Shown one piece after another: positions 1 to 64,000 of a stretch of 64,000 bases of DNA; the first letter of the stretch is position 1; each line of letters begins with the position of its first letter. The translations under genes were made by a program, and so were the position numbers. The stretch covers positions 1 to 64,000 of the forward strand of contig CADEFU010000001.1 of NCBI GenBank assembly GCA_902826695.1, written 5' to 3'. The stretch comes from an uncultured Alphaproteobacteria bacterium. Lineage in GTDB: Bacteria; Pseudomonadota; Alphaproteobacteria; Micropepsales; Micropepsaceae. The notes under the pieces were generated by a model. That model was not told the origin of the DNA, searched no databases, and was given only the letters and a program-made list of their open reading frames with translations.

Positions 1-1
1 C

Positions 2-823
2 GACCAGCTGACCTGCATCTTCGTCGACACGGGGTTGATGCGCGCGGGCGAGGCGAAGGAAGTCGTCACGCTGTTCCGCGAGCACTACAACATCCCGCTG
101 GTGCACGTGCATGCGGAGGATCTGTTCCTCGACCGGTTGGCCGGCGTGAGCGACCCGGAGACGAAGCGCAAGCGCATCGGCGCCGCCTTCATCGAGGTGT
201 TCGACGCCGAGGCGAAGAAGATCGGCAACGTCGAGTTCCTGGCGCAAGGCACGCTCTATCCCGACGTGATCGAAAGCGTGTCGTTCACGGGCGGGCCTTC
301 GGTCACGATCAAGTCGCACCACAATGTCGGCGGCCTGCCGGAGAGGATGAAGCTGAAGCTCGTCGAGCCGTTGCGCGAGTTGTTCAAGGACGAGGTGCGC
401 GCGCTCGGCCGCGAGCTTGGCCTGCCCGCGTCGTTCGTCGGGCGGCATCCGTTTCCGGGCCCGGGCTTGGCGATCCGCATTCCCGGCGAGATCACGCGCG
501 AGAAGCTGGACATCCTGCGCGCGGCCGACGTCGTCTACCTCGACGAGATCCGCAAAGCCGGCCTCTACGACAAGATCTGGCAGGCGTTCGCCGTGCTGCT
601 GCCCGTGCGCACCGTCGGCGTGATGGGCGACGGGCGGACGTACGATTTCGTCTGCGCCTTACGCGCGGTGACGAGCACGGACGGCATGACGGCCGACAGC
701 TACCCGTTCGAGCACGCGTTCCTGAGTCAGGTGGCGACGCGGATCATCAATGAGGTGAAGGGGATCAACCGGGTGGTGTACGACGTGACGAGCAAGCCGC
801 CGGGGACGATTGAGTGGGAGTAG
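2..823 (+). CDS. guaA: GMP synthase (glutamine-hydrolysing), C-terminal part
   Basis: This is the C-terminal ~273 residues of GMP synthase, which aminates XMP to GMP with glutamine and ATP in the cytoplasm. The frame is open to the left window edge, so the glutaminase domain and the P-loop lie outside. What is visible begins inside the ATP pyrophosphatase domain ([11 protein letters not shown]) and continues into the dimerisation domain with the conserved stretches [13 protein letters not shown] and [14 protein letters not shown]. It ends in TIEWE, the usual GuaA C-terminus, so the 3' end is intact. The accessory island starts directly after the stop codon. The identification is firm; the true start cannot be given. 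Confidence 0.97.
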
Positions 824-866
824 GGGGCATGTAATGTCATCACGCTCAGCAGTATTCCTATTCCGG
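824..866. repeat. Degenerate palindromic-repeat remnant behind guaA
   Basis: Immediately after the guaA stop the sequence GGGGGCATGTAATGTCATCA is followed by AGTATTCCTATTCC. The first part resembles the GGGGACACGTAAC repeat family and the second the ATACCTATTCC half of the second family found elsewhere in this island. Both are degraded, so this is a weak call. If correct, it marks the left border of the repeat-rich island. Confidence 0.3.
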
Positions 867-897
867 GTGTTCACGCCGCTCTTGAGGGAGGCTTCAG

Positions 898-2748
898 TTG
901 ACTCGTGACACTAGGGGCGATCAAGGAGCGCCGGATCCTTGGGACGCCTCCTCGGCTCCCGGAGCATCTCCGTGGGTTCGCGCAATCGGTTTCTTTCTCG
1001 CTATGGCGGCCTCTTTGGCTGCGGTGTTGACCTATTTCGGACTTGATTTCGGTTCTGACCGTCAGTCCAAACCTGCAGAACCCGTAGTCGTTGCTCTGCC
1101 GCAGCCGACTGTTCGCGTCACCTACTTCAAACTCTCAGACGCAGCACCCGATCTGCTCGTAAACGGCTTCTTGACAGGGAAGTGGGCGGAGGCGATCGGG
1201 CGAGCACCGCCGATCGCGAATAATAGTGTCTTGAAAACGGCTAAGCAGGTGCTTCAGCGCTTCCGCTTTGAGCAGGAGGGTGACCTTTTTCAACAGGAAG
1301 GTTCAACGTTGAAGTTAGACAGTGTCGAACACGTTGACACATTCATTTCAGCCCTTGCGCCCGAGCAACGCAAACGCTTCAAGAACTACAAAGCTGGTGT
1401 CTACATGGGCGGCTTGCGCGGCAGCCTTGCCCTACACGATGCCAATGCATTCAGGCAATACTTACTAACGGAACACATGCCTTCCGGATACCGCTACCGT
1501 TTCATCCAACCAGCACATCTCGATTCCAGTTTCGCTTGGCCACAGATTTGGCGATCACTCACAGCGGACGATCTCGACAACTACGACAAACACCACCGCG
1601 ATCTTGCAAGCCAATTTGCGCAGTCGGATGAAGAAGGTGGTCCGACAGAGAGCTTTTCGAGAAGTGCGGCTATTCAGGCTGGTATTCCTCCCTACAAATC
1701 TGAGGAGAGACTTGTTGGCGCATTGAAATGGCTCACCCGCAACGGTGTTCCCGAGCAGTTTATGATTGTAAAGGGTGTTCTTGGTGCTCATGGAGGTATT
1801 TCCCTTCACGCCTCCGTTCGCTCTTTGACGATCGAGGTTGCAGTCATCGAGAACATTTCAACATTCCCCATCACGATGACGGACTTGACCTATAGGAGCT
1901 GGGGGGACGACACTCTTCGTTCGAGCCGAGTTACTGACGAGAAGCTCTCCGTAACTCCGCTTAGGACCGAACCTATCAGCGGTGGTGTGGCCACTCTCAA
2001 ATCCGGTGAGAAGTTTGTTATTCCGCTTCGCGTATCCTTCACTTCGCAGCCTGAAGACGGCGACGAGGGCGCGCAGTTGCCCGGGTACGTCAACCAGGGC
2101 AGTGAAGGTGCGCTGGTTCAACTGCCAGTCGCGTTATCCTCGGATGAATCTGGTGAGCCGGTATTTGTAGGTAAGCTCCAAGAGGAACTGACTTCTCCGA
2201 CTTTGCCGCGGTTAGATGCAGCGTTCGATTATGGTCCGGCGCTTAGTCTGCACTCTGTTGCCGTTGGTAAGCACATGGTCCCGTTGCGACAACCAGATTG
2301 GGAGCGGGTGGTCCTTGTCTGGGGCGTCGCGGTCGGCAGTTGTCCTTTTGTGTTTTCGCGCGAAAGCGCCGAAGATGCCTGGATTAGCGAAGGAATTGTC
2401 CTCGCCAACGCGCATGGCGCTAAACGGGTGAAGACGGAGATTGTCTCGCTGCATCGATTTGATGGGTCGATCAGAATCAGCGAGCTTGAGGACGAGCGAG
2501 CGACGATTGAAGCCATTGAGGTGTTAGTCGATGATGCGAGTGGCAAGCAGGTCCCCCTTCAGCCTGCTCATGCGATGGTGCGACCTGTGGTTCTTGATAA
2601 AGGAGAGACGGTTGTGGTCAGATTTCCGCAATTCTCCAAGGCTCGGCATACATCGCCGCGACTGCGCATTCGTGGATACTACGAACGCTACTCCGACTTG
2701 CTTGTGACGAGCGTACTGAGCGAGGGTAAACGGCTGCGCCGAGAATAG
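898..2748 (+). CDS. Unrecognised 616-residue membrane-anchored protein
   Basis: I do not recognise this protein. It starts at a TTG with a good ribosome binding site (GAGGGAGG, six bases upstream). After a short polar N-terminus there is one hydrophobic segment at about residues 28-48, followed by a long soluble region rich in beta-prone stretches, so it is probably an inner-membrane protein with a large periplasmic domain. No catalytic motif stands out. Its codons are more A/T-rich than those of guaA or the genes after 10 kb, which suggests recent acquisition. It is the first gene of the island and ends next to a repeat (GAATAGGGTGACAG overlaps its stop). It appears complete. Confidence 0.75.
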   Translation: MTRDTRGDQGAPDPWDASSAPGASPWVRAIGFFLAMAASLAAVLTYFGLDFGSDRQSKPAEPVVVALPQPTVRVTYFKLSDAAPDLLVNGFLTGKWAEAIGRAPPIANNSVLKTAKQVLQRFRFEQEGDLFQQEGSTLKLDSVEHVDTFISALAPEQRKRFKNYKAGVYMGGLRGSLALHDANAFRQYLLTEHMPSGYRYRFIQPAHLDSSFAWPQIWRSLTADDLDNYDKHHRDLASQFAQSDEEGGPTESFSRSAAIQAGIPPYKSEERLVGALKWLTRNGVPEQFMIVKGVLGAHGGISLHASVRSLTIEVAVIENISTFPITMTDLTYRSWGDDTLRSSRVTDEKLSVTPLRTEPISGGVATLKSGEKFVIPLRVSFTSQPEDGDEGAQLPGYVNQGSEGALVQLPVALSSDESGEPVFVGKLQEELTSPTLPRLDAAFDYGPALSLHSVAVGKHMVPLRQPDWERVVLVWGVAVGSCPFVFSRESAEDAWISEGIVLANAHGAKRVKTEIVSLHRFDGSIRISELEDERATIEAIEVLVDDASGKQVPLQPAHAMVRPVVLDKGETVVVRFPQFSKARHTSPRLRIRGYYERYSDLLVTSVLSEGKRLRRE

Positions 2749-2756
2749 GGTGACAG
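2741..2756. repeat. Partial second-family repeat at the end of the 616-aa gene
   Basis: GAATAGGGTGACAGC overlaps the stop codon of the preceding gene. It reads like a shortened form of the GGGAATAGGTATNNTGTCACC element seen at 5574, 6861 and 9857. The match is partial. Confidence 0.35.
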
Positions 2757-2773
2757 CTTGAGCCGCAGGTCGT

Positions 2774-2833
2774 ATTCGGGGGACACGTAACAGATTCGTC
2801 TGTTAGTCAGGAGTTTGTCACGTGTCATCTGAA
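2774..2833. repeat. Palindromic repeat, family 1, copy A
   Basis: The left arm GGGGGACACGTAACAGATTC and the right arm GAGTTTGTCACGTGTCATC are imperfect inverted copies separated by about 15 bases, so the element can fold into a long hairpin. The right edge abuts the stop codon (2834-2836, minus strand) of the protease fragment. Confidence 0.7.
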
Positions 2834-3034
2834 CTAAGCGAGCCACTCGCTCAGTACGTCAATGTCGATGGCGAAATCCCGTTCTTCCTTCGGGCCGCCT
2901 TTGTGAATGACTCCCACGACGGCATCTTTGTAGTCGAGAAGAGGGCCGCCTGACATGCCTGGCGACAACTTCTGCGTCACTTCGATCATCTTGATCCCGT
3001 GCCGTGCTATTCTGGGGACATGTAACAAATTCAA
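2834..3034 (-). pseudogene. Trypsin-like serine protease, C-terminal fragment
   Basis: About 57 residues of a chymotrypsin/trypsin-like serine protease remain. The motif GMSGGPLLD holds the nucleophile serine with its oxyanion-hole glycine, followed by VVGVIHKG, the usual strand after that motif. The His and Asp of the triad are missing. Upstream the reading frame runs straight into palindromic repeat copy B, so the first ~9 codons are repeat sequence and the apparent TTG start is not a natural one. The fragment is bounded by repeats on both sides. It is a gene remnant and unlikely to give an active enzyme. Confidence 0.7.
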
Positions 3035-3083
3035 TCGTTGAAGTTCAATTCGTTACGTGTCCCCTGAATTTGTCCCCTGAATT
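3009..3083. repeat. Palindromic repeat, family 1, copy B
   Basis: The left arm GGGGACATGTAACAAATTC and the right arm GAATTTGTCCCC-like sequence frame a spacer, with CAATTCGTTACGTGTCCCC as the inverted partner. A second short GTCCCCTGAATT follows, so the right arm is partly doubled. The copy cuts the protease fragment on its left and precedes the pentapeptide gene on its right. Confidence 0.75.
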
Positions 3084-3387
3084 ATCTTCCAAGATTCAGC
3101 AAAGCGAATGCGGGTGACAGGCTATCGTGTCCCGTGGCCGCGAGAAAAGGCGTGAGGAGGAGCAGGCTAGACGCCTGCGCTCCTAGTAGGGTGAGCGCCC
3201 CGTCATACGGCGCTTGGCTCTGCGATCATTGTTTGCCGAGTGCACTCGCCTCTGAGGCGAATTTCACGTGCTGTCTGAAAAGCGCGTGGGTGGTCGCCGC
3301 GCGTCTGTCGCGCAGGAGCCGACACTTTGCTGTTGGCGATTTCTGGGAGAAGCTCGCACCCTTGTCGCAGCTGTTAGAGATTCGCCA
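3084..3387. other. Non-coding stretch before the pentapeptide gene
   Basis: No gene is supported here. A short open stretch (3128-3186, plus strand, coding for a very basic 19-residue peptide) and an upstream extension of the pentapeptide reading frame from 3268 both exist. Neither has a convincing start or a recognisable sequence. It may hold decayed gene pieces. Confidence 0.4.
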
Positions 3388-5121
3388 ATGCAGAGAGTAG
3401 CCAAGCAGCAGAAGCACGAAGAGGATTCGTTTCGTCGGTGGTGGGACGCCGATTTCTCTTGGGCCGGTCTGCGTAGGAAAGGCCGTATTGTTGATAGTCA
3501 GCCTGTTACGCTCCAGGAGTACTGGGCAGATCAGAAAGACGACTTGGTCGACTTCGGGGGGCGGAAGTGGACAAGATTCCACCTACCGCTATTCGATTTG
3601 GAGGGCGAGCCCAGTGAAAAGGCAAGGTGGCGAAGCGATGAACGGGAGAGGTTTCTCAACGACATTCTTTACCGCTTGCGAGTTGGAGTATCTGACTACC
3701 GAGGCTTTGATGGCCAATACGACGAAGAAGAGGAGAATGCGCTACCGAGAGCGCGGCTGCAAGGCGTTGTGTTTCCAGCGATTTTTGGCATTTCGAAGAC
3801 CACAGTAGCAGCCGATTTTCGTTTCGCACGATTCGAGCGATCTGTTCGCTTTGCCGATTGCAGTTTTCTCGCGGGCACTGACTTTTCCGACGCCAATCTC
3901 GCGAAAGGTGGTGAGTTCAAAAGCTGCCACTTTGCGCGGTTGGCGAAGTTTCGCCGCTGCAGTTTTGCAGGTGCGCTTTCATTTTCTGGAAGCCGCTTTG
4001 ATCGGCAGTCCGACTTCACGGAATCGGAGTTCAGAGGCGGCGCTAGTTTTGTTAGAGTAAGATTTGGTGGGGCGTCTGACTACAGCGACTCCGAGTTTGG
4101 CGACCGCGTTTCCTTTGAGAGGGCGTTATTTCGGACTGATGCCTCATTTCGGAACTGCAGCTTTTCCGGAGACGTCATCTTCCGCCACACTACCTTCGGC
4201 GACCTTGCAACATTCTCTGCCAGTGTTGGAGCGTTGTTTCCGGAGTTGGTCGACTTCTCGCATGCCCAGTTCGCCCAGGCCGCAATCTTCTCCGGGAGAG
4301 AGTTTCGCCGTCAAACACTGTTTTCAGGTGCTAGATTCGGGGCTGCACCACATTTTCAGGGTGCGACGCTGCACACGGATACAAGCTTCTCCGGATCGAT
4401 TTTTGCGTCCCAGTCGGGAACGCCAGACCTCGACAGCTGGCGCCGGGCACTGAGTAGACCCCATACCAACCGCCTCAAAGACCGATTCGCGGTTGCGTAT
4501 CGACGAAGAGTTGTTGCCGCGCGAAAGTGGCTGCCGAAGTCTCTCCGCCGCTGGCACTTCGACCAATGGCTACCCGGGTTCAAACAAGTTCGAACCTCAC
4601 GAAATCAGGCGACAGAGGAACTTGAAAGCGCCTACCGAACGTTGCGCCGTCTCACCGGAGACAATGGGAATCACGAGCATGAGGGCATGTTCTACGCACT
4701 GGAAATGAACGCTCGTAGAAACCGATCAGATGTCCGCCTCTTCGAACGGCAACTTGCGTTGTTATTCAGTTGGACATCGGGATACGGACAAGACGCGCTA
4801 CGACCATTCACGTGGTGGCTGTTCCTACTCACCGTTGCGACTTCGACGATTTGCGAAACCCTGCTGCGCAACCTGCCGCGCCCGGATATCCCTCCGTTTA
4901 GGGAAGTGCTGCGATTTACTTTTCGGCAATTCATACCGCCGCCCACTGTGTGGAGTGAGCGAGAACTAAGTGCTGCCGCCGAAGCCCATCCTTGGGTTAA
5001 GTGGCTGGTGACGCATTGTGCGTTTCCCTTGGAGTTGGGCGGAACTCTTAGCGCAATCGCAACGGTCAGTTTGATTGCCGTCTTCTTTGTGACGGTGCGA
5101 CGACGCTTTGCTCTGAAATAG
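3388..5121 (+). CDS. Pentapeptide-repeat membrane protein
   Basis: The middle of this 577-residue protein (about residues 143-340) is a run of five-residue repeats with phenylalanine at the centre and small or polar residues at the flanks (FADCSF, FSDAN, FKSCHF, FRNCSF and so on). Such repeats form a right-handed quadrilateral beta-helix. Two hydrophobic segments near residues 474-492 and 549-570 suggest a C-terminal membrane anchor. The N-terminal ~120 residues are charged and unrecognised. I chose the ATG at 3388; the frame stays open to 3268, but that extension does not look like protein. Other proteins with this layout are uncharacterised. Flanked by repeat copies B and C, and A/T-rich compared with the core genes. 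Confidence 0.8.
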   Translation: MQRVAKQQKHEEDSFRRWWDADFSWAGLRRKGRIVDSQPVTLQEYWADQKDDLVDFGGRKWTRFHLPLFDLEGEPSEKARWRSDERERFLNDILYRLRVGVSDYRGFDGQYDEEEENALPRARLQGVVFPAIFGISKTTVAADFRFARFERSVRFADCSFLAGTDFSDANLAKGGEFKSCHFARLAKFRRCSFAGALSFSGSRFDRQSDFTESEFRGGASFVRVRFGGASDYSDSEFGDRVSFERALFRTDASFRNCSFSGDVIFRHTTFGDLATFSASVGALFPELVDFSHAQFAQAAIFSGREFRRQTLFSGARFGAAPHFQGATLHTDTSFSGSIFASQSGTPDLDSWRRALSRPHTNRLKDRFAVAYRRRVVAARKWLPKSLRRWHFDQWLPGFKQVRTSRNQATEELESAYRTLRRLTGDNGNHEHEGMFYALEMNARRNRSDVRLFERQLALLFSWTSGYGQDALRPFTWWLFLLTVATSTICETLLRNLPRPDIPPFREVLRFTFRQFIPPPTVWSERELSAAAEAHPWVKWLVTHCAFPLELGGTLSAIATVSLIAVFFVTVRRRFALK

Positions 5122-5135
5122 CAGTAAGATTCAGA

Positions 5136-5199
5136 TATTTTGGGGACACGTAACAAATTCAATCCGTGATGCTCAATTTGTTACGTGTCCCTTGATTTT
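5136..5199. repeat. Palindromic repeat, family 1, copy C (best preserved)
   Basis: GGGACACGTAACAAATT and its exact inverse AATTTGTTACGTGTCCC form a perfect 17-bp stem around a ~15-base loop. It lies 14 bases after the stop of the pentapeptide gene and 4 bases before the stop of the convergent 91-residue gene, so it sits between two gene ends. Confidence 0.85.
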
Positions 5200-5203
5200 C
5201 TTT

Positions 5204-5479
5204 CTAGGCGCGGGCTACGAAGCGACCGAACAAACAAGACAGCGCAACCTTCACTTCGCGCGCTTGTCCCAGTGGTTCGCGGAACAGAAAGGGTGTTCCA
5301 GGCCCCGTTGGAGCGAGCAGTGAATCGAGAAGTGCCCAGCTTCCAAGCGCCGCGCCAGGTGTTTGTAGGACCTCCTTTACACCTGCGTCCTCAATTTCCT
5401 GGACTGTCAGCGCGACCGTAGGTCCAGGGACGGGGTCCTGAGCGGCGGGACTGAATTTGTATCCAAACGTTCGCGTCAT
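5204..5479 (-). CDS. Small unknown protein, 91 residues
   Basis: An open frame of 91 codons codes for a protein with no motif I recognise and no signal peptide or membrane segment. The plus strand also has an overlapping open frame, so the coding strand is a judgement. I prefer the minus strand because its stop lies at the repeat border as for the neighbours, and its composition is more protein-like. No clear ribosome binding site precedes the ATG. It may be complete or a 3' fragment of a longer gene. Confidence 0.4.
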   Translation of the reverse strand: MTRTFGYKFSPAAQDPVPGPTVALTVQEIEDAGVKEVLQTPGAALGSWALLDSLLAPTGPGTPFLFREPLGQAREVKVALSCLFGRFVARA

Positions 5480-5573
5480 GAGAACTGATGGTGCAATGGA
5501 ACATGGTCTATCTCAAGCTTCACTATTGACGCCATTCCGTAGCTATACAGAGAAACGTCATCTAACAATGCAA

Positions 5574-5600
5574 AATACGGTGACATGATACCTATTCCCT
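5574..5600. repeat. Second-family repeat, copy at 5574
   Basis: Read on the minus strand this is GGGAATAGGTATCATGTCACC followed by an A/T tail. The same element lies at 6861-6889, and related copies are at 9857 and 2741. Here it follows the stop codon of the thermonuclease tail by a few bases. Confidence 0.65.
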
Positions 5601-5604
5601 CATC

Positions 5605-5658
5605 CTAACTTGTATCCCGCAGCTTCCTCCACTGCCACGGCGGGGTGGGGTTTTCTGT
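5605..5658 (-). pseudogene. Thermonuclease gene tail, duplicated remnant
   Basis: The last ~17 codons of a staphylococcal-nuclease-like gene (ENPTPPWQWRKLRDTS then stop) are present here. They are nearly identical at the DNA level to the end of the complete gene at 6895-7401. The match continues through the second-family repeat on the left, giving an ~85-bp direct repeat (5574-5658 and 6861-6946) with only two or three differences. The upstream part of the gene is gone and is replaced by the repeat unit starting at 5665. Confidence 0.7.
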
Positions 5659-5664
5659 CGGAGT

Positions 5665-5809
5665 GAATTCTGGGGACACGTAACAAACTCACGCGCAACG
5701 AACTGAGTCTGTCACGAGTTCTCAGATTTTGTGTGGGCGCGCTCCACGATGGCAAGGGCTTTTCTGAATTCTGGGGACACGTCACGAATTCGAAATGATC
5801 AATCGTCCC
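5665..5809. repeat. 145-bp tandem unit, first copy (contains family 1 repeats)
   Basis: The unit runs from GAATTCTGGGGACACG to the next GAATTC. It contains one hairpin element (GGGGACACGTAACAAACTC with inverse GAGTCTGTCACGAG), a ~50-base insert and a shorter element GGGGACACGTCACGAATTCG ending in CAATCGTCCC. On the minus strand the insert can be read as ALAIVERAHTKSENS before a stop, which looks like one more gene-end remnant. Confidence 0.8.
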
Positions 5810-5954
5810 GAATTCTGGGGACACGTAACAAACTCACGCGCAACGAACTGAGTCTGTCACGAGTTCTCAGATTTTGTGTGGGCGCGCTCCACGATGGCAA
5901 GGGCTTTTCTGAATTCTGGGGACACGTCACGAATTCGAAATGATCAATCGTCCC
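5810..5954. repeat. 145-bp tandem unit, second copy
   Basis: This copy repeats 5665-5809 base for base as far as I can compare, except for the last base or two (CCCC instead of CCCG). The identity implies a recent tandem duplication. The right edge lies about 50 bases from the stop codon of the lipoprotein gene. Confidence 0.85.
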
Positions 5955-6005
5955 CAACTTCTCCCTTGTTTGATGGCCCCGGGCGTATGGCGTGCGCCAG
6001 TTGCG

Positions 6006-6701
6006 CTAGCGAAAGACCTTCCCATTTGACGCGTCGAGGTAGATTTTGTTTTCAACGGTCATTCCTCCACAGTAGGTGAAATACACCGGTCGATCTCGAT
6101 ACTGATTGACGGACTTCGTCCAACCTCCCATTTCAGCGAAATCTTCTCGCGTACATGTGCGGTCAGCGATTAGCTCAGCGGCTGCTTTAGCAAAGGCGCG
6201 GCGGTGAAGTGCGAAGTCGTCCGATTGTGCGACAAGGGTTTCATCTGCGATTGCGGTTTCGGCTGGGTCGGCTGGGCGCGTGGTTGATAGAGACTTCATT
6301 TCAACCCATTCGGCGAATATTCCATCTACGATTCCGTTTCCCTCCGTGCAGGCTGCCTGACCGCGATCAACGTACTCACTGCGACCCGCTACGCAGCTTG
6401 CGTCATACGGTTTCGTGATGCGGGCCCAACCTTTGGATTTTTCGTAGACATGAGCGGACTCGCGAAAGAAGAGTTGGCCGACCACGCCGCATCGCTTTGA
6501 GGGACATGTGCGACGATCCAACCGCTGCGCGGTGACCCAGAATTGTTCGAATTGCGCTGTGTCGGTCTTCGTAGATACCTTTGGGGGCGGGGAGGCAACG
6601 GACTTGGACGTTGGTGCTGGCGAGGGTGCCGGAGTGGTCTGCGAAGGTTCACCGCAGCCCAAGAGTGTGATGCAGAGTAAGACTGCGGATGCCTGTCGCA
6701 T
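6006..6701 (-). CDS. Lipoprotein with an SH3-like region
   Basis: The 231-residue product begins with a signal peptide ending in the lipobox LLGC, so Cys16 would be lipidated. A proline/serine/threonine linker follows, then a region around residues 55-95 (TCPSKRCGVVG, FRESAHVYEKSKGWARI) with the feel of bacterial SH3-like domains. A cysteine-containing C-terminal part is unrecognised. I chose the ATG at 6701 because AAGAGG lies six bases upstream; the frame could begin at a TTG two codons earlier. It is a cell-envelope protein of unknown role within the repeat-bounded island. Confidence 0.75.
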   Translation of the reverse strand: MRQASAVLLCITLLGCGEPSQTTPAPSPAPTSKSVASPPPKVSTKTDTAQFEQFWVTAQRLDRRTCPSKRCGVVGQLFFRESAHVYEKSKGWARITKPYDASCVAGRSEYVDRGQAACTEGNGIVDGIFAEWVEMKSLSTTRPADPAETAIADETLVAQSDDFALHRRAFAKAAAELIADRTCTREDFAEMGGWTKSVNQYRDRPVYFTYCGGMTVENKIYLDASNGKVFR

Positions 6702-6725
6702 TTTCAACCTCTTAAGACCCCGCTC

Positions 6726-6750
6726 AATTCCGGGGACATGTCACAAACTC
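6726..6750. repeat. Half copy of palindromic repeat, family 1, copy E
   Basis: Only the left arm is present (CGGGGACATGTCACAAACTC). It lies 25 bases upstream of the lipoprotein ATG and 3 bases from the stop codon of the membrane-protein tail. Confidence 0.6.
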
Positions 6751-6752
6751 TG

Positions 6753-6865
6753 CTAGGGCTTCGCCCGCATCTGCGCTACCGAGTTGCTGATATCGGTGAG
6801 GATGCCGATCACGATCGCGAACAGTACCGTGTAGATGCCTCGGTCTATTGCTTGGCCGCAAAAAA
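6753..6865 (-). pseudogene. Membrane-protein tail, gene remnant
   Basis: About 37 codons read as a hydrophobic C-terminus (GIYTVLFAIVIGILTDI, then SNSVAQMRAKP and a stop at 6753-6755). The codons have high GC at third positions, so this was coding sequence. Its upstream end stops exactly where the second-family repeat begins, and there is no start codon. It is a 3' fragment of an unidentified membrane-protein gene. Confidence 0.5.
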
Positions 6866-6889
6866 TACGGTGACATGATACCTATTCCC
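6861..6889. repeat. Second-family repeat, copy at 6861
   Basis: Read on the minus strand this is GGGAATAGGTATCATGTCACC plus an A/T-rich tail, as at 5574. It lies six bases after the thermonuclease stop and cuts the membrane-protein tail. Confidence 0.65.
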
Positions 6890-6894
6890 TCATC

Positions 6895-7401
6895 CTAACT
6901 TGTATTCTGCAGCTTCCTCCACTGCCACGGCGGGGTGGGGTTTTCTGTGCGCCACAGGCCAACCTTCTTGGACTTTGCCCAGCCTTCGAGGTGGTTCAGT
7001 TTGGTTTGGCGGTCGTTCGGGAGGTGGTCGTAGTAGATGCGCATCACCCACGCGTGGCCGAGCGTGACCATGCGCTCGTTCACGTTCAGCCATTCGTTTC
7101 CGTTCGTGTGGCGAACGTAGATCGTGGCGAGCGTCCGGCCGTGCGTATCGAACCCGTGTTCTTCAAGAGCCACGTTGCGGCCGCCGACAAGCTTGATGAG
7201 GCCGGCTTTGGCGATGTTGCCCCAAGGCTGACCGTCCTCCGGGCAGTCGATGGAGTCGAGCCGGATCGTCGTCTGGTTCCACCCCTTGGCGACTATCAAT
7301 GTATCGCCGTCCAGCACGCGCATGACTTTGGCGCGCGGTAGATCGTCGAGGAAATTTCGGGGACACGTAACAAATTCAATTGACTTCGCAGTGCCGATCA
7401 C
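6895..7401 (-). CDS. Thermonuclease (staphylococcal-nuclease-like domain)
   Basis: The product is a calcium-dependent nuclease-type domain that hydrolyses DNA or RNA in this family. DGDTLIV begins the OB-fold. Arg47 and Glu55 (IRLDSIDCPE) and Arg89 (DTHGRTLA) match the three catalytic residues of staphylococcal nuclease, and EGWAKSKKVGLW is the usual C-terminal helix. The domain is complete, but the N-terminal ~16 residues come from palindromic repeat copy F (IEFVTCP is repeat sequence). The original start and any signal peptide have been lost or replaced. The GTG at 7401 is the only in-frame start upstream of the domain, so expression is uncertain. Confidence 0.8.
   Translation of the reverse strand: MIGTAKSIEFVTCPRNFLDDLPRAKVMRVLDGDTLIVAKGWNQTTIRLDSIDCPEDGQPWGNIAKAGLIKLVGGRNVALEEHGFDTHGRTLATIYVRHTNGNEWLNVNERMVTLGHAWVMRIYYDHLPNDRQTKLNHLEGWAKSKKVGLWRTENPTPPWQWRKLQNTS
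7353..7381. repeat. Half copy of palindromic repeat, family 1, copy F
   Basis: CGGGGACACGTAACAAATTC with flanking bases is the left arm only. It supplies the first codons of the thermonuclease frame and the stop codon of the small frame at 7376-7612. Confidence 0.65.
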
Positions 7402-7612
7402 GCGCGACTACATCTGGGGGGCCGCGACGCGCCTGCGCCGTGGCTCGATCGCGCTTCTCCCACCGCCGCACCAACATGTCGTGGATCGGGCCGAACCCCG
7501 GCAATGCTGCGCCCACGAAGGGCGCCGCAACCGCCGACACCCGAATGCCCAAAAGGCTGCCGGGCTCGTTGTCGTCACGCCTGCGGTGGCGGCCTAAGTC
7601 GCGCGCCACCAC
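7376..7612 (-). CDS. Possible small protein, 3' end formed by a repeat
   Basis: An open frame of up to 78 codons follows the 111-residue membrane gene by about 15 bases. It has strong G/C at third positions and a protein-like sequence (SLLGIRVSAVAAPFVGAALPG, HDMLVRRWEKRD). The likely start is a GTG near 7612 or 7609. The last two codons and the stop lie in repeat copy F, so the natural C-terminus has probably been cut off. I do not recognise the family. It may be translationally coupled to its upstream neighbour. Confidence 0.35.
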   Translation of the reverse strand: MVARDLGRHRRRDDNEPGSLLGIRVSAVAAPFVGAALPGFGPIHDMLVRRWEKRDRATAQARRGPPDVVARDRHCEVN

Positions 7613-7626
7613 TTTGTGAACAGTGC

Positions 7627-7962
7627 CTAGTGGCGCATGAATGCCGGCTGGCGTCCGGTCAGTGCGACGTGGATCGACGCGATCACGTAGAGGATCGCGG
7701 TCAGCACGACGATGCGGGAAAACAGGAACATGAAAGCCATCGTCACCGTGTGATCGGTGATGATGGCGCCGGCGAGGATGTCGACGGTGTCGCTGCCTCG
7801 CGCGCCCACGAGGTCCAAGAGCCACTGGCGCGTGCCGCGTGCGCTGTTGATGACGTCGGCCAAAAGCTCGGGCCAATAGACCAGCGACAAGAGGATGAGC
7901 GTCCACGCGATGATGACGCTCACAACGCTGCGCCAGGTCTGTGCCAACAAGCTCACTAACAT
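7627..7962 (-). CDS. Small membrane protein, two segments
   Basis: The 111-residue product has hydrophobic segments near residues 13-30 and 73-100 and a short basic C-terminus. The frame is open much further upstream (to 8187), but the ATG at 7962 is preceded by GGTGGAG with seven bases of spacing and gives a normal membrane-protein start, while the upstream part reads like non-coding sequence. No family is recognised. It is divergent from the membrane gene at 8187. Confidence 0.6.
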   Translation of the reverse strand: MLVSLLAQTWRSVVSVIIAWTLILLSLVYWPELLADVINSARGTRQWLLDLVGARGSDTVDILAGAIITDHTVTMAFMFLFSRIVVLTAILYVIASIHVALTGRQPAFMRH

Positions 7963-8186
7963 GGGATCGCTCCACCAAAGAGAAAGGTCGAGCCCCTCGC
8001 TCGACGCCGGATCGTGCGGGCGGGGGGCGGTTAAAGTCAACGCGCTTGCCCAAAGTGTTGATTCCCTGCGGCTATTCTGCGGCGTCACGGCTTGAATGTC
8101 GGTGGGCGGGCAAGCGCGGAGCACACAATAGTGTCGTCGCGGGTCGGGCCGCTTGTGGCAAGCTCTTGGATTGAAGGAAGGCGACA

Positions 8187-8582
8187 ATGCAGGAAGCGGC
8201 TAAAGCGGGCGTTGCCTATTTCGCGATCGCGTTTGCGATTGCTTTTGTGCTGGGGGCGCTGCGCGTTTTGTTCGTGGCGCCGCGCGTCGGCGAGTTCGCC
8301 GCCGTGTTGATCGAGGTGCCGATCATGCTCACGGTCTCGTGGCTGGTGTGCGGTTGGGTTTTGAACCGGATCGCGGTGCCGGCTTCGATCGGCGCGCGCC
8401 TGGCGATGGGCGCCGTGGCGTTTGCGCTGCTGATGGCTGCGGAGTTTGCGCTCGGCATCTACGGCTTTGGAAACACCGCCGGTGAGATTGTTTCCTCCTT
8501 CGCCCGGTTACCGGCGCAATTGGGACTCGCGGGACAGGTGGGGTTCGCGCTGATGCCCGTTCTCCGCTTGATCGTGCGTTAG
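8187..8582 (+). CDS. Membrane protein of unknown function, 131 residues
   Basis: The protein is almost entirely hydrophobic, with about four membrane segments and short loops. A strong ribosome binding site (GAAGGAAGG) precedes the ATG. It resembles small uncharacterised integral membrane proteins common in alphaproteobacteria. No substrate or partner can be named. Its stop lies 16 bases from the end of the convergent VIT-type gene. Confidence 0.75.
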   Translation: MQEAAKAGVAYFAIAFAIAFVLGALRVLFVAPRVGEFAAVLIEVPIMLTVSWLVCGWVLNRIAVPASIGARLAMGAVAFALLMAAEFALGIYGFGNTAGEIVSSFARLPAQLGLAGQVGFALMPVLRLIVR

Positions 8583-8598
8583 GCGTGCAGTGAGCGGC

Positions 8599-9300
8599 CT
8601 AGACGACGGTACCGAACAGCTTGCCGATGCCCGCGGTAAGTGCCATGGCAAGCGCGCCCCAAAAGGTGACGCGCGCGGTCGCGCGCCAGACGTCGGCGCC
8701 GCCCGCTTTCGCGCCGATCGCGCCGAGCAGCGCGAGGAAGCCCAGCGATGCCGCCGAAACCAACGGCACGAGCAGGTTGGCGGGCGAGACGACGACCATC
8801 AGCAGCGGCATCGCGGCGCCGACGGCGAATGTCGCGGCCGACGTCAGCGCCGCTTGGATCGGGCGTGCCGTGGTCATATCGGAAATGCCGAGTTCTTCGC
8901 GCGCGTGCGCGGCCAACGCGCCCTTCGCCATCAGCTGTTCCGCCACCTGCCGCGCCAACGCCGGCTCGACGCCGCGCGCGGCATAGATTTTTGCGAGTTC
9001 GTCGAGCTCGAACTCCGGGTCATTGGCAAGCTCCGCCCGTTCGCGCGCGAGGTCGGCTTGCTCGGTGTCGGATTGCGAGCTGACGGAGACGTACTCGCCG
9101 GCGGCCATCGACATCGCGCCGGCGACAAGCCCCGCGACGCCCGCGATCAAGACGTCGCTTTGCGTGGCCGCGGCCGCCGCCACCCCCACGATCAGGCTTG
9201 CCGTCGAGACGATGCCGTCGTTCGCGCCCAGCACGGCGGCGCGCAGCCAACCGATGCGGCTGACCAGATGTTGTTCCGTGTGAACGCGCAAGCGGCTCAT
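8599..9300 (-). CDS. VIT1/CCC1-family iron/manganese transporter
   Basis: The 233-residue protein belongs to the VIT1/CCC1 family, whose members move iron or manganese across membranes in exchange for protons. The N-terminal signature (GWLRAAVLGANDGIVSTASL), followed by VAGLVAGAMSMAAGEYVSVSSQ, is characteristic. A charged glutamate-rich stretch at about residues 82-130 fits the cytosolic metal-binding helices of the family, and two or three hydrophobic segments follow. The length is typical of the bacterial form. In bacteria the role is presumably metal detoxification or export. There is no visible metal regulator next to it. Confidence 0.88.
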   Translation of the reverse strand: MSRLRVHTEQHLVSRIGWLRAAVLGANDGIVSTASLIVGVAAAAATQSDVLIAGVAGLVAGAMSMAAGEYVSVSSQSDTEQADLARERAELANDPEFELDELAKIYAARGVEPALARQVAEQLMAKGALAAHAREELGISDMTTARPIQAALTSAATFAVGAAMPLLMVVVSPANLLVPLVSAASLGFLALLGAIGAKAGGADVWRATARVTFWGALAMALTAGIGKLFGTVV

Positions 9301-9347
9301 GAGATTTGCACCGGTCGAAGAGGGAAGGGCAGGTGCTTACTACGCCC

Positions 9348-9737
9348 TCACACCTGCCGTGGCAACGCGTGCGTGCGGCTGCGTATTTGAGCGAGCGTCG
9401 AGAAGATGGCGCCGACGATCCAAAGTACCGGGCCGAGTGCGCCAGGCCACGGTGGCAGGTAGCCCGGAACCAGTATGAAGACGATGAAGCCCAGATCGGC
9501 GGCGGAGATCGTGACGAGGTTGATCCAGTAGCCGGCGTTGCTGTTGCGCCAGTTCATTGTCACGGCAACGACTGTCGCGACGAGGGCGAAGATTGCGAGG
9601 CTCCAGGCATTTTGCAGAAGCCGGCCCTGAATGTCGCCGGCATCGACGTCAAAGGCGCGCCGCGCGGCTTCAGACGCCGCGAGCATGTGTAGGGCTCCCC
9701 AGAGCATATAGGCGAGCGCTCCGATCTTGTGCAGCAT
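9348..9737 (-). CDS. Membrane protein of unknown function, 129 residues
   Basis: Four hydrophobic segments fill most of this small protein (around residues 5-22, 44-62, 68-90 and 100-118). AGGAGACAC precedes the ATG at good distance. The N-terminus (MLHKIGALAYMLWGALHMLAA) resembles other small uncharacterised membrane proteins of proteobacteria. Function unknown. Confidence 0.72.
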   Translation of the reverse strand: MLHKIGALAYMLWGALHMLAASEAARRAFDVDAGDIQGRLLQNAWSLAIFALVATVVAVTMNWRNSNAGYWINLVTISAADLGFIVFILVPGYLPPWPGALGPVLWIVGAIFSTLAQIRSRTHALPRQV

Positions 9738-9856
9738 GTATTGTGTCTCCTGGACGAGGTCTTACGGTGCAGGTGGCGCGGCGCTTCCGTGCTGCATTCT
9801 CTGGCCGAAATCGCATTTCGGAGCAATGCCGATGCGAAATCGGCGGGCTAGGTTCT

Positions 9857-9907
9857 GCCGGGAATAGGTATGCTGTCACCCAATTCAGCTGTCACCCAAT
9901 TTAGGAT
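9857..9907. repeat. Second-family repeat, doubled copy
   Basis: GGGAATAGGTATGCTGTCACC is followed by CAATTCAGCTGTCACCCAATTT, so the GCTGTCACCCAATT half occurs twice. It lies just behind the stop codon of the 87-residue gene. Confidence 0.65.
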
Positions 9908-9913
9908 TTCGCT

Positions 9914-10177
9914 CTATCCGCCACGGCGCTTCACCTTTCGCCTTTCCCGCACGGACTCGCGCGTCTTATCCGACACCGGCGCACTGAGCAGGCCCACCAG
10001 CGTGTCGGCGAGGTTGTTGAAGAACATGTCGGCTTGGGGGCCGCGAAAGGCGTCCGCCCGGCGCGCTTGATGCACCATGGACGCCGCCAGGTAGCGCAGC
10101 GCGCCATCGAGACGGAGAAGGAAGATGCCGTCGTCCAAGTCGCTCAGCCGGCTACGCAAGAGGGCTGCGATCCTCAA
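9914..10177 (-). CDS. Small unknown protein, probably a gene fragment
   Basis: The frame codes for 87 residues with a plausible protein sequence (LDDGIFLLRLDGALRYLAASM, ADMFFNNLADTLVGLL) and a basic tail. The only in-frame start is a TTG at 10177, and palindromic repeat copy G begins 23 bases further upstream, so the gene may be a truncated 3' part. No family recognised. Confidence 0.45.
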   Translation of the reverse strand: MRIAALLRSRLSDLDDGIFLLRLDGALRYLAASMVHQARRADAFRGPQADMFFNNLADTLVGLLSAPVSDKTRESVRERRKVKRRGG

Positions 10178-10199
10178 CGACCCCGAGCTGCATTGAAGA

Positions 10200-10279
10200 A
10201 ATTAGGGGACATGTAACAAATTCAAGATCTAGAACTCGAGTTCGTCACGTGTCCCCCGATTTCTGTCCCCCGATTTCTG
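10200..10279. repeat. Palindromic repeat, family 1, copy G
   Basis: The left arm GGGGACATGTAACAAATTC and the right arm GAGTTCGTCACGTGTCCCCC frame a short spacer. CCCCCGATTTCTGT is repeated once more at the right, as in copy B. It lies about 40 bases after the stop of the PQQ dehydrogenase gene and marks the right border of the island. Confidence 0.75.
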
Positions 10280-10317
10280 ATGAGCGTGGGCGAGTTTGTG
10301 GGCGGTCGCTTGCGCTT

Positions 10318-12408
10318 TCATGACGCCTGAGTTTTGGGAGCCGTGATCGGGCACGACCGCCGACGCAAGCGCCAGATGCCCCCTCCCAAAGCAGAAGCGA
10401 TGACGAGAGCGAGCGCGGTCCAGCCGCGTCCGCCGGGGCGATCGATCGTTCGCGACCACAGGCTTGGCCCTGGTTCGTCCGATCGGGGCAAGCGGAACGC
10501 GACGATTGTGTCGTTCGGCGCGACGATACCGGCGTCGGGGTAGCCGCCGGCGGCGATAACGACGAACTGCTCGCCTTTCCATTCATACGTCATCGGCGTT
10601 GCCTGCGCGGTTGCGGGCAGGCGGCCCTGCCACAGTTCGCGCCCGTCGCGCGCGTCGAAAGCGCGAAGGTATCGATCCATCGCTGCGCCAATGAATACGA
10701 CGCCGCTCTTGGTGATCACGGGGCCGCCCAAGTTCGGTGTGCCCCACGCGAATGCCAACAGGCCGCCGGTGTATTCCTCGATCGTACCGAGCGTCGTCTC
10801 CCACAGAATCTTGCCCGCCTTGAGGTCGACGGCGGCGATGACGCCCCAAGGCGGTGGATTGCACGGCAACGGTACCGGCGATCCCAGCAGAGGGTCGCGG
10901 ATCATGCCAAAGGCCGTTCCGGTTTGCGGCGACACTTCGCGGTTTGGGAATTCCTTGTCCAGCCGCTCGAATTCTTCGGTCTTAAAGAGCGTGATGAGAT
11001 GGGCGATCCGCGACGTGTTGGCGATGAGGATCTGGCGCTCGGGGTCGAAGGCGACGCCGCCCCAGTTGATGCCGCCGCCGGTGAACGGAAATAGGATCGT
11101 TCCCTGCTCGGACGGCGGTGTGTAGAGCCCCTCGCTTCGCACCCTTCCGATGTGCGCACTGCAATTCCATCGGTCCAGTGGCGTCAGTCCGAACGCGTCC
11201 TCGGGCACCAGCTTGTCGGGGACGAGCGGCGGCACGAGCGCGGGAAAAGGCTGTGTCGGCGACAAGATCTCACCGGCGACGGCACCTTGCGGAACGGGCC
11301 GCTCTTCGACGGGAAGCACAGGCGCGCCAGTATCGCGATCCAACACGAAGACGAGACCTTGCTTCGTGCCTTGGATCACGACATCGCGTGGCCCGTCGGC
11401 GAGCGCTAGAGTTGCCAGGGTCGGTTGCGCTGGCAGGTCGTAGTCCCAAACATCGTGATGCACGATCTGATAGGCCCAGCGCACCGCTCCAGACGCAGCT
11501 TCGACCGCGACCACCGAATTGGCGTGACGGTTGTCGCCGGGACGCAGGCCGCCAAAGAAGTCCGGACTCGGGCTCGACGTCGGCATGAATACGAGACCTC
11601 GCGCCTCGTCAACCGACATCGGGGCCCAGACGTTGGCGTGACCTGTGTTCTTCCAACTCTCGCCCCATGTCGCCGCGCGCGGATCGCGGGGGTCGCGCGG
11701 GATCGGATCGAACGTCCATTTGATCTTGCCGCTGCGTGCGTCGAACGCATGTACGGTGCCGAAGGGTGCCGCCGCCCGCTGATTGTCGGCGATGGCGGAC
11801 CCGACGATGACGACGCCGGAGGTAACGACGGGCGCCGAACTGATTTGATACTCGCCGCGCCACAGTGGCGGCGTCGATGGCGTGATCTTGACTTCGCCAT
11901 GCATGCCGAAGTCGGCGCAGGGCAGACCCGTCTCGGCGTCAATCGCGAACACGCGCGCGTCATTCGTCCCGGTGAAGACACGCGTGGCGCAGGCGGCGTC
12001 CGGCGGCGACGCCGGATCGGCCCACACCGCGACGCCACGACAGTTGAACCTGTTGCCCAGGTTCTGGGTCACGATCTTCGGGTCGAAGCGCCATTTCTCT
12101 TTTCCCGTTCCGGGATCGATGGCGATCACGGCATTGAACGGCGTGCAGAGATAGAGGCTGTCGCCACGCAAAACCGGTGTCGTTTGAAATTTCATCTGCC
12201 GCAAGATGTGCGGCAGGTGCCTCTCCAACTCTCCCGTGCGATAGGTCCATGCCGGAATCAGCTGATCGACGTTCTCAGGCGTGATCTGCTCGGCCGGCGA
12301 ATAGCGCATGCCGCCGGCGTCGCCGCCATAGTGGCCCCAGCCGGCTTCCGTGGCTGCGGTGCCGGCGAATGCGAGCGCGAAGAGCGCGAGAGCCAACGTT
12401 CGTGTCAT
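10318..12408 (-). CDS. PQQ-dependent dehydrogenase (membrane glucose-dehydrogenase-like)
   Basis: The 696-residue product is a quinoprotein dehydrogenase that would oxidise an alcohol or sugar in the periplasm and pass electrons to the quinone pool. A signal peptide (residues 1-20) precedes WGHYGGDAGGMRYSP, the typical start of the first blade. Repeated tryptophan-docking motifs (GKEKWRFDP, GKIKWTFDP, GKILWETTLG, RDGRELWQG) mark an eight-bladed propeller. The C-terminus has one membrane segment (about 648-672) followed by RLRRR, an unusual anchor position compared with the N-terminal anchor of Gcd-type enzymes. No haem-binding CxxCH was seen. The ATG overlaps the methyltransferase stop as ATGA, so the genes are coupled. 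Substrate unknown. Confidence 0.88.
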   Translation of the reverse strand: MTRTLALALFALAFAGTAATEAGWGHYGGDAGGMRYSPAEQITPENVDQLIPAWTYRTGELERHLPHILRQMKFQTTPVLRGDSLYLCTPFNAVIAIDPGTGKEKWRFDPKIVTQNLGNRFNCRGVAVWADPASPPDAACATRVFTGTNDARVFAIDAETGLPCADFGMHGEVKITPSTPPLWRGEYQISSAPVVTSGVVIVGSAIADNQRAAAPFGTVHAFDARSGKIKWTFDPIPRDPRDPRAATWGESWKNTGHANVWAPMSVDEARGLVFMPTSSPSPDFFGGLRPGDNRHANSVVAVEAASGAVRWAYQIVHHDVWDYDLPAQPTLATLALADGPRDVVIQGTKQGLVFVLDRDTGAPVLPVEERPVPQGAVAGEILSPTQPFPALVPPLVPDKLVPEDAFGLTPLDRWNCSAHIGRVRSEGLYTPPSEQGTILFPFTGGGINWGGVAFDPERQILIANTSRIAHLITLFKTEEFERLDKEFPNREVSPQTGTAFGMIRDPLLGSPVPLPCNPPPWGVIAAVDLKAGKILWETTLGTIEEYTGGLLAFAWGTPNLGGPVITKSGVVFIGAAMDRYLRAFDARDGRELWQGRLPATAQATPMTYEWKGEQFVVIAAGGYPDAGIVAPNDTIVAFRLPRSDEPGPSLWSRTIDRPGGRGWTALALVIASALGGGIWRLRRRSCPITAPKTQAS

Positions 12409-13040
12409 GATACGACTGCCGCAGCGTTTTGTTTTGTCGCAATGGCGAGCACCGGTTCGGCGTCTCGCTCCGCGACCTGGACGGCAAAGCCTGCTCGCAT
12501 GAGAGCCGCAGTCACCTCGCTGCGCGGACGAAAGCGGTAGACTTCCTTGGGGAACGAAGCGACGGTTGTTTTGTCGGCATCGGTGCGAAAGACGAGGGCG
12601 AAGCGCGCGCCGGGCTTTAGTACGCGCGCGATCTCGCGAAACGGCGCGTCCAGGCCCTCCCAGAAGTAGATGACGTGCACGCAAAGCGCTTTGTCGAATG
12701 AGCCGTCGGGGAACGGCAACGCGTCTGCCGGAGCAATTGCGACGTCTACCTTGCGCGCTTTCACGAGAGCACGGTTTCGTGCGACCGCGATCTCGACCAT
12801 GAGTTCGGAGGTATCGGCGCCTGCGACATGTCCTTTCGAGGCGCGCGCCGCAAGGATCTCCAGGCTCCGACCATGGCCGCAACCGACGTCAAGGATGTGG
12901 TCCCGCGGTTGCACGTCGAGAGCATCGATCGCGCGCAAGTTTTCCGACAATGTCTCGCGCGCCATGACGAAGGCGATGAAGCGCCCAAGCATGCCCCGGG
13001 CATTGCGCGCCTGTTCGGCGATGAAGAGAGGTCTGCGCAT
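12405..13040 (-). CDS. Class I SAM-dependent methyltransferase
   Basis: The 211-residue protein carries motif I ILDVGCGHG (about residues 49-57), an acidic residue after the next strand (GADTS), an IAPADALPFPDGSFDKALC motif II/III region and ARVLKPGARF. It is a small-molecule type of the UbiE/Methyltransf_11 kind. I chose the ATG at 13040 because AAGGAG lies seven bases upstream. It sits between the hydroxylase and the PQQ dehydrogenase and overlaps the latter by four bases. It probably modifies the same, unknown, substrate or an intermediate. Confidence 0.85.
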   Translation of the reverse strand: MRRPLFIAEQARNARGMLGRFIAFVMARETLSENLRAIDALDVQPRDHILDVGCGHGRSLEILAARASKGHVAGADTSELMVEIAVARNRALVKARKVDVAIAPADALPFPDGSFDKALCVHVIYFWEGLDAPFREIARVLKPGARFALVFRTDADKTTVASFPKEVYRFRPRSEVTAALMRAGFAVQVAERDAEPVLAIATKQNAAAVVS

Positions 13041-13044
13041 GGTT

Positions 13045-13989
13045 CTACTCCTTTGCCGCTTGCGCAACGCGCCGACGGTTGCGCCACACCAGCACAGGCC
13101 ACAGAAGGGGCGAAGCGAGCTGAGCGAACAGATTCTTCGGAATCGGATCGGGGTCGATGCCGACTTCGTTCAGCGGTTCGTCGAGCGGATGGCGGAAGGT
13201 GCCGAACAGGTGATCAAAGAGCGGCGTCAGCGGCGCGAGATTGCAGGCGCCGCGCGCGTAGTCCTTGCTGTGGTGCAGCCAGTGCGTCTTCTGCGTGACG
13301 ATTAGCGCGTGCACGAAGTGCGGCAGATTCTGCGCGACGTTCGAATGGTTGAGGCTGCCCAGAAAATTCATGAGCGCGGCGATCCACAGCATAACGATAG
13401 TGGGTGCGCCGAGAGCCGCTAGCGGGCCGTAGACGACTAGGGCGCGGATCGTCGCCTCCAAGAAGTGGAGACGCACGCCCTTGAAGACCGTCATGCGGTC
13501 CGGATTATGGTGCAACGCGTGGACGGGCCAGGCGATGCTTGAACCGTGATAGACGCGGTGCTTCCAGTAGTCGGTGAAATCGACGATCACGACGGCGACG
13601 AGCACCTGCGCCCAGATTGGGAATTCTGCGGGCCAGAGACCTAGGTTCCCCTGCGCGGCAAGTGCGCCACCGGCGGCGGCGAAGACTATCAGGAGTGCAC
13701 TGCGGCCGAGGGCGTCGCCAAAGACGTTGCCGAGGCCATGAAGAAGGTCATTGATCGTTTGCCCGTCGTTCGTCCACGTCCAAGCCGACCGATCCGGCAA
13801 GACGAGCTCGAGCGAGGCGATCAACGCCATGTTGGCGATGGTGAGCGCGAGCGATGTGAGCGCGGGGTCGAAGCCGAGCGAGAGTGCGCCGTCGAACGCG
13901 ACGAGCTGGCCTGCGAAGATTGCGGGAAAGGTGAACCAGGCGATGAGGGACTTGAGGGTGGCCAAGGGCGGGTCCTGAACCGGATGCAT
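13045..13989 (-). CDS. Sterol desaturase / fatty-acid hydroxylase family protein
   Basis: The 314-residue integral membrane protein carries the histidine boxes that hold the di-iron centre in this superfamily: HRVYH (144-148), HALHH (157-161) and HWLHH (236-240), with further histidines at 175 and 215-224. It has several membrane segments. Family members hydroxylate or desaturate lipids with oxygen. It is the first gene of a three-gene unit with the methyltransferase and the PQQ dehydrogenase, and an AraC-type regulator lies just upstream on the same strand. The lipid substrate cannot be read from sequence. Confidence 0.88.
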   Translation of the reverse strand: MHPVQDPPLATLKSLIAWFTFPAIFAGQLVAFDGALSLGFDPALTSLALTIANMALIASLELVLPDRSAWTWTNDGQTINDLLHGLGNVFGDALGRSALLIVFAAAGGALAAQGNLGLWPAEFPIWAQVLVAVVIVDFTDYWKHRVYHGSSIAWPVHALHHNPDRMTVFKGVRLHFLEATIRALVVYGPLAALGAPTIVMLWIAALMNFLGSLNHSNVAQNLPHFVHALIVTQKTHWLHHSKDYARGACNLAPLTPLFDHLFGTFRHPLDEPLNEVGIDPDPIPKNLFAQLASPLLWPVLVWRNRRRVAQAAKE

Positions 13990-14047
13990 TTCCGGGATCG
14001 GAGCCTGCCGAAGCGCGCGGCCGCTGGCTCGCTGCCGCCGAAACGAG

Positions 14048-14085
14048 GCTAGCCAATTTCGAAATCAGCTAGCCGATTCCGAAAT
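14048..14085. promoter_or_regulatory. Two 18-bp direct repeats, candidate AraC-type operator
   Basis: GCTAGCCAATTTCGAAAT (14048-14065) is repeated as GCTAGCCGATTCCGAAAT (14068-14085), a 20-bp period with two mismatches. The pair lies about 60 bases upstream of the hydroxylase ATG and just after the stop of the AraC-family gene. Two direct half-sites about two helical turns apart are the usual binding pattern of AraC-family activators, so this is a good operator candidate for the three-gene unit. No -35/-10 pair was assigned. Confidence 0.5.
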
Positions 14086-14097
14086 TTCTTCGAGGAA

Positions 14098-15192
14098 TCA
14101 GGTGGCTAGCGCTTGGTTGCAGCTGGCTGCGCTCGACGTCGATGCGAGAGCTTTCGCGCGGAATTCGGAGGGGGTGAGACCCGTCTCGGATTTGAACGCG
14201 CGGTTGAACGGGCCCAGCGACTGGAAGCCCGCGTCCAACGCGATGGTCGATACCGGCACCTCGCGCTGGCTTGGGTCCGCGAGCCCTTGCTTGGCGTCGG
14301 CGAGCCGCCACTGGTTGAGGAACGCTGCAAAGTTGCGGTGACCGAGATGTTGGTTGATCAGCCGCCGTAGCTTGTACTCGGGTACCCCGACCTTAAGTGC
14401 GAGGCTTGCAATCGAGAGGCCCTCTTCACGATAGGCGCGCTCGATCCGCATCAGCTGGTCGAGCCGTTCGGCGGTCTTGGTGTCCTCGCTGTTCGACAGG
14501 CGTGCGCCCGTCGCCGTGGTGGCAACGGGTTGCGGCTTGCCTGCGGCTGCGAAGAGCTCCGGATCCGCCTGCGCCAAGGCACCCAAACTCGCAAGCCCCA
14601 AGAGCAGGAGCACTGCAGCCGCGAGCGGTGACAAAAAGGCGGCAGGGCCCATGAAGATCTCAGCGATCTGTACCGACAGCACAGCGACGGCGTAGATTCC
14701 CCCGGCAGCCAGAATGGGTCCGCGCAGCCTCCGGCGCGATTCGACCAAGTCGTTGCGCCATCCGCTCCAGATGACGAAGAGCACGTGCACCATGAAAGCT
14801 GCGCCGACAAGGTGTTGTGCCAGGAGACTCGCGTCGGCCGTCGTGCCGGTCGTCAGGAGCTTCGCGATGCCAAGCGTGAGTAGCAGCGCTGCTGGCGCGA
14901 CGCGAATTGGTTCGAGTCGCGGGCGGTCGCCGAACAGTTCGGTGGCGAACGCCCAAAAGAGCCCCGCGCCCATCACCGAAAGCGCCCAAACGAACGGCCA
15001 TGCCGGACCGAGAACGGATTCGATGATCTGGTTCTGCGTGAGATTGTGCGACGCCGCCGCAAGACAGAACAAGATGCCGGTGACCCGAGCCGGTGTGAAC
15101 GGTGCCCGCGCTATGACGATCGCAAGACCGGTCATGGTACCGACGGCCGCGCCGCGGGTCAGAATTTCGAGGATCGGCGTCTCCAGCGACAT
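14098..15192 (-). CDS. AraC-family regulator with N-terminal membrane domain
   Basis: The N-terminal ~220 residues hold six or seven membrane segments. After a linker, the C-terminal ~110 residues form an AraC-type double helix-turn-helix (KVGVPEYKLRRLINQHLGHRNF, then FQSLGPFNRAFKSETGLTPSEFR, the classical second helix-turn-helix signature). The layout suggests a membrane-bound sensor whose cytoplasmic domain binds DNA. It is encoded just upstream of the hydroxylase/methyltransferase/PQQ-dehydrogenase unit and probably controls it. I chose the ATG at 15192; a GTG-type extension to 15222 is possible. Confidence 0.85.
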   Translation of the reverse strand: MSLETPILEILTRGAAVGTMTGLAIVIARAPFTPARVTGILFCLAAASHNLTQNQIIESVLGPAWPFVWALSVMGAGLFWAFATELFGDRPRLEPIRVAPAALLLTLGIAKLLTTGTTADASLLAQHLVGAAFMVHVLFVIWSGWRNDLVESRRRLRGPILAAGGIYAVAVLSVQIAEIFMGPAAFLSPLAAAVLLLLGLASLGALAQADPELFAAAGKPQPVATTATGARLSNSEDTKTAERLDQLMRIERAYREEGLSIASLALKVGVPEYKLRRLINQHLGHRNFAAFLNQWRLADAKQGLADPSQREVPVSTIALDAGFQSLGPFNRAFKSETGLTPSEFRAKALASTSSAASCNQALAT

Positions 15193-15682
15193 GCAGGCGG
15201 TGCTCTGTGTTGGCGAATCCAATGCTACACGGGTTTGGCCGCAAGTGGACTGCGCAACCTTGGTTTATCTCTTGGGGTGCAATGTTGTCAGCTACATTGT
15301 CGGCGACGAACTTTGCGAGGTATTGCGCCGCAACGCATACATCTCGGCACGGCAGGCAGCCGTCATGCAGGCGAGGACCCACCTTCGCCAAGGCTTCGGC
15401 GGGCACTGCGCCCGCGGTCCCAGGGATGGCGTTACTTTGTCGGAGTGTGCGCTCTTCGATTGAATGCCGCTCACAGCGGACCTTCTGCGCGTGATTTGAA
15501 GGTGACTGCGGTTCAATTCCGGGGACATATCATCCCATTGGTTAACGGCAGCGGCTCGATTTCACAAAATCAGTCACCCAAGCGACATCAAAACGTCACC
15601 GGCGAGGTGCAAGCAGAGGCTGCCGGATTGAGATCGATTCGGGTGGTACCGGGTCGCGGTCCGTAGCGTTGGGGCGGGCGAG
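15193..15682. other. Intergenic region with a half repeat and a GC-rich hairpin
   Basis: No gene is supported between the divergent AraC regulator and the phosphoesterase. Around 15384-15412 the sequence TTCGCCAAGGCTTCGGCGGG can form a small hairpin. A family 1 half repeat lies at 15513-15536. The promoters of both divergent genes must lie here, but I could not assign boxes. Confidence 0.4.
15513..15536. repeat. Possible half copy of palindromic repeat, family 1, copy H
   Basis: CAATTCCGGGGACATATCAT matches the left arm with several changes and has no right arm. It is the only copy seen outside the guaA-linked island. Confidence 0.4.
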
Positions 15683-16603
15683 ATGGCAGGTATTGAACCG
15701 GGAGCGCTCGCGCTCCCCGAGGTGAGCAGAAGGCAAGGCCGGACGAACCCGTTCCTTCCGCTTCTTAAGGATCGCAAGCGCGACAGCAGCGCCGCCAGTC
15801 ACCCAAGACCACGCCATGTACGCCGTCATCGAAGCATCTGGATCTCGGATATTCATCTGGGCACGCGCGGCTGCAAAGCGGATCTGCTCCTCGATTTCCT
15901 GAAGCACAACGAGTGCGAGCTGCTCTATCTCGTCGGCGACATTATCGACGGCTGGCGTCTCTCGCGGGCGTGGTACTGGCATCCGAGCCACAATGCCGTC
16001 ATCGACGAAGTCCTGCGCAAGGCTGCTGCCGGAACGCGTGTGATCTACGTCCCCGGAAATCACGACGAGGTGCTCAGGGACTACGTCGGCCATCGCCTGG
16101 CCGGCGTGGAGGTTACGTACGAGGCCATTCACGAGACCGCGGACGGGCGCAAGTTGCTCGTCATGCACGGCGACCACTTCGACGGTGTCGTCACCTATGC
16201 GCGCTGGCTGGCGGTTGCGGGCGACCGCGCGTATGCGTTGGCACTGCGCTTGAACGACGTGTTGGCCCGGGTCCGCCGGCAGTTCGGCATGCCTTACTGG
16301 TCGTTGTCGCAGTGGCTGAAAATGCGGGTCAAGAACGCGGTCGAGTATATCAGCCGTTTCGAAGACGCGGTGTCGCGCGAAGCCGAACGGCGCGGCGTGG
16401 ACGGCGTGGTGTGCGGCCACATCCACAAAGCGGAGATGCGGCGTGTCGGCCGTATCCTCTACTGCAACGACGGCGATTGGGTCGAAAGTTGTACCGCTCT
16501 TTCCGAAGACCGGAATGGAAATCTCGCCATCGTGTACTGGGCTGACGAAGTGGCTGAGCTTGCGCGCAGGCCGGCTTCGGCTGCCCTGCAAGCCGCAGAA
16601 TAG
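15683..16603 (+). CDS. LpxH-like metallophosphoesterase (UDP-2,3-diacylglucosamine pyrophosphatase family)
   Basis: The 306-residue protein has all calcineurin-type metal motifs: SDIHLG (55-60), GDIID (85-89), GNHDE (125-129), HGDHFD (162-167) and GHIHKAE (245-251). It also has NDGDWVESC, seen in the alphaproteobacterial LpxH-like group. Members cleave UDP-2,3-diacylglucosamine to lipid X or act on related pyrophosphates. The first ~50 residues are basic and not conserved-looking, so the true start may be further in. The glycosyltransferase follows after nine bases, and the pair is probably one operon serving envelope glycolipid synthesis; that role is inferred. Confidence 0.85.
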   Translation: MAGIEPGALALPEVSRRQGRTNPFLPLLKDRKRDSSAASHPRPRHVRRHRSIWISDIHLGTRGCKADLLLDFLKHNECELLYLVGDIIDGWRLSRAWYWHPSHNAVIDEVLRKAAAGTRVIYVPGNHDEVLRDYVGHRLAGVEVTYEAIHETADGRKLLVMHGDHFDGVVTYARWLAVAGDRAYALALRLNDVLARVRRQFGMPYWSLSQWLKMRVKNAVEYISRFEDAVSREAERRGVDGVVCGHIHKAEMRRVGRILYCNDGDWVESCTALSEDRNGNLAIVYWADEVAELARRPASAALQAAE

Positions 16604-16612
16604 GAGGCACGC

Positions 16613-17674
16613 ATGCGCATCTTGATCGCAACGGACGCCTGGGATCCGCAGGTGAACGGCGTCGTGCGTACGCTGAAGGCGACGGCGCGGGAATTGGAAG
16701 CGCGCGGGCATGACGTGCGCTTCATCACCCCGGATGGCTTCACGACCGTACCGATGCCGACATACCCCGAGGTTCGGCTCGCCCTCTTTGCCAAGGCGCG
16801 CATCGCCGACGTCATCTCGACGTTCATGCCCGACGCCATCCATATCGCGACCGAAGGTCCGATCGGGCTTGGCGCGCGGCAGGTCTGCGTTGAACGAGGA
16901 CTTCCGTTCACGACGTCGTTTCACACCCGCTTCCCGGAATATATCGAAGCGCGTATCGCCTTGCCGTCGTCGTGGACCTACGGGCTTGTGCGCTGGTTTC
17001 ATCAGGCGGCGTCGCGGACCATGGTGGCAACGGCAAGCCTTGAGCATGAGTTGCGGGGGCGCGGCTTTACCAATCTGTGCGCCTGGTCGCGCGGCGTCGA
17101 TACGAATTTGTTCAAACCGGGCGCGAAGTCCCTGTTCGATCTGCCGCGCCCGATCAGCCTTTACGTCGGTCGCGTTGCCGTTGAGAAGAACATCGACGCA
17201 TTCCTGGCGCTCGATCTGCCAGGAACCAAGGTTGTCGTTGGTGACGGCCCGCAGCTGGCCGAACTCAGGGCCCGATTTCCGGGCGTGCACTTCGCCGGGG
17301 CCCGGTTCGGCCAGGATCTTGCTGCACACTATGCAGCAAGCGACGTTTTCGTCTTCCCGTCGCGCACGGATACGTTCGGCCTCGTGATGCTTGAGGCGCT
17401 CGCATGCGGCGTCCCCGTGGCGGCGTTCCCGGTGCAGGGCCCGCGTGACGTGCTGGAGCGCGGCGCCGGCGCGGGTGTGCTGGACGAATGCTTGAAGTCG
17501 GCGGTCGAAAGGGCCCTGACGTTGAGCCCTCAGCGATGCCGCCAGTATGCGCTCCAGTACTCATGGGGTGCCTGTACCAACCAGTTTCTCGACAACCTCG
17601 AGACTTCGCTCCTGTCCCGGCAGCAAACGCGTCAGCTTGGGACGGGTTCGGCTGAGGTGCGGCCGGCGGCTTGA
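16613..17674 (+). CDS. Glycosyltransferase, GT4 type
   Basis: The 353-residue protein is a GT-B glycosyltransferase of family 4. The N-terminal Rossmann half begins MRILIATDAWDPQVNGVVRT, typical of the mannosyltransferase/glucosyltransferase branch, and has TSFHTRFPEY. The C-terminal half carries SLYVGRVAVEKN, VVGDGP and the nucleotide-sugar motif PSRTDTFGLVMLEALACG with its E-x7-E type pattern. It would transfer a sugar from a nucleotide sugar to a lipid or glycan at the cytoplasmic face of the membrane. GGAGGCACGC precedes the ATG. It is paired with the LpxH-like gene. Confidence 0.87.
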   Translation: MRILIATDAWDPQVNGVVRTLKATARELEARGHDVRFITPDGFTTVPMPTYPEVRLALFAKARIADVISTFMPDAIHIATEGPIGLGARQVCVERGLPFTTSFHTRFPEYIEARIALPSSWTYGLVRWFHQAASRTMVATASLEHELRGRGFTNLCAWSRGVDTNLFKPGAKSLFDLPRPISLYVGRVAVEKNIDAFLALDLPGTKVVVGDGPQLAELRARFPGVHFAGARFGQDLAAHYAASDVFVFPSRTDTFGLVMLEALACGVPVAAFPVQGPRDVLERGAGAGVLDECLKSAVERALTLSPQRCRQYALQYSWGACTNQFLDNLETSLLSRQQTRQLGTGSAEVRPAA

Positions 17675-17838
17675 AGGCATGCGCGGCAAGACCGGGCGGA
17701 TGCTACCCACCTGCAGGATCGGCCGCAGCGCGCTTTCGGCGCTCCCTTGATCGTAGGCGTTTCATGACCTGCAAGGTAATTGCGGGGCTGCCGGCGCCGC
17801 CGTAGCTATGCCGTCGAACTTGAGAGAGGGAAGCCCAC

Positions 17839-18180
17839 ATGAACGTTTTGCGTTTGGTCTTGGCCGCGCACTTGGCGGCGCTGACGGTCTATACCGCGAT
17901 GGTGATCGAGAACCATGGTATGACCCTGATGCCCGTGTTTTTCGGCGATATAGTCACGATGGCGTGGCCCGGGCAGTTCAACCTCGACTTCATGGGGTTC
18001 TTGATCTTGTCGGCGCTCTGGACGGCGTGGCGCAACGCGTTCTCGGGGCTTGGGCTCTTGCTCGCGGTCGTCGCGCTTTTCGGGGGCATGATGTTCCTAT
18101 CGATCTATCTCCTGATTCTTTCGTTCAGCGCGCGCAGCATTCCTGAGATTCTGTTGGGCAACGCCGCGCGGAGCGCATAG
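17839..18180 (+). CDS. Small membrane protein, 113 residues
   Basis: Three hydrophobic segments (around residues 3-22, 50-65 and 70-95) make up most of the protein. GAGAGAGGGAAG precedes the ATG. No family is recognised. The next gene begins 19 bases downstream, so the two may be co-transcribed. Confidence 0.7.
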   Translation: MNVLRLVLAAHLAALTVYTAMVIENHGMTLMPVFFGDIVTMAWPGQFNLDFMGFLILSALWTAWRNAFSGLGLLLAVVALFGGMMFLSIYLLILSFSARSIPEILLGNAARSA

Positions 18181-18199
18181 CGAGAAGGAGGTGGTCACC

Positions 18200-18589
18200 A
18201 TGTCTGCATCGTCACAGTCGCCGGCCGACGTCGCCCGGCAGTTCATGAAGCTGATGGAGCCGCTCGACTATGACGCGGCCTTGAAGCTCGTCTCGTCCAA
18301 GGTCGAGTACGTCAATCCGCCGCCGATCGGTACGGTGCGGGGACCGGCCGGTATCCGCGCGGTGCTCGAGCCGTTCTTTGCGCCGACGCTCGAGAACGAG
18401 TTCAAGATCGTGCGCGCGTCCGCTTCGGGGCCGGTCGTCTTTTTGGAGCGCGTAGACCGGCATCGCCTCGCCGACAAATGGGTCGAGCTGCCCGTGACCG
18501 GCGTTTTCGAGGTGCATGACGGGTTGATCACGTACTGGCGCGACTATTTCGACGCCGCCACGATCATGTCGCAGTGGCCGAGAGGCTGA
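18200..18589 (+). CDS. Limonene-1,2-epoxide hydrolase-like protein (SnoaL-like fold)
   Basis: The 129-residue protein looks like a limonene-1,2-epoxide hydrolase-type cone-shaped alpha+beta barrel. FLERVDRHRL (residues 81-90) supplies the Arg and Asp, and WRDYFD (113-118) the second Asp, of the Asp-Arg-Asp catalytic set of that family. The start is fixed by AAGGAGG nine bases before the ATG at 18200; the GTG at 18191 is too close to it. Substrate unknown. Confidence 0.78.
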   Translation: MSASSQSPADVARQFMKLMEPLDYDAALKLVSSKVEYVNPPPIGTVRGPAGIRAVLEPFFAPTLENEFKIVRASASGPVVFLERVDRHRLADKWVELPVTGVFEVHDGLITYWRDYFDAATIMSQWPRG

Positions 18590-18756
18590 CGTTGCCAGGA
18601 ATGTTCTGTCATTGTTCTCGCCCAAGCTCTTGCCTCGATTCCCTGGCCGGTTGAATTGTGTGTTTGTCAGGCAACGGGCGGCGTTCACCTGGTGTTAGGC
18701 GGCTTTCCCGATTGTTGGAGTCGAGGCATTATTTGTTTGGTTGCAGGAGAATCCAA

Positions 18757-19305
18757 ATGACCACGCGCACGCGTCTTGCTCTTACCGTTTCGTTCTTAGC
18801 TTTGGGCGCGGCGGCGTCGGCCGCGACTGCGGCGGAGGGCCTCCAGTTCTATGCCGGGTTGGGGATCGAGTACGGCGACGCGGAATCGACGTTTGGCGAC
18901 AATAGCGAGCTGTGGGCAGGATCGGTGTTCGGCGGGGCTCGGTACACCTTCCCGGGCAACTTTTTCATCGGTGCCGAGGGTGAGGCCTCGCTGTTCTCGA
19001 GTTGGGAACCCACCTTTGTCGGAGAGGTCGATCGCATTTGGCGGTTGCGCGGCCGGCTCGGCTACGATTTCGGTCAGGTCGCCTTGTTCGGTGCGGTCGG
19101 CGGCGTGTGGGTTGACGGCTCAATTGCCGGGGCTCCGTTCGCCGATTCTGCGGATGGCCTGACCTATGGCGGTGGCATCGACTACGCCGTCAGCGAAAAG
19201 TTCGATTTGCGCCTTGAAGTCATTCGCGACGAGACGGAACTGACCGACGGTAGTTACGAGTGGGACAACACGTCTGTGCGCGCCGGTGCGGTAATCAAGT
19301 TCTAG
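18757..19305 (+). CDS. Outer-membrane beta-barrel protein
   Basis: The 182-residue product has a clear signal peptide (about residues 1-27, ending in AATAAEG). It then shows alternating hydrophobic strands with aromatic girdle residues (LQFYAGLGIEYGD, GGARYTFPGNFFIGAEGE, IWRLRGRLGYDFGQ), ending in VRAGAVIKF with the terminal phenylalanine expected of BAM substrates. Size and pattern fit an eight-stranded OmpA/opacity-type barrel. GCAGGAG precedes the ATG. Function unknown. Confidence 0.82.
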   Translation: MTTRTRLALTVSFLALGAAASAATAAEGLQFYAGLGIEYGDAESTFGDNSELWAGSVFGGARYTFPGNFFIGAEGEASLFSSWEPTFVGEVDRIWRLRGRLGYDFGQVALFGAVGGVWVDGSIAGAPFADSADGLTYGGGIDYAVSEKFDLRLEVIRDETELTDGSYEWDNTSVRAGAVIKF

Positions 19306-19318
19306 CCGAGTCTTTCTG

Positions 19319-20719
19319 TTGAGGTTCAACAACCTCCTGGCGGAAGCCTTCGCACGCCATGCGAAGGCACCGGCTTTGTTGACGCAAGATGGCCAGATCC
19401 TCACGTTCGAGCGGCTCGAACGAACGGTAGCCGTGTTCGCAACGCGGCTTCGCGACGAAGGCGTCATGCCCGGCCAGTGCATTGCCGTCGTAACCGACAA
19501 CAACGCCGTGCGCATCGCCCTGTTCCTCGCGCTCTCGCGGCTTGGGGCCGATACGGCGTTGGTGCAAGCACCCGGGCCGCTCGCCGCGTGCGGGCAGAAG
19601 ATCGACGCGGTGGTCCGCTTTGCCGAGCAAGGCGCCGGCGGCGTTCAGCGTTCGATCATTTTCTCGCAAGACTGGCTGAACGGGACGCCCGACCCCTTGC
19701 TCAAGATTCAAGAGTCCGGCGCGATGATCGTGTCCACGTCGGGGTCTACCGGGGCGCCGCGCTATATCCGGATGCCTCCGCAGACCTACGTTGATTTGGA
19801 GGCGTATCTCTACGAAGGGGTGAGCGAGAGCATCGGGACTGTGATGTCGTCCATTCCGGTGACCGCGCCGTTTTCCATCTGCATGATGATACGTGCGTTC
19901 CGGCGCGGGCACGGGTTTTCCGGTATGCGGCCGACGGGCGCGGAGACGCTGCGCGAGGCCCAGCGCTTTGGCGTGTGCGAAATGATGCTGACGCCGCTCG
20001 CACTGGCCGAGCTCGTTGCTGCAGCTGAGGCGGGCGCGCCCAAAGGCGACCTCTTGCGGATTGTCGTGTTCGGCGCGGTCGCCGAAGGCCCGTTGCTGTC
20101 GCGGGCCGAGAAGGCGTTTGGTACCGGCGTCTATGTCTGCAACGGTGCATCGGAGAGCGGGCAGACATCGTTCGGGCGGTTCGACGCTTCGACCTATGTC
20201 TCGGGTTGGTGCGGGCAACCCACCAAGACGACTGGGCTTCGCATTGGGGACGGCTCGGCGCCTGGTGAGAGCGGGCGGCTTTATCTGCGTCCGCCGTTTG
20301 CAGGCTTCTGCAGCGGCTATATCGGCGGGCCTCCGGTTTACGATGCGGACGGCTGGTTCGACACGGGCGATATCGCGCGCGTCCTGCCGGACGGCGCGCT
20401 TCTCGTGGAAGGCCGCGTGGACAATCTGATCAATCTCGGCGGCTCCAAATACGCCGCGGAGCGCATCGAGGCGCTGGTCGCCCAAATGCCAGGCGTAGAC
20501 ATTTGCGCGGCAACGCGCGTTGTTCCGGCCAGCGGTCTTGCGCCCGAACTTGGGATCGCGGTGGTCGCCGGTTCGGGCTTCGATGCCGAGCGCACGCTGG
20601 CCCATGTGGCATCGAAGATTCGCACGGCCGCGAAGATGCGGATCGTCGTGTGTCCGAAGCTGCCAATGCTTGCATCAGGCAAGATCGACCGCAGCGCGCT
20701 TGCCGCGCTGTTTGGCTGA
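19319..20719 (+). CDS. AMP-forming acyl-CoA synthetase / adenylating ligase family
   Basis: The 466-residue protein is a member of the ANL adenylating superfamily, which activates carboxylic acids as acyl-AMP. Motifs are STSGSTGAPR (the P-loop-like motif), NGASESGQ (motif A5 region), DGWFDTGDIARVLPDG (A7/A8 hinge) and a C-terminal SGKIDR with the catalytic lysine. It is shorter than ordinary acyl-CoA synthetases (500-550) and the substrate pocket is unusual. The start is a TTG (MRFNNLLAEAF) with no strong ribosome binding site. Substrate unknown; no carrier protein gene is nearby. Confidence 0.82.
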   Translation: MRFNNLLAEAFARHAKAPALLTQDGQILTFERLERTVAVFATRLRDEGVMPGQCIAVVTDNNAVRIALFLALSRLGADTALVQAPGPLAACGQKIDAVVRFAEQGAGGVQRSIIFSQDWLNGTPDPLLKIQESGAMIVSTSGSTGAPRYIRMPPQTYVDLEAYLYEGVSESIGTVMSSIPVTAPFSICMMIRAFRRGHGFSGMRPTGAETLREAQRFGVCEMMLTPLALAELVAAAEAGAPKGDLLRIVVFGAVAEGPLLSRAEKAFGTGVYVCNGASESGQTSFGRFDASTYVSGWCGQPTKTTGLRIGDGSAPGESGRLYLRPPFAGFCSGYIGGPPVYDADGWFDTGDIARVLPDGALLVEGRVDNLINLGGSKYAAERIEALVAQMPGVDICAATRVVPASGLAPELGIAVVAGSGFDAERTLAHVASKIRTAAKMRIVVCPKLPMLASGKIDRSALAALFG

Positions 20720-20723
20720 GTGC

Positions 20724-21401
20724 TCAAGCGGGGCTCAAAACCATCACGTTGACGTGGGTGCGCAGCTCGAAGCCGAGTTTTTCGTAAAGGCGAATTGCGG
20801 GCGCGTTGCTTGCGTAGGCGTGGAGTATCGGCGTTTCGCCACGCGCCATGATCTGCGTGGCGACTGTGCGTGAGAGTAGGGCGGCGTAGCTTTTGCCGCG
20901 GTGTGCGGGGTCGGTGCAGACGCCGCTGACCTCGGTGTAGCCGGGGAGCTTCAGGCGCTCGCCGGCCATTGCGACGAGATGGCCATCGACTTTGACACCC
21001 CAAAACGTTCCGAGTTCGTGCGTGCGGGCGAAGAATGGGCCGGGCTGGGTCGCGGTTGCGAGCGCCAGCATCGCAGGCGCGTCGGCAGCGGTGAGGCGCT
21101 CGACCGGCGGTGCGGGATCGCGTGGAATGACTTTGCGCGCGACCATCTGCACGCCAAGCATGGTCGCTTGGGCGGCAGTGCCGGGCGGGGTGGGGATCTC
21201 GCCCGCTTGCAACAGACCAACGGGGCCATGCTCGCGCACGAGGCTTGCGAGATCGGCGAGGGACGGGTCCGTGTCGTCGATCGTGGCGGCGAAGATGCCT
21301 ACGTCAGCCTCAAGGCGACGGGCGCGCGCTGTGCCGATCGCGAAGGCCGATTGGCGGCCGGCGAGTGCGTGCCAAATCGGGCGATCGAGCGGTTCGGTCA
21401 C
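20724..21401 (-). CDS. GNAT-family N-acetyltransferase
   Basis: The 225-residue protein has the acetyl-CoA-binding motif in its second half (EVSGVCTDPAHRGKSYAALL), followed by the beta-bulge strand ILHAYASNAPAIRLYEKLGF, both typical of GNAT enzymes of the FR47 type. The N-terminal 100 residues are a poorly conserved lobe. It starts at a GTG that overlaps the sulfatase stop as GTGA, so it is the last gene of the SMP-30/sulfatase/GNAT unit. Acceptor unknown. Confidence 0.83.
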   Translation of the reverse strand: MTEPLDRPIWHALAGRQSAFAIGTARARRLEADVGIFAATIDDTDPSLADLASLVREHGPVGLLQAGEIPTPPGTAAQATMLGVQMVARKVIPRDPAPPVERLTAADAPAMLALATATQPGPFFARTHELGTFWGVKVDGHLVAMAGERLKLPGYTEVSGVCTDPAHRGKSYAALLSRTVATQIMARGETPILHAYASNAPAIRLYEKLGFELRTHVNVMVLSPA

Positions 21402-22909
21402 TGCAGCCCAAGCCGTGCAAATTGTTCGGGAGGGGCGTCCACCTCGCGCAGTGCAGCGTGCAGCATTTCGGTCATGCGCTTTTCGTGAGCGGTGCCTTGG
21501 TGTTCTTCGGTTTCCGACGGGTCGTTGCCGGTGTCGAACAGGCGGTTGACGTTGTCTTCGGCGCGCGCCCAGGCCCAGAAGGGGAGTGCGTCGGCCGCGG
21601 TCCAGACTTGCTTGATGACGGGGACCTTGCTGCCGGGCATGCGGGCAAGTGTGGCGCGGTCGTCGGGAAGCGGGAGTTCTTGCTCGCGCGGGAGCACGTG
21701 GGTCGGCATCGTGGACCAGCGGTTCGAATACATCGCGAGCGGCTCGTTCTTAGACGCCGGCGCGCGTACGTATTTCCAGCGGCCGTCGGTGATGTGGACT
21801 TGGCGACCCCAGACGCCCATGAGCGTGTAGTCGCGCACAGAGGCGGCTGTGCCGTCGATCAGCGGAAGAAGGGAGCGGCCGTGCGTGCGCTGGCGCATCG
21901 TGACACCGAAGACGTCGGCAAGCGTGGCGTGAAGGTCAACGCTGGTGGTGAGCGCGTCGATGCCGCGCTGCTGTTGGCCGGGCCAGGCAATGAGCAGCGG
22001 GATCCGGCCCAGCGTGTCGTAGATCGGGACGCCGGGCTTGCCCCAAATGTCCTTCTCACCCAGGTAGTGGCCGTGATCGGTGCAGAGGATGACCGCCGTG
22101 TTGGCCCACAGGTTGTTGCGCTCGATCGCATCGAGCACGCGGCCGAGCCAAGCGTCGATCATGGTCAGCTTCGCGCCGTACTGTGCGCGGATCTGATGGG
22201 CTTGACGGTTTGTGAGGATGCCCTTTTCGACGGCGCCGCTCATATAGGGCGGCCAGATGAGGTGCGGGCCTTCCCACTCTGCGTCGTACATCTTCGCGTA
22301 TGGCGCGGGCGTGTCGAACGGTTCGTGCGGGTCGAACTCGTCGACGAACAGCATGAAGCGTTTGTGATGGCCGGCGTTCTCGTCGATCCATCGCGTCGTC
22401 GCGGCCATCGTGCGAGGGCCGGGGAAGTCTTCCTCGCCGCGAAACCAACCGCGCGAGTCGTCGTAGGGTATGTGGTTACGGCCAAACGTCGGCGCGCCTG
22501 TCCAGCTGGGGTCCGGGCGCGTCTTCCACGGGTCGCCTTCGTGGCCGCGCTGGTAGTCCCAGGCTTTGAAGTCCACGTGGTAGTTCTCGCCGCCTGTTTC
22601 GAAGAGGTGCGGGTGATCGGAGATCAACTGCGTGGCGATGCCGGCACGACGCAGCGGGTAGGTGATTGCGTCTTCCCAGATCTCGACCGAACCCCATGGG
22701 CGCCAGAGGAAGTCCCAGGCGCCACAGAGGATGTCGTGGCGCGCAGGCATGCAGGGCAGGGAGCCGACGTAGTGCTTCGTGAACCGTAGTGAGCGCGCTG
22801 CGAGGCGGTCGATGTTTGGGGTCGCGAACTCCGTGCCTCCATAAGCGCCCAGCATGTGCCGGTTCAAGCTGTCGAGCAGAAGGACGATGACGTTGTCTGG
22901 GCGGTTCAT
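21398..22909 (-). CDS. Sulfatase (Cys-type, formylglycine-dependent)
   Basis: The 503-residue protein is an alkaline-phosphatase-superfamily sulfatase. LPCMPARHD contains the Cys-x-Pro-x-Arg signature at residues 53-57, where the cysteine is converted to formylglycine. LLLDSLNRH near the N-terminus and CTDHGHYLGEKD supply metal ligands. There is no signal peptide, so it would act in the cytoplasm, and the window has no formylglycine-generating enzyme. It would release sulfate from a sulfated organic compound. It lies between an SMP-30-type hydrolase and a GNAT gene on the same strand. Confidence 0.88.
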   Translation of the reverse strand: MNRPDNVIVLLLDSLNRHMLGAYGGTEFATPNIDRLAARSLRFTKHYVGSLPCMPARHDILCGAWDFLWRPWGSVEIWEDAITYPLRRAGIATQLISDHPHLFETGGENYHVDFKAWDYQRGHEGDPWKTRPDPSWTGAPTFGRNHIPYDDSRGWFRGEEDFPGPRTMAATTRWIDENAGHHKRFMLFVDEFDPHEPFDTPAPYAKMYDAEWEGPHLIWPPYMSGAVEKGILTNRQAHQIRAQYGAKLTMIDAWLGRVLDAIERNNLWANTAVILCTDHGHYLGEKDIWGKPGVPIYDTLGRIPLLIAWPGQQQRGIDALTTSVDLHATLADVFGVTMRQRTHGRSLLPLIDGTAASVRDYTLMGVWGRQVHITDGRWKYVRAPASKNEPLAMYSNRWSTMPTHVLPREQELPLPDDRATLARMPGSKVPVIKQVWTAADALPFWAWARAEDNVNRLFDTGNDPSETEEHQGTAHEKRMTEMLHAALREVDAPPEQFARLGLQ

Positions 22910-22918
22910 GTTGATACT

Positions 22919-23791
22919 TCAGTTGCGGAAGGATGAGACGGGGAGGCCGCGCACGCCTGGCTTGAACGCGAATAGGCTGCCGGCGAGCGGGGCTTTTGCT
23001 TTGGTCGCGTCGTCGAGGCCGATCGCAGCGGACGTGACGTAGAGCGTGTCGAGGTTCGCTCCGCCGAAAGCGCAGCTTGTGAGTTGCGGCACCGGCATGC
23101 GCACGACGCGATCGACAACACCGTTTGGTGTGAAGCGCGTAAGGCGCCAGCCGCCCCAGTGGGCGAGCCAGATGCAGCCTTCTGCATCGACGCACAAGCC
23201 GTCGGGATAGCCGTCTCTCTCAGGGATCTCGGCAAAGACGCGCTCGCGTGTAGGGTTGCCGTCCGAAAGGTCGTAGTCGAAAGCCCAGATGATGCGGCGA
23301 ACCGTTTCGACGAAGTACATCGTCCGGCCGTCGGGGCCCCAGCCGAGGCCGTTCGAGAGGTTGATGTTGTCACGCATGCGGGTGGGCGCGCGCAGATTCT
23401 CGAAGCGATAGAGGCGGCCGGAGGCGGCTTTCTCATCGTCGTCCATCGTGCCGGCCCACAGGCGGCCGGCGGCATCGCATTTGGCGTCGTTGAAGCGGTT
23501 TGTTGGAATGTCGGCGTCAGGGGCTGCGTGCAATTCGAAGCGGGTGAAGGATTTGTCCGTTGTGTAGACGCCGCTCTTGGCCAGCGCGACGAAGCCGCCT
23601 TGGGCACGCGGGATGAGGGCGCCGATCCGCTCGGGCGCAGGCCAGCTTTGCGCGGTGCCGCTGCCCGCTTCGTAGCGGAAAAATCTGAGGCCCTTGATGT
23701 CGATCCAATAAAGCGCCTGCTCTTGCGGCAGCCAGATCGGACCTTCGCCAACCAGTGCGCTTTCGCGATGGACTGCTTCGATGGAGGTCAT
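22919..23791 (-). CDS. SMP-30/gluconolactonase/LRE-family lactonase
   Basis: The 290-residue protein is a six-bladed propeller of the SMP-30 family, which opens sugar lactones with a divalent metal. GEGPIW supplies the Glu ligand near residue 16. NRFNDAKCDAAGRLWAGTM, NLSNGLGWGPDG and YPDGLCVDAEGCIWLAHW are the family's conserved stretches with the Asn and Asp ligands. The start could also be the ATG at 23803. It is the first gene of the unit with the sulfatase, so the pair may degrade a sulfated sugar; this is inferred. Confidence 0.87.
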   Translation of the reverse strand: MTSIEAVHRESALVGEGPIWLPQEQALYWIDIKGLRFFRYEAGSGTAQSWPAPERIGALIPRAQGGFVALAKSGVYTTDKSFTRFELHAAPDADIPTNRFNDAKCDAAGRLWAGTMDDDEKAASGRLYRFENLRAPTRMRDNINLSNGLGWGPDGRTMYFVETVRRIIWAFDYDLSDGNPTRERVFAEIPERDGYPDGLCVDAEGCIWLAHWGGWRLTRFTPNGVVDRVVRMPVPQLTSCAFGGANLDTLYVTSAAIGLDDATKAKAPLAGSLFAFKPGVRGLPVSSFRN

Positions 23792-23845
23792 GGTGCTAAA
23801 CATGCCCTTCGTAGCTAAGGTGTGGCAACAGGGAGCTGATGCGAA

Positions 23846-24202
23846 ATGGCGGCCGGCAAGGTCATGATCTACGGAATCAAGAACTGCGACACGATGAAGA
23901 AAGCGCGGGCGTGGCTTGATGCGCACAAGGTTGCTTACGTGTTCCACGACTACAAAACCGAGGGGGTCGCGCGCGCGGACTTGGAGCGCTGGGAGAGCGT
24001 CGCCGGCTGGGAAGTTTTGCTGAACCGGGCGGGCACAACATTTCGCGCGCTTCCGGAACAGATGAAGGCGGGGTTGACGGCAAAGAAGGCGATAGCGTTG
24101 ATGCTCGAGCAACCGTCCATGATCAAGCGGCCGGTGCTGGTGGCGGGGCAGCGCCTGTTGGTCGGCTTCAAGCCGGAGCAGTATGCGGCTGAATTCGGGT
24201 GA
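23846..24202 (+). CDS. ArsC/Spx-family reductase-like protein (YffB type)
   Basis: The 118-residue thioredoxin-fold protein has GIKNCDTMKKARAWL, the signature of the YffB branch of the ArsC family, where the cysteine is followed by DTxKKA. VLLNRAGTTFRAL and KRPVLVAGQRLLVGF are further conserved parts. These proteins are thought to be glutathione-dependent reductases rather than true arsenate reductases. It starts a three-gene plus-strand unit with a membrane protein and a DCC-family protein. Confidence 0.85.
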   Translation: MAAGKVMIYGIKNCDTMKKARAWLDAHKVAYVFHDYKTEGVARADLERWESVAGWEVLLNRAGTTFRALPEQMKAGLTAKKAIALMLEQPSMIKRPVLVAGQRLLVGFKPEQYAAEFG

Positions 24203-24485
24203 CGCGATGCTTTCGATGACACATGCGGCGCTTGCCCTGGGCTTGGTTGCGCTCATCTACTTTGCGGTCAGGGTCGCGCGCATGCCGCGTTCGGTGCCGT
24301 TCGTGGTCGCGTATCTAGTATTCGTGGTGGTGTTGGTGGGCGGCGGAATCGCGGCTTTCATCGGCACCAGTTGGCTGGCGGTGGCGCTTCGGTTGGGCAA
24401 GGAAGCGGCGCTTGGCTTTACGTTCGGCCTGACGACGGTGAGCCTGTTCTTTCTGTGGTGGGTGGCGCGCCGTGCGATCCGCTGA
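24183..24485 (+). CDS. Small membrane protein
   Basis: About 100 residues with three hydrophobic segments. The frame overlaps the end of the ArsC-like gene by 20 bases if it starts at 24183. The ATG at 24207, just after that gene's stop and preceded by GGGTGA, is an alternative that gives 92 residues. No family recognised. Confidence 0.6.
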   Translation: MRLNSGDAMLSMTHAALALGLVALIYFAVRVARMPRSVPFVVAYLVFVVVLVGGGIAAFIGTSWLAVALRLGKEAALGFTFGLTTVSLFFLWWVARRAIR

Positions 24486-24924
24486 GGCGTACAGCTACCG
24501 GAACGATCCTGCCGTGCCGCGGTTTACAGACGACAAGGCTGTGGTGATCTTCGACGGCATGTGCGTGATGTGCTCCCGGTTTGCACAACTGATCTTGCGC
24601 CGGGACAAGGCGAAGCGGTTTCGGATGCTGACCGCGCAGTCGGCGCTAGGCGCGGCCCTCTACAGGCACTACGGGCTTGATCCCGTGTCGTACGAGACGA
24701 ATGTCCTGATCGAAGATGGGTGCGCGTACTTCAAGTCAGAGGCTTCGATGCGCATTCTGGTGCGGTTGGGGCTGCCTTGGTCGCTGGCGCGGGCCGGGTA
24801 TGTGCTACCGCGCGCGGTGCGCGATCCGCTCTACGATGTGATTGCGCGCAATCGTTTGCGTTGGTTTGGTGTGCGCGAGCGGTGCTTTGTGCCGCAGACG
24901 GAGGACGCGGATCGTTTCCTGTGA
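24472..24924 (+). CDS. DCC-family thiol-disulfide oxidoreductase-like protein (DUF393)
   Basis: The 150-residue protein has the family pattern at its N-terminus: VVIFDGMCVMCSRF with a CxxC pair, then FRMLTAQSALG, and a C-terminal RNRLRWFGVRERCFVP. This is the DCC (DUF393) family, thioredoxin-like proteins of unclear redox role. The GTG start overlaps the preceding gene by 14 bases, so the three genes form one operon. Confidence 0.83.
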   Translation: MRSAEAYSYRNDPAVPRFTDDKAVVIFDGMCVMCSRFAQLILRRDKAKRFRMLTAQSALGAALYRHYGLDPVSYETNVLIEDGCAYFKSEASMRILVRLGLPWSLARAGYVLPRAVRDPLYDVIARNRLRWFGVRERCFVPQTEDADRFL

Positions 24925-24938
24925 GCCGGCCAACAAAA

Positions 24939-24963
24939 AAGGGGCCGTTTGACGGGCCCCGCT
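24939..24963 (-). terminator. Rho-independent terminator for the minus-strand barrel gene
   Basis: On the minus strand GGGGCCCGT, a 3-base loop and ACGGCCCC form a stem with one bulge, followed by six T. It lies between the convergent DCC gene and barrel gene and terminates the latter. Confidence 0.65.
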
Positions 24964-24985
24964 GTTCAGGAGATGAGCAAGTGCG

Positions 24986-25549
24986 TTAGTTCAACAGGAA
25001 GTCAAAGCGCAACGTCACGCTTTGGTCGCGCGCATCATCACGCGGCGTCGTCTGCGTGAAGAGCGGGTTGTTGAATTGATCGGTGTATTTGTACTCGAGA
25101 CCCAACGTCATCGATGGCGTGAACGAGTAGGTGACGCCAGCCATGCCTTGATAGGCGAGCGTGCCGCGCGGCAGTGCTTCGTTCAGCAGGAACTGATCGC
25201 CGAGGTTCGTCTTTCCAAGACCGCCGCCGACATACGTGTCGAGCGACCAGCCCGGCGAGAAGACGTAGTAGCCGTTCGCCATAATCGAGTCGGCGCCGCT
25301 ATCGAGCAGAGGAACCGAAAGGCCCGCAGCCGCCGGCGCAACGCCCGTGTCAGAGCCCAACGTCGAGTGAATGCCAACGAAGAAGCCGCCTCTCTTCTGC
25401 GGCTCATCCGTGACGGCCGTCATACCGAGGTCGGCGTAAATCGCGCTAATGATGCGGTCGGCTGACGACTCATCAGACGCGTATGCAGGCACGGATGCCG
25501 TGAAGGCCCCCGCCGCTGCTACCGTCAGTATAGTCATCGCACGTTTCAT
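24986..25549 (-). CDS. Outer-membrane beta-barrel protein
   Basis: The 187-residue protein has a signal peptide ending around AYASDE. Its amphipathic strands include GGFFVGIHSTLGSD, YYVFSPGWSLDTYVGGGLGKTN and TLGLEYKYTDQF. The last strand is SVTLRFDFLLN, lacking the usual terminal aromatic residue. It is a small porin-like or opacity-type barrel of unknown role. Confidence 0.75.
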   Translation of the reverse strand: MKRAMTILTVAAAGAFTASVPAYASDESSADRIISAIYADLGMTAVTDEPQKRGGFFVGIHSTLGSDTGVAPAAAGLSVPLLDSGADSIMANGYYVFSPGWSLDTYVGGGLGKTNLGDQFLLNEALPRGTLAYQGMAGVTYSFTPSMTLGLEYKYTDQFNNPLFTQTTPRDDARDQSVTLRFDFLLN

Positions 25550-26055
25550 CGCGCTTTAGCCCCGTTTGTCGTTCGGTCTGGCCCGATGGCCTCCCGACGC
25601 CCTCTAACTATGGACGACTCGCCCTTGATCGCAATTGTCGCCGGGAAAGATTGTCGGACCCTTGCAGCAAAGACACATGGTCTTGCGTTGTGGCTTCTAG
25701 GGCACACCTAGAAGTAGAGGACCGCTGTGGAAACTCACCAGTTTTCGGCCTTAGTCATCGCTCGAAAACGGCCGGAATTGTGAGCAAATCTGCGGTTCTA
25801 CTTGTGCGCGTGGCGATGCGCTGCCAGGGTCGTTTGATACCGCGTTCGATGGGGCTTGCATACGCAATCCGAGGGACGAAATAGGGCTGCGACAGCGGTG
25901 CCTTTCGTCTCGTTAGTATCTTGTTAACTAGTTGGGGCTTGTGGGTGGGGTCAAATCAGCCTCCGCCGGCATGCTTTCGGCCGACTTGATTCGCGTTTGG
26001 CGTCTCGCGGTTGAAATCTTCGTCACGTAATTGCGACCCCTACCCAACATAGCTA
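25550..26055. other. Long intergenic region with inverted repeats, possible RNA or regulatory region
   Basis: I see no convincing gene in these ~500 bases. A 77-codon plus-strand frame (25651-25884) has no ribosome binding site and does not look like protein. A perfect 8-bp hairpin (CTTCTAGG, loop GCACA, CCTAGAAG) lies at 25694-25714, and GTTTTCG/CGAAAAC can pair around 25742-25770. The region separates divergent genes and is more A/T-rich than its flanks. It could hold a small RNA or control sites. Confidence 0.35.
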
Positions 26056-26925
26056 ATGTCCGCCGCTCAAATTCAGCCTGTGGCGGCGGTTTCCGCCCAT
26101 TTCGAAGGCCCGCGTGTGAGCGACGTATTTCAGGAAGTGCAAGAAGAGTATCGTCGGCAACAGCTGACCGAAGCTTGGGCGAAGTACCGGATCCCCATCA
26201 TAGCCGGGACGGCGGCGCTGATTCTGGGTGTCGCGGGGTATCAGGGCTGGACCTATTGGCAAGGCAAGCAGGTCGAGCAATCGTCCCGTGAACTTGAGGC
26301 GGTTGGAGACCTGATGCGCGCCAAACCGGACGCGCAAAAGGACGCTGCCGACAGACTGGCCAAGCTGGCCGCAAGCGGAAGCGGCGGATATCCGCTGCTC
26401 GCACGCTTCCAAGAAGCGGGTATGCGCGCGGAAATGCGCGATATGAAGGCTGCCATCGTGATCTATGACGATATTGCGCGCAGCAACAGCGACGCGATGT
26501 TTCGCGAGCTTGCCGCCGTACGCGCTGCGGTGCTGCTCTCCGAAACGGAGCCGTTGGACAAGATGAAGGCGCGGCTTGAGCCGATCGCCAACGGCACAGG
26601 TCCCTGGAAAGCGACCGGTCAGGAGCTGCTGGCCTACGCGTACTGGCGCGCCAACAAGCCGGCTGACGCGATCAAACTCTATGACGAGATCCTGAAGACT
26701 GAGAACGTGCCAAACGGCACGAAGCAACGGGCGCTTGAAATGAAGGCTGTGCTCAAGGCTGGTCTAAAGGTCAGTGATGTGAGGCCGCCGCCGCGTGTAG
26801 CATTGCCCGATATGCCGACTCCTGACATTGGGCCGTTGCTGCTACAACCCGCGACACCGACCCCGGAGCAACCGGGATCGCTGCTCGGACCAACGCCGAC
26901 GGTGCCGACAACCCCTACGCCGTAA
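26056..26925 (+). CDS. YfgM-like TPR protein (ancillary SecYEG translocon subunit family)
   Basis: The protein begins with a cytoplasmic stretch ending in SDVFQEVQEEYRRQQ. It then has one membrane segment (IPIIAGTAALILGVAGYQGW, about residues 47-66) and a periplasmic TPR region, ending in a proline/threonine-rich tail. This matches the family that in E. coli is YfgM, a partner of PpiD at the Sec translocon. The next genes, bamB and der, keep the yfgM-bamB-der order. The GTG at 26116 (giving MSDVFQEV, the usual start of relatives, with GAAGG upstream) is a good alternative to the ATG used here. Confidence 0.83.
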   Translation: MSAAQIQPVAAVSAHFEGPRVSDVFQEVQEEYRRQQLTEAWAKYRIPIIAGTAALILGVAGYQGWTYWQGKQVEQSSRELEAVGDLMRAKPDAQKDAADRLAKLAASGSGGYPLLARFQEAGMRAEMRDMKAAIVIYDDIARSNSDAMFRELAAVRAAVLLSETEPLDKMKARLEPIANGTGPWKATGQELLAYAYWRANKPADAIKLYDEILKTENVPNGTKQRALEMKAVLKAGLKVSDVRPPPRVALPDMPTPDIGPLLLQPATPTPEQPGSLLGPTPTVPTTPTP

Positions 26926-26950
26926 CTCTCCTCTTGCAAGAGACAACGTC

Positions 26951-28303
26951 ATGACCCTCCGCCCCTTTCGTTTTCCGCTGGCGGCTGTGAGCCTGTTGGC
27001 TCTCAGCACGATTTCGTTGAGCGCATGCGAAACATTCGATCAATTCATCACGCCCGGCACCAAGATTGAAGTGCGCGGCGAGCGCGTGGCGGTGTTGCCG
27101 ACGGCAAGCGCGGTCGAAGCCGATCCCAAGCTTGAGGGCGAGCGCGTCGTGCTCCCCAAACCGGTTGTCAATCCGGATTGGCCGCAGCCGGGTGGCTATG
27201 CGGACAATGTGATGCATCACCTGTCAGCGGCCGGAAAGCTCGATGATCGTTGGAGTTCGAGTATTGGCTCGGGGTCGTCGTCGTCCTCACGACTGACAGC
27301 GTCGCCTGTGATCGCCGACGGCAAGATCTATGTGCTGGATTCGGAAGTGAACGTGTCGGCCTTCGACGCGAAGTCGGGCGATCGTTTGTGGCGCTCGGAT
27401 CTTACGCCGAACGACGAAGACTCCGAAGACGGGTTCGGCGGCGGCGTTGCGGTCGACGGCGACAAGGTGTTCGTGTCCACCGGGTTCGGGTTCGTTGCGG
27501 CGCTGAATGCTAAGAACGGCAAAGAAATTTGGCGGCGCTCCGCGACGGTGCCGTTCCGTGCGGCGCCGGTGGTCAATGGCGGGCGCGTCTTCGTCGCGAC
27601 GCAGGAAAACCAACTCATGGCGCTCGCAGAAGATGACGGGCGCGTGCTTTGGGATCATCGCGGCATTGCCGAGTCTGCCGGTATCTTGGGCTCGAACAGC
27701 GTTGCGGTCTCGGGCGACGTCGTTGTCGTGCCTTACACGTCGGGTGAGCTGTTTGCTTTGAACGTGCGCAACGGTAAGCCGGTCTGGAACGACACGCTCG
27801 CGCGGAGCGGCGGTATGACGGCGCTGTCGTCGCTGGCCGACATTTCCGGCCGGCCGGTGATCGATCGCGGTATCGTCTTTGCGAACAGTCACGCTGGGCG
27901 CCTTGTTGCGATCGACATTCGTACGGGCGAGCGTGTGTGGACGATCGACGTTGGCGGGACGCAACGCCCGTGGGTTGTCGGCGACTATGTTTATGTCATC
28001 ACGGACGGCGCGAAGGTGATGTGCGTGCGGCGTGCGGACGGGCGTATTCGCTGGATCAAGCAGCTCGATGCCTATCGCGATCCAGAGGGAAGACGCGGCG
28101 CGATTGCATGGTCGGGGCCGGTGTTGGTTTCGGATCGTCTGATCGCGTTGTCGTCGGAGGGCTATGCGGTTTCGATTTCGCCCTACACGGGCGAAATTCT
28201 TGGGCAGATCGACATTCCCGACAAGGCGTTCATCGCACCTATTGTCGCGAACAACACGGTGTATGTGCTCACCGACGACGCGCGGCTGACCGCGCTCAGA
28301 TAG
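26951..28303 (+). CDS. bamB: Outer-membrane assembly lipoprotein BamB
   Basis: The 450-residue product has a signal peptide ending in the lipobox LSAC, so Cys22 or so is lipidated. Eight PQQ-like propeller blades follow, with the recurring pattern GKEIWRR, GRVLWDHRG, GKPVWND, GERVWTIDVG and GRIRWIKQLD. BamB is the scaffold lipoprotein of the BAM complex that inserts barrels in the outer membrane. It lies between the YfgM-like gene and der, the order found in many proteobacteria. Confidence 0.92.
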   Translation: MTLRPFRFPLAAVSLLALSTISLSACETFDQFITPGTKIEVRGERVAVLPTASAVEADPKLEGERVVLPKPVVNPDWPQPGGYADNVMHHLSAAGKLDDRWSSSIGSGSSSSSRLTASPVIADGKIYVLDSEVNVSAFDAKSGDRLWRSDLTPNDEDSEDGFGGGVAVDGDKVFVSTGFGFVAALNAKNGKEIWRRSATVPFRAAPVVNGGRVFVATQENQLMALAEDDGRVLWDHRGIAESAGILGSNSVAVSGDVVVVPYTSGELFALNVRNGKPVWNDTLARSGGMTALSSLADISGRPVIDRGIVFANSHAGRLVAIDIRTGERVWTIDVGGTQRPWVVGDYVYVITDGAKVMCVRRADGRIRWIKQLDAYRDPEGRRGAIAWSGPVLVSDRLIALSSEGYAVSISPYTGEILGQIDIPDKAFIAPIVANNTVYVLTDDARLTALR

Positions 28304-28322
28304 ACGTTCGATTGATGATTCG

Positions 28323-29672
28323 ATGCCATTCACCGTTGCTATTGCCGGTCGCCCCAATGTGGGCAAGTCGACGCTGTTCAACCGGCTGACGCGCAGTCAC
28401 GCCGCCATCGTCGATGATACGCCGGGGGTGACGCGCGACTGGCGCGAGGCTCAGGTTCAGCTTCTGGACCTTTCGTTTCGCTTGTTGGATACGGCAGGGC
28501 TTGACGAAGCGAAGAGCGACGATCTCGGCGCGCGCATTCAAAAGCAGACGGTAGCGGCGATCGAGCAGGCCGATGTGCTGCTGTTCGTAATCGACGGGCG
28601 TGAGGGGATCACGGCGGGCGACAAGGATGTAGCGCAGCTGCTGCGCAAGTCCGGCAAGCCGATCATACTAGCCGTCAACAAGGCCGACACGCGCGAAGCG
28701 GAAGCAACGGCGTCCGAGGCCGAGCGGCTCGGCTTCGGCGAACCGGTGTCGCTTTCGGCAGCGCATGGACGGGGCCTCGACGATCTCTATCGTGCGCTCA
28801 TAGCGATGGCGCCGGACGAAGCGCGGGAAGATACGGGAGATGACAGCGCCGAACGGTCGTTGACGATCGCGATTACCGGACGACCGAATGCGGGTAAGTC
28901 GACGTTGCTCAACCGGTTGATCGGCAAGGAGCGATCGATCACAGGGCCTGAGGCTGGGATCACTCGCGATGCCGTTATCGCCGAGTGGGTTTGGGACGGG
29001 CGCAAGGTCAAGCTCGTGGACACCGCCGGTTTGCGGCGCAAAGCGAGAGTTTCGGAAGAGCTCGAGAAACTCTCGGTCGCGGATGCGATCGAAGAGATCA
29101 AGATGGCGGAGCTCGTCATCCTCGTGATCGATGCCGACATTCCGTTCGAGACGCAGGACTTGCAGATCGCCGACCTGGTGGAGCGCGAGGGGCGAGCGAT
29201 GGTCGTCGCCGTGAACAAGTGGGACCTCGTCGACGACAAGGCGAAGCGGCTGAAGATCTTGCGCTCGCGCGTCGACGAATTGCTGCCGCAGTGGAAGGGC
29301 GTACCGATTGTTGCGATCTCGGCGCTCTCCGGCGAAGGGGTCGATCGGCTCATGCCCGCGATCGTGAAGCAGCACGAGATTTGGAATAAGCGCGTCGCCA
29401 CGAACAAGCTGAACGACTGGCTGGCGATGATGATCGAGCGGCACTCGCCGCCCGCACCGAAAGGGCGGCGCATCAAGATCCGCTACATCACGCAAGCACG
29501 CACGCGCCCGCCGACGTTTGCGATTTCGTCGAGCCAGGCCGGCGAGCTGCCCAGCGACTACGGCCGGTACCTCGTCAACGGCCTGCGCGAACACTTCGGC
29601 TTCACCGGCGTGCCGATTCGGATGAAGGTAAAGGCAGGAACGAACCCGTTCGATAAGGGGCGCAGGTCTTGA
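28323..29672 (+). CDS. der: Ribosome-assembly GTPase Der (EngA)
   Basis: The 449-residue protein has two tandem GTPase domains: GRPNVGKST, DTPGVTRD, DTAG and NKAD in the first, and GRPNAGKST, DTAG and NKWD in the second. A C-terminal KH-like domain ends in NPFDKGRRS. Two G domains in a row are diagnostic of Der, which acts in 50S ribosomal subunit assembly. Length is normal and the gene is intact. It begins 19 bases after bamB. Confidence 0.97.
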   Translation: MPFTVAIAGRPNVGKSTLFNRLTRSHAAIVDDTPGVTRDWREAQVQLLDLSFRLLDTAGLDEAKSDDLGARIQKQTVAAIEQADVLLFVIDGREGITAGDKDVAQLLRKSGKPIILAVNKADTREAEATASEAERLGFGEPVSLSAAHGRGLDDLYRALIAMAPDEAREDTGDDSAERSLTIAITGRPNAGKSTLLNRLIGKERSITGPEAGITRDAVIAEWVWDGRKVKLVDTAGLRRKARVSEELEKLSVADAIEEIKMAELVILVIDADIPFETQDLQIADLVEREGRAMVVAVNKWDLVDDKAKRLKILRSRVDELLPQWKGVPIVAISALSGEGVDRLMPAIVKQHEIWNKRVATNKLNDWLAMMIERHSPPAPKGRRIKIRYITQARTRPPTFAISSSQAGELPSDYGRYLVNGLREHFGFTGVPIRMKVKAGTNPFDKGRRS

Positions 29673-29787
29673 GCGGCGCGCAGGCCCAATTTCTGCGTGT
29701 GGGCTGCAACCGATTTTTCCTTAGCTGACAGCGCCGGGATAATAGCCTTATTCTGGGTAGGTGTTTGTCGCTTTGAGGATCGCGCCC

Positions 29788-30832
29788 ATGACCGTCCGTG
29801 CCGCAGCGTTGATGACGACCGCTTTGCTTTTGGCGCCGGTGGCGCTTGGCGATGTTCTTCCGCCGAAGCCTGAACCTGCAGCTCCCGCGGCACCTGCAAC
29901 CGCTCCGGCAGCGCCGTCGGCTCCGGCGGCCGCGCCTGCGGCGGGTGATGGTGGCAGCAAGGTTGAGGCCGGGGCCTCGGGTGATCCTTCGGCGCCGACT
30001 GAGCCGGCGGCCGCCGTGCCGCCGGGACCCGCGCGCGCTTGCGGCCAGCAGTTTGGTGCAACGCGACGGTACGCATGATCTCGGCGGGAAGGCGCGTATC
30101 GTCATCGCTGAAGGCTTTGCGTATCTGGACGCGGCTGACACGAGGAAGCTTCTGACCGAGGTCTGGGGCAATCCGCCGGATGTGGGCGCGCAGGCGCTTG
30201 GGGCGATCGTACCGAAGGGCGTGAGTCCGCTTGCCGACGAAAGCTGGGCCGCGATCATCACGTATGAGGGCGACGGCCATGTCGCCGACGACGACGCGGC
30301 GTCGATCAATTACGCCGACCTCCTGAAAGAGATGCAGGACGGGACGAACGAGGAGAATAAAGAGCGGGAGAAGGCGGGCTACGGAGCGGTTACGCTCGTC
30401 GGGTGGGCGCAGGAGCCAACGTACGACAAGGCCGAGCACAAGCTCTATTGGGCGAAACACCTGAAGTTTGGCGGCGAGCAGGCGGACACGCTGAACTACT
30501 CGATCCGTGCCTTGGGCCGGGAAGGCGTCCTGCAGGTGAATGTCATCGGCGGCATGAGCCAGCTCAAGGATATCAACGAAAAGGTTCCCGGCATGCTCTC
30601 GATGGTGTCGTTCACCGAGGGCAATCGCTATGCGGACTACAAAGAGGGCGACAAGCTTGCGGCATACGGCATTGCCGGCTTGATCGCGGGCGGCGTCGCG
30701 GCGAAAGCGGGGTTGTTTAAGCTTTTGCTCGCGTCATGGAAGTTCATCGCGATCGGCCTTGTGGCACTCGGCGGGACGGTGTGGCGGTTCTTTAGCGCGC
30801 GGAAGACCGAAGACCCGTCGGCCGGAAGCTAA
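29788..30832 (+). CDS. DUF2167 membrane-anchored protein, apparent frameshift
   Basis: A signal peptide and a Pro/Ala-rich linker start at the ATG 29788 (GAGGA upstream) in one frame, which stops at 30078. The rest of the protein continues in the next frame from about 30020 to 30832: THDLGGKARIVIAEGFAYLD, DDDAASINYADLLKEMQDG, VGWAQEPTYDKAEHKLYWA and NYSIRALGREGVLQVN are typical of DUF2167 proteins. Two membrane segments close the C-terminus. The two halves together make one normal DUF2167 protein, so a one-base indel near 30000-30040 splits it. This is either a sequencing error in GC-rich sequence or a real mutation. Confidence 0.75.
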
Positions 30833-30860
30833 CGGCGGCGGCGTTGCCCCACGATATTGC

Positions 30861-31571
30861 CTAGCGCTGGAACGCGATGCCTTCGCCGTTGCGGGTTTCG
30901 GAGGGCATCGCGAGCTCGATCAGGTGAGCGGCGACGGCCTCAGGCGTTGGGAGCGTTTCGGGGTCTTCGCCGGGTACCGCTTTGGCGCGCATCAGCGTGC
31001 GGGTCGGGCCGGGGTTGAACAGGTTGACCCGTACGTTGGTTGATGCGCACTCGGCGGCGTAGGTGAGGACGAGTGCGTCGAGCGCCGCCTTGCTGGCAGC
31101 GTAGGTGCCCCAGTAGGCGCGCGGGTGTTTCGCGACGCCAGAGGTGACGAACACGGCGCGTCCCGCGTCGCTGGCTTTCAGCAGCGGGTCGAAGAACTGG
31201 ATCAGGCGTAGGTTCGCGTTGACGTTGACGTCGAATGCCTCAAGCCAGTGCTTTGGGTTGATGTTGGTTAGCGGCGAGAGGCCGTGCAAGACCGCGGCGT
31301 TGCCGATGAGGATGTCGAGTTTGCGCCAGCGCTCGGCGACGGCACCAGCTAGACGCGGGAACGCGGCGCCATCTTTGAGGTCGAGCGGTACGAGAGTCGC
31401 GGCGCCCCCCGCCTTTTTGATTTCGTCGTCGAGTTCTTCGAGGCCGCCGACCGTGCGGGCGACGGCGATGACGTGGGCGCCTTCGCTTGCGAGCGCGCGC
31501 GCGGTGGCGCGGCCGATGCCCCGGGAGGCGCCGGTGACGAGGGCGACGCGGTTGGCCAGACGCAGAGCCAT
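30861..31571 (-). CDS. SDR-family oxidoreductase
   Basis: The 236-residue protein is a classical short-chain dehydrogenase: TGASRGIG (cofactor binding), GNAAV in place of NNAG, a catalytic Ser in VTSGVAKHPRAYWGTYAASKAALD with the YxxxK pair, and NPGPTRT. It begins one base after the purF stop, an arrangement found in several alphaproteobacteria, so it is co-transcribed with cvpA and purF. Its substrate is unknown. Confidence 0.88.
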   Translation of the reverse strand: MALRLANRVALVTGASRGIGRATARALASEGAHVIAVARTVGGLEELDDEIKKAGGAATLVPLDLKDGAAFPRLAGAVAERWRKLDILIGNAAVLHGLSPLTNINPKHWLEAFDVNVNANLRLIQFFDPLLKASDAGRAVFVTSGVAKHPRAYWGTYAASKAALDALVLTYAAECASTNVRVNLFNPGPTRTLMRAKAVPGEDPETLPTPEAVAAHLIELAMPSETRNGEGIAFQR

Positions 31572-31572
31572 G

Positions 31573-33030
31573 TTAGACCGCGAGAAGCGAGAGCTGTGCG
31601 TTCTCGACGGTGCTGTCGCGGTCGGTGAGGGCGGTCGGATAATCGCCGGTGAAGCAGGCGTCGCAGTATCGTGATGTCGTGCCGTCGCGTCGGTTCTGAC
31701 GAAGCGCGCGATAGAGGCCGTTGATGGAGATGAAGTGAAGTGAATCTGCGCCGATGAAGCGGCACATTTCAGCTACCGTGTAGTTGGCGGCGAGGAGGTT
31801 CTTTTTCTCAGGTGTGTCGACGCCGTAGAAGCAGCTGTCGGTCGTGGGTGGGCTTGCAATGCGCATGTGGACTTCGGTGGCGCCGGCGTCGCGGACCATC
31901 TTGATGATTTTCTTCGACGTGGTGCCGCGGACGATGGAATCGTCCACCAGAACCACGCGCTTGCCTTGGATGCGGGCGCGGTTGGCGTTGTGCTTCAGCT
32001 TCACACCGAGGTGGCGGATGTGGTCGCTGGGTTCGATGAACGTGCGGCCGACATAGTGGTTGCGGATGATGCCGAGTTCGAACGGAATCTTCGACGCTTC
32101 CGCGTAACCGATCGCACCGGGCACGCCGGAGTCCGGGACCGGGACGACCATGTCGGCTTCCACCGGGGCTTCGCGGGCGAGCTCTGTGCCGATCGACTTG
32201 CGTACTTCGTAGACGCCGTGGCCGTCGATGATGCTGTCGGGGCGGGCAAAGTACACGTACTCGAAGATGCAGAAGCGTTGGCGTTGCGGCGGGAAGGGCT
32301 TGTAGGACTCGAGCCCTTCGTCAGAGATCACAACGACCTCGCCGGGATCGACATCGCGGAAGTAGTCGGCGCCGATGATGTCGAGCGCGCAGGTTTCCGA
32401 GGCGAGCACGTAGGCGCCTTCGAGCTTGCCGATGACGAGCGGACGGACGCCGAGCGGGTCGCGGGCGCCGATTAGTTTTTTGCGGGTGAGAGCGACGAGC
32501 GAGTAAGCGCCTTCGATTTGCTTCAGGGCATCGACGAAGCGGTCGACGATCTTGTCGTAGGACGACGTCGCGACGAGGTGAACGATGCACTCCGTGTCCG
32601 ACGTCGAGTAGAAGATCGAACCTTTCTGGACTAAGCGCTTGCGGATTGCGACGGCGTTGGTGAGGTTGCCGTTGTGGGCAATCGCGATGCCGCCGTTTGC
32701 GACGTCGGCGAAGAAGGGTTGGATGTTGCGGTTCAGCGTGCCGCCCGCGGTTGAGTAGCGGACGTGGCCGATCGCGTTGCCGCCCTTCAGCTTCTCGACC
32801 GGGCCTCCGACGGAGAACTGATCGCCGACCAGGCCTTCGCGGCGTTCGCGGTAGAAATTGTCGCCGTCCGAGGAGACGATGCCGGCAGCTTCTTGGCCGC
32901 GGTGTTGGAGGGCGTGGAGACCCAGGACCACGAATGCTGCGGCCTCGGGCTTGCCCCAGATGCCGAAGATTCCGCACTCTTCCTTGAGCTTGTCGTCGTC
33001 AAAAGGGTTCGTTGAAAGGTCTTTTTCCAT
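31573..33030 (-). CDS. purF: Amidophosphoribosyltransferase
   Basis: PurF makes phosphoribosylamine from PRPP and glutamine, the first step of purine synthesis. The 485-residue protein has a short propeptide before the nucleophile cysteine (KLKEECGIFGIWG), the Ntn glutaminase domain (HVRYSTAG, GIAHNGNLTN, TSDTECIVH) and the PRTase domain with VVLVDDSIVRGTT. The ATG at 33030 shares a base with the cvpA stop (TGATG), so translation is coupled. Complete and typical. Confidence 0.97.
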   Translation of the reverse strand: MEKDLSTNPFDDDKLKEECGIFGIWGKPEAAAFVVLGLHALQHRGQEAAGIVSSDGDNFYRERREGLVGDQFSVGGPVEKLKGGNAIGHVRYSTAGGTLNRNIQPFFADVANGGIAIAHNGNLTNAVAIRKRLVQKGSIFYSTSDTECIVHLVATSSYDKIVDRFVDALKQIEGAYSLVALTRKKLIGARDPLGVRPLVIGKLEGAYVLASETCALDIIGADYFRDVDPGEVVVISDEGLESYKPFPPQRQRFCIFEYVYFARPDSIIDGHGVYEVRKSIGTELAREAPVEADMVVPVPDSGVPGAIGYAEASKIPFELGIIRNHYVGRTFIEPSDHIRHLGVKLKHNANRARIQGKRVVLVDDSIVRGTTSKKIIKMVRDAGATEVHMRIASPPTTDSCFYGVDTPEKKNLLAANYTVAEMCRFIGADSLHFISINGLYRALRQNRRDGTTSRYCDACFTGDYPTALTDRDSTVENAQLSLLAV

Positions 33031-33740
33031 CACTCTTTCGAGGTGGATTTGACGAGTTCATCCAAGGCGCGACGTTCGCTCGCGCTGTAGGAGGCTCGTT
33101 TTTCCCCACCACCGTCCTCATTGTTGGAGGTGTTGTTTGTGTCGCGTGCCGGTTTTGGTTTTGGCTCCGGCTTCGCGGCGGCATTCGCTACTTCTTGGGT
33201 TTCCTCGGACTCGACCGATTCTGCAACGGTCGCTTCTGCGTCTTTCTTCTTCTTCTGGTCGCCGAGCGAAACAATGATGTCGGCGGTGCCCTTCACGACG
33301 GGCAAGAGGCGGGCCTCACGCACCCAGTCGGGATGGCGATCTTCGTCGGCGAGTGAGGTGAATACGACGTAGCCCAAGCCCACGACCAGTAAGCCTCGGG
33401 CGAGGCCAAACACAAAACCGAGCGAGCGGTCGAGCGGGCCTGCTTTGCTTTCGCGCACGATCTCCGAAAGGCGGAAGCTCACGAACGAGGCGGGAATCAG
33501 GATCAGGAAGAATACGCCGATGAGTGCGAGGATGTCGGCGAGAATGTGCGGCTCGAGGAGCGCGCGGGCGAACGGCTTGGTGACCGGCCAAAAGAAAACA
33601 GCTGCGAGGGCGGCGACGAGCCAGGAACTGACGGAAAGTGTTTCTTTGAGGAAGCCGCGATACGCCGCGATCAGGCCGGAGATCAACAGAATCCCCAGCA
33701 CGACGTAATCGACGATCGTCAGATCACTCTCCATGGGCAT
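33030..33740 (-). CDS. cvpA: CvpA-family membrane protein
   Basis: Four membrane segments occupy the first ~170 residues. The N-terminal signature is LTIVDYVVLGILLISGLIAAYRGFLKE, followed by LGFVFGLARGLLVV, as in CvpA proteins. The C-terminal ~70 residues are a polar, acidic/lysine-rich tail. CvpA is an inner-membrane protein first linked to colicin V production. Its place before purF is conserved. The start could be the ATG at 33740 or 33734. Confidence 0.9.
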   Translation of the reverse strand: MPMESDLTIVDYVVLGILLISGLIAAYRGFLKETLSVSSWLVAALAAVFFWPVTKPFARALLEPHILADILALIGVFFLILIPASFVSFRLSEIVRESKAGPLDRSLGFVFGLARGLLVVGLGYVVFTSLADEDRHPDWVREARLLPVVKGTADIIVSLGDQKKKKDAEATVAESVESEETQEVANAAAKPEPKPKPARDTNNTSNNEDGGGEKRASYSASERRALDELVKSTSKE

Positions 33741-33776
33741 CCCAACACCTAGCACTAGAGGTGTCGAACTTTTGGG

Positions 33777-35138
33777 TTAACGAAACGTTTTCAACAGGGC
33801 GATTAGCGCGGCGACGGTCGGTACGGGCGTGACTTCTAACCCCTTCGGCGGAGAAACGCCCGGCGGCACAAAGGCGCGCTTGAAGCCTAGTTTTTGCGCT
33901 TCTTTCAGCCGCGCGTCGGCTTGGCCCACGGGGCGCACCGTGCCGGAGAGGCTTATCTCGCCGAAGAACACCACATCCGGTGGCACCACCACGCCGAAGT
34001 GGGAGGAAACAAGCGCGCCTGCGGCTGCCAGGTCAGCTGCCGGCTCGCCAATACGTAAGCCGCCCGCGACGTTGAGATAGACGTCTTGGGTCGAAATTCC
34101 AATTTCGGCGCGCGAATCGAGGACAGCTAGCACCATTGCCAGGCGAGCCGCATCCCAACCAACGACTGCACGGCGCGGTGCGCCGTAGGAGGCATCGGCC
34201 ACAAGGGCTTGGATTTCCACAAGTAACGGCCGCGTGCCTTCGATCCCGGCAAAGACGGCAGCGCCCGAGGCGCGGGCTTCCTTCGGCCCGAGGAACAGGG
34301 CGGATGGGTTTGCGACTTCGCTCAGCCCTTCCTCGCGCATTTCGAAGACGCCTATTTCGTCAGTCGGGCCGAAGCGATTCTTGACGGCGCGCAGGATGCG
34401 GAATTGATGGCCGCGCTCGCCCTCGAAGTAGAGCACGGCATCGACCATGTGCTCGACAACGCGGGGGCCGGCGATCTGGCCGTCCTTTGTGACGTGGCCA
34501 ATAAGGATGAGGGCGGTGCCTTTGCGCTTCGCGAAGCGGATAAGTTCTTGGGCGCAAGCGCGGACCTGGCTGACCGTGCCCGGGGCCGCCTCGATCGCGT
34601 CCGACCAAAGCGTTTGGATTGAGTCTACGACGAGGGTGGCGGGCGGTGTACCCGCATCAAGGGTCGAGAGGATGTCGCGCAGGCTGGTTTCGGCCGCAAG
34701 CTTTACTTGGCTTTCTTCAAGGCCAAGCCGGCGGGCACGCAGGCGGGTTTGATCGATGCCTTCTTCGCCGGAGATGTAGACGGCGGTCTTTCCGGTTTTC
34801 GCGATTGCGGTCATTGCTTGCAGCAGCAACGTCGACTTGCCGATGCCCGGATCACCGCCGACGAGTAGCGCGGACCCGGCGACAAGGCCGCCACCGCAAA
34901 CACGGTCGAATTCGGCGATGCCGGTCAGCATGCGCGGCGGCGCAGGGGAGTCTCCTTTCACCGGTGCAAGCTCGATGACGCGGCCACCGCGGCCGGAGGC
35001 CTTTGCGCCGGGGATCGCGGTCGTGTCCGCTTCTTCGGTCAGCGAGTTCCAGGAGCCACAGGATTCGCAGCGCCCGCTCCATTTCGGATACGCGGCGCCA
35101 CAGGACTGGCAGACAAAACGGGGGGCAGGGCGGGCCAT
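33777..35138 (-). CDS. radA: DNA repair protein RadA
   Basis: RadA helps branch migration in recombinational repair. The 453-residue protein has the N-terminal zinc finger (Cys10, Cys13, Cys24, Cys27), a RecA-like core with Walker A GGDPGIGKST (about 94-103), the RadA-specific KNRFG motif (in AVKNRFGPTDEIG) and a C-terminal Lon-like domain (GGLRIGEPAADLAAAGAL). It lies 36 bases upstream of cvpA in a radA-cvpA-purF-SDR block. Complete. Confidence 0.96.
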   Translation of the reverse strand: MARPAPRFVCQSCGAAYPKWSGRCESCGSWNSLTEEADTTAIPGAKASGRGGRVIELAPVKGDSPAPPRMLTGIAEFDRVCGGGLVAGSALLVGGDPGIGKSTLLLQAMTAIAKTGKTAVYISGEEGIDQTRLRARRLGLEESQVKLAAETSLRDILSTLDAGTPPATLVVDSIQTLWSDAIEAAPGTVSQVRACAQELIRFAKRKGTALILIGHVTKDGQIAGPRVVEHMVDAVLYFEGERGHQFRILRAVKNRFGPTDEIGVFEMREEGLSEVANPSALFLGPKEARASGAAVFAGIEGTRPLLVEIQALVADASYGAPRRAVVGWDAARLAMVLAVLDSRAEIGISTQDVYLNVAGGLRIGEPAADLAAAGALVSSHFGVVVPPDVVFFGEISLSGTVRPVGQADARLKEAQKLGFKRAFVPPGVSPPKGLEVTPVPTVAALIALLKTFR

Positions 35139-35181
35139 GGCGCGCGGAATGTAGGGGCGCCAAGCGATTCGGACAACCGGC

Positions 35182-36273
35182 CTAATCGCGCGCGGAAAGG
35201 CAGGCCGGGTGCATCTCTTTCAGCATAACGAGCGTCAGCAAATAGAGCGAGGCGGAGTAGTAGTCGTCGTGTTCGCTCAGACGGAGATCGGCGGGAATGG
35301 GGTAGCCGGTGAGCGCGCAATCGACGGCGCGTTCGATCGCGCGGAAACCAGTGCCGTTGTTGCGGACTTTTGCCGTGCCGTCGTCGAGGTCGAAGACGAT
35401 GCCGATCTCGCGATCTTTGCGGCTTTTGGTCCAGGCCTCGGCGAACGGACGCATGAGTTCTTCGTCCGCCAGGTTTGCCCACAGGAGATAGAGCGGAATG
35501 CGGACGGCCTCGTAGCCGGCGACGCGGTCGTAGGTCTTCTCCGGCAGTGCGAACGCGCCATCGTCCCTTGCAATCAGCCAATCGGGTGGCAACCGGTGCG
35601 GGCCGAAGCGCGCGGCTTCGAGTAGGCGGAGCCCGGAATGCGTGAGTTGGCCCCAGAGCCAGTGGGGATCGATCACGTCGAGATCGCGAAACGCAGGAAA
35701 GATGATGTAGGACGGGTTCACGACGATGCCCGCGCCGTGTTCGGGCTGGCCGACGTCGGGCGCGAGATAGAATTTCTGTTTGATCTCGCGGGCGAGTGTG
35801 TCGAAGCTGCGCACCGCCCTGGCACGGCGGATCGCTTCGTCGGTGAACGCGTGGTCGTTCCATTCCTGACCGGCACGGGCGAGCGCCCAAGCGATAAGCA
35901 CATCGCCGTCGGTTGCGTTCATCGTATCGCGCGACGGCAGTTCGCCGGGCTTCCAGGTCCAGACAAAGAGGCCGTCTTGGCGCTTGCCGAGATTTTCCTT
36001 CGTCCACGTCCAGAGTTTATCGAATGCGATGCGGTCGTTGTGGGCGACGGCCAGCAACATGCCGAAGCCTTGGCCTTCGCTGGTCGAGATGCCGCCGCGA
36101 CCTTCGTCTACGATGCGACCGTCGGCGGTCATGAAGCGGTCGCGGTAGCGTACCCAGTCGGCATCGAGCGGTGCGCCGCCGCCGCGCCAGTAGAGCCAGC
36201 CGATGGCGATGGCTGCAAACAAAACGGCGGCGGCAATGATCGCCGCCGCCGAGTTTTTGACGTGGACCGCCAT
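35182..36273 (-). CDS. Glycoside hydrolase family 8 endoglucanase (BcsZ-like)
   Basis: The 363-residue protein has an N-terminal membrane segment or signal (residues 8-28) and a GH8 (alpha/alpha)6 domain. ISTSEGQGFGMLLAVAHND contains the conserved catalytic-acid glutamate (Glu66), and NATDGDVLIAWALA the conserved aspartates. Cellulose operons often carry such a periplasmic endoglucanase to trim or release the glucan. It follows bcsS and the GT2 synthase on the same strand with an 11-base gap. It is likely part of exopolysaccharide export rather than nutrition. Confidence 0.9.
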   Translation of the reverse strand: MAVHVKNSAAAIIAAAVLFAAIAIGWLYWRGGGAPLDADWVRYRDRFMTADGRIVDEGRGGISTSEGQGFGMLLAVAHNDRIAFDKLWTWTKENLGKRQDGLFVWTWKPGELPSRDTMNATDGDVLIAWALARAGQEWNDHAFTDEAIRRARAVRSFDTLAREIKQKFYLAPDVGQPEHGAGIVVNPSYIIFPAFRDLDVIDPHWLWGQLTHSGLRLLEAARFGPHRLPPDWLIARDDGAFALPEKTYDRVAGYEAVRIPLYLLWANLADEELMRPFAEAWTKSRKDREIGIVFDLDDGTAKVRNNGTGFRAIERAVDCALTGYPIPADLRLSEHDDYYSASLYLLTLVMLKEMHPACLSARD

Positions 36274-36284
36274 AAGCCTCGCGC

Positions 36285-37013
36285 TTAGTAACCGAGGCCG
36301 ATTTCGATGCCGACATAGGCGCCGTCGTCGCCGCGGCCGTCGCGAACCGCGTAGCCCAACTTGGCGCCAAGCGACACCGAGTCGGTCGCGACGTAGCGGA
36401 CGAAGCCGCCGTATTCTTGCGTGTCGTATTCGTCGGAGCCGTGAAGCGCGACTTCAGGACCCACGACGACACCGGCCAGGCGGAAGCCAGCGCGCACGCG
36501 GCCGTAGTAGCTTTCGGCGTTGTCGAAGTAGCTGCCGAGCGCGGAGAGATCGAAGACGTCGTTGTCGTAGTAGCCTTCAAGCTGGCCTTTGAACGCCGTG
36601 TTCTCGCCGTTCGACTGGCTGAACGGATCGTTCGGGCGCGTTTCGATGTCGCGATGGCCGATACCGGCGTAGAGCGCGATCTTGCTCGCGCCGCCAAGCA
36701 TGAATTGATAGCCGCCCATGATCGAGCCGCCCCAACCGTCGGCCGCGACTGTCGTGCCCAGGCTAGCGTAGTCATAGTTCAGCAGCTCGGCCGTGACATG
36801 CACCAGGAAGCCGTTGCTCGCCATGTTGCCGTTGACGGCGTGCACCGCGCCGATGACGGCATAGGTACTATCGTCGCCCATGTTGGCGGCGCCGAAGATG
36901 ACACCCTGCTGGGCCTTCGCACCGCTGTTCGGAAACACGTCGGCGTTCGCCGCGGTGGCAAAGCACATTAGCGCGGCCGCTGAGGCCGCGAGTTTCAAGT
37001 TCACATGGCGCAT
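36285..37013 (-). CDS. bcsS: BcsS-type cellulose biosynthesis protein (outer-membrane barrel)
   Basis: The 242-residue product has a signal peptide (ending FATAANA) and alternating strands of an outer-membrane barrel. Conserved pieces such as VFPNSGAKAQQGVIFGAANMG and GGYQFMLGGASKIALYAGIGHRD fit BcsS, an alphaproteobacterial accessory protein of cellulose synthesis. GAGGGA precedes the ATG at 37013. It sits between the GT2 synthase and the GH8 glucanase. The BcsS name rests on similarity by eye and on context. Confidence 0.7.
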   Translation of the reverse strand: MRHVNLKLAASAAALMCFATAANADVFPNSGAKAQQGVIFGAANMGDDSTYAVIGAVHAVNGNMASNGFLVHVTAELLNYDYASLGTTVAADGWGGSIMGGYQFMLGGASKIALYAGIGHRDIETRPNDPFSQSNGENTAFKGQLEGYYDNDVFDLSALGSYFDNAESYYGRVRAGFRLAGVVVGPEVALHGSDEYDTQEYGGFVRYVATDSVSLGAKLGYAVRDGRGDDGAYVGIEIGLGY

Positions 37014-37088
37014 GATTTTTTCCCTCAAGCGATCCGCCATACGCCCCGACAATCGGCCCCGCGCCTGACGAATCAATCGTGGTCCAGT

Positions 37089-38636
37089 CTATGAACGGTT
37101 CGCTTGAAGTCTATTTGAGTGAGGCGATGGGTGGCGGCGTGTTGCATGTTGGCTCCATGCCTTTGCGACAACACTGCCGGAAAATGTCGCGATCCAGATC
37201 GACCAAAACATGAGCGCGAGCGTGGTTCCCGGCGAGTCGCTCACAGGAAATCCGGATACGAGGCGCGCCGCACCGTTCGCAAAAGCCAATGTGTTTAGTG
37301 TGGCGAGCGCGAGGGGCCAGGCTACGGGCCACAGCGAGAAGTGACCTTGCGCTTCTTTCGGGGTCACGATGAAGCGATGTGTGGGTGCGACAAGCGCTGT
37401 CAATGCGAGAACGTAGGGCGCGGTCAGGGCTGCGTTGAAGTGCTCGCCGGCGAGGAAGCGTCCGTGGCCGCGGGAGAATAGCGAAAACGTCACGGCACCC
37501 GCGATCAGATTCAACGCGAAGAGCGGGAGCAGAACGCGGGCGTCGGCAGCAAACGGTACGACGCCAGCAAAGAGGCCGATCGCAGGCGCGAGCGCCAGCA
37601 CGACATATTGAAGGCCCGCAAAGTAGTGCGTGGCGCTCGCGAGATAGCAGAGGCGCTGGCTCCAAGAGAGGTTCTTTGCGCGCAAGATCGGCTCAAGGCG
37701 CCAAACGTGCATTTGGCCACGGCCCCAGCGTAGACGCTGGGTGAAGAAGGCTCCCGGCGTATCGGGTGCGAGCCCCGCAGCCAGAATTTCCGGATGGTAC
37801 ACGGCCGACCACCCCTTTTTGTGCGCGCGGATCGAGGTGTGCGTGTCTTCCGTGATCGTGCCGGTTGCGAAGCCGCCGATGTCGTCGAGTGCCTTGCGGC
37901 GGAATACGGCCGGCGAACCGCAGTAAGCGACGGCATCCCAGTGATCGCGGCCGCGTTCGATTGCGTGAAACCACAGTGATTGCTCGTTCCATAGATCTTG
38001 GCCGGGGCCGACATTCAGGTGAAGGAAGGAGCCCGTGTTGTCGAACGCTTGCGGCGTTTGCACAAACGCGACGCGCTCGTCGCGGAAGTGCCCAAGCGTA
38101 CGCGCGATCAACGACTTGTGCGGCGCGTGATCGGCGTCCAGCGTGACGACGAAGTCTGCGTTCGACAAGGCAAGCGCGTTATTCAGGTTGCCTGCTTTCG
38201 CATGGGTGTTGTCATGCCTTGCTATGTAGCGGCAGCCGAGTTCTTCGGCGAGCGTCCGGCAGGCGGGACGATTGCCGTCGTCGAGGATCCACGTCTCGTG
38301 GGGGTAGTCCATCTCTCGCGCGGCAACGGCGGTTTTGCGCACGAGTTCCAACGGTTCGTTGTAGGTCGCAATGAAGACGTCGACGCTCAAACCCTTTGCA
38401 GGTGCTTGCGGATCCCGTTTTGGGAAGCGCCAGGTGGAGAAGACGAACAGAGCAAGCGAGATCGCGATGAAGAACTCCGCGGCGAAGAACATGGCCGAGT
38501 AAAGCGGCGCGGCGGCGTTCAGCGTTGTCAGGCGGAATCCGAGATAGGTGGCGGCTGTAAAGAGCCAGGTAACGAGTGCGGCGACACGCCAGGGGTGCCG
38601 GCGCGCGTCATCGGGATCGGGGGCGGGGCGTGCCAT
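37089..38636 (-). CDS. Cellulose-synthase-like GT2 glycosyltransferase
   Basis: The ~515-residue membrane protein has the processive beta-glycan synthase motifs: IATYNEP, DDGN (about 119-122), DADHAP (167-172), TED (262-264) and QRLRWGRG (about 300-307). Two membrane segments precede and about five follow the catalytic core. It resembles the catalytic subunit BcsA, but it ends after the last membrane segments and has no c-di-GMP-binding PilZ domain (no RxxxR/DxSxxG). No bcsB-like gene is present. The product may be cellulose or another beta-glucan. The ATG at 38636 was chosen over a GTG two codons upstream. Confidence 0.88.
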   Translation of the reverse strand: MARPAPDPDDARRHPWRVAALVTWLFTAATYLGFRLTTLNAAAPLYSAMFFAAEFFIAISLALFVFSTWRFPKRDPQAPAKGLSVDVFIATYNEPLELVRKTAVAAREMDYPHETWILDDGNRPACRTLAEELGCRYIARHDNTHAKAGNLNNALALSNADFVVTLDADHAPHKSLIARTLGHFRDERVAFVQTPQAFDNTGSFLHLNVGPGQDLWNEQSLWFHAIERGRDHWDAVAYCGSPAVFRRKALDDIGGFATGTITEDTHTSIRAHKKGWSAVYHPEILAAGLAPDTPGAFFTQRLRWGRGQMHVWRLEPILRAKNLSWSQRLCYLASATHYFAGLQYVVLALAPAIGLFAGVVPFAADARVLLPLFALNLIAGAVTFSLFSRGHGRFLAGEHFNAALTAPYVLALTALVAPTHRFIVTPKEAQGHFSLWPVAWPLALATLNTLAFANGAARLVSGFPVSDSPGTTLALMFWSIWIATFSGSVVAKAWSQHATRRHPSPHSNRLQANRS

Positions 38637-38681
38637 GCGCACGCGACTCTAGGGGGCACCGCCGATTCGGACAACGGCAAA

Positions 38682-38702
38682 GGCTGGCCACGAGGGCCGG
38701 CC
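38682..38702 (-). terminator. Possible terminator behind the 130-residue gene
   Basis: GGCCGGCC, a 5-base loop and GGCCAGCC pair with one mismatch on the minus strand and are followed by TTT. The T-run is short, so this is a weak call. Confidence 0.35.
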
Positions 38703-38742
38703 TTTTGGCCCGGAATCGAGGGTGTCTGTCCTCCCGTGACCG

Positions 38743-39135
38743 CTAGTGGTCGGCGTGGGCGTGACCTGGGCGTCGGCGCGCGGCGGGCTCCTGTGGTTGG
38801 CGATGCGTTCTGCGCTTCAACATGTCCCCATTCAGAAGCGTGCAAAGATCCTGGTGGATGCGCTCGGCTGCAGCTGCAGCGCGCGCAGGGTGCTCGGTGC
38901 CGATCGAGATGAAGACACCGTCGGCGGTCCAGACAATGCGGTCTTTCTTTCGCAGAAGCTGGTGTAAGCGGTGTTCGACGGCTTGGCGCGCTTGCTGAAC
39001 ATCGTGCGCGGTCATGCCGGGCGGCAGCATGAGCTTCAAGTCAAAGAAGAACGAGGATGCCTCGTCTTGCGGCGTTACGGCGTGGTCTTCGAAGCGTTGA
39101 TGACGATCGGAACGATGGTGACGGCCTTTTCCCAT
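38743..39135 (-). CDS. Small basic protein of unknown function
   Basis: The product (130 residues from the ATG at 39135) has a histidine/arginine-rich N-terminus and a central conserved-looking part (SFFFDLKLMLPPGMTAHDVQ, RIVWTADGVFISIG). It also has a second basic, histidine-rich tail. No signal peptide or membrane segment. I do not recognise the family. The frame could extend upstream to 39177. Confidence 0.55.
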   Translation of the reverse strand: MGKGRHHRSDRHQRFEDHAVTPQDEASSFFFDLKLMLPPGMTAHDVQQARQAVEHRLHQLLRKKDRIVWTADGVFISIGTEHPARAAAAAERIHQDLCTLLNGDMLKRRTHRQPQEPAARRRPGHAHADH

Positions 39136-39438
39136 GGCGACGAACCTTTGCGCGGCATTTGCGACAAAAGCGATCATTGCGCAAACGCTCTAACGTTCTG
39201 CGAAAGGGCGCAGATGGATTTTCTGTAAGTTTGAATCAAGTTTGAGCAATCGGTGCGCGTAATCGCGCAGCGCGGTGAATCTCGCCTGATTTCCGATTAC
39301 AAATTCGTCATTGGTGCGCTGGAAACCCGCTGAATTCGTAGCGTTCCTGCATCCTGTCGCTTTCGGCCTGCCGCGATCGCGAGTGGTTTGGCGCAAATTG
39401 AGACGGTACTCGCGCGCTCCATTTTTTGGAGATCCACC

Positions 39439-40038
39439 ATGAACCAATTGCTCAGAGCGCTGTTGCTCTCCGCCAGTTGCGCGCTTGCGTTGCCGCTGCA
39501 TGCGGAAACGAAAGACATGGCTGCCGGGGCCGTGATGAAGGACGGACTCATCTACAAGGGTGGCGTTGTGATGATGATGCCGGTGCCGAACGATGCGCCT
39601 GCATCTTCCATTGCGGAACCTGCAGAGATCGAAATTACCGGCGGCGACGGCAACGCAAAGCAGTGCTTAACAACCGCGATTTACTTCGAAGCGCGTGGGG
39701 AAAGTTTGAAAGGGCAGAAGGCGGTCGGCGAGGTGATCATGAAGCGCACGCGGCAGGCCGGACGGCCGAAGACGGTGTGCGGCGTTGTCTACGAAGGTTC
39801 GCACCGGCGCACGGGGTGCCAGTTCTCATTTACGTGCGACGGGATCGCGGACAAGGTGCGCGACAGTGCGGCGTGGGCGCGGGCGAAGAAGGCGGCCGCC
39901 GCGGTTCTGCGTACTGGTGGGCGGGGAAAGTTTGCGCGCGGCGCCACGCACTATCACGCGAACTATGTGACGCCGTATTGGGCCTCGAGTATGCGCAAGG
40001 TCGCGCGCATCGGAACGCACGTGTTCTACAGGGACTAG
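39439..40038 (+). CDS. SleB-like cell-wall hydrolase (Hydrolase_2 domain)
   Basis: The 199-residue protein has a signal peptide (about residues 1-22). Its C-terminal Hydrolase_2 (SleB-type) domain shows CLTTAIYFEARGESLKGQKAVGEV with the catalytic glutamate, CGVVYEG, CQFSFTCDG and GATHYHANYVTPYWA. Such enzymes cleave peptidoglycan, and in Gram-negatives they probably act in wall remodelling. The stop codon TAG lies in the palindrome CTAG, which in the left copy of the duplicated Rieske gene end is also the stop on the other strand. Confidence 0.87.
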   Translation: MNQLLRALLLSASCALALPLHAETKDMAAGAVMKDGLIYKGGVVMMMPVPNDAPASSIAEPAEIEITGGDGNAKQCLTTAIYFEARGESLKGQKAVGEVIMKRTRQAGRPKTVCGVVYEGSHRRTGCQFSFTCDGIADKVRDSAAWARAKKAAAAVLRTGGRGKFARGATHYHANYVTPYWASSMRKVARIGTHVFYRD

Positions 40039-40190
40039 TTCGGCGCTCGTTCGAGGTTGGCTTCGGGGATGAGCGTGCGCATGCGGCTGGCGAAGGAAGC
40101 GAGGCACACTTCCTTCGGCGACAGCGGGCCTGAGGTGTAGCTCGACGACGACATGCCGGCTTGCACGCCTTCGATCAGCTTCGCTTTTCA
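40035..40190 (-). pseudogene. Detached 3' end of a Rieske oxygenase gene (left copy of a direct repeat)
   Basis: On the minus strand these ~155 bases code for the C-terminal ~48 residues of a Rieske oxygenase (LIEGVQAGMSSSSYTSGPLS, then PKEVCLASFASRMRTLIPEA and NLERAPN, stop). The intact gene at 41492-42598 ends with nearly the same sequence. The DNA differs at about nine positions, and the protein shows conservative changes such as Ser for Thr and Ser for Asn. There is no start. The two copies flank the HEAT-like gene at 40193-41473. Confidence 0.8.
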
Positions 40191-40192
40191 GC

Positions 40193-41473
40193 TCAAGCTC
40201 GACCGAATAGCGCGGTGATTTCCGGCACCGCGTCATAGCGACATTCCTCGGCCATCCAAGCGGGGATCCTTTCAGACGCAAGCAGCTTCGTCACAACTTC
40301 TTCCCGGCAGACCGAACACGGGTTCCTTTCGTAGAGCTCTAAAAGGGTGCGTTCTCTCTCTGCAGGTGAAACCGGAGCGTGGTCAAATACTTCCAGAATC
40401 GAAGTGCCCAGATTGTGGAACTCAAAGTCGTCGTCACCAACTGCTGCGAGCACTCGTTCGATCAGGGCGATATCACCGTGCTGCCAGTTGCTCTTCAGCA
40501 ACAGAATGCCGTCCGCCCCACGCTTTCCGTCCGAGACAAGTTCTAGCGCCAAGCTGCGGACCTCCGGATGGCCAATCCTGCTCAGGGCCCGGACTGCCGC
40601 GTGTGCGACACGATCATTGTCACTGTGGGCTAATTTGACAAGGTCCGCGGGCAGTTTCGGAAAGTCCCGCTTCCAGAATAGGCGCAAGTATCGGCAAGTC
40701 AGATTGTTATCCGTTGAAGAAAGCAATTGATCCGCCGTCCATTCAAGATCTTCGGCGCGAGCTTCCTGAATCCACGTGTAGGGGACGGGTTGGTTGTTTG
40801 CCAGGCGATTCCTGACGGTTTCGCGGTCCACAGTGCTTTCAATCTTCCCGTCCGACTGTTCCGGAGTTTCAACTTCGTGCATCAAGCGGTCCAGTTCCGG
40901 GTCGCTCTCACGTGCTTGCCGCAACAGTGCTGCGGCGATCTCTTCACCATCCCGCTCGACGAGTTCGCTTATCAGAAATCGGAATGGCCATTGCTCGCGG
41001 CCGACCTGGTCAGCGAAACTGCGGAAACAGAACGTCAATCCCGCGAGACCTTCCAACCTGACAAGAGGTTTCATGCAGTATTGTGCGATAGTTCCAAAGT
41101 CTGCTGAGAGCAGACGGGAGCGCAGTACACTGCGATCCAACTCCTGGTTCTCCGTTGCGAGCTGGCAAAGGACTTCAAACATCTGTATCCGGTCGGCGCC
41201 GCGGTCTTTTTCTCCCGCTTCCACAAACGCCTGAAGCAACTCATCCCAATAGAAGCGGCCGTCTCCGACTTCGTTTATCAAATTGCACAGATACGGCGCC
41301 CTGGAGAGTTCGCATTGGGTGTCGTAGACGAGGTTTGCCTTGCAGGCGTGCATCAGTTCAGTCCGAAAGACCGGATTGAGGGGAGCCTTCCTCAGTAGTA
41401 TCATCGCACGGCCGAGCCCTTTCTTCAGCGCAGATGCGAATTCAGAATCTCTTGCCATTGACCTCCGGGCCAT
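40193..41473 (-). CDS. HEAT-like repeat protein, inserted single gene
   Basis: The 426-residue protein is all helical in appearance. Its C-terminal half has HEAT-type repeats (VKLAHSDNDRVAHAAVRALS, IGHPEVRSLALELVSD). The N-terminal half has LRKAPLNPVFRTELMHACKA and YDTQCELSRAPYLCNLIN, a pattern I associate with uncharacterised HEAT proteins. No catalytic motif is seen. It fills almost exactly the space between two copies of the Rieske-gene 3' end, and its codons are more A/T-rich than the neighbours. The start is either ATG 41473 or ATG 41458 (GGAGG three bases upstream). It is close enough behind the Rieske stop to share its transcript. Confidence 0.75.
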   Translation of the reverse strand: MARRSMARDSEFASALKKGLGRAMILLRKAPLNPVFRTELMHACKANLVYDTQCELSRAPYLCNLINEVGDGRFYWDELLQAFVEAGEKDRGADRIQMFEVLCQLATENQELDRSVLRSRLLSADFGTIAQYCMKPLVRLEGLAGLTFCFRSFADQVGREQWPFRFLISELVERDGEEIAAALLRQARESDPELDRLMHEVETPEQSDGKIESTVDRETVRNRLANNQPVPYTWIQEARAEDLEWTADQLLSSTDNNLTCRYLRLFWKRDFPKLPADLVKLAHSDNDRVAHAAVRALSRIGHPEVRSLALELVSDGKRGADGILLLKSNWQHGDIALIERVLAAVGDDDFEFHNLGTSILEVFDHAPVSPAERERTLLELYERNPCSVCREEVVTKLLASERIPAWMAEECRYDAVPEITALFGRA

Positions 41474-41490
41474 TGCGTCCGTCTTCTATC

Positions 41491-41640
41491 GCTAGTTCGG
41501 CGCTCGTTCGAGGTTGGCTTCGGGGATGAGCGTGCGCATGCGGTTGGCGAAGGAAGCGAGGCACACCTCCTTCGGCGACAGCGGGCCTGACGTGTAACTG
41601 GACGAGGTCATGCCGGCTTGGACGCCTTCGATGAGGCGCG
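41491..41640. repeat. Right copy of the Rieske-gene 3'-end direct repeat
   Basis: From CTAGTTCGGCGCTCG to about GACGCCTTCGAT this stretch matches 40035-40180 at over 90 percent. Here it is the genuine end of the Rieske gene. Together with the left copy it brackets the HEAT-like gene. Confidence 0.85.
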
Positions 41641-42598
41641 TGTCTTCGGCGTTGACTTGGCGGTTGATGCGCCAGTTCAGATAGCGTGCGGCGTGGACTT
41701 CGCGGTTCTTCACCGGGTGCACGTAGGCGATCTCGCGGATCAACGTTTCGGTCGGTGAGACCGGGATGAACTGCATGAAGTCGACTTGATCCGGGTAGAT
41801 GTCGAAGGCAACGTTCGGCCATAGTTTGTAGTAGACCCACGTGCGACGAAGGTGCGCGGGCACGTGATCGAGGCTGCCCAGCAGGCTTTGATAGGCGCGC
41901 TCCGACCAATTCTCCGAGCGGTTTTGCTGAAGCTCACCCGACATCTTGTCGACCCATGTCTGTGCTTCGATTTTGTAGGTCGAGCCGAACAGGCGCGAGA
42001 GACCCGGGTGCGCAACCGGGATGTGCATGCCGTCGGAGTAGTTGTCGGCGATGTTCTTCCAATTCACGGTACGCGGGCGGAGCGTAACGCGGCCGTTTGG
42101 GATCAGTGTTTCCAGCGCGTAAGGTTTCAGTTCCTCCACGTAAGGCGCCATCATCTCAGCGATCGAGGGCAAGCCCGTTTCGAAGCGCACGAAGATGAAG
42201 CCTTGGAAGATCTCCTGCTCTACGGGGTGCAGGCCGTGTTTCGCCTTGTCGAGGTCGTCGAACCCCTGCCACTTCGGTGTGGCCGCGAGGTCGCCTTCGT
42301 GTGTGTAGCTCCAAGCGTGATAGGGGCAAACGAGGCGGTGGCCGCAATGGCCGCGCGCCTCGGGCGCAATCTTCGCGGCGCGGTGGCGGCAGACATTGTG
42401 GAAGCTTCTGAGTTGGCCGTCCTGACCGCGGAGGGTGACGACGCGATCACCCAGCACGTCGAGCGTGATGTAGTCGCCGGGCTGCGGGGCGTCGTTGATG
42501 TGGCCCATGATGTGCCAGGTCTGGCGAAAGACCTTCGCGCGCTCCAGTTCGAAGAAGCGTGGGTCGGTGTAGAGCCATCCGGGCAGGCTGGTGTTCAT
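41492..42598 (-). CDS. Rieske non-haem iron oxygenase, alpha subunit type
   Basis: The 368-residue protein has the Rieske [2Fe-2S] ligands C70-x-H72 and C91-xx-H94 (NVCRHRAAKI and CPYHAWSY) and the mononuclear iron motif NYSDGMHIPVAHPGL with His191 and His196. These enzymes use O2 and electrons from a reductase to hydroxylate or demethylate small molecules. No ferredoxin or reductase gene is adjacent. The last ~50 codons are duplicated further downstream (see 40035-40190), so the present C-terminus may have come from a related strain. Confidence 0.88.
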   Translation of the reverse strand: MNTSLPGWLYTDPRFFELERAKVFRQTWHIMGHINDAPQPGDYITLDVLGDRVVTLRGQDGQLRSFHNVCRHRAAKIAPEARGHCGHRLVCPYHAWSYTHEGDLAATPKWQGFDDLDKAKHGLHPVEQEIFQGFIFVRFETGLPSIAEMMAPYVEELKPYALETLIPNGRVTLRPRTVNWKNIADNYSDGMHIPVAHPGLSRLFGSTYKIEAQTWVDKMSGELQQNRSENWSERAYQSLLGSLDHVPAHLRRTWVYYKLWPNVAFDIYPDQVDFMQFIPVSPTETLIREIAYVHPVKNREVHAARYLNWRINRQVNAEDTRLIEGVQAGMTSSSYTSGPLSPKEVCLASFANRMRTLIPEANLERAPN

Positions 42599-42603
42599 GG
42601 CCG

Positions 42604-43095
42604 TTAGTCGATGCGGTTGACGATCGGTGTTTGGACGCACTTCGCCAGGTTATGGATGCCGCCGTAGATGGTGTGGCCGACGAGGTAGACCGCGCCCTCC
42701 GGCACGGCGGTGCCTTGCGGGATTTGCATTGTGATCGCCTCGCCCGATTGCGAGGGCTCGGCTTTGGCGACATGGTTCGTGTCGCGGAAGCCTTTGCAGG
42801 CTCCGCCGTGGTCGCCGTGGCCAGTGTCGTCGTGCGTGCCGGCGCCACCCACTTCTAGGCCCCAGTGGACCATGTAGACATCTACGCCCTTCTCGTCCGG
42901 CGCGCGGCCTAGCGTGATCGTGCCGCCGATCGTGGGGCCGGGGTCGGTGTCTTCGAATGCAATGGAGGTGGGACCGTAGTTCGTGCCGCTGACGCGCGGG
43001 TAGATGAGGTCGGGGCCGCCGATGAAGACGGCCGCGGCGCCGCCGCCGACGATGACGACCGCGAGCGCCACGACGATCTTTAACCAGCGGGGCAT
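42604..43095 (-). CDS. Membrane-anchored or secreted protein of unknown function
   Basis: The 163-residue protein has one hydrophobic segment at residues 6-25 (signal or anchor) and a soluble domain with TIGGTITLGRAPDEKGVDVYMVHWG, a His/Asp-rich loop (GTHDDTGHGDHGG) and two cysteines. The histidine-rich loop could bind metal; this is a guess. It lies between mlaF and the Rieske gene on the same strand with short gaps. Confidence 0.65.
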   Translation of the reverse strand: MPRWLKIVVALAVVIVGGGAAAVFIGGPDLIYPRVSGTNYGPTSIAFEDTDPGPTIGGTITLGRAPDEKGVDVYMVHWGLEVGGAGTHDDTGHGDHGGACKGFRDTNHVAKAEPSQSGEAITMQIPQGTAVPEGAVYLVGHTIYGGIHNLAKCVQTPIVNRID

Positions 43096-43105
43096 GGGTG
43101 CACTC

Positions 43106-43873
43106 CTATTTCGCGAGTTCCATTTTTATCGGGCCTTCGGCGCGGCCGTGGATGAACTGGTCCACGTAAGGGTTGCCGGAGTTGTCGATGTCTTCTTTGC
43201 GGCCTGACCAGATGATCTTACCCTTGTAGATCATCGCGATTTTGTCGGCGATCTTGCGAGCGCTCGCCATGTCGTGGGTGATCGACAGGGTAGTCACGCC
43301 CATGTCCTTCACGGTTGCCACGATCAGATCGTTGATGACGTCGGCCATGATCGGGTCGAGGCCGGTCGTCGGTTCGTCGAAGAAGATGATCTCGGGTTCC
43401 GCCGCGATGGCCCGGGCCAGGCCGACGCGCTTTTGCATGCCGCCTGAGAGTTCGCTTGGCGAGAGTTCGCCGACTTCGGGGCCTAAACCCACTTTGGCGA
43501 GCTTCTTGATGGCAATCTCTTTCGCTTCGGCGCGGCCGAGGCCGCGGCCTTGGATGAGGGCGAAGGCGACGTTCTCCCAAACCTTCAGCGAGTCGAATAG
43601 AGCAGCGGCTTGGAACAGCATCCCAAACTTGCGGTTTACGTCTTCGCGGGCCCGGCCGGTCAGGCGGGTGATTTCGCGGCCGTCGACTTTGATCGAGCCC
43701 TTGTCGGGCGTGATCAGGCCCAAGATGCTTTTCAGCGTCACCGATTTGCCGGTGCCGGAACCGCCGATGATGACGAGGGATTCGCCCGGATCGACAGAGA
43801 GATCCACACCGTCCAGGACGACTTTGGCGCCGAAGCGCTTCGCTACGCCTTTGAGTTCGATCTTCGGGGTCAC
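43106..43873 (-). CDS. mlaF: ABC transporter ATP-binding protein, MlaF type
   Basis: The 255-residue ATPase has Walker A GGSGTGKS, the Q-loop (MLFQAAALFDSLKVWENVAF, typical of Mla/Mce ATPases), signature SELSGGMQKR, Walker B IIFFDEPTTGLDP and the switch histidine ITHD. It powers the Mla/Mce-type phospholipid transporter of the inner membrane. The GTG start overlaps the mlaE stop as GTGA. No mlaD gene follows here, unlike the usual operon. Confidence 0.9.
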   Translation of the reverse strand: MTPKIELKGVAKRFGAKVVLDGVDLSVDPGESLVIIGGSGTGKSVTLKSILGLITPDKGSIKVDGREITRLTGRAREDVNRKFGMLFQAAALFDSLKVWENVAFALIQGRGLGRAEAKEIAIKKLAKVGLGPEVGELSPSELSGGMQKRVGLARAIAAEPEIIFFDEPTTGLDPIMADVINDLIVATVKDMGVTTLSITHDMASARKIADKIAMIYKGKIIWSGRKEDIDNSGNPYVDQFIHGRAEGPIKMELAK

Positions 43874-44646
43874 CGGCCACCTCCGAAGAAGAGCGATGTC
43901 ATCATGTAGTTCGCGGCGAGGATAAGAATTGCAGCGGATACGACGGCGTTTGTGGTCGCGGCGCCGACGCCTTGGGCGCCGCCCTTGGAGTTGTAGCCGT
44001 GGTAGCAGCCCATCAGCGCGATGATGAAGCCAAAGACGGCTGCCTTCCAAAGGCCGGAGGTGACGTCGCCGATCTTCAGGAAGTCGGCGGTGTTCTTCAG
44101 GTAGCTGGCGGAGTTGTAGTCGAGCGAGTAGACGCCAACGACCCAGCCGCCCATGACGCCGATGACGTCGCCGATGCCAACGAGTATCGGCATTGTGATG
44201 ACGGCGGCGATGAGGCGCGGCGCGACCAGGTATTTGAACGGGTTCGTGGCCAGCGTGACCAGCGCGTCGATTTGTTCTGTGACGCGCATGGTACCAAGTT
44301 CGGCGGCGATGGCGGCAGAGACGCGGCCCGCGACCATCAAGCCCGCCATAACGGGGCCGAGCTCGCGGGTGATGCCAAGAACGACGATTTGCGGCACAAG
44401 CGTTTCGGCGCCGATCTCGCTGCCAACGGCAATCTGCAGTGCGAGCGCGCCGCCGGTGAAGAAGGCGGTCAAGCCCACGACCGGCAGCGAGAAGTAGCCG
44501 ATGCGCATGATCTGCTGAAAGATCAGCCGGCCGTAGATCGGCGGCATGAAGGCGAGCGGCACCGCCTTCATCGCGAATTCGAAGATGCGGCCGATCTCGC
44601 TCAAGAGCGCGATGACAAAGCGACCGACGAGGGCGAGCGGGTTCAT
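43870..44646 (-). CDS. mlaE: ABC transporter permease, MlaE type
   Basis: The 258-residue membrane protein has about five or six segments and the MlaE signature: GRLIFQQIMRIGYFSLPVVGLTAFFTGG, VLGITRELGPVMAGLMVAGR, SAAIAAELGTMRVTEQIDAL. It forms the membrane part of a phospholipid transporter with MlaF. It begins four bases after the alr stop, so alr, mlaE and mlaF are probably transcribed together. Confidence 0.92.
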   Translation of the reverse strand: MNPLALVGRFVIALLSEIGRIFEFAMKAVPLAFMPPIYGRLIFQQIMRIGYFSLPVVGLTAFFTGGALALQIAVGSEIGAETLVPQIVVLGITRELGPVMAGLMVAGRVSAAIAAELGTMRVTEQIDALVTLATNPFKYLVAPRLIAAVITMPILVGIGDVIGVMGGWVVGVYSLDYNSASYLKNTADFLKIGDVTSGLWKAAVFGFIIALMGCYHGYNSKGGAQGVGAATTNAVVSAAILILAANYMMTSLFFGGGR

Positions 44647-44650
44647 GGCG

Positions 44651-45709
44651 TCAACGCGCTCCGATGTAGTTGCGTGTGATGCGGTCGCCCAGCCGCGTGT
44701 AAATCTCGTATGGGGCCGTGCCTGCCGTTGTGGCGATTTCGTCAACGGTTTGGTTCGCGCCGATGAATTCGACCTCGGCGCCGGCGTGGGCGTGCTGCTC
44801 CGGCACGTTCGTGACGTCGAGCGTGGTCAGGTCCATCGATACGCGCCCGACGATCGGACATTTGACGCCTGAAATCACACCGTGCCCCCGGTTGGACAGC
44901 GAACGCATCAGCCCATCCGCATAGCCGATCGCGGCAATGCCAAGCCGCCGCGGTCCGCTTGCAGCATAGGTGGCTCCGTAACCGACGGTATCCCCCCTGT
45001 CAATCGAGCGCACCTGGAGCAGGGGGGCGGTCAGGCGAACGGTGCCGCGCATGGGGTTTTCGGGCGATTTCCCGGGGTTTCCGCCGTAGAGCGCAATGCC
45101 GGGCCGGACCAAGTTGAACGCGTAGTCTGGTTTGAGGAAACAACCGCCCGATGCAGCGAGCGACAGGGTCGTGTGCGGGAATCGTCGGCTAAGGGATTTG
45201 AAGCGCGTGAGTTGCTCGGCGTTCTTCTCATGGTCAGGATCGTCGGAGGAGGCGAGATGGCTCATCACGAGTGCGGGTGCGATCGAGCCGTCGATGGTGA
45301 CTAGATCGGCCTCGGAGAGGCCAAGCCGCGACATGCCGGTGTCGAGATGGAGCGCGGCGCTGGTGCGCAGGCCCGACTTCAGCCAGTCGCTCACATGGCC
45401 CGCACTCGAGAGAACGGGGGACAGGTTGTGGTCGGCGAACAACGCTCTGTGCGCCGAGGTATAACCGTGGAGGACGTAGATGGTATGGGCGGGGATGGCT
45501 GCACGAAGGTCGGCACCTTCTTCAACGTGGGCGACGAAGAATGTCTTGCACCCGGCGGCCGCAAGCGCTTGCGCGATCGGCTTCGCACCGAGACCGTATC
45601 CGTCCGCCTTTACAACGGCGGACACTTCCGCCGGCTTCACCTGCGCGATGAGGCGGCGGTAGTTCTCGACGATTGCGGCGAGATCAATGGTGAGTGTCGG
45701 GCGGGTCAT
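44651..45709 (-). CDS. alr: Alanine racemase
   Basis: Alr makes D-alanine for peptidoglycan with PLP. The 352-residue protein has the PLP lysine in VVKADGYGLGA (Lys34), the mid-domain HLDTGMSRLG, the catalytic tyrosine region DTVGYGATYAA and a C-terminal beta domain with CPIVGRVSMD. I chose the ATG at 45709 (MTRPTLTIDL), the normal start for the family. It follows dnaB on the same strand. Confidence 0.95.
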   Translation of the reverse strand: MTRPTLTIDLAAIVENYRRLIAQVKPAEVSAVVKADGYGLGAKPIAQALAAAGCKTFFVAHVEEGADLRAAIPAHTIYVLHGYTSAHRALFADHNLSPVLSSAGHVSDWLKSGLRTSAALHLDTGMSRLGLSEADLVTIDGSIAPALVMSHLASSDDPDHEKNAEQLTRFKSLSRRFPHTTLSLAASGGCFLKPDYAFNLVRPGIALYGGNPGKSPENPMRGTVRLTAPLLQVRSIDRGDTVGYGATYAASGPRRLGIAAIGYADGLMRSLSNRGHGVISGVKCPIVGRVSMDLTTLDVTNVPEQHAHAGAEVEFIGANQTVDEIATTAGTAPYEIYTRLGDRITRNYIGAR

Positions 45710-45852
45710 TTGCACGCTCGCAGCCACGCGTCATGGCCTGAGATGGGTTGGGGGATGGAAAGCACGCAAATCACCTACCGCGAATGGGCCGGCAGGGTAG
45801 CTTTGTTTGCGGGGCCATAGAAGCGGGGCACCGCGGCAAATTCGGCTTGCCG

Positions 45853-47415
45853 CTAGGATTCCAACGTGTCGGGGTCTGGCGTACCTGACGGTGCCGGCTC
45901 GGCCGCTTGGGCTGGCGGGCGGGGTTTGACGGAGATTGTTTTCACATCCGAGTAGGCGTCGGGGCCGCGGTCCTCGGAGGCGCGGTTGCGGAAGCGGGTG
46001 AACATGGCGTCGAAATGCAACGTTACCTTGGCCGTTGGGCCGTGGCGGTGCTTTTCGACCAAGACGTCGGCCAGGCCCTTCGTCGCTTCGAACTTCTCTT
46101 GCCACTTTGGCCGTGCCGGGTCGTCGAGCGCCGGTTCCTTGGTGGCGAGATAGTATTCTTCGCGGTAGATGAACATCACGACGTCGGCGTCCTGTTCGAT
46201 CGAACCGGATTCGCGAAGGTCGGCCAAGGTCGGGCGTTTGTCGTCTCTGTTGTCCACGCCGCGCGAAAGCTGCGAGAGCGCGATGATCGGGACGTTCAGT
46301 TCCTTGGCGAGCGTTTTCAGGCCCTTACTGATTTCCGTGACTTCCTGGACGCGGCTTTCGCTGTTTCGTTTCGAACTCGAGCCGGTGAGGAGCTGCAAGT
46401 AGTCAACGATGATGAGCCCGAGCCCGCCGGAGCGCGCTAGGCGCCGTGCACGGGCGGCGACTTGAGCGATCGAGAGACCGCCGGTGTCGTCTACGTACAA
46501 TGGCAAGTGTTCGAGTTCGGTCGAGACGCTGATCAACGCGTTGACGTCGCGTTCTTGAAGCTTGCCGCGGCGGATGTATGAGCCGGGGACTTCGGCTTGT
46601 TCGGCGAGAATACGCGTTGCGAGCTGCTCGGCCGACATTTCGAGCGAGAAGAAGGCGACGCGTGCGCCGGATTCGCCTTGGGTTTGGTGCCACTGACGAG
46701 CGGCTTGAAAGGCCATGTTCGTGGCGAGCGACGTCTTGCCCATGGCGGGGCGTGCCGCCAGGATGATGAGATCCGAATTCTGAAAGCCGCCGAGCAGGCT
46801 GTCGAGGTCGATGAAGCCGGTGCTGACGCCCGTGATGTGGCCGGCAGCTTTGAAGGCGCGCTCCGCGACTTCGACGGCACCGGTGACTGCTTGGCGGAAC
46901 GATTTGAAGCCGCCGCCGAAGCGGCCCTTCTCGGAGATGTTGTAGAGGTGCTTTTCCGCTTCCTCGACTTGCTCGGCGGTCGAAAGGTCCACTGGCGGGT
47001 CGTAGGCGAGGTTGACGATCTCTTCGCCGACGCGGATCAACTCGCGGCGTTGAGCAAGTTCGAAGATGAGCTTGCCGAAATCGGCGGCGTTGATCACCGA
47101 CGGTGCGAAGCGCGTCAGCTCGGCAAGGTATTCGGCGCCGCCGACGTCCTTCATCGCGGCGTCCAACGAAAAATAGGGGCGCAGCGTTACCGGCGAGGCG
47201 AGTTGGCCCTTGCGAACGACGCGGGCGATCGCTTCGAAGATGCGCTTGTGCAGCGGCTCGTGGAAGTGGTCGGCCTCAAGGAAGCCCGACACGCGTTCGA
47301 ATGCATCGTTGTTGATCAGAATCGCGCCCAGCAACGCTTGTTCCGCTTCGGCATCGAAGGGCGTTTGGCGGATCTTTTCCGCAGCGTCGGATTTGGGTGC
47401 GATGGCAAGGCTCAT
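45853..47415 (-). CDS. dnaB: Replicative DNA helicase
   Basis: The 520-residue protein has the DnaB N-terminal domain (FDAEAEQALLGAILINNDAFE) and the RecA-like C-terminal domain. Walker A is ARPAMGKTSLA (about 221-231), IIVDYLQLLTGSS supplies Walker B, and SQLSRGVDNRDDKRP is present. DnaB unwinds DNA at the replication fork. The C-terminus has a proline-rich tail. No intein is present. Gene order rpsF-rpsR-rplI-dnaB-alr. Confidence 0.97.
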   Translation of the reverse strand: MSLAIAPKSDAAEKIRQTPFDAEAEQALLGAILINNDAFERVSGFLEADHFHEPLHKRIFEAIARVVRKGQLASPVTLRPYFSLDAAMKDVGGAEYLAELTRFAPSVINAADFGKLIFELAQRRELIRVGEEIVNLAYDPPVDLSTAEQVEEAEKHLYNISEKGRFGGGFKSFRQAVTGAVEVAERAFKAAGHITGVSTGFIDLDSLLGGFQNSDLIILAARPAMGKTSLATNMAFQAARQWHQTQGESGARVAFFSLEMSAEQLATRILAEQAEVPGSYIRRGKLQERDVNALISVSTELEHLPLYVDDTGGLSIAQVAARARRLARSGGLGLIIVDYLQLLTGSSSKRNSESRVQEVTEISKGLKTLAKELNVPIIALSQLSRGVDNRDDKRPTLADLRESGSIEQDADVVMFIYREEYYLATKEPALDDPARPKWQEKFEATKGLADVLVEKHRHGPTAKVTLHFDAMFTRFRNRASEDRGPDAYSDVKTISVKPRPPAQAAEPAPSGTPDPDTLES

Positions 47416-47563
47416 GACGACCTTTAGAAACGCAAAAGGGGTTCGCGGCGCAATCGACCTTCGCGTGATATCCCACGATCTTTTTCAGCGGGACTTGCGT
47501 GCTTGCAGAACTTTCTTCTTGCCAAGCGGCTGTCGATTCGTACGGCAGGATAGTAGCGCGCAA

Positions 47564-47600
47564 AGAAAAAGGCCGCGAGGTGTTTCCTCGCGGCCCCTAT
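47564..47600 (-). terminator. Rho-independent terminator behind rplI
   Basis: On the minus strand GGCCGCGAGG, a 5-base loop and CCTCGCGGCC form a perfect 10-bp stem followed by TTTTTC. It lies about 28 bases after the rplI stop and ends the rpsF-rpsR-rplI transcript before dnaB. Confidence 0.85.
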
Positions 47601-47623
47601 TTCCGGTCGTTTCCTGATTGGTC

Positions 47624-48316
47624 TTATTCTTCTTTCTTCTTCTTAGTCTTTTTGGCGGCTGGTTTTTCGTCCGCAGTTTCTGAATCGTCGGCCTTGGCTG
47701 CGGCCTTCTTTTCTTTCTTCGGCTTGGCGTCGGCTTCCGGAGCTTCTTCCTCGGCGTCGTCGAGGCCCTTGCCGGCGTTCGGGTTGTCGAACATGGCATC
47801 GGCTTCAACGCGGGCTTGTTCAGCCTCAGTCAGGATCACGTTCTCGCCGCGCGCTTGGCGTTCGGCTTCTTCGACCGTACGGGCGACGTTGATCGTGACG
47901 CTGACGCGGACTTCGGGGTGCAGCGCGACTTTCACCTCGTGCAAGCCGAGCGTCTTCATCGGCTTGTCCAGGATGACCTGGTTGCGGTTGACACTGACGC
48001 CGCCAGTGGTGACCGCCTCGGCGATGTCGCGCGTCGATACGGAGCCGTAGAGCATGCCCGTCTCGCCCGCTTGACGCAGGATGACGAACGTTTGCTTGTC
48101 GAGCTTCTTCGAAACGCTTTCGGCTTCCGCCTTCTGCGAGAGGTTGCGGGCCTCGAGTTGCGCCTTTTCTTTTTCAAAACGTGCGATGTTGTCTTTGGTC
48201 GCGCGCAGCGCCTTCTTGCGCGGCAGAAGGAAATTGCGGGCGAAGCCGTCCTTCACCTTCACAATGTCGCCCATCTGGCCGAGCTTTTCGACGCGTTCGA
48301 GCAGGACTACTTGCAT
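47624..48316 (-). CDS. rplI: 50S ribosomal protein bL9 with long charged C-terminal tail
   Basis: The first ~150 residues are a normal bL9 ([32 protein letters not shown], two domains joined by the long helix). About 80 further residues are acidic and lysine/alanine-rich, ending in KKTKKKKEE. Ordinary bL9 has about 150 residues; extended C-termini occur in alphaproteobacteria. It is the last gene of the S6-S18-L9 operon, directly before a strong terminator. Confidence 0.95.
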
Positions 48317-48331
48317 GGTCTTATCTCCTGC

Positions 48332-48721
48332 TTACGAAACGACATAGGGCAGGAGCGCAAGGAAGCGGGCGCGCTTGATCGCCTTGGCGAGTTCGCGTTG
48401 CTTCTTGGCCGAGACTGCCGTGATGCGTGAGGGGACGATCTTGCCGCGCTCGGAGATAAAGCGCGAGAGCAGCTTGCCGTCCTTGTAATCAATCTTCGGC
48501 GCGTTCGCGCCTGAGAACGGGCACGTCTTGCGCCGGCGGAAGAATGGGCGACGTCCGCCGCCACCACCGCCGCCGAAGCCGCCGCCGCCTTCGCGGTCGC
48601 CGCGTTCTCCGCGCTCGCCACGATCGCCGCCGCCGCCGAAGCCACCGCGGCCTCCGCCACCACCACCACCGTAGCCGCCACCGCCGCCACTACCGCCGCC
48701 ACCAACGTATCCGCCGCTCAT
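48332..48721 (-). CDS. rpsR: 30S ribosomal protein bS18 with glycine-rich N-terminal extension
   Basis: Residues ~57-129 are a standard bS18 ([51 protein letters not shown]). In front lie about 56 residues made almost only of glycine with some Arg, Glu, Asp and Tyr (GGGGYGG-like runs and [11 protein letters not shown]). There is no Met within this stretch to offer a later ATG, and the ATG at 48721 overlaps the rpsF stop as ATGA, so the extension should be translated. S18 is normally 70-90 residues. Confidence 0.95.
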
Positions 48722-49128
48722 GACGCCACTCCTTCATCCGATGCTTCGTATCCGCCGGGCTCGTCCTCACGGCGGCCCCACTTCGCGTCACGGCGTTCTT
48801 TCGCCTGCTTCGCGAGCATGCCGGCCGAGGGACCCTCTTCGAGCTCTTCAACGCGCACCGTCAGTTGACGGATGACGTCTTCGTTGAGGCGCAGTTGGCG
48901 CTCCATCTCGGCGACGGCTGCTGCCGGCGCGTCGATGTTGAAGAGAACGTAGTGACCCTTGCGGTTCTTGTTGATCTTGAAGGTCAGCGACCGCAGGCCC
49001 CAAGCTTCATGCTTGGTGACTTTGCCGCCACCGGCTTCGATGACGCCTTTCATTTGCTCGGTCAGCTGATCGACCTGCGCTTGCGCCGCGTCTTGGCGCG
49101 CGATGAAGACATGCTCGTATAACGGCAT
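48718..49128 (-). CDS. rpsF: 30S ribosomal protein bS6
   Basis: The 136-residue protein is bS6: [44 protein letters not shown] and [21 protein letters not shown] are typical. It is slightly extended by a charged C-terminal tail, as in other alphaproteobacteria. GAGG precedes the ATG. S6 and S18 bind each other in the 30S platform, and their genes overlap here by four bases. Confidence 0.96.
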
Positions 49129-49222
49129 GGGAGCCTCATTTTTGGCTGCGGCGTCCCTGACACGGCCCCCTTGGCAGTGCAGCGACGATGGTCCTGGAGA
49201 AGCTGTCGGGCAACTGCCCCAA

Positions 49223-49239
49223 GGAACCCAACGGGTTCC
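49223..49239. promoter_or_regulatory. Hairpin in the rpsF leader region
   Basis: GGAACCC, a 3-base loop and GGGTTCC form a perfect 7-bp hairpin about 95 bases upstream of rpsF, on the side of its leader RNA. S6:S18-binding leader structures are known for rpsF in several bacteria, but I could not match that motif here. No T-run follows. Confidence 0.25.
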
Positions 49240-49373
49240 GCGCCCTCCGGCCGCAGCCGGTTTCGGAAGGCGCGGACTATACGGATTTGAGCTTTGTGGG
49301 CAAGGGTCGCGGTGGCCTTGAAACTGGCGGAATTGCCGCATGGAATGACGGCCAGAACCTAACGGAGGACAGA

Positions 49374-49940
49374 ATGCGCAGATTGGCCTTGGTGGTAGGG
49401 GCGGCTTTGGCGCTCGGCGGGTGTGAGCAGATGTGCGGGGCGGCCGGTCCGAAGCCCGCCGTGCCGCTTGCGCAGGCCTGCGCGAAGCCGTTTGAGCGGA
49501 CGGTATCGTTTACGAGCGCTCAGCCGAACGATCGGCTGGTTGTTGAGGCGCTGGGGCCGGATTGTTCGAACCCTGCGATTTTGGCGCGGGTGTTCGATAG
49601 CAATGGTCGGCTTGTCTACGCGGAGATGGAGAGCGGGAAGCTCTTGATGAGTGTCGAAGGCTTTCCGCCCGGCGGCGGTTCGGCGCAGGGCGCAGTGGAA
49701 GCGGCTTACGACATTGGTGGACCCAATTCGCTGAACTTGCCGGCATGGCTAGGCGGACCGGCGCCGGCACCAGCGCCCTATGGTGCGTTTGAGGTGTTGG
49801 TGCCGCAACCCGCATACGAACGGCTTCGGCGTCTGAATGCGCCGACGCTTATCAAGCGTGGCGGGTTTGAGAGCGGCACGATTTACATTTACGACCCCGA
49901 GAACGCACACGCAGTCGCTGTCGCGAAGTTCGCCGTTTAA
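49374..49940 (+). CDS. Lipoprotein of unknown function
   Basis: The 188-residue protein has a signal peptide with lipobox LGGC (Cys18). The mature part contains several cysteines near its start and a beta-rich region ([40 protein letters not shown]). The frame is open upstream to 49188, but GGAGG lies six bases before the ATG at 49374, so this start is clear. Family not recognised. Confidence 0.75.
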
Positions 49941-50114
49941 CGCGGGTCGAAGAGCGTCCCACTTTGGGACTCGTTAGTACGGTGTTTGCACTAACGGCCG
50001 TTAGGTTTCGCAGCGCCCGCAAAGCACTGCGATTAACTCAATTTTTTTGCAATTCGTTTGCAGACTACACGCGAGGATGATCGACGCGCTGAAAGGCGTG
50101 GAAGGAGTACGGTC

Positions 50115-51365
50115 ATGCGCAAGTTCGTTGGCGGTTTTGCTTTGGTGGTTGCGAGTCTTCTCGCTTCGACGCGAGCTACTGCGGGAGATTCGCAGTCTGC
50201 GTGGCGCTTGGTGAGCAGCGCCGGCGACGTCGCGGTGACGTCGAACGGCCTGATCCGGGTTGCGGTGAGGCCAAAAGACGAACTGACTCCAGGATCGGTC
50301 GTCACGACCGGTGCCGGCGGGCGTGTTGTGCTTCGCCGTGGCGAAGAGCAGATTGTTCTACAGCCCAAGAGCCGCGTGACGCTTGCTGCCGACAACGATG
50401 TCGGTACGCACATCACGCAGGATTTGGGCTCGGTGATTTTCAGCATCGGGAAGCGCAACCGGCCGCACTTTGAGGTCGATACGCCGTTCTTGGCGGCGAT
50501 CGTGAAGGGTACCTCCTTCGTTGTTTCGGTGGACGAGACGGCGGCATCGGTGCAAGTGACCGAAGGTGCGGTCGAAGTCGCAACGCCTTGGCGCGATGCC
50601 GTGACGCTCGTTAAGCCGGGCTCGACCGTGCGCGTGCGCCGGGAAATGACCACGCAGATTGATTTCATGAACGGCAACAAAGTTTCGCGCACGATCCGCG
50701 GCTATGAAGGCGGCTGGCCGGGACGCGGTGGTGCGCCGACGCCGATCGACACCGGTACGACCACGACCGCCAGCGCGGCCGGGCTGTCATCGGCTTCGGG
50801 CTCTGGCGGAACGTCGGTTGATGATCCGCGCGGCGTGGACGATCCGCGCGGTGTTGACGATCCGCGTGGGGTTGACGATCCGCGCGGCGTCGATGACCCT
50901 CGTGGCGTGGACGATCCGCGCGGTGCCACAGGCTTGTCGGGCACCGGTACGACCAGATCGGGTGCGAGCGAGCTGCGCGATGGTGGATCTGCGGACATCG
51001 CGTCGGCGTCCGGGACTGGCGGCGCGAGCGTCAATGGTGCGCCGCAGTTGACGGGCGGTTCGAGCCGTAGTGCCGGCGAAATCCGCGTCGCGGCTGCCAA
51101 ACCTGTGGATGACGGCAAGTCCATGAGCGATACCGGCCCGCAGACGTCGCTTGCCAACATGCCGGTTCCGGCTGCGCGGCCTGTGAGTGCAGAGCCGAAC
51201 AAGGCCGTCGCTAAGCGGAACAACGCGCGGGCTTCGCGGCGGGACCAAGGCGAGTTCCCGGTTATGGAGATCGCGCTCGGCGGGCTTGGGTTGTTGCTCT
51301 ACATCCTTGCCAGCCACATGTGGGGTTCGATGCGGAACGCGAAGCCGGTTCGCGTACGCCGCTAG
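50115..51365 (+). CDS. FecR-domain protein with six VDDPRG repeats
   Basis: The 416-residue protein has a signal peptide (about 1-23) and a FecR-type domain in residues ~50-180 (GSVVTTGAGGRVVLRRGEE, FEVDTPFLAAIVKGTSFVV, VQVTEGAVEVATP). A low-complexity linker contains VDDPRG six times in a row (residues ~235-270), followed by one C-terminal membrane segment (about 387-405). Such FecR-domain proteins without a TonB receptor are envelope proteins of unclear role. GGAAGGAG precedes the ATG. Confidence 0.82.
   Translation: MRKFVGGFALVVASLLASTRATAGDSQSAWRLVSSAGDVAVTSNGLIRVAVRPKDELTPGSVVTTGAGGRVVLRRGEEQIVLQPKSRVTLAADNDVGTHITQDLGSVIFSIGKRNRPHFEVDTPFLAAIVKGTSFVVSVDETAASVQVTEGAVEVATPWRDAVTLVKPGSTVRVRREMTTQIDFMNGNKVSRTIRGYEGGWPGRGGAPTPIDTGTTTTASAAGLSSASGSGGTSVDDPRGVDDPRGVDDPRGVDDPRGVDDPRGVDDPRGATGLSGTGTTRSGASELRDGGSADIASASGTGGASVNGAPQLTGGSSRSAGEIRVAAAKPVDDGKSMSDTGPQTSLANMPVPAARPVSAEPNKAVAKRNNARASRRDQGEFPVMEIALGGLGLLLYILASHMWGSMRNAKPVRVRR
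50817..50924 (+). repeat. 18-bp minisatellite, six units, in frame
   Basis: Six copies of an 18-base unit (GTTGATGATCCGCGCGGC and variants) code for VDDPRG each. Copies differ mainly at third codon positions, so the protein repeat is kept while the DNA has drifted. Confidence 0.9.
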
Positions 51366-51395
51366 CGCTCAGGTTCGTGACTGTGTGTAGCGAGG

Positions 51396-51422
51396 CACCG
51401 CCTGGTTTGACGCCAGGCGGTG
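51396..51422 (+). terminator. Rho-independent-type hairpin between convergent genes
   Basis: CACCGCCTGG, a 7-base loop and CCAGGCGGTG form a perfect 10-bp stem 30 bases after the FecR-domain gene. The T-run after it is poor (TCTTGCGTTT), but the position between two convergent genes supports a bidirectional terminator. Confidence 0.6.
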
Positions 51423-51431
51423 TCTTGCGTT

Positions 51432-52568
51432 TCAGCGTATGCGGGAACCCAGTGCGAGAAGCGGATTGCGTTGCTCGGGCGGAATGGTCGCATCGGCCAT
51501 CGGCCCGACGTTGATCAGCAGGTTGCCGCCTTGGCTCGTCACGTCATGGTGGAGCGCGATGAGGCCGGCTGCGTCGAGGTAGTCCTCCGGCCGTTCGTTG
51601 CGGTTGTAGCCGAAGGCTAGGCTGAGACCGCGGCAGGATTCCCACTTCTTGTTCTTCGGGATGGCACCGAGGCCGTATTCGACGGTGCGAAAATCGCAGT
51701 GCGGCGGTGGCGGGTTTTCTTGCGGGCCGGTTGAGGCTGCGATGCGGGCTTTGATGAGAGCGTTGAAGCTCGCCCGGTTTTCGGGATCGCGGAGGCTGTT
51801 GAATAGGGTGTCTTCGGCGAACCAGCGGTCGTTGACGACGCCGTCGGGTACGCGCGCGTAGTAGTGCGCGAAAAGTTCGGGGACTTGTGCTTTCGAAGGC
51901 CAGGCTATGTCATTCCAAAGGATGCTTGGTTCGTAGCGGTCGATGAGTTCACGCACTTGCGCCGCGGCGTAGTCGCAGTAGTCGCGCTCGGTCGGTACGC
52001 AGGCGAACATGTCGCCGAGGTTGGCAATTGGCTCGGGCCGTGCCGTCCAGTCCAGACCGCCAGAGTAATAGAGAGCGAAGCGCATGCCGCGCTTGCGGAC
52101 TGCTTCCGCCAGTTCGCCGACGAAGTCGCGCGTTGTGTGCCAGCCGGGACGCCACGGGCTTTCGATCTTGGTCGGCCAAAGGCAATAACCGTCGTGATGC
52201 TTCGTCACGAAAACAACATAGCGGGCGCCTGCGGCCTTGAAGAGATCGGCCCAGGCGTCGGCGTCGAAGGCTTTCGAAGCTTCGTCAAATTCGGGACGGA
52301 AAGACGTGTACGGACGATCGCCGTAAGTTGACTTGTGGTGGGCCGCCGTCGGGCTTCCAGGTAAGCGCGCCGCGTTCTCGTACCATTCGGCATATGGGAT
52401 GTGCGCGTTCATGTCGTCGTAGTGGTCGCGCGCCAGATCGTGTATTGCGCGCCCGCGCGGTGCCCAGGCGGGGATCGAGAAGATGCCCCAGTGGATGAAG
52501 ATGCCGAAGCCGGCGTCACGAAACCACGCAGGGCAGGGGCGCGATGCGAAGGCTTCAAAGGATGACAC
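51432..52568 (-). CDS. Alpha-L-fucosidase, GH29 type
   Basis: The 378-residue protein has the GH29 barrel signature: WFRDAGFGIFIHWGIFSIPA at the N-terminus, YVVFVTKHHDGYCLWPT, FALYYSGGLDW and PSILWNDIAWP, which holds the nucleophile aspartate. There is no signal peptide. The start is a GTG one base after the stop of the gamma-glutamyltransferase gene, so the two are coupled. It is on the short side for GH29, lacking the C-terminal beta-sandwich. It would remove alpha-linked fucose or a related sugar. Confidence 0.87.
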   Translation of the reverse strand: MSSFEAFASRPCPAWFRDAGFGIFIHWGIFSIPAWAPRGRAIHDLARDHYDDMNAHIPYAEWYENAARLPGSPTAAHHKSTYGDRPYTSFRPEFDEASKAFDADAWADLFKAAGARYVVFVTKHHDGYCLWPTKIESPWRPGWHTTRDFVGELAEAVRKRGMRFALYYSGGLDWTARPEPIANLGDMFACVPTERDYCDYAAAQVRELIDRYEPSILWNDIAWPSKAQVPELFAHYYARVPDGVVNDRWFAEDTLFNSLRDPENRASFNALIKARIAASTGPQENPPPPHCDFRTVEYGLGAIPKNKKWESCRGLSLAFGYNRNERPEDYLDAAGLIALHHDVTSQGGNLLINVGPMADATIPPEQRNPLLALGSRIR

Positions 52569-52569
52569 G

Positions 52570-54321
52570 TTAGTATCCCATCGCTGCGCCGTCTTTGCGC
52601 ATCTCACTGGCGCCCCAGTAGACGCCGGTTTCGGGATCGCGAACGATGGCTTGATAGCCGCCGAAGCTGCCGTCGCCTTTGACGAGTTTGTGGCCGCGGC
52701 GTTCGAGCTCCGCGCGCACATCGGCGCTGATGCCGGTTTCGAGCATCAACTCGCCGACGCCGGCCGAGTCACGGCGGCTCCAGTCTTCCGAGCCTTCATG
52801 GCGGAAGCGGGCGGCGTCGCCAGCCTCCTGCACGTTCAGGCCGAAGTCGATCATATTGACGAGGATCTGCACGTGACCTTGCGGCTGCAAGTCGCCGCCC
52901 ATGACGCCGAAGCTCATCCAGGGTTTGCCGTCCTTCATGGCGAAGGCAGGGATGATCGTCTGGAATGGGCGCTTACCCGGCGCATAAACATTCGCGTGAC
53001 CGGCTTCGAGTGCGAAGAGTTCGCCGCGATCTTGGAACATGAAGCCGAGCCCGTCGGCGACAAGGCCCGAACCCATGCCACGGTAGTTCGACTGGATCAG
53101 CGAGACCATCATGCCGTCCTTGTCGGCGGCTGTGAGATAGGTCGTGTCGCCTTGGCGGAGCTTAATCTCGCCGGGCGGCACATTCGAATTTGCGCGGGTC
53201 ATGTCGATGAGCGCGCGGCGCTGTTTGGCGTAGGCGTCGGAGATCAGTTGCGCGACCGGCATGTCGTAGGTCGCGGGGTCGGCGTAGAACTTGCCCAAGT
53301 CTTCGAAGGCGAGGCGCTTGGCTTCGACCATCACATGCAGCGCGTCGGCGGAGCCGCGCCCCATCTTCTTGAGGTCGTAGGCCTCTATCATCTTTAGGAT
53401 TTGCAGGGCGGCGACGCCTTGCGTGTTCGGCGGCAGTTCGTAGACGTCGTAGCCGCGGTAGTTCACGCCAACGGGATCGACAAAGTCGCCGGTGTGGGCG
53501 GCGAAGTCCTCAAAACGCAGATCGCCACCGATGCGTTTGAAGTAGGCGTCGATCGTCTTGGCGATTTGGCCTTTGTAAAAGGCGTCGCGGCCGCCTTTGG
53601 CGAGCAAGTCGTATGTGTTGGCCAGGTCGGGGTTCTTAAAGATCTGGCCTTCGCGCGGCGGCTGACCGTTGATCAGATAGGTGCGCTTGGCGTTGTCGAT
53701 TTCTTCAATGTCCTTCGCCTGACGCTCGAAGCCGCGGAAATTGCGCGCCCAGTAGTAGGAAATGAGCTGCGTGACGGGAAAGCCCTCGCGGGCGTATTCA
53801 GTCGCTGGCGCGAGCACTTGATGCATCGGCAGCTTGCCGAAGCGTTGGTGCAGCGCGAACCAGCCGTCGACGGCGCCCGGTACTGTCACTGTGAGCGAGC
53901 CGTGCGAGGGCATCGCTTTGCGCCCAGCAAGTTTCTTCATGAGGTCGTCGAAGCTGCGGCCCTTGGGTGAACGGCCGGAGCCGTTGTAGCCGTAGAGTTT
54001 CTTTGTCTTCGGGTCCCAGACGATTGCGAAGAGGTCGCCACCGATACCGCAACCGACCGGTTCCATTAGGCCGAGGGCAGCGTTCGCGGCGATGGCGGCG
54101 TCCATTGCGCTGCCACCCTTCTTCAGGATGTCGATGGCGATTTGCGTCGCGAGCGGCTGCGCGGTTGCGGCCATGCCATGACGGCCAAGCACTGGCGCGC
54201 GCGTTGCAAAGCCATGGCCGGTGTAGCGGTCGCCGCCGCCGGGGGCTGCGGTTGGCGCGTCTTGAGCGGTGGCGGCAGCCGTCATGAGCGTGAGACCTGT
54301 GATGATCGAGAGGAAGCGCAT
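52570..54321 (-). CDS. Gamma-glutamyltransferase
   Basis: The 583-residue protein is secreted (signal peptide to about AATAQD). It is an Ntn-hydrolase made as a precursor that cuts itself before a threonine. QGDTTYLTAADKDG contains the nucleophile Thr, GSAMDAAIAANAALGLMEPVGCGIGGD is the N-terminal signature, and GFMFQDRG and GGDLQPQGHVQILVNMIDFG are conserved in the small subunit. It hydrolyses glutathione and other gamma-glutamyl compounds in the periplasm. It lies between the Rap1a/Tai-like gene and the fucosidase. Confidence 0.9.
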   Translation of the reverse strand: MRFLSIITGLTLMTAAATAQDAPTAAPGGGDRYTGHGFATRAPVLGRHGMAATAQPLATQIAIDILKKGGSAMDAAIAANAALGLMEPVGCGIGGDLFAIVWDPKTKKLYGYNGSGRSPKGRSFDDLMKKLAGRKAMPSHGSLTVTVPGAVDGWFALHQRFGKLPMHQVLAPATEYAREGFPVTQLISYYWARNFRGFERQAKDIEEIDNAKRTYLINGQPPREGQIFKNPDLANTYDLLAKGGRDAFYKGQIAKTIDAYFKRIGGDLRFEDFAAHTGDFVDPVGVNYRGYDVYELPPNTQGVAALQILKMIEAYDLKKMGRGSADALHVMVEAKRLAFEDLGKFYADPATYDMPVAQLISDAYAKQRRALIDMTRANSNVPPGEIKLRQGDTTYLTAADKDGMMVSLIQSNYRGMGSGLVADGLGFMFQDRGELFALEAGHANVYAPGKRPFQTIIPAFAMKDGKPWMSFGVMGGDLQPQGHVQILVNMIDFGLNVQEAGDAARFRHEGSEDWSRRDSAGVGELMLETGISADVRAELERRGHKLVKGDGSFGGYQAIVRDPETGVYWGASEMRKDGAAMGY

Positions 54322-54328
54322 GGTGGAC

Positions 54329-54742
54329 TTAGCGGTTCGGTCGTGGCGATGGCGGGCAGGGGAAGTCGCGCTCGAGGGTTTTTTGCGCGACCTCGGATGC
54401 AGGTAGATCCAGCAATGCGGGATTTTGGTCGCCGAACTTAACAATGCGCCCGGCAAGCTCTCGGAACGAGATGAAGTCAGGCATTCGCACGCAGGCCTCG
54501 TGGGCGGCGATTGGCAAGCCTTTGAGCATTGCGTCCTGGCGGGCTTGTTCGCGGGCTTGGAGCGACACGGCAAAGCCCTGCAAGAACGTACGGCAATCGT
54601 GCGGGGCGCGGGCGTTTTCGGTGCTCGCGATCGCCGCGTAAGAGCGGCAAGCGGCAACGAGGTCGCGGCCGGTCTTAATGGCCGCAGCGTTTGCCGCGCT
54701 CGTGGCGATGAGGACGACGAGGAGGATTGCTACACGGCGCAT
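54329..54742 (-). CDS. Secreted Rap1a/Tai-like protein
   Basis: The 137-residue protein has a signal peptide (to about ANAAA) and a small helical domain with paired cysteines (LVAACRSY, HDCRTFLQGFAVSLQ, HEACVRMPDF). This resembles the Rap1a/Tai immunity-protein fold found in many secreted proteins of proteobacteria. No effector gene is nearby, so an immunity role is not supported here. It precedes the gamma-glutamyltransferase by seven bases. Confidence 0.7.
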   Translation of the reverse strand: MRRVAILLVVLIATSAANAAAIKTGRDLVAACRSYAAIASTENARAPHDCRTFLQGFAVSLQAREQARQDAMLKGLPIAAHEACVRMPDFISFRELAGRIVKFGDQNPALLDLPASEVAQKTLERDFPCPPSPRPNR

Positions 54743-54836
54743 CGAACGGCTTCCCTTGTGAGTGGCACCCCAATACCGGCAGCAGGGTAGGGCGTGCTAG
54801 TGATTTGGACAACTGCCGCTTAAGGACGCCAGCCCA

Positions 54837-55451
54837 ATGATCGATGCCGTCATCCGACCGTACATGAACAAGCCCCTAGAGGCCGCCGCCAAGCGGGCTT
54901 TGGCCCTAGGGATTAGCGCCAATGCGGCGACAGCCGCGGGGTTTGCGCTTGGCATGGTGGCGGCGGGGTTCATCGCGGCGGAGTACTATTGGGCGGGGCT
55001 CGGGTTGGTGCTCGTCAGCCGTTTCATGGATGGGCTTGATGGGGCGATTGCGCGGTTGACCCGGCTGACCGATGTGGGCGGGTTTCTGGATATCACGCTC
55101 GACTTTGTCTTCTACGCATCAGTGGTGTTCGCGTTCGCGCTGGCGGCGCCCGAGAAGAACGCGTTGGCGGCCGCCTTTTTGGCCGCGAGCTTCATGGCGC
55201 CGGCGTCCACGTTTCTCACCTACGCGATCTTTGCGCAAAAGCACGGCATCACGACGGAAATTCGCGGGGCGAAGTCGCTCTACTACCTCGGTGGATTGAC
55301 GGAGGGGTTCGAGACGATCTTCGCGCTCTGTCTGATGTGCGTGTTTCCCGATTGGTTTCCGGTGATCGCGGTTGTCTATGGCATTCTGTGTTGGATCACG
55401 GGCGGCACGCGCATTGCTGCCGCCGTTCAAACGTTTGGGGAGCGGCGATGA
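54837..55451 (+). CDS. CDP-alcohol phosphatidyltransferase family protein
   Basis: The 204-residue membrane protein carries the complete CDP-alcohol phosphotransferase motif D-xx-DG-xx-AR-x8-G-xxx-D-xxx-D (DGLDGAIARLTRL, then DVGGFLDITLD, about residues 66-87) and around six membrane segments. It would transfer a phosphoalcohol from CDP-alcohol to a second alcohol in phospholipid synthesis; the exact product is open. Its stop overlaps the next gene's ATG as ATGA. Confidence 0.88.
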   Translation: MIDAVIRPYMNKPLEAAAKRALALGISANAATAAGFALGMVAAGFIAAEYYWAGLGLVLVSRFMDGLDGAIARLTRLTDVGGFLDITLDFVFYASVVFAFALAAPEKNALAAAFLAASFMAPASTFLTYAIFAQKHGITTEIRGAKSLYYLGGLTEGFETIFALCLMCVFPDWFPVIAVVYGILCWITGGTRIAAAVQTFGERR

Positions 55452-56605
55452 GCGATCTTTCTTCCGCACAGGCGGCGATCGTCGAGGCCGTCGGGCGCAT
55501 TTGCGAGAAGTACGACGACGCCTACTGGCTCGCGCGCGATAACGATCACCGATTTCCGGAAGAGTTTGTAAAGGACATCGCGGGCGCCGGGTACCTTGGC
55601 ATCGCGATGCCGGAGAGCGTGGGTGGTGCGGGGCTGGGTGTTACGGAAGCCGCGCTCATGATGCATCGGATCGCACGATCCGGCGCGGCGATGACGGGTG
55701 TGTCGGCGGTGCACATCAACATCTTCGGGCCGCATCCGATCGCGGTGTTCGGGACGGACGAGCAGAAGGCGCGGATGTTGCCACCACTTATTCGCGGTGA
55801 GACGCGTTGTTGCTTTGGGGTGACCGAGCCGGATGCGGGGCTCGATACGTCGAGCATCAAGACGCGCGCCGAGCGTTCGAACGATGGATGGATCGTCAGC
55901 GGCCGCAAGATGTGGACGACGACGGCGCAGACAGCGACGCACATTCTGCTTCTGGCGCGCACATCACCTGCTGGCAAGAAGCCGACCGACGGCTTGAGCC
56001 TGTTCTACACGCCGCTCGACCGGGCGCATGTCGAGGTGCGCGAAATCCCGAAGATGGGTCGGCATGCGGTCGATACCAACATGGTGTTCATCGACGGGCT
56101 GAAGGTTGCCGCGGAAGACCTCGTCGGCGAGGAAGGCAAGGGGTTCGACCAGATGCTGCATGCGTTCAATCCTGAGCGCATTTTGGTCGCGGCGGAGGCG
56201 ATTGGGATCGGGCAGGATGCGTTGGCACGTGCCGCGAAGTATGCGCGCGAGCGTGTCGTGTTTGGGCGTCCGATCGGACAAAATCAAGCGATCCAGCATC
56301 CGCTCGCACGCGCGTGGGCGGAACTGGAGGCGGCTTGGCTCATGACGATGAAGGCAGCGGCACTTTACGACGCGAAGAAGGCGTGCGGGGTTGAGGCGAA
56401 CGCCGCTAAGTATCTTGCTGCCGAGGCTGCCTTTCGTGCGTGCGAGACCGCCGTAATGACTCACGGCGGCATGGGCTATGCGCGCGAATTCCACGTCGAG
56501 CGCTTGTTCCGCGAGGTGCTGATCGCACGCATCGCGCCGGTCAGCCGGGAGATGATCTTGAACTTCCTGGCCGAAAAGGCGTTGGGGTTGCCGAAGTCGT
56601 ACTGA
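55448..56605 (+). CDS. Acyl-CoA dehydrogenase family protein
   Basis: The 385-residue flavoprotein has the ACAD signatures CCFGVTEPDAGLDTSSIKT (FAD/substrate region), RKMWTTTAQ, GFDQMLHAFNPERI and THGGMGYAREFHVERLFRE. Members make the alpha,beta double bond in acyl-CoA. Its start (ATG 55448) overlaps the CDP-alcohol transferase stop by four bases, so the genes are translated together, an uncommon pairing. Substrate length unknown. Confidence 0.9.
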   Translation: MSDLSSAQAAIVEAVGRICEKYDDAYWLARDNDHRFPEEFVKDIAGAGYLGIAMPESVGGAGLGVTEAALMMHRIARSGAAMTGVSAVHINIFGPHPIAVFGTDEQKARMLPPLIRGETRCCFGVTEPDAGLDTSSIKTRAERSNDGWIVSGRKMWTTTAQTATHILLLARTSPAGKKPTDGLSLFYTPLDRAHVEVREIPKMGRHAVDTNMVFIDGLKVAAEDLVGEEGKGFDQMLHAFNPERILVAAEAIGIGQDALARAAKYARERVVFGRPIGQNQAIQHPLARAWAELEAAWLMTMKAAALYDAKKACGVEANAAKYLAAEAAFRACETAVMTHGGMGYAREFHVERLFREVLIARIAPVSREMILNFLAEKALGLPKSY

Positions 56606-56607
56606 CT

Positions 56608-58463
<1,856 letters not shown>

Positions 58464-58536
58464 GTCTTGACCCCTGTTGAGGGCGCAGACCTATGTCCAG
58501 CAGGAATCGAGAACCACCCGGATTCTGCTCCCGAAC

Positions 58537-59478
58537 TCAGGGCCCTTCGACTTTGATACCCTTCGCGCGAAGCATAGCCACTACACTGTCCTTGCCTACG
58601 AGGTGGCCAGCGCCAACAACGATCACGTGCGTTTGACCGTCTGCCATCATCTTTTCGATTTGCGGCAGCCACTTCACGTGGCGGTCGTAGAAAAGAGCTT
58701 TCTGGAGCGCGGGAAACGCCGAAGCATTGCCGTTCATGAGTTCGTCGAGTTTCCTGCTGTCGCCCGTCTTCCAGGCGCTGATGAGCTGGTTCAGCAGCTC
58801 TGGCGGTTCCGAGATCTCCTTCAGCGTCGTGACGAGGAGCTGAACCTGCTGGTCATGTGACAAGTCGGCGAAGACGCGGATCTGTTCTTCGGACGTTTCC
58901 AGTGCACCCCGCTGTTTGTTGGCAGTCTTCGACCACTCCCAGAGCTGCACATCGACGCCGGCGAGTTCTTCCATCGCGGCATTCGGGTTCAGCGGGTCGC
59001 CTTTTTTTGTCGTCTGCTTGACGATGTTGAGCGAGGTCAGCGTGATCGCTGCGAGCCACGGCCGCATCCGGTCCATTGCGGCTTCCGGCAAGCCGAATGT
59101 CTTTGCAGCTTCGACAAGTTGTGCGCGGTACTCTGGCGCGATCATCTTGAAGAGGCTTTTGTCGGGGGGCAAGAATCCGTACTTGCTTACGAGGGCGATC
59201 GACGCAGCGGGATTCTTAGCTTCGTCGAGGTCGAGTTCGAAGACGAGGCGGTGCGCCTGCTGGAGTGCGGCTTCGAGTTCGGGGCGACGCCACGCCGTGC
59301 CCTTGGGCAGGATATGGATCGAGCCAAAGAGGTAGATGTCGCCGTTTGGGCCGTCGATCTTCCAGAGCGCGGGATTGGCAGTGCTCTCGCGCGACGTGAC
59401 CGGCGCAATGACCAACAACAAGGCGATGATGGCGGCCGTGCACGTGGCTGCGGCGCCCAAGACATACTTCCGGATCAT
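58537..59478 (-). CDS. TraB/GumN-family protein
   Basis: The 313-residue protein has an N-terminal membrane segment or signal (about 5-27) and the GumN/TraB domain. LWKIDGPNGDIYLFGSIHILPKG is the first motif, FELDLDEAK the second, and a C-terminal VIVVGAGHLVGKDSVVAMLRAKG the last (GxxH pattern). TraB-family proteins related to TIKI are proposed metalloproteases with a pair of GxxH motifs, both visible here. GGGAG precedes the ATG. It is divergent from prfC. Confidence 0.87.
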   Translation of the reverse strand: MIRKYVLGAAATCTAAIIALLLVIAPVTSRESTANPALWKIDGPNGDIYLFGSIHILPKGTAWRRPELEAALQQAHRLVFELDLDEAKNPAASIALVSKYGFLPPDKSLFKMIAPEYRAQLVEAAKTFGLPEAAMDRMRPWLAAITLTSLNIVKQTTKKGDPLNPNAAMEELAGVDVQLWEWSKTANKQRGALETSEEQIRVFADLSHDQQVQLLVTTLKEISEPPELLNQLISAWKTGDSRKLDELMNGNASAFPALQKALFYDRHVKWLPQIEKMMADGQTHVIVVGAGHLVGKDSVVAMLRAKGIKVEGP

Positions 59479-59620
59479 ATAAACTCCCCCAAGCGTGGCG
59501 CCGAGCTTAGTCGATATGGCGGGCCGCTGCCGTCGCGGCAAGGTGACAGAGGGGGTGGATTTCGGTTTGGTTGCACACCGGAATCCGGTAAAAGGCGCGC
59601 CTTCTTTGAGGCAGCCCCCC

Positions 59621-61204
59621 ATGGCCGAGGTTCAAGAGATCGTCGATCGCACGCCCGCCGAGGCGGCGCGGCGGCGGCGCACGTTCGCGATTATCTCGCA
59701 CCCGGACGCGGGTAAGACGACGCTGACTGAGCATCTGCTGCTCATGGGCGGGGCGATCCATCTCGCCGGCGAGGTGAAGGCGAAGCGCGACCGGCGGCGT
59801 GCTCGATCGGACTGGATGAAGATCGAGCAGGAACGCGGGATCTCGGTCACGACCGCGGTGATGACTTTTGAGTACATGGACCTGGTGTTCAACTTGCTCG
59901 ACACGCCGGGTCACGAAGACTTTTCAGAGGATACGTATCGCACGCTGACGGCGGCGGACTCGGCGATCATGGTGATCGACGCGGCGAAGGGTATCGAGAG
60001 CCAGACCCGTAAGCTGTTCGAAGTGTGCCGGCTTCGCGATATTCCGATCATCACGTTCGTCAACAAGATGGACCGTGAGGCGCGCGATCCGTTCTCGCTG
60101 ATCGACGAGATTTCGGATCAGCTGCAACTGCATGTGACGCCGGCGATGTGGCCGGTCGGGTCGGGGCTGAACTTCCGCGGCGCGATGCATTTCGAGAGCG
60201 ACAAGTTCCTGCAATTCGGCAAGGGTGGCGAGGCGGTGGGTGCGAACCGCTTGGCGGATGTTTTGTCGGCGGATGAGCACAAGCACCTCAGCGACGAGAT
60301 GGAGCTAGCGCGCGGCGGGTATCCTGCGTTCGATCTCGCGCAGTTTCGCGAGGGGCATTTGACACCGATCTACTTCGGCGCGGCGCTAAAGAATTTCGGT
60401 GTGAGGGAGCTGATCGAGGGGTTGGGCAAGGCGGCACCGGCGCCGCGTGCGCAACCAGCGGCGGAACGTGCGGTCGAGCCGACGGAGGACAAGGTAACCG
60501 GCTTTGTCTTCAAAGTGCAGGCCAACATGGACGCGAACCATCGCGACCGCGTCGCGTTCATGCGCGTGTGTTCCGGGCATTTCAAGCGCGGGATGCGGCT
60601 GAAGCAATCCGGCTCGGGCAAGATCATCGGCGTACACAACCCAATTCTGTTCTTCGCGCAGTCACGGCAGACGGTGGATGAAGCTTGGCCAGGCGACATT
60701 ATTGGCATCCCGAACCACGGGGTGCTTCGCGTCGGCGATACGCTGACGGAAGGCGAGGATCTGACATTCACCGGGATTCCGAACTTCGCGCCGGAGATTT
60801 TGCGCCGCGTGCGGCTCGCCGACCCGCTCAAGGCCAAGCACTTGCAGCGGGCGCTTGAGGCGTTGGCGGAAGAAGGCGTTACGCAGGTGTTCAAACCGAA
60901 GATCGGTTCCCAGTGGTTTGTGGGCGTCGTGGGGCAGTTGCAGCTTGACGTGCTCGCCAGCCGGATTGCGGCTGAGTACAACCTTGAAGTCGGGTTCGAA
61001 CAGGGCCTTTACGAGACCGCGCGCTGGGTTGCGGCGGACGACCCGACGGAGCTGAAAAAGTTCTTGGACGCCCATCAGGGCAATCTCGCCGAAGACCGTG
61101 ACGGTGCGCCGGTTTTTATGGCGAAGAGCGCGTGGGAGCTGCGCTACTCGGCTGAGAAGTGGCCGAAGATCAAGTTCACGGCGACACGCGAGCGGCGGCA
61201 CTAA
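59621..61204 (+). CDS. prfC: Peptide chain release factor 3
   Basis: RF3 is a GTPase that releases RF1/RF2 from the ribosome after termination. The 527-residue protein has HPDAGKTTLTEHLL (G1), ISVTTAVMTF (G2), DTPGHEDFSEDTYR (G3) and NKMDREARDP (G4), then the RF3-specific EF-G-like domains (FKVQANMDANHRDRVAFMRV, GVVGQLQLDVLASRIAAEY). GAGG precedes the ATG at 59621. Length matches E. coli RF3 (529). Confidence 0.95.
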   Translation: MAEVQEIVDRTPAEAARRRRTFAIISHPDAGKTTLTEHLLLMGGAIHLAGEVKAKRDRRRARSDWMKIEQERGISVTTAVMTFEYMDLVFNLLDTPGHEDFSEDTYRTLTAADSAIMVIDAAKGIESQTRKLFEVCRLRDIPIITFVNKMDREARDPFSLIDEISDQLQLHVTPAMWPVGSGLNFRGAMHFESDKFLQFGKGGEAVGANRLADVLSADEHKHLSDEMELARGGYPAFDLAQFREGHLTPIYFGAALKNFGVRELIEGLGKAAPAPRAQPAAERAVEPTEDKVTGFVFKVQANMDANHRDRVAFMRVCSGHFKRGMRLKQSGSGKIIGVHNPILFFAQSRQTVDEAWPGDIIGIPNHGVLRVGDTLTEGEDLTFTGIPNFAPEILRRVRLADPLKAKHLQRALEALAEEGVTQVFKPKIGSQWFVGVVGQLQLDVLASRIAAEYNLEVGFEQGLYETARWVAADDPTELKKFLDAHQGNLAEDRDGAPVFMAKSAWELRYSAEKWPKIKFTATRERRH

Positions 61205-61229
61205 GCGCCGCTCGCGGCTGCTCGCCAGG

Positions 61230-62000
61230 TCAGAAGAAAAAGTGCTCGCGCACGGTGCGCAGAGGTTCTGAGCGGTTGCGGTTTTGTAACGATCCGTCGG
61301 TTCCGAAGTGCAAGCGAATTCCGCCACCGATGTGCCAGTAGTCTTCACTGCCGCCGATGCCAAAGCCGGTGCCGTCAACGTTTCCGAAGCCTAGGCCGCC
61401 ATAGATCGATGTGTCGCAATCGGCGAACAGGTACTCCACTTCGCCGGACAGGGACCAGTCGTCAAACTCAGCCGCGGAGCCGTCGTCTTCAAAGTTGGCG
61501 TAGCGCGTTGTCACATTAAGCGCCAGGGTGGGTTGAAGGTAGTAGCTGCCGTACGCGCCGAGGTTCCACCCGTCGAGATCGTCGTAGCTGCCGAAGCCGA
61601 TGAAAGCGCCGATCGTGGCCTGATCGAGGAAAAGCTCGCCGCGCGCGCGTAGATCAAACCCATCAATGCCACCCAGCGTCTGGTAGCGAAGCTCACCACC
61701 GAGAGCGCCTTCGTTGGCATCACGCCAGAAGGCGCCTACGCCATACTTCGAGTTAGAAGTACCTTCGCCGCCGTCTTGGAACGTGTTGAAGTCGAAGTTG
61801 CCTTGAACGTTCCACTTGCTGGGCCACGTCCACAAGGCCGAACCGGTACCGTGAAATTGATCGAAGCTCGGATCGAGGTCGACGTTGTCGTAACCGACGT
61901 CTCCGAGGCCAGTGAGCCGCGTGCCTCCTTTGCCATCGGCGAAGACGGGGGCGGTGAGGGCGATGAGGGCGGCTGTCGCTAGGAGGGATGTGCGTTTCAT
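61230..62000 (-). CDS. Outer-membrane beta-barrel protein
   Basis: The 256-residue product has a signal peptide (residues 1-22, ending VFADG). It then shows alternating strands rich in Tyr, Trp, Gly and Asp (WNVQGNFDFNTFQDGGEG, GAYGSYYLQPTLALNVTTRYA, SIYGGLGFGNVDG), ending in FFF, a good BAM signal. It looks like a 10-12-stranded barrel of unknown function. Confidence 0.78.
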   Translation of the reverse strand: MKRTSLLATAALIALTAPVFADGKGGTRLTGLGDVGYDNVDLDPSFDQFHGTGSALWTWPSKWNVQGNFDFNTFQDGGEGTSNSKYGVGAFWRDANEGALGGELRYQTLGGIDGFDLRARGELFLDQATIGAFIGFGSYDDLDGWNLGAYGSYYLQPTLALNVTTRYANFEDDGSAAEFDDWSLSGEVEYLFADCDTSIYGGLGFGNVDGTGFGIGGSEDYWHIGGGIRLHFGTDGSLQNRNRSEPLRTVREHFFF

Positions 62001-62218
62001 GGTGGGGGACTCCGTACTTTCGTGGGGGGACGAATCTTCGGGGCCCAGAGGATGCACCGCGGTTTTATTCGCGCAACGCTGCGGACCGTAATTGCTGAAT
62101 CGTAATGTCGTCCTGTTGCATTGCGGGAGCACGTGATGGCTCGCGCGTGCAACCGCCGCTTGGCGGTTGATCGGATTGGCCGTGTGCATCGTATATCTAC
62201 TGTTGAGGAGAAAACTGC

Positions 62219-63079
62219 ATGAACGCGGTCGTTGTTACGGGTGTTTCTACCGGGATTGGGCGTGGCGTCGCGGAGGCTTTGACGCGGCGCGGGTTTCGCG
62301 TGTTCGGCAGTGTGCGCACAGAGAGCGACGGCGAGCGCGTGCGTTCGGCGCTTGGCGATGCTTTCACGCCGGTGCTGTTCGATGTGACCGACGAAGCAGC
62401 CGTGCGCGCCGGTGCGGAGCGTGTGCGCGCTCAACTCGACGGCCAAACGCTGAAAGGGCTTGTGAACAACGCGGGGATCGCGACGCCGGGGCCCGTGTTG
62501 CATCAGCCGCTTGCCGACTTTCGCAAACAGATCGAAGTGAACCTGATCGGGGCTTTTGCGGTGACGCAGGCATTTGCGCCTTTGCTGGGTGCGGATCGCA
62601 CGCTCAAAGGGGCGCCGGGGCGTATCGTCAACATCACGTCGCTCGGTGGCAAGATCGGGTCGCCGTTTCTCGGCGGCTACTGCTCGGCGAAGCATGGACT
62701 TGAAGGATTGTCGGAGACTACGCGGCGCGAGTTGCTGATGTACGGCATCGACGTTGTCATCGTCGGTCCGGGCGCGGTGAAGACGCCGATCTGGGACAAG
62801 GCCGGGGCGATGGACACAGCGGCTTATGCACGTACCGACTATGGACCAGCGATGACGAAACTCTCCGAATTCATGGCCGGTGGTGCGCGCGATGGATTGC
62901 CGGTCGAGCGCGTCGGCGATCTTGTGCATCACGTGCTGACGACGCGGCGGCCACGCGTACGTTACGCGTTGGCGCCGAGCTTATTCTTCGACTGGATCGT
63001 TCCGCGCGTGTTGCCGCGCCGGGTCATTGACCGGTACTTTGCGAAGCGGCTTGGGCTCGATCAACCGGCGGCGCGGTGA
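62219..63079 (+). CDS. SDR-family oxidoreductase
   Basis: The 286-residue protein is a classical short-chain dehydrogenase: TGVSTGIGRGVAE (cofactor loop), NNAGIATPG, ITSLGGKIGSPFLGGYCSAKHGLEG with the catalytic Ser and YxxxK, and a longer C-terminal part as in retinol-dehydrogenase-like members. GAGGAG precedes the ATG. Substrate unknown. Confidence 0.88.
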   Translation: MNAVVVTGVSTGIGRGVAEALTRRGFRVFGSVRTESDGERVRSALGDAFTPVLFDVTDEAAVRAGAERVRAQLDGQTLKGLVNNAGIATPGPVLHQPLADFRKQIEVNLIGAFAVTQAFAPLLGADRTLKGAPGRIVNITSLGGKIGSPFLGGYCSAKHGLEGLSETTRRELLMYGIDVVIVGPGAVKTPIWDKAGAMDTAAYARTDYGPAMTKLSEFMAGGARDGLPVERVGDLVHHVLTTRRPRVRYALAPSLFFDWIVPRVLPRRVIDRYFAKRLGLDQPAAR

Positions 63080-64000
63080 TGGAGTGTTTCGTCTTCGGCT
63101 GCGTGGATGATCGTGTTCAATAGGTCGTTCGCGCAGGCGAGGTAGCCTTGCACGCGCGCGTGCTTGGCGATGTCGGGCGAGTGGAGTTCGGCGGCTGCGC
63201 TCTCTGCGTAGGTGGTCAGGTAGTTTGAAACCTGATCGATCGCCTTTTTGTGGGCGGCCTGGTAGCGGCTGCCGGCCGCGTGCGGTGCGACGCAGGCGAG
63301 CAGACGTGCCCAACGCTGCGCGTTTTCGACCTTCATCGGGTCAGGTTCGCGTGTGAGGTCCGGTTGGCGCTGGCGGCGCAGGCTGAATGCGCTTGCTTTC
63401 ACCAATGGCAGCGCTGCAATCATTTCCCGGGGCGCTTGCGCGACGAGGGCTTCCATGGTCGCCGTTGCAAGGTGGCGCAACTTGGTGAGCGACTGTCCCC
63501 ATTGTGCGCCATGACGCGCGCGAATCTCTGCTGCGAGGCCGGTCGTCAGGCGGTCGAATTTCGCGAGTCTGGCGGCGAGGAGCGTGGGTTCGAATGTCGC
63601 CGTTTGCGTCGAGGCGATGTCGATTGCGAGATGCTCAAGATCAGCGAACAGCAGGTCGCCGACGGCGTTGAGGTCTGTCCGCCCGCGGCGACCGGTTCCT
63701 GTGAGGCGCAGCGCCTGCCATGGTTGATCGAGACGCGCGAGCAGCAATAGACCGAGATAGGGGGCGAGGTCGCGGTTGCGCGTCGCGATGCGGCTGCGCG
63801 CGTCCAGCACACATTTGATGTGCTCGTCCGTCAGATTTGCGATCCGGCGAGGGAGTAGTTCGCGCAGCGGGAGGAGATCGTCGGCGGCGGCCAGGAGAAA
63901 CGCAATCTCTTCGATGTCGATCAGCGTATCCTCGCTGCCGAACTTTGCCGCCAGCACGAGGCGTTCGTTGCGACTTCCGGCGGCGCGGCCGAGCGCCGCG
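63061..64000 (-). CDS. Unknown protein, 3' part, cut by the window edge
   Basis: The frame is open from the right edge of the window to the stop at 63061, giving at least 312 residues. The sequence is helical, with leucine/alanine-rich stretches and no membrane segment (EIAFLLAAADDLLPLRELLP, LGLLLLARLDQPWQAL, KVENAQRWARLLACVAPHA). No motif recognised. Its 3' end overlaps the convergent SDR gene by 19 bases. The start lies outside the window. Confidence 0.7.
   Translation of the reverse strand, partial: AALGRAAGSRNERLVLAAKFGSEDTLIDIEEIAFLLAAADDLLPLRELLPRRIANLTDEHIKCVLDARSRIATRNRDLAPYLGLLLLARLDQPWQALRLTGTGRRGRTDLNAVGDLLFADLEHLAIDIASTQTATFEPTLLAARLAKFDRLTTGLAAEIRARHGAQWGQSLTKLRHLATATMEALVAQAPREMIAALPLVKASAFSLRRQRQPDLTREPDPMKVENAQRWARLLACVAPHAAGSRYQAAHKKAIDQVSNYLTTYAESAAAELHSPDIAKHARVQGYLACANDLLNTIIHAAEDETLHHRAAG

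Follow-up and report, generated by a model that had tools for sequence, protein, structure and literature searches.

A gene for a HEAT-repeat protein lies inserted between the converging ends of a Rieske oxygenase gene and a SleB-like gene, flanked by two copies of the Rieske gene's 3' end that are alleles and not a decayed duplicate. We give about an even chance to the reading that the gene was captured by homologous recombination, through one crossover with a small circular DNA from a related species. On this reading the process is a known one, with an ordinary metabolic gene as its unusual target and no integrase. The locus preserves a readable scar of gene entry into a chromosome without integrase or transposase and with unharmed neighbours, and the likely crossover zone spans about 50 nt.

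Layout of the locus and the empty site

All positions refer to the window, the whole stretch of 64,000 nucleotides that was analysed. The features of the locus are collected in Table 1.

Table 1. Features of the HEAT locus (positions in the window)
Feature	Positions	Strand	Remarks
SleB-like cell-wall hydrolase gene (Hydrolase_2, PF07486)	39439-40038	+	Ends FYRD*; stop overlaps the left Rieske tail in CTAG
Left Rieske 3'-end copy	40035-40178	-	48 codons including stop; orphan fragment without the remainder of the gene
Foreign HEAT-side block of the left copy	40110-40178	-	G005-like; holds 8 of the 9 mismatches to the right copy; position of inner border uncertain
52-nt block, same in both copies	40035-40086, partner 41492-41543	-	Candidate crossover zone
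14-nt joint, HEAT stop codon to left copy	40179-40192	-	Putative illegitimate ligation joint, as read from the sequence
Captured HEAT-repeat gene	40193-41458	-	421 aa; alternative start upstream, 41473
Second SleB end, stub (VFYR*)	41481-41495	+	Type of sister species G007; unlike the resident FYRD*
Right Rieske 3'-end copy	41492-41635	-	Functional end of the Rieske gene
Rieske oxygenase alpha-subunit gene	41492-42598	-	Intact; 368 aa; PF00355 and PF00848

The two Rieske tails form a direct repeat of 144 nt with 94% identity and exactly nine mismatches. The HEAT gene is the only long gene between them. Its GC is 0.557 and its GC3 0.616; the Rieske gene has 0.618 and 0.816, and the genome GC is about 0.62. 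The repeat, the open reading frames and the base composition confirm the original prediction of a single A/T-richer gene between two ends of the Rieske gene. Only its start was corrected, from 41473 to the second ATG at 41458, which lies behind a GGAGG motif and is the likely start because both relatives in the genus begin there. The right copy completes an intact oxygenase gene, as had been proposed. The left copy shares its stop overlap with the SleB-like gene, also as proposed, and a single CTAG holds both stops. This copy consists of a Rieske tail only, and its interpretation as a separate gene was rejected.

No second gene and no integrase was found in the insert between the copies, in line with the earlier description, and an integrase-borne island was rejected on this ground. 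A tRNA target and a short att core are absent as well, so that the likeness to integrative elements drawn earlier is superficial. Likewise, no transposase, terminal inverted repeats or identical short duplication were found at the locus. A second SleB end beyond the right copy had been missed. Past the CTAG, the right copy extends into the end of another SleB gene, about 15 nt long (GTCTTCTATCGCTAG, VFYR*). The ten nucleotides adjoining the CTAG are the same as in G007, and the resident SleB gene uses different codons.

Ten other genomes of the genus were compared for an empty site, and the expected arrangement was seen in the sister species G007. There, the SleB-like and Rieske genes converge on one CTAG with nothing between them. 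G007 shares the neighbourhood, with 91% identity for the Rieske gene, about 65% for SleB and the same glycosyltransferase, orf144 and p163 neighbours. Compared with G007, both resident genes are intact and no deletion accompanied the insertion. The HEAT protein is encoded in 3 of 96 family genomes (G000, which is this genome, G002 and G006) and in one of 398 genomes of the phylum sample (G000 only). This patchy distribution supports the proposed insertion; the HEAT gene is a patchy acquisition.

Two alleles of one gene end

The number and effect of the differences between the copies agree well with the original estimate of about nine with mild protein effect. The nine substitutions cause two amino-acid changes (T/S and N/S), no stops and no indels. 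In a simulation of neutral decay, two or fewer amino-acid changes from nine random mutations in an idle copy had a P of 0.0016-0.0037. The copies are therefore alleles. Over codons 1-16 of the 48, they differ at 7 of 48 nt, which is the interspecies level. Over codons 32-48 they differ at 0 of 51 nt, yet G007, G008 and G010 depart from both copies at 9-15 of 51.

The origin of the left copy was judged against species G005. Its HEAT-side third matches G005 at 47 of 48 nt, with seven differences from the right copy. At the sites where the right copy and G005 differ, the left copy follows G005 at 7 of 8 on the HEAT side and the right copy at 12 of 13 on the far side. For this mosaic the Fisher test gave 0.0005 and permutation 0.0017; G005 was the best of four relatives, so these P values are to be discounted about fourfold, and the test rests on 144 informative nt only. 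Because the differences are clustered, G005-like on the HEAT side and right-copy-like on the far side, the left copy is a chimera of a foreign block beside HEAT and a resident block beside SleB.

The earlier view that one copy came from a relative thus stands in so far as the copies descend from different alleles, but it was probably wrong on which copy is foreign. It had held that the insert brought the replacement end that now completes the oxygenase. The Rieske part of the right copy resembles native sequence, and foreign-looking bases are limited to the short SleB piece that follows it. It is the left, non-functional copy that holds clearly foreign Rieske sequence, in its HEAT-side third. 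The flanking markers are exchanged: the right copy combines resident-like Rieske codons with a G007-type SleB stub, and the left copy combines foreign Rieske codons with the resident SleB. Such an exchange around the identical block is predicted by a single crossover with circular DNA.

The same data bear on a long target-site duplication, made by an unknown transposition-like insertion, with copies that diverged later. Both tails border the insert exactly, as such a duplication would have it, and two more near-identical gene-end duplications surround single genes on the same contig. We consider this origin very improbable. The divergence is limited to one end of the repeat, follows the sequence of another species and is mostly silent in a dead copy, the SleB ends are different alleles, no transposase is present, and 144-155 nt would be a very long duplication. 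Transposition with target-site duplication was ruled against on length, clustered divergence and the different SleB alleles.

Route of entry and other gene-end duplications

In the single-crossover model, a small circle, or transiently circularised DNA, from a related species would have had the HEAT gene as cargo, joined to about 155 bp of the donor's Rieske/SleB junction. A single crossover within the final ~50 nt of the resident Rieske gene would have brought the circle in. Read along the minus strand, the product would consist, in this order, of the resident Rieske gene, the donor's SleB stub, HEAT, the donor's Rieske block, the tail of the resident Rieske gene and the resident SleB. Both resident genes would stay whole, with an orphan tail separating HEAT from SleB. 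The crossover would have fallen in the 52-nt identical block, whose two versions either were alike from the start or became so through mismatch repair. The HEAT gene would have come with its ribosome-binding site; it has no evident promoter of its own and so probably depends on read-through from the Rieske gene for its expression.

Circularised linear DNA is known to integrate by single crossover in E. coli, with gene-end duplications of 109-950 bp as the usual product (Amarir-Bouhram et al. 2011, PMC3240628), and the displacement of Rhs tips has been proposed to pass through circular intermediates (Jackson et al. 2009, PMC2935791). HEAT relatives that reside on plasmids also count in favour of a circle. 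Some observations count against the model. G005 has no HEAT gene, its contig breaks off within the Rieske tail, and in G002 no repeats flank the HEAT gene. Furthermore, the distal block should show some differences after a plain crossover, unless donor and resident already agreed there or mismatch repair evened them out.

An alternative route is homology-facilitated illegitimate recombination (HFIR) of linear DNA. Here, Rieske homology would anchor one end, the other end would be joined illegitimately 10-15 nt inside SleB, and the duplication would arise via two sister chromosomes. This accounts for the Rieske-tail anchor and for the illegitimate joint, and HFIR was put forward to explain gene ends displaced in Vibrio T6SS arrays (Kirchberger et al. 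2017, PMC5361080). HFIR predicts homology on one side only; the locus has one non-homologous joint, at 40179-40192, and about 15 nt of SleB on the opposite side. However, HFIR products usually show a deletion of about the size of the insert and 3-10 bp of microhomology at the joint (PMC3240628), and the locus shows a duplication and no deletion. HFIR alone also gives no reason to expect foreign sequence on both sides, a SleB stub at one and a Rieske block at the other. We regard it as unlikely and rank it second, because the deletion that it generally leaves is absent here.

The whole block of two tails and HEAT could also be old in another lineage and have been imported by double crossover, followed by gene conversion between the tails. 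Import would explain both the allelic differences and the homogenised distal block. However, no relative with the two tails around HEAT was found in the 96 family genomes, and the origin is shifted elsewhere and not explained, which makes this history improbable. Finally, an assembly artefact in the form of a strain chimera was considered, since the genome is a draft of 30 contigs. The contig is 647 kb long, completeness is 99.7% and contamination 0.4%, the nearest N run is 194 kb away, and two separate false HEAT joints would be needed. An artefact is thus hardly credible. The single crossover with a circle is the reading that we retain.

Local direct-repeat pairs were scanned in 1.80 Mb of stretches from this genome (at least 60 nt, at least 82% identity, 0.2-8 kb apart). 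Only 10 such pairs were detected, so the repeat that flanks HEAT is not a chance pattern, and the repeat pairs around other genes indicate that the process is not confined to HEAT. In the window, an 87-nt direct repeat with two mismatches (5572-5658 and 6862-6948) copies the 3' end and downstream flank of an SNase-like gene (6895-7401, minus strand) beyond a lipoprotein-like gene (6006-6707, minus strand), with the same anatomy as the HEAT locus. Neither gene has relatives in the genus that could show an empty site, and the repeat was not accepted as a proven second case. A 140-nt repeat of 97% identity on contig C1 (255939-256078 and 256978-257115; L104) comprises an apparent parE 5' end with upstream sequence and surrounds a small ORF (256071-256784, minus strand). 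On contig C4, an Rhs/YD-repeat gene has an orphan 3' piece of 534 nt (118-651 and 4139-4672, 94%; L145) with a Sel1-like (Sel1-repeat) gene between, which makes it a classic case of tip displacement.

In G006, the HEAT relative lies with a DUF433 gene between two 387-nt copies (92%) of another junction. A second G006 contig shares an overlap of 109 identical nt with the HEAT contig. It holds a truncated version of the neighbouring dehydrogenase-like gene end, at 90% identity, and a third copy of the repeat. Joined (C353, L034, and C170, L086), the order reads dehydrogenase-like end, repeat, DUF433-HEAT, repeat, HigAB-like pair, truncated second dehydrogenase end and third repeat. The order suggests that two insertions took place in succession and that a diverged copy of the target's end lies behind each. 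Part of the 387-nt repeat is an interspersed palindromic element, and the G006 locus is therefore supportive rather than decisive.

The HEAT protein and comparison with known systems

The sole significant Pfam match of the HEAT protein is HEAT_2 (PF13646, E 1.3e-6), just above the cut-off. The predicted structure is an all-helical solenoid with a mean pLDDT of 82. Its best PDB matches are weak and fall on HEAT/ARM solenoids and designed repeat proteins, with no close structural match. Matches this generic led us to reject an assignment of function from structure. With dN of about 0.27-0.30 and dS of 1.1-1.6 (dS being near saturation), the substitution rates place the gene under purifying selection. 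PADLOC returned no credible defence-system match, and a defence-system label was dropped. Carriage by viruses or phages was likewise rejected, as no relative was found in IMG/VR or INPHARED.

Outside the genus, the relatives are full-length and share 27-37% identity with the HEAT protein of the window. They occupy unrelated loci, so the suggestion that the gene might always follow a Rieske gene did not hold. In Ca. Aquidulcis the relative stands beside an HEPN/MNT pair. In Gimesia (L039, 9959-11278) it is the last gene of a Pnkp-ligase/RlaP/RlaP cluster. Two Methylosinus plasmids carry it in an RtcB-PrfH-HEAT-HEAT cluster, which on pOB3b2 (L194, 4155-8218) contains RtcB-PrfH and a second HEAT protein. 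A Deinococcus plasmid encodes a relative without RNA-repair neighbours.

RtcB2-PrfH protects E. coli against the ribotoxin colicin E3 (Maviza et al. 2022, PMC9223846). A survey of 2019 lists TPR, NTase and other partners, and the word HEAT is absent from it (Burroughs and Aravind 2019, PMC6514570); the family may have been mentioned earlier, in the RNA-repair paper of Burroughs and Aravind 2016. The genome analysed here has an RtcB2-PrfH RNA-repair operon on contig C4 (300474-302239; L160) with no HEAT gene beside it. Within the genus, PrfH above the family cut-off was found in G000 and G010 only, and HEAT in G000, G002 and G006. A strict co-occurrence of HEAT and PrfH was rejected. The RNA-repair link is contextual and not strict, because G002 and G006 have HEAT without a true PrfH.

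Based on these neighbourhoods, we tentatively suggest, at somewhat less than even confidence, that the protein may be a HEAT-solenoid accessory scaffold of RNA repair or of the RNA-damage response. A wider proposal is speculative and rather doubtful: an undescribed HEAT-solenoid family would be a shared accessory of RtcB-PrfH and Pnkp-RlaP systems, and in the genus it would spread repeatedly as promoterless single-gene cargo on circles with borrowed gene ends and no recombinase of its own. Through its cargo, the locus draws attention to a protein family that is unstudied and turns up again in the RNA-repair operons of distant bacteria. The recombination route is itself known in principle.

Among known systems, the RtcB-PrfH operons (PMC6514570, PMC9223846) are similar in that HEAT relatives form the third gene on the two Methylosinus plasmids; in contrast, the HEAT gene here stands alone, away from the genome's own RtcB2-PrfH operon. 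The Vibrio T6SS immunity arrays attributed to HFIR (PMC5361080) share a homologous anchor, an unrelated gene added on the 3' side of a gene and an old 3' end moved downstream. Unlike those arrays, this locus has no effector or immunity genes, both neighbours are intact, and the gene end is duplicated and not displaced. In the E. coli single-crossover case (PMC3240628), the insert is also flanked by a duplicated gene end of 109-950 bp that served as homology. That was a laboratory conjugation with identical homology, whereas here the homology is diverged and the event natural.

Displacement of Rhs tips (PMC2935791) offers several points of likeness. There, as would be the case here, a single crossover in the conserved part of a resident gene places new DNA behind that gene without a recombinase, and an orphan old gene end, here the left copy, lies downstream of the newcomer. 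The orphan and attached ends are different alleles, and the flanking markers are exchanged. At our locus, however, the resident gene encodes a metabolic oxygenase, this protein has stayed unchanged, and the cargo is one complete gene. Rhs loci carry a polymorphic toxin tip and an immunity gene in place of a Rieske oxygenase and HEAT cargo, so the locus works like an Rhs locus but is not one. The finding is largely explained by a known recombination route at an unusual target, and it suggests that the displacement process of toxin loci also acts at an ordinary metabolic gene.
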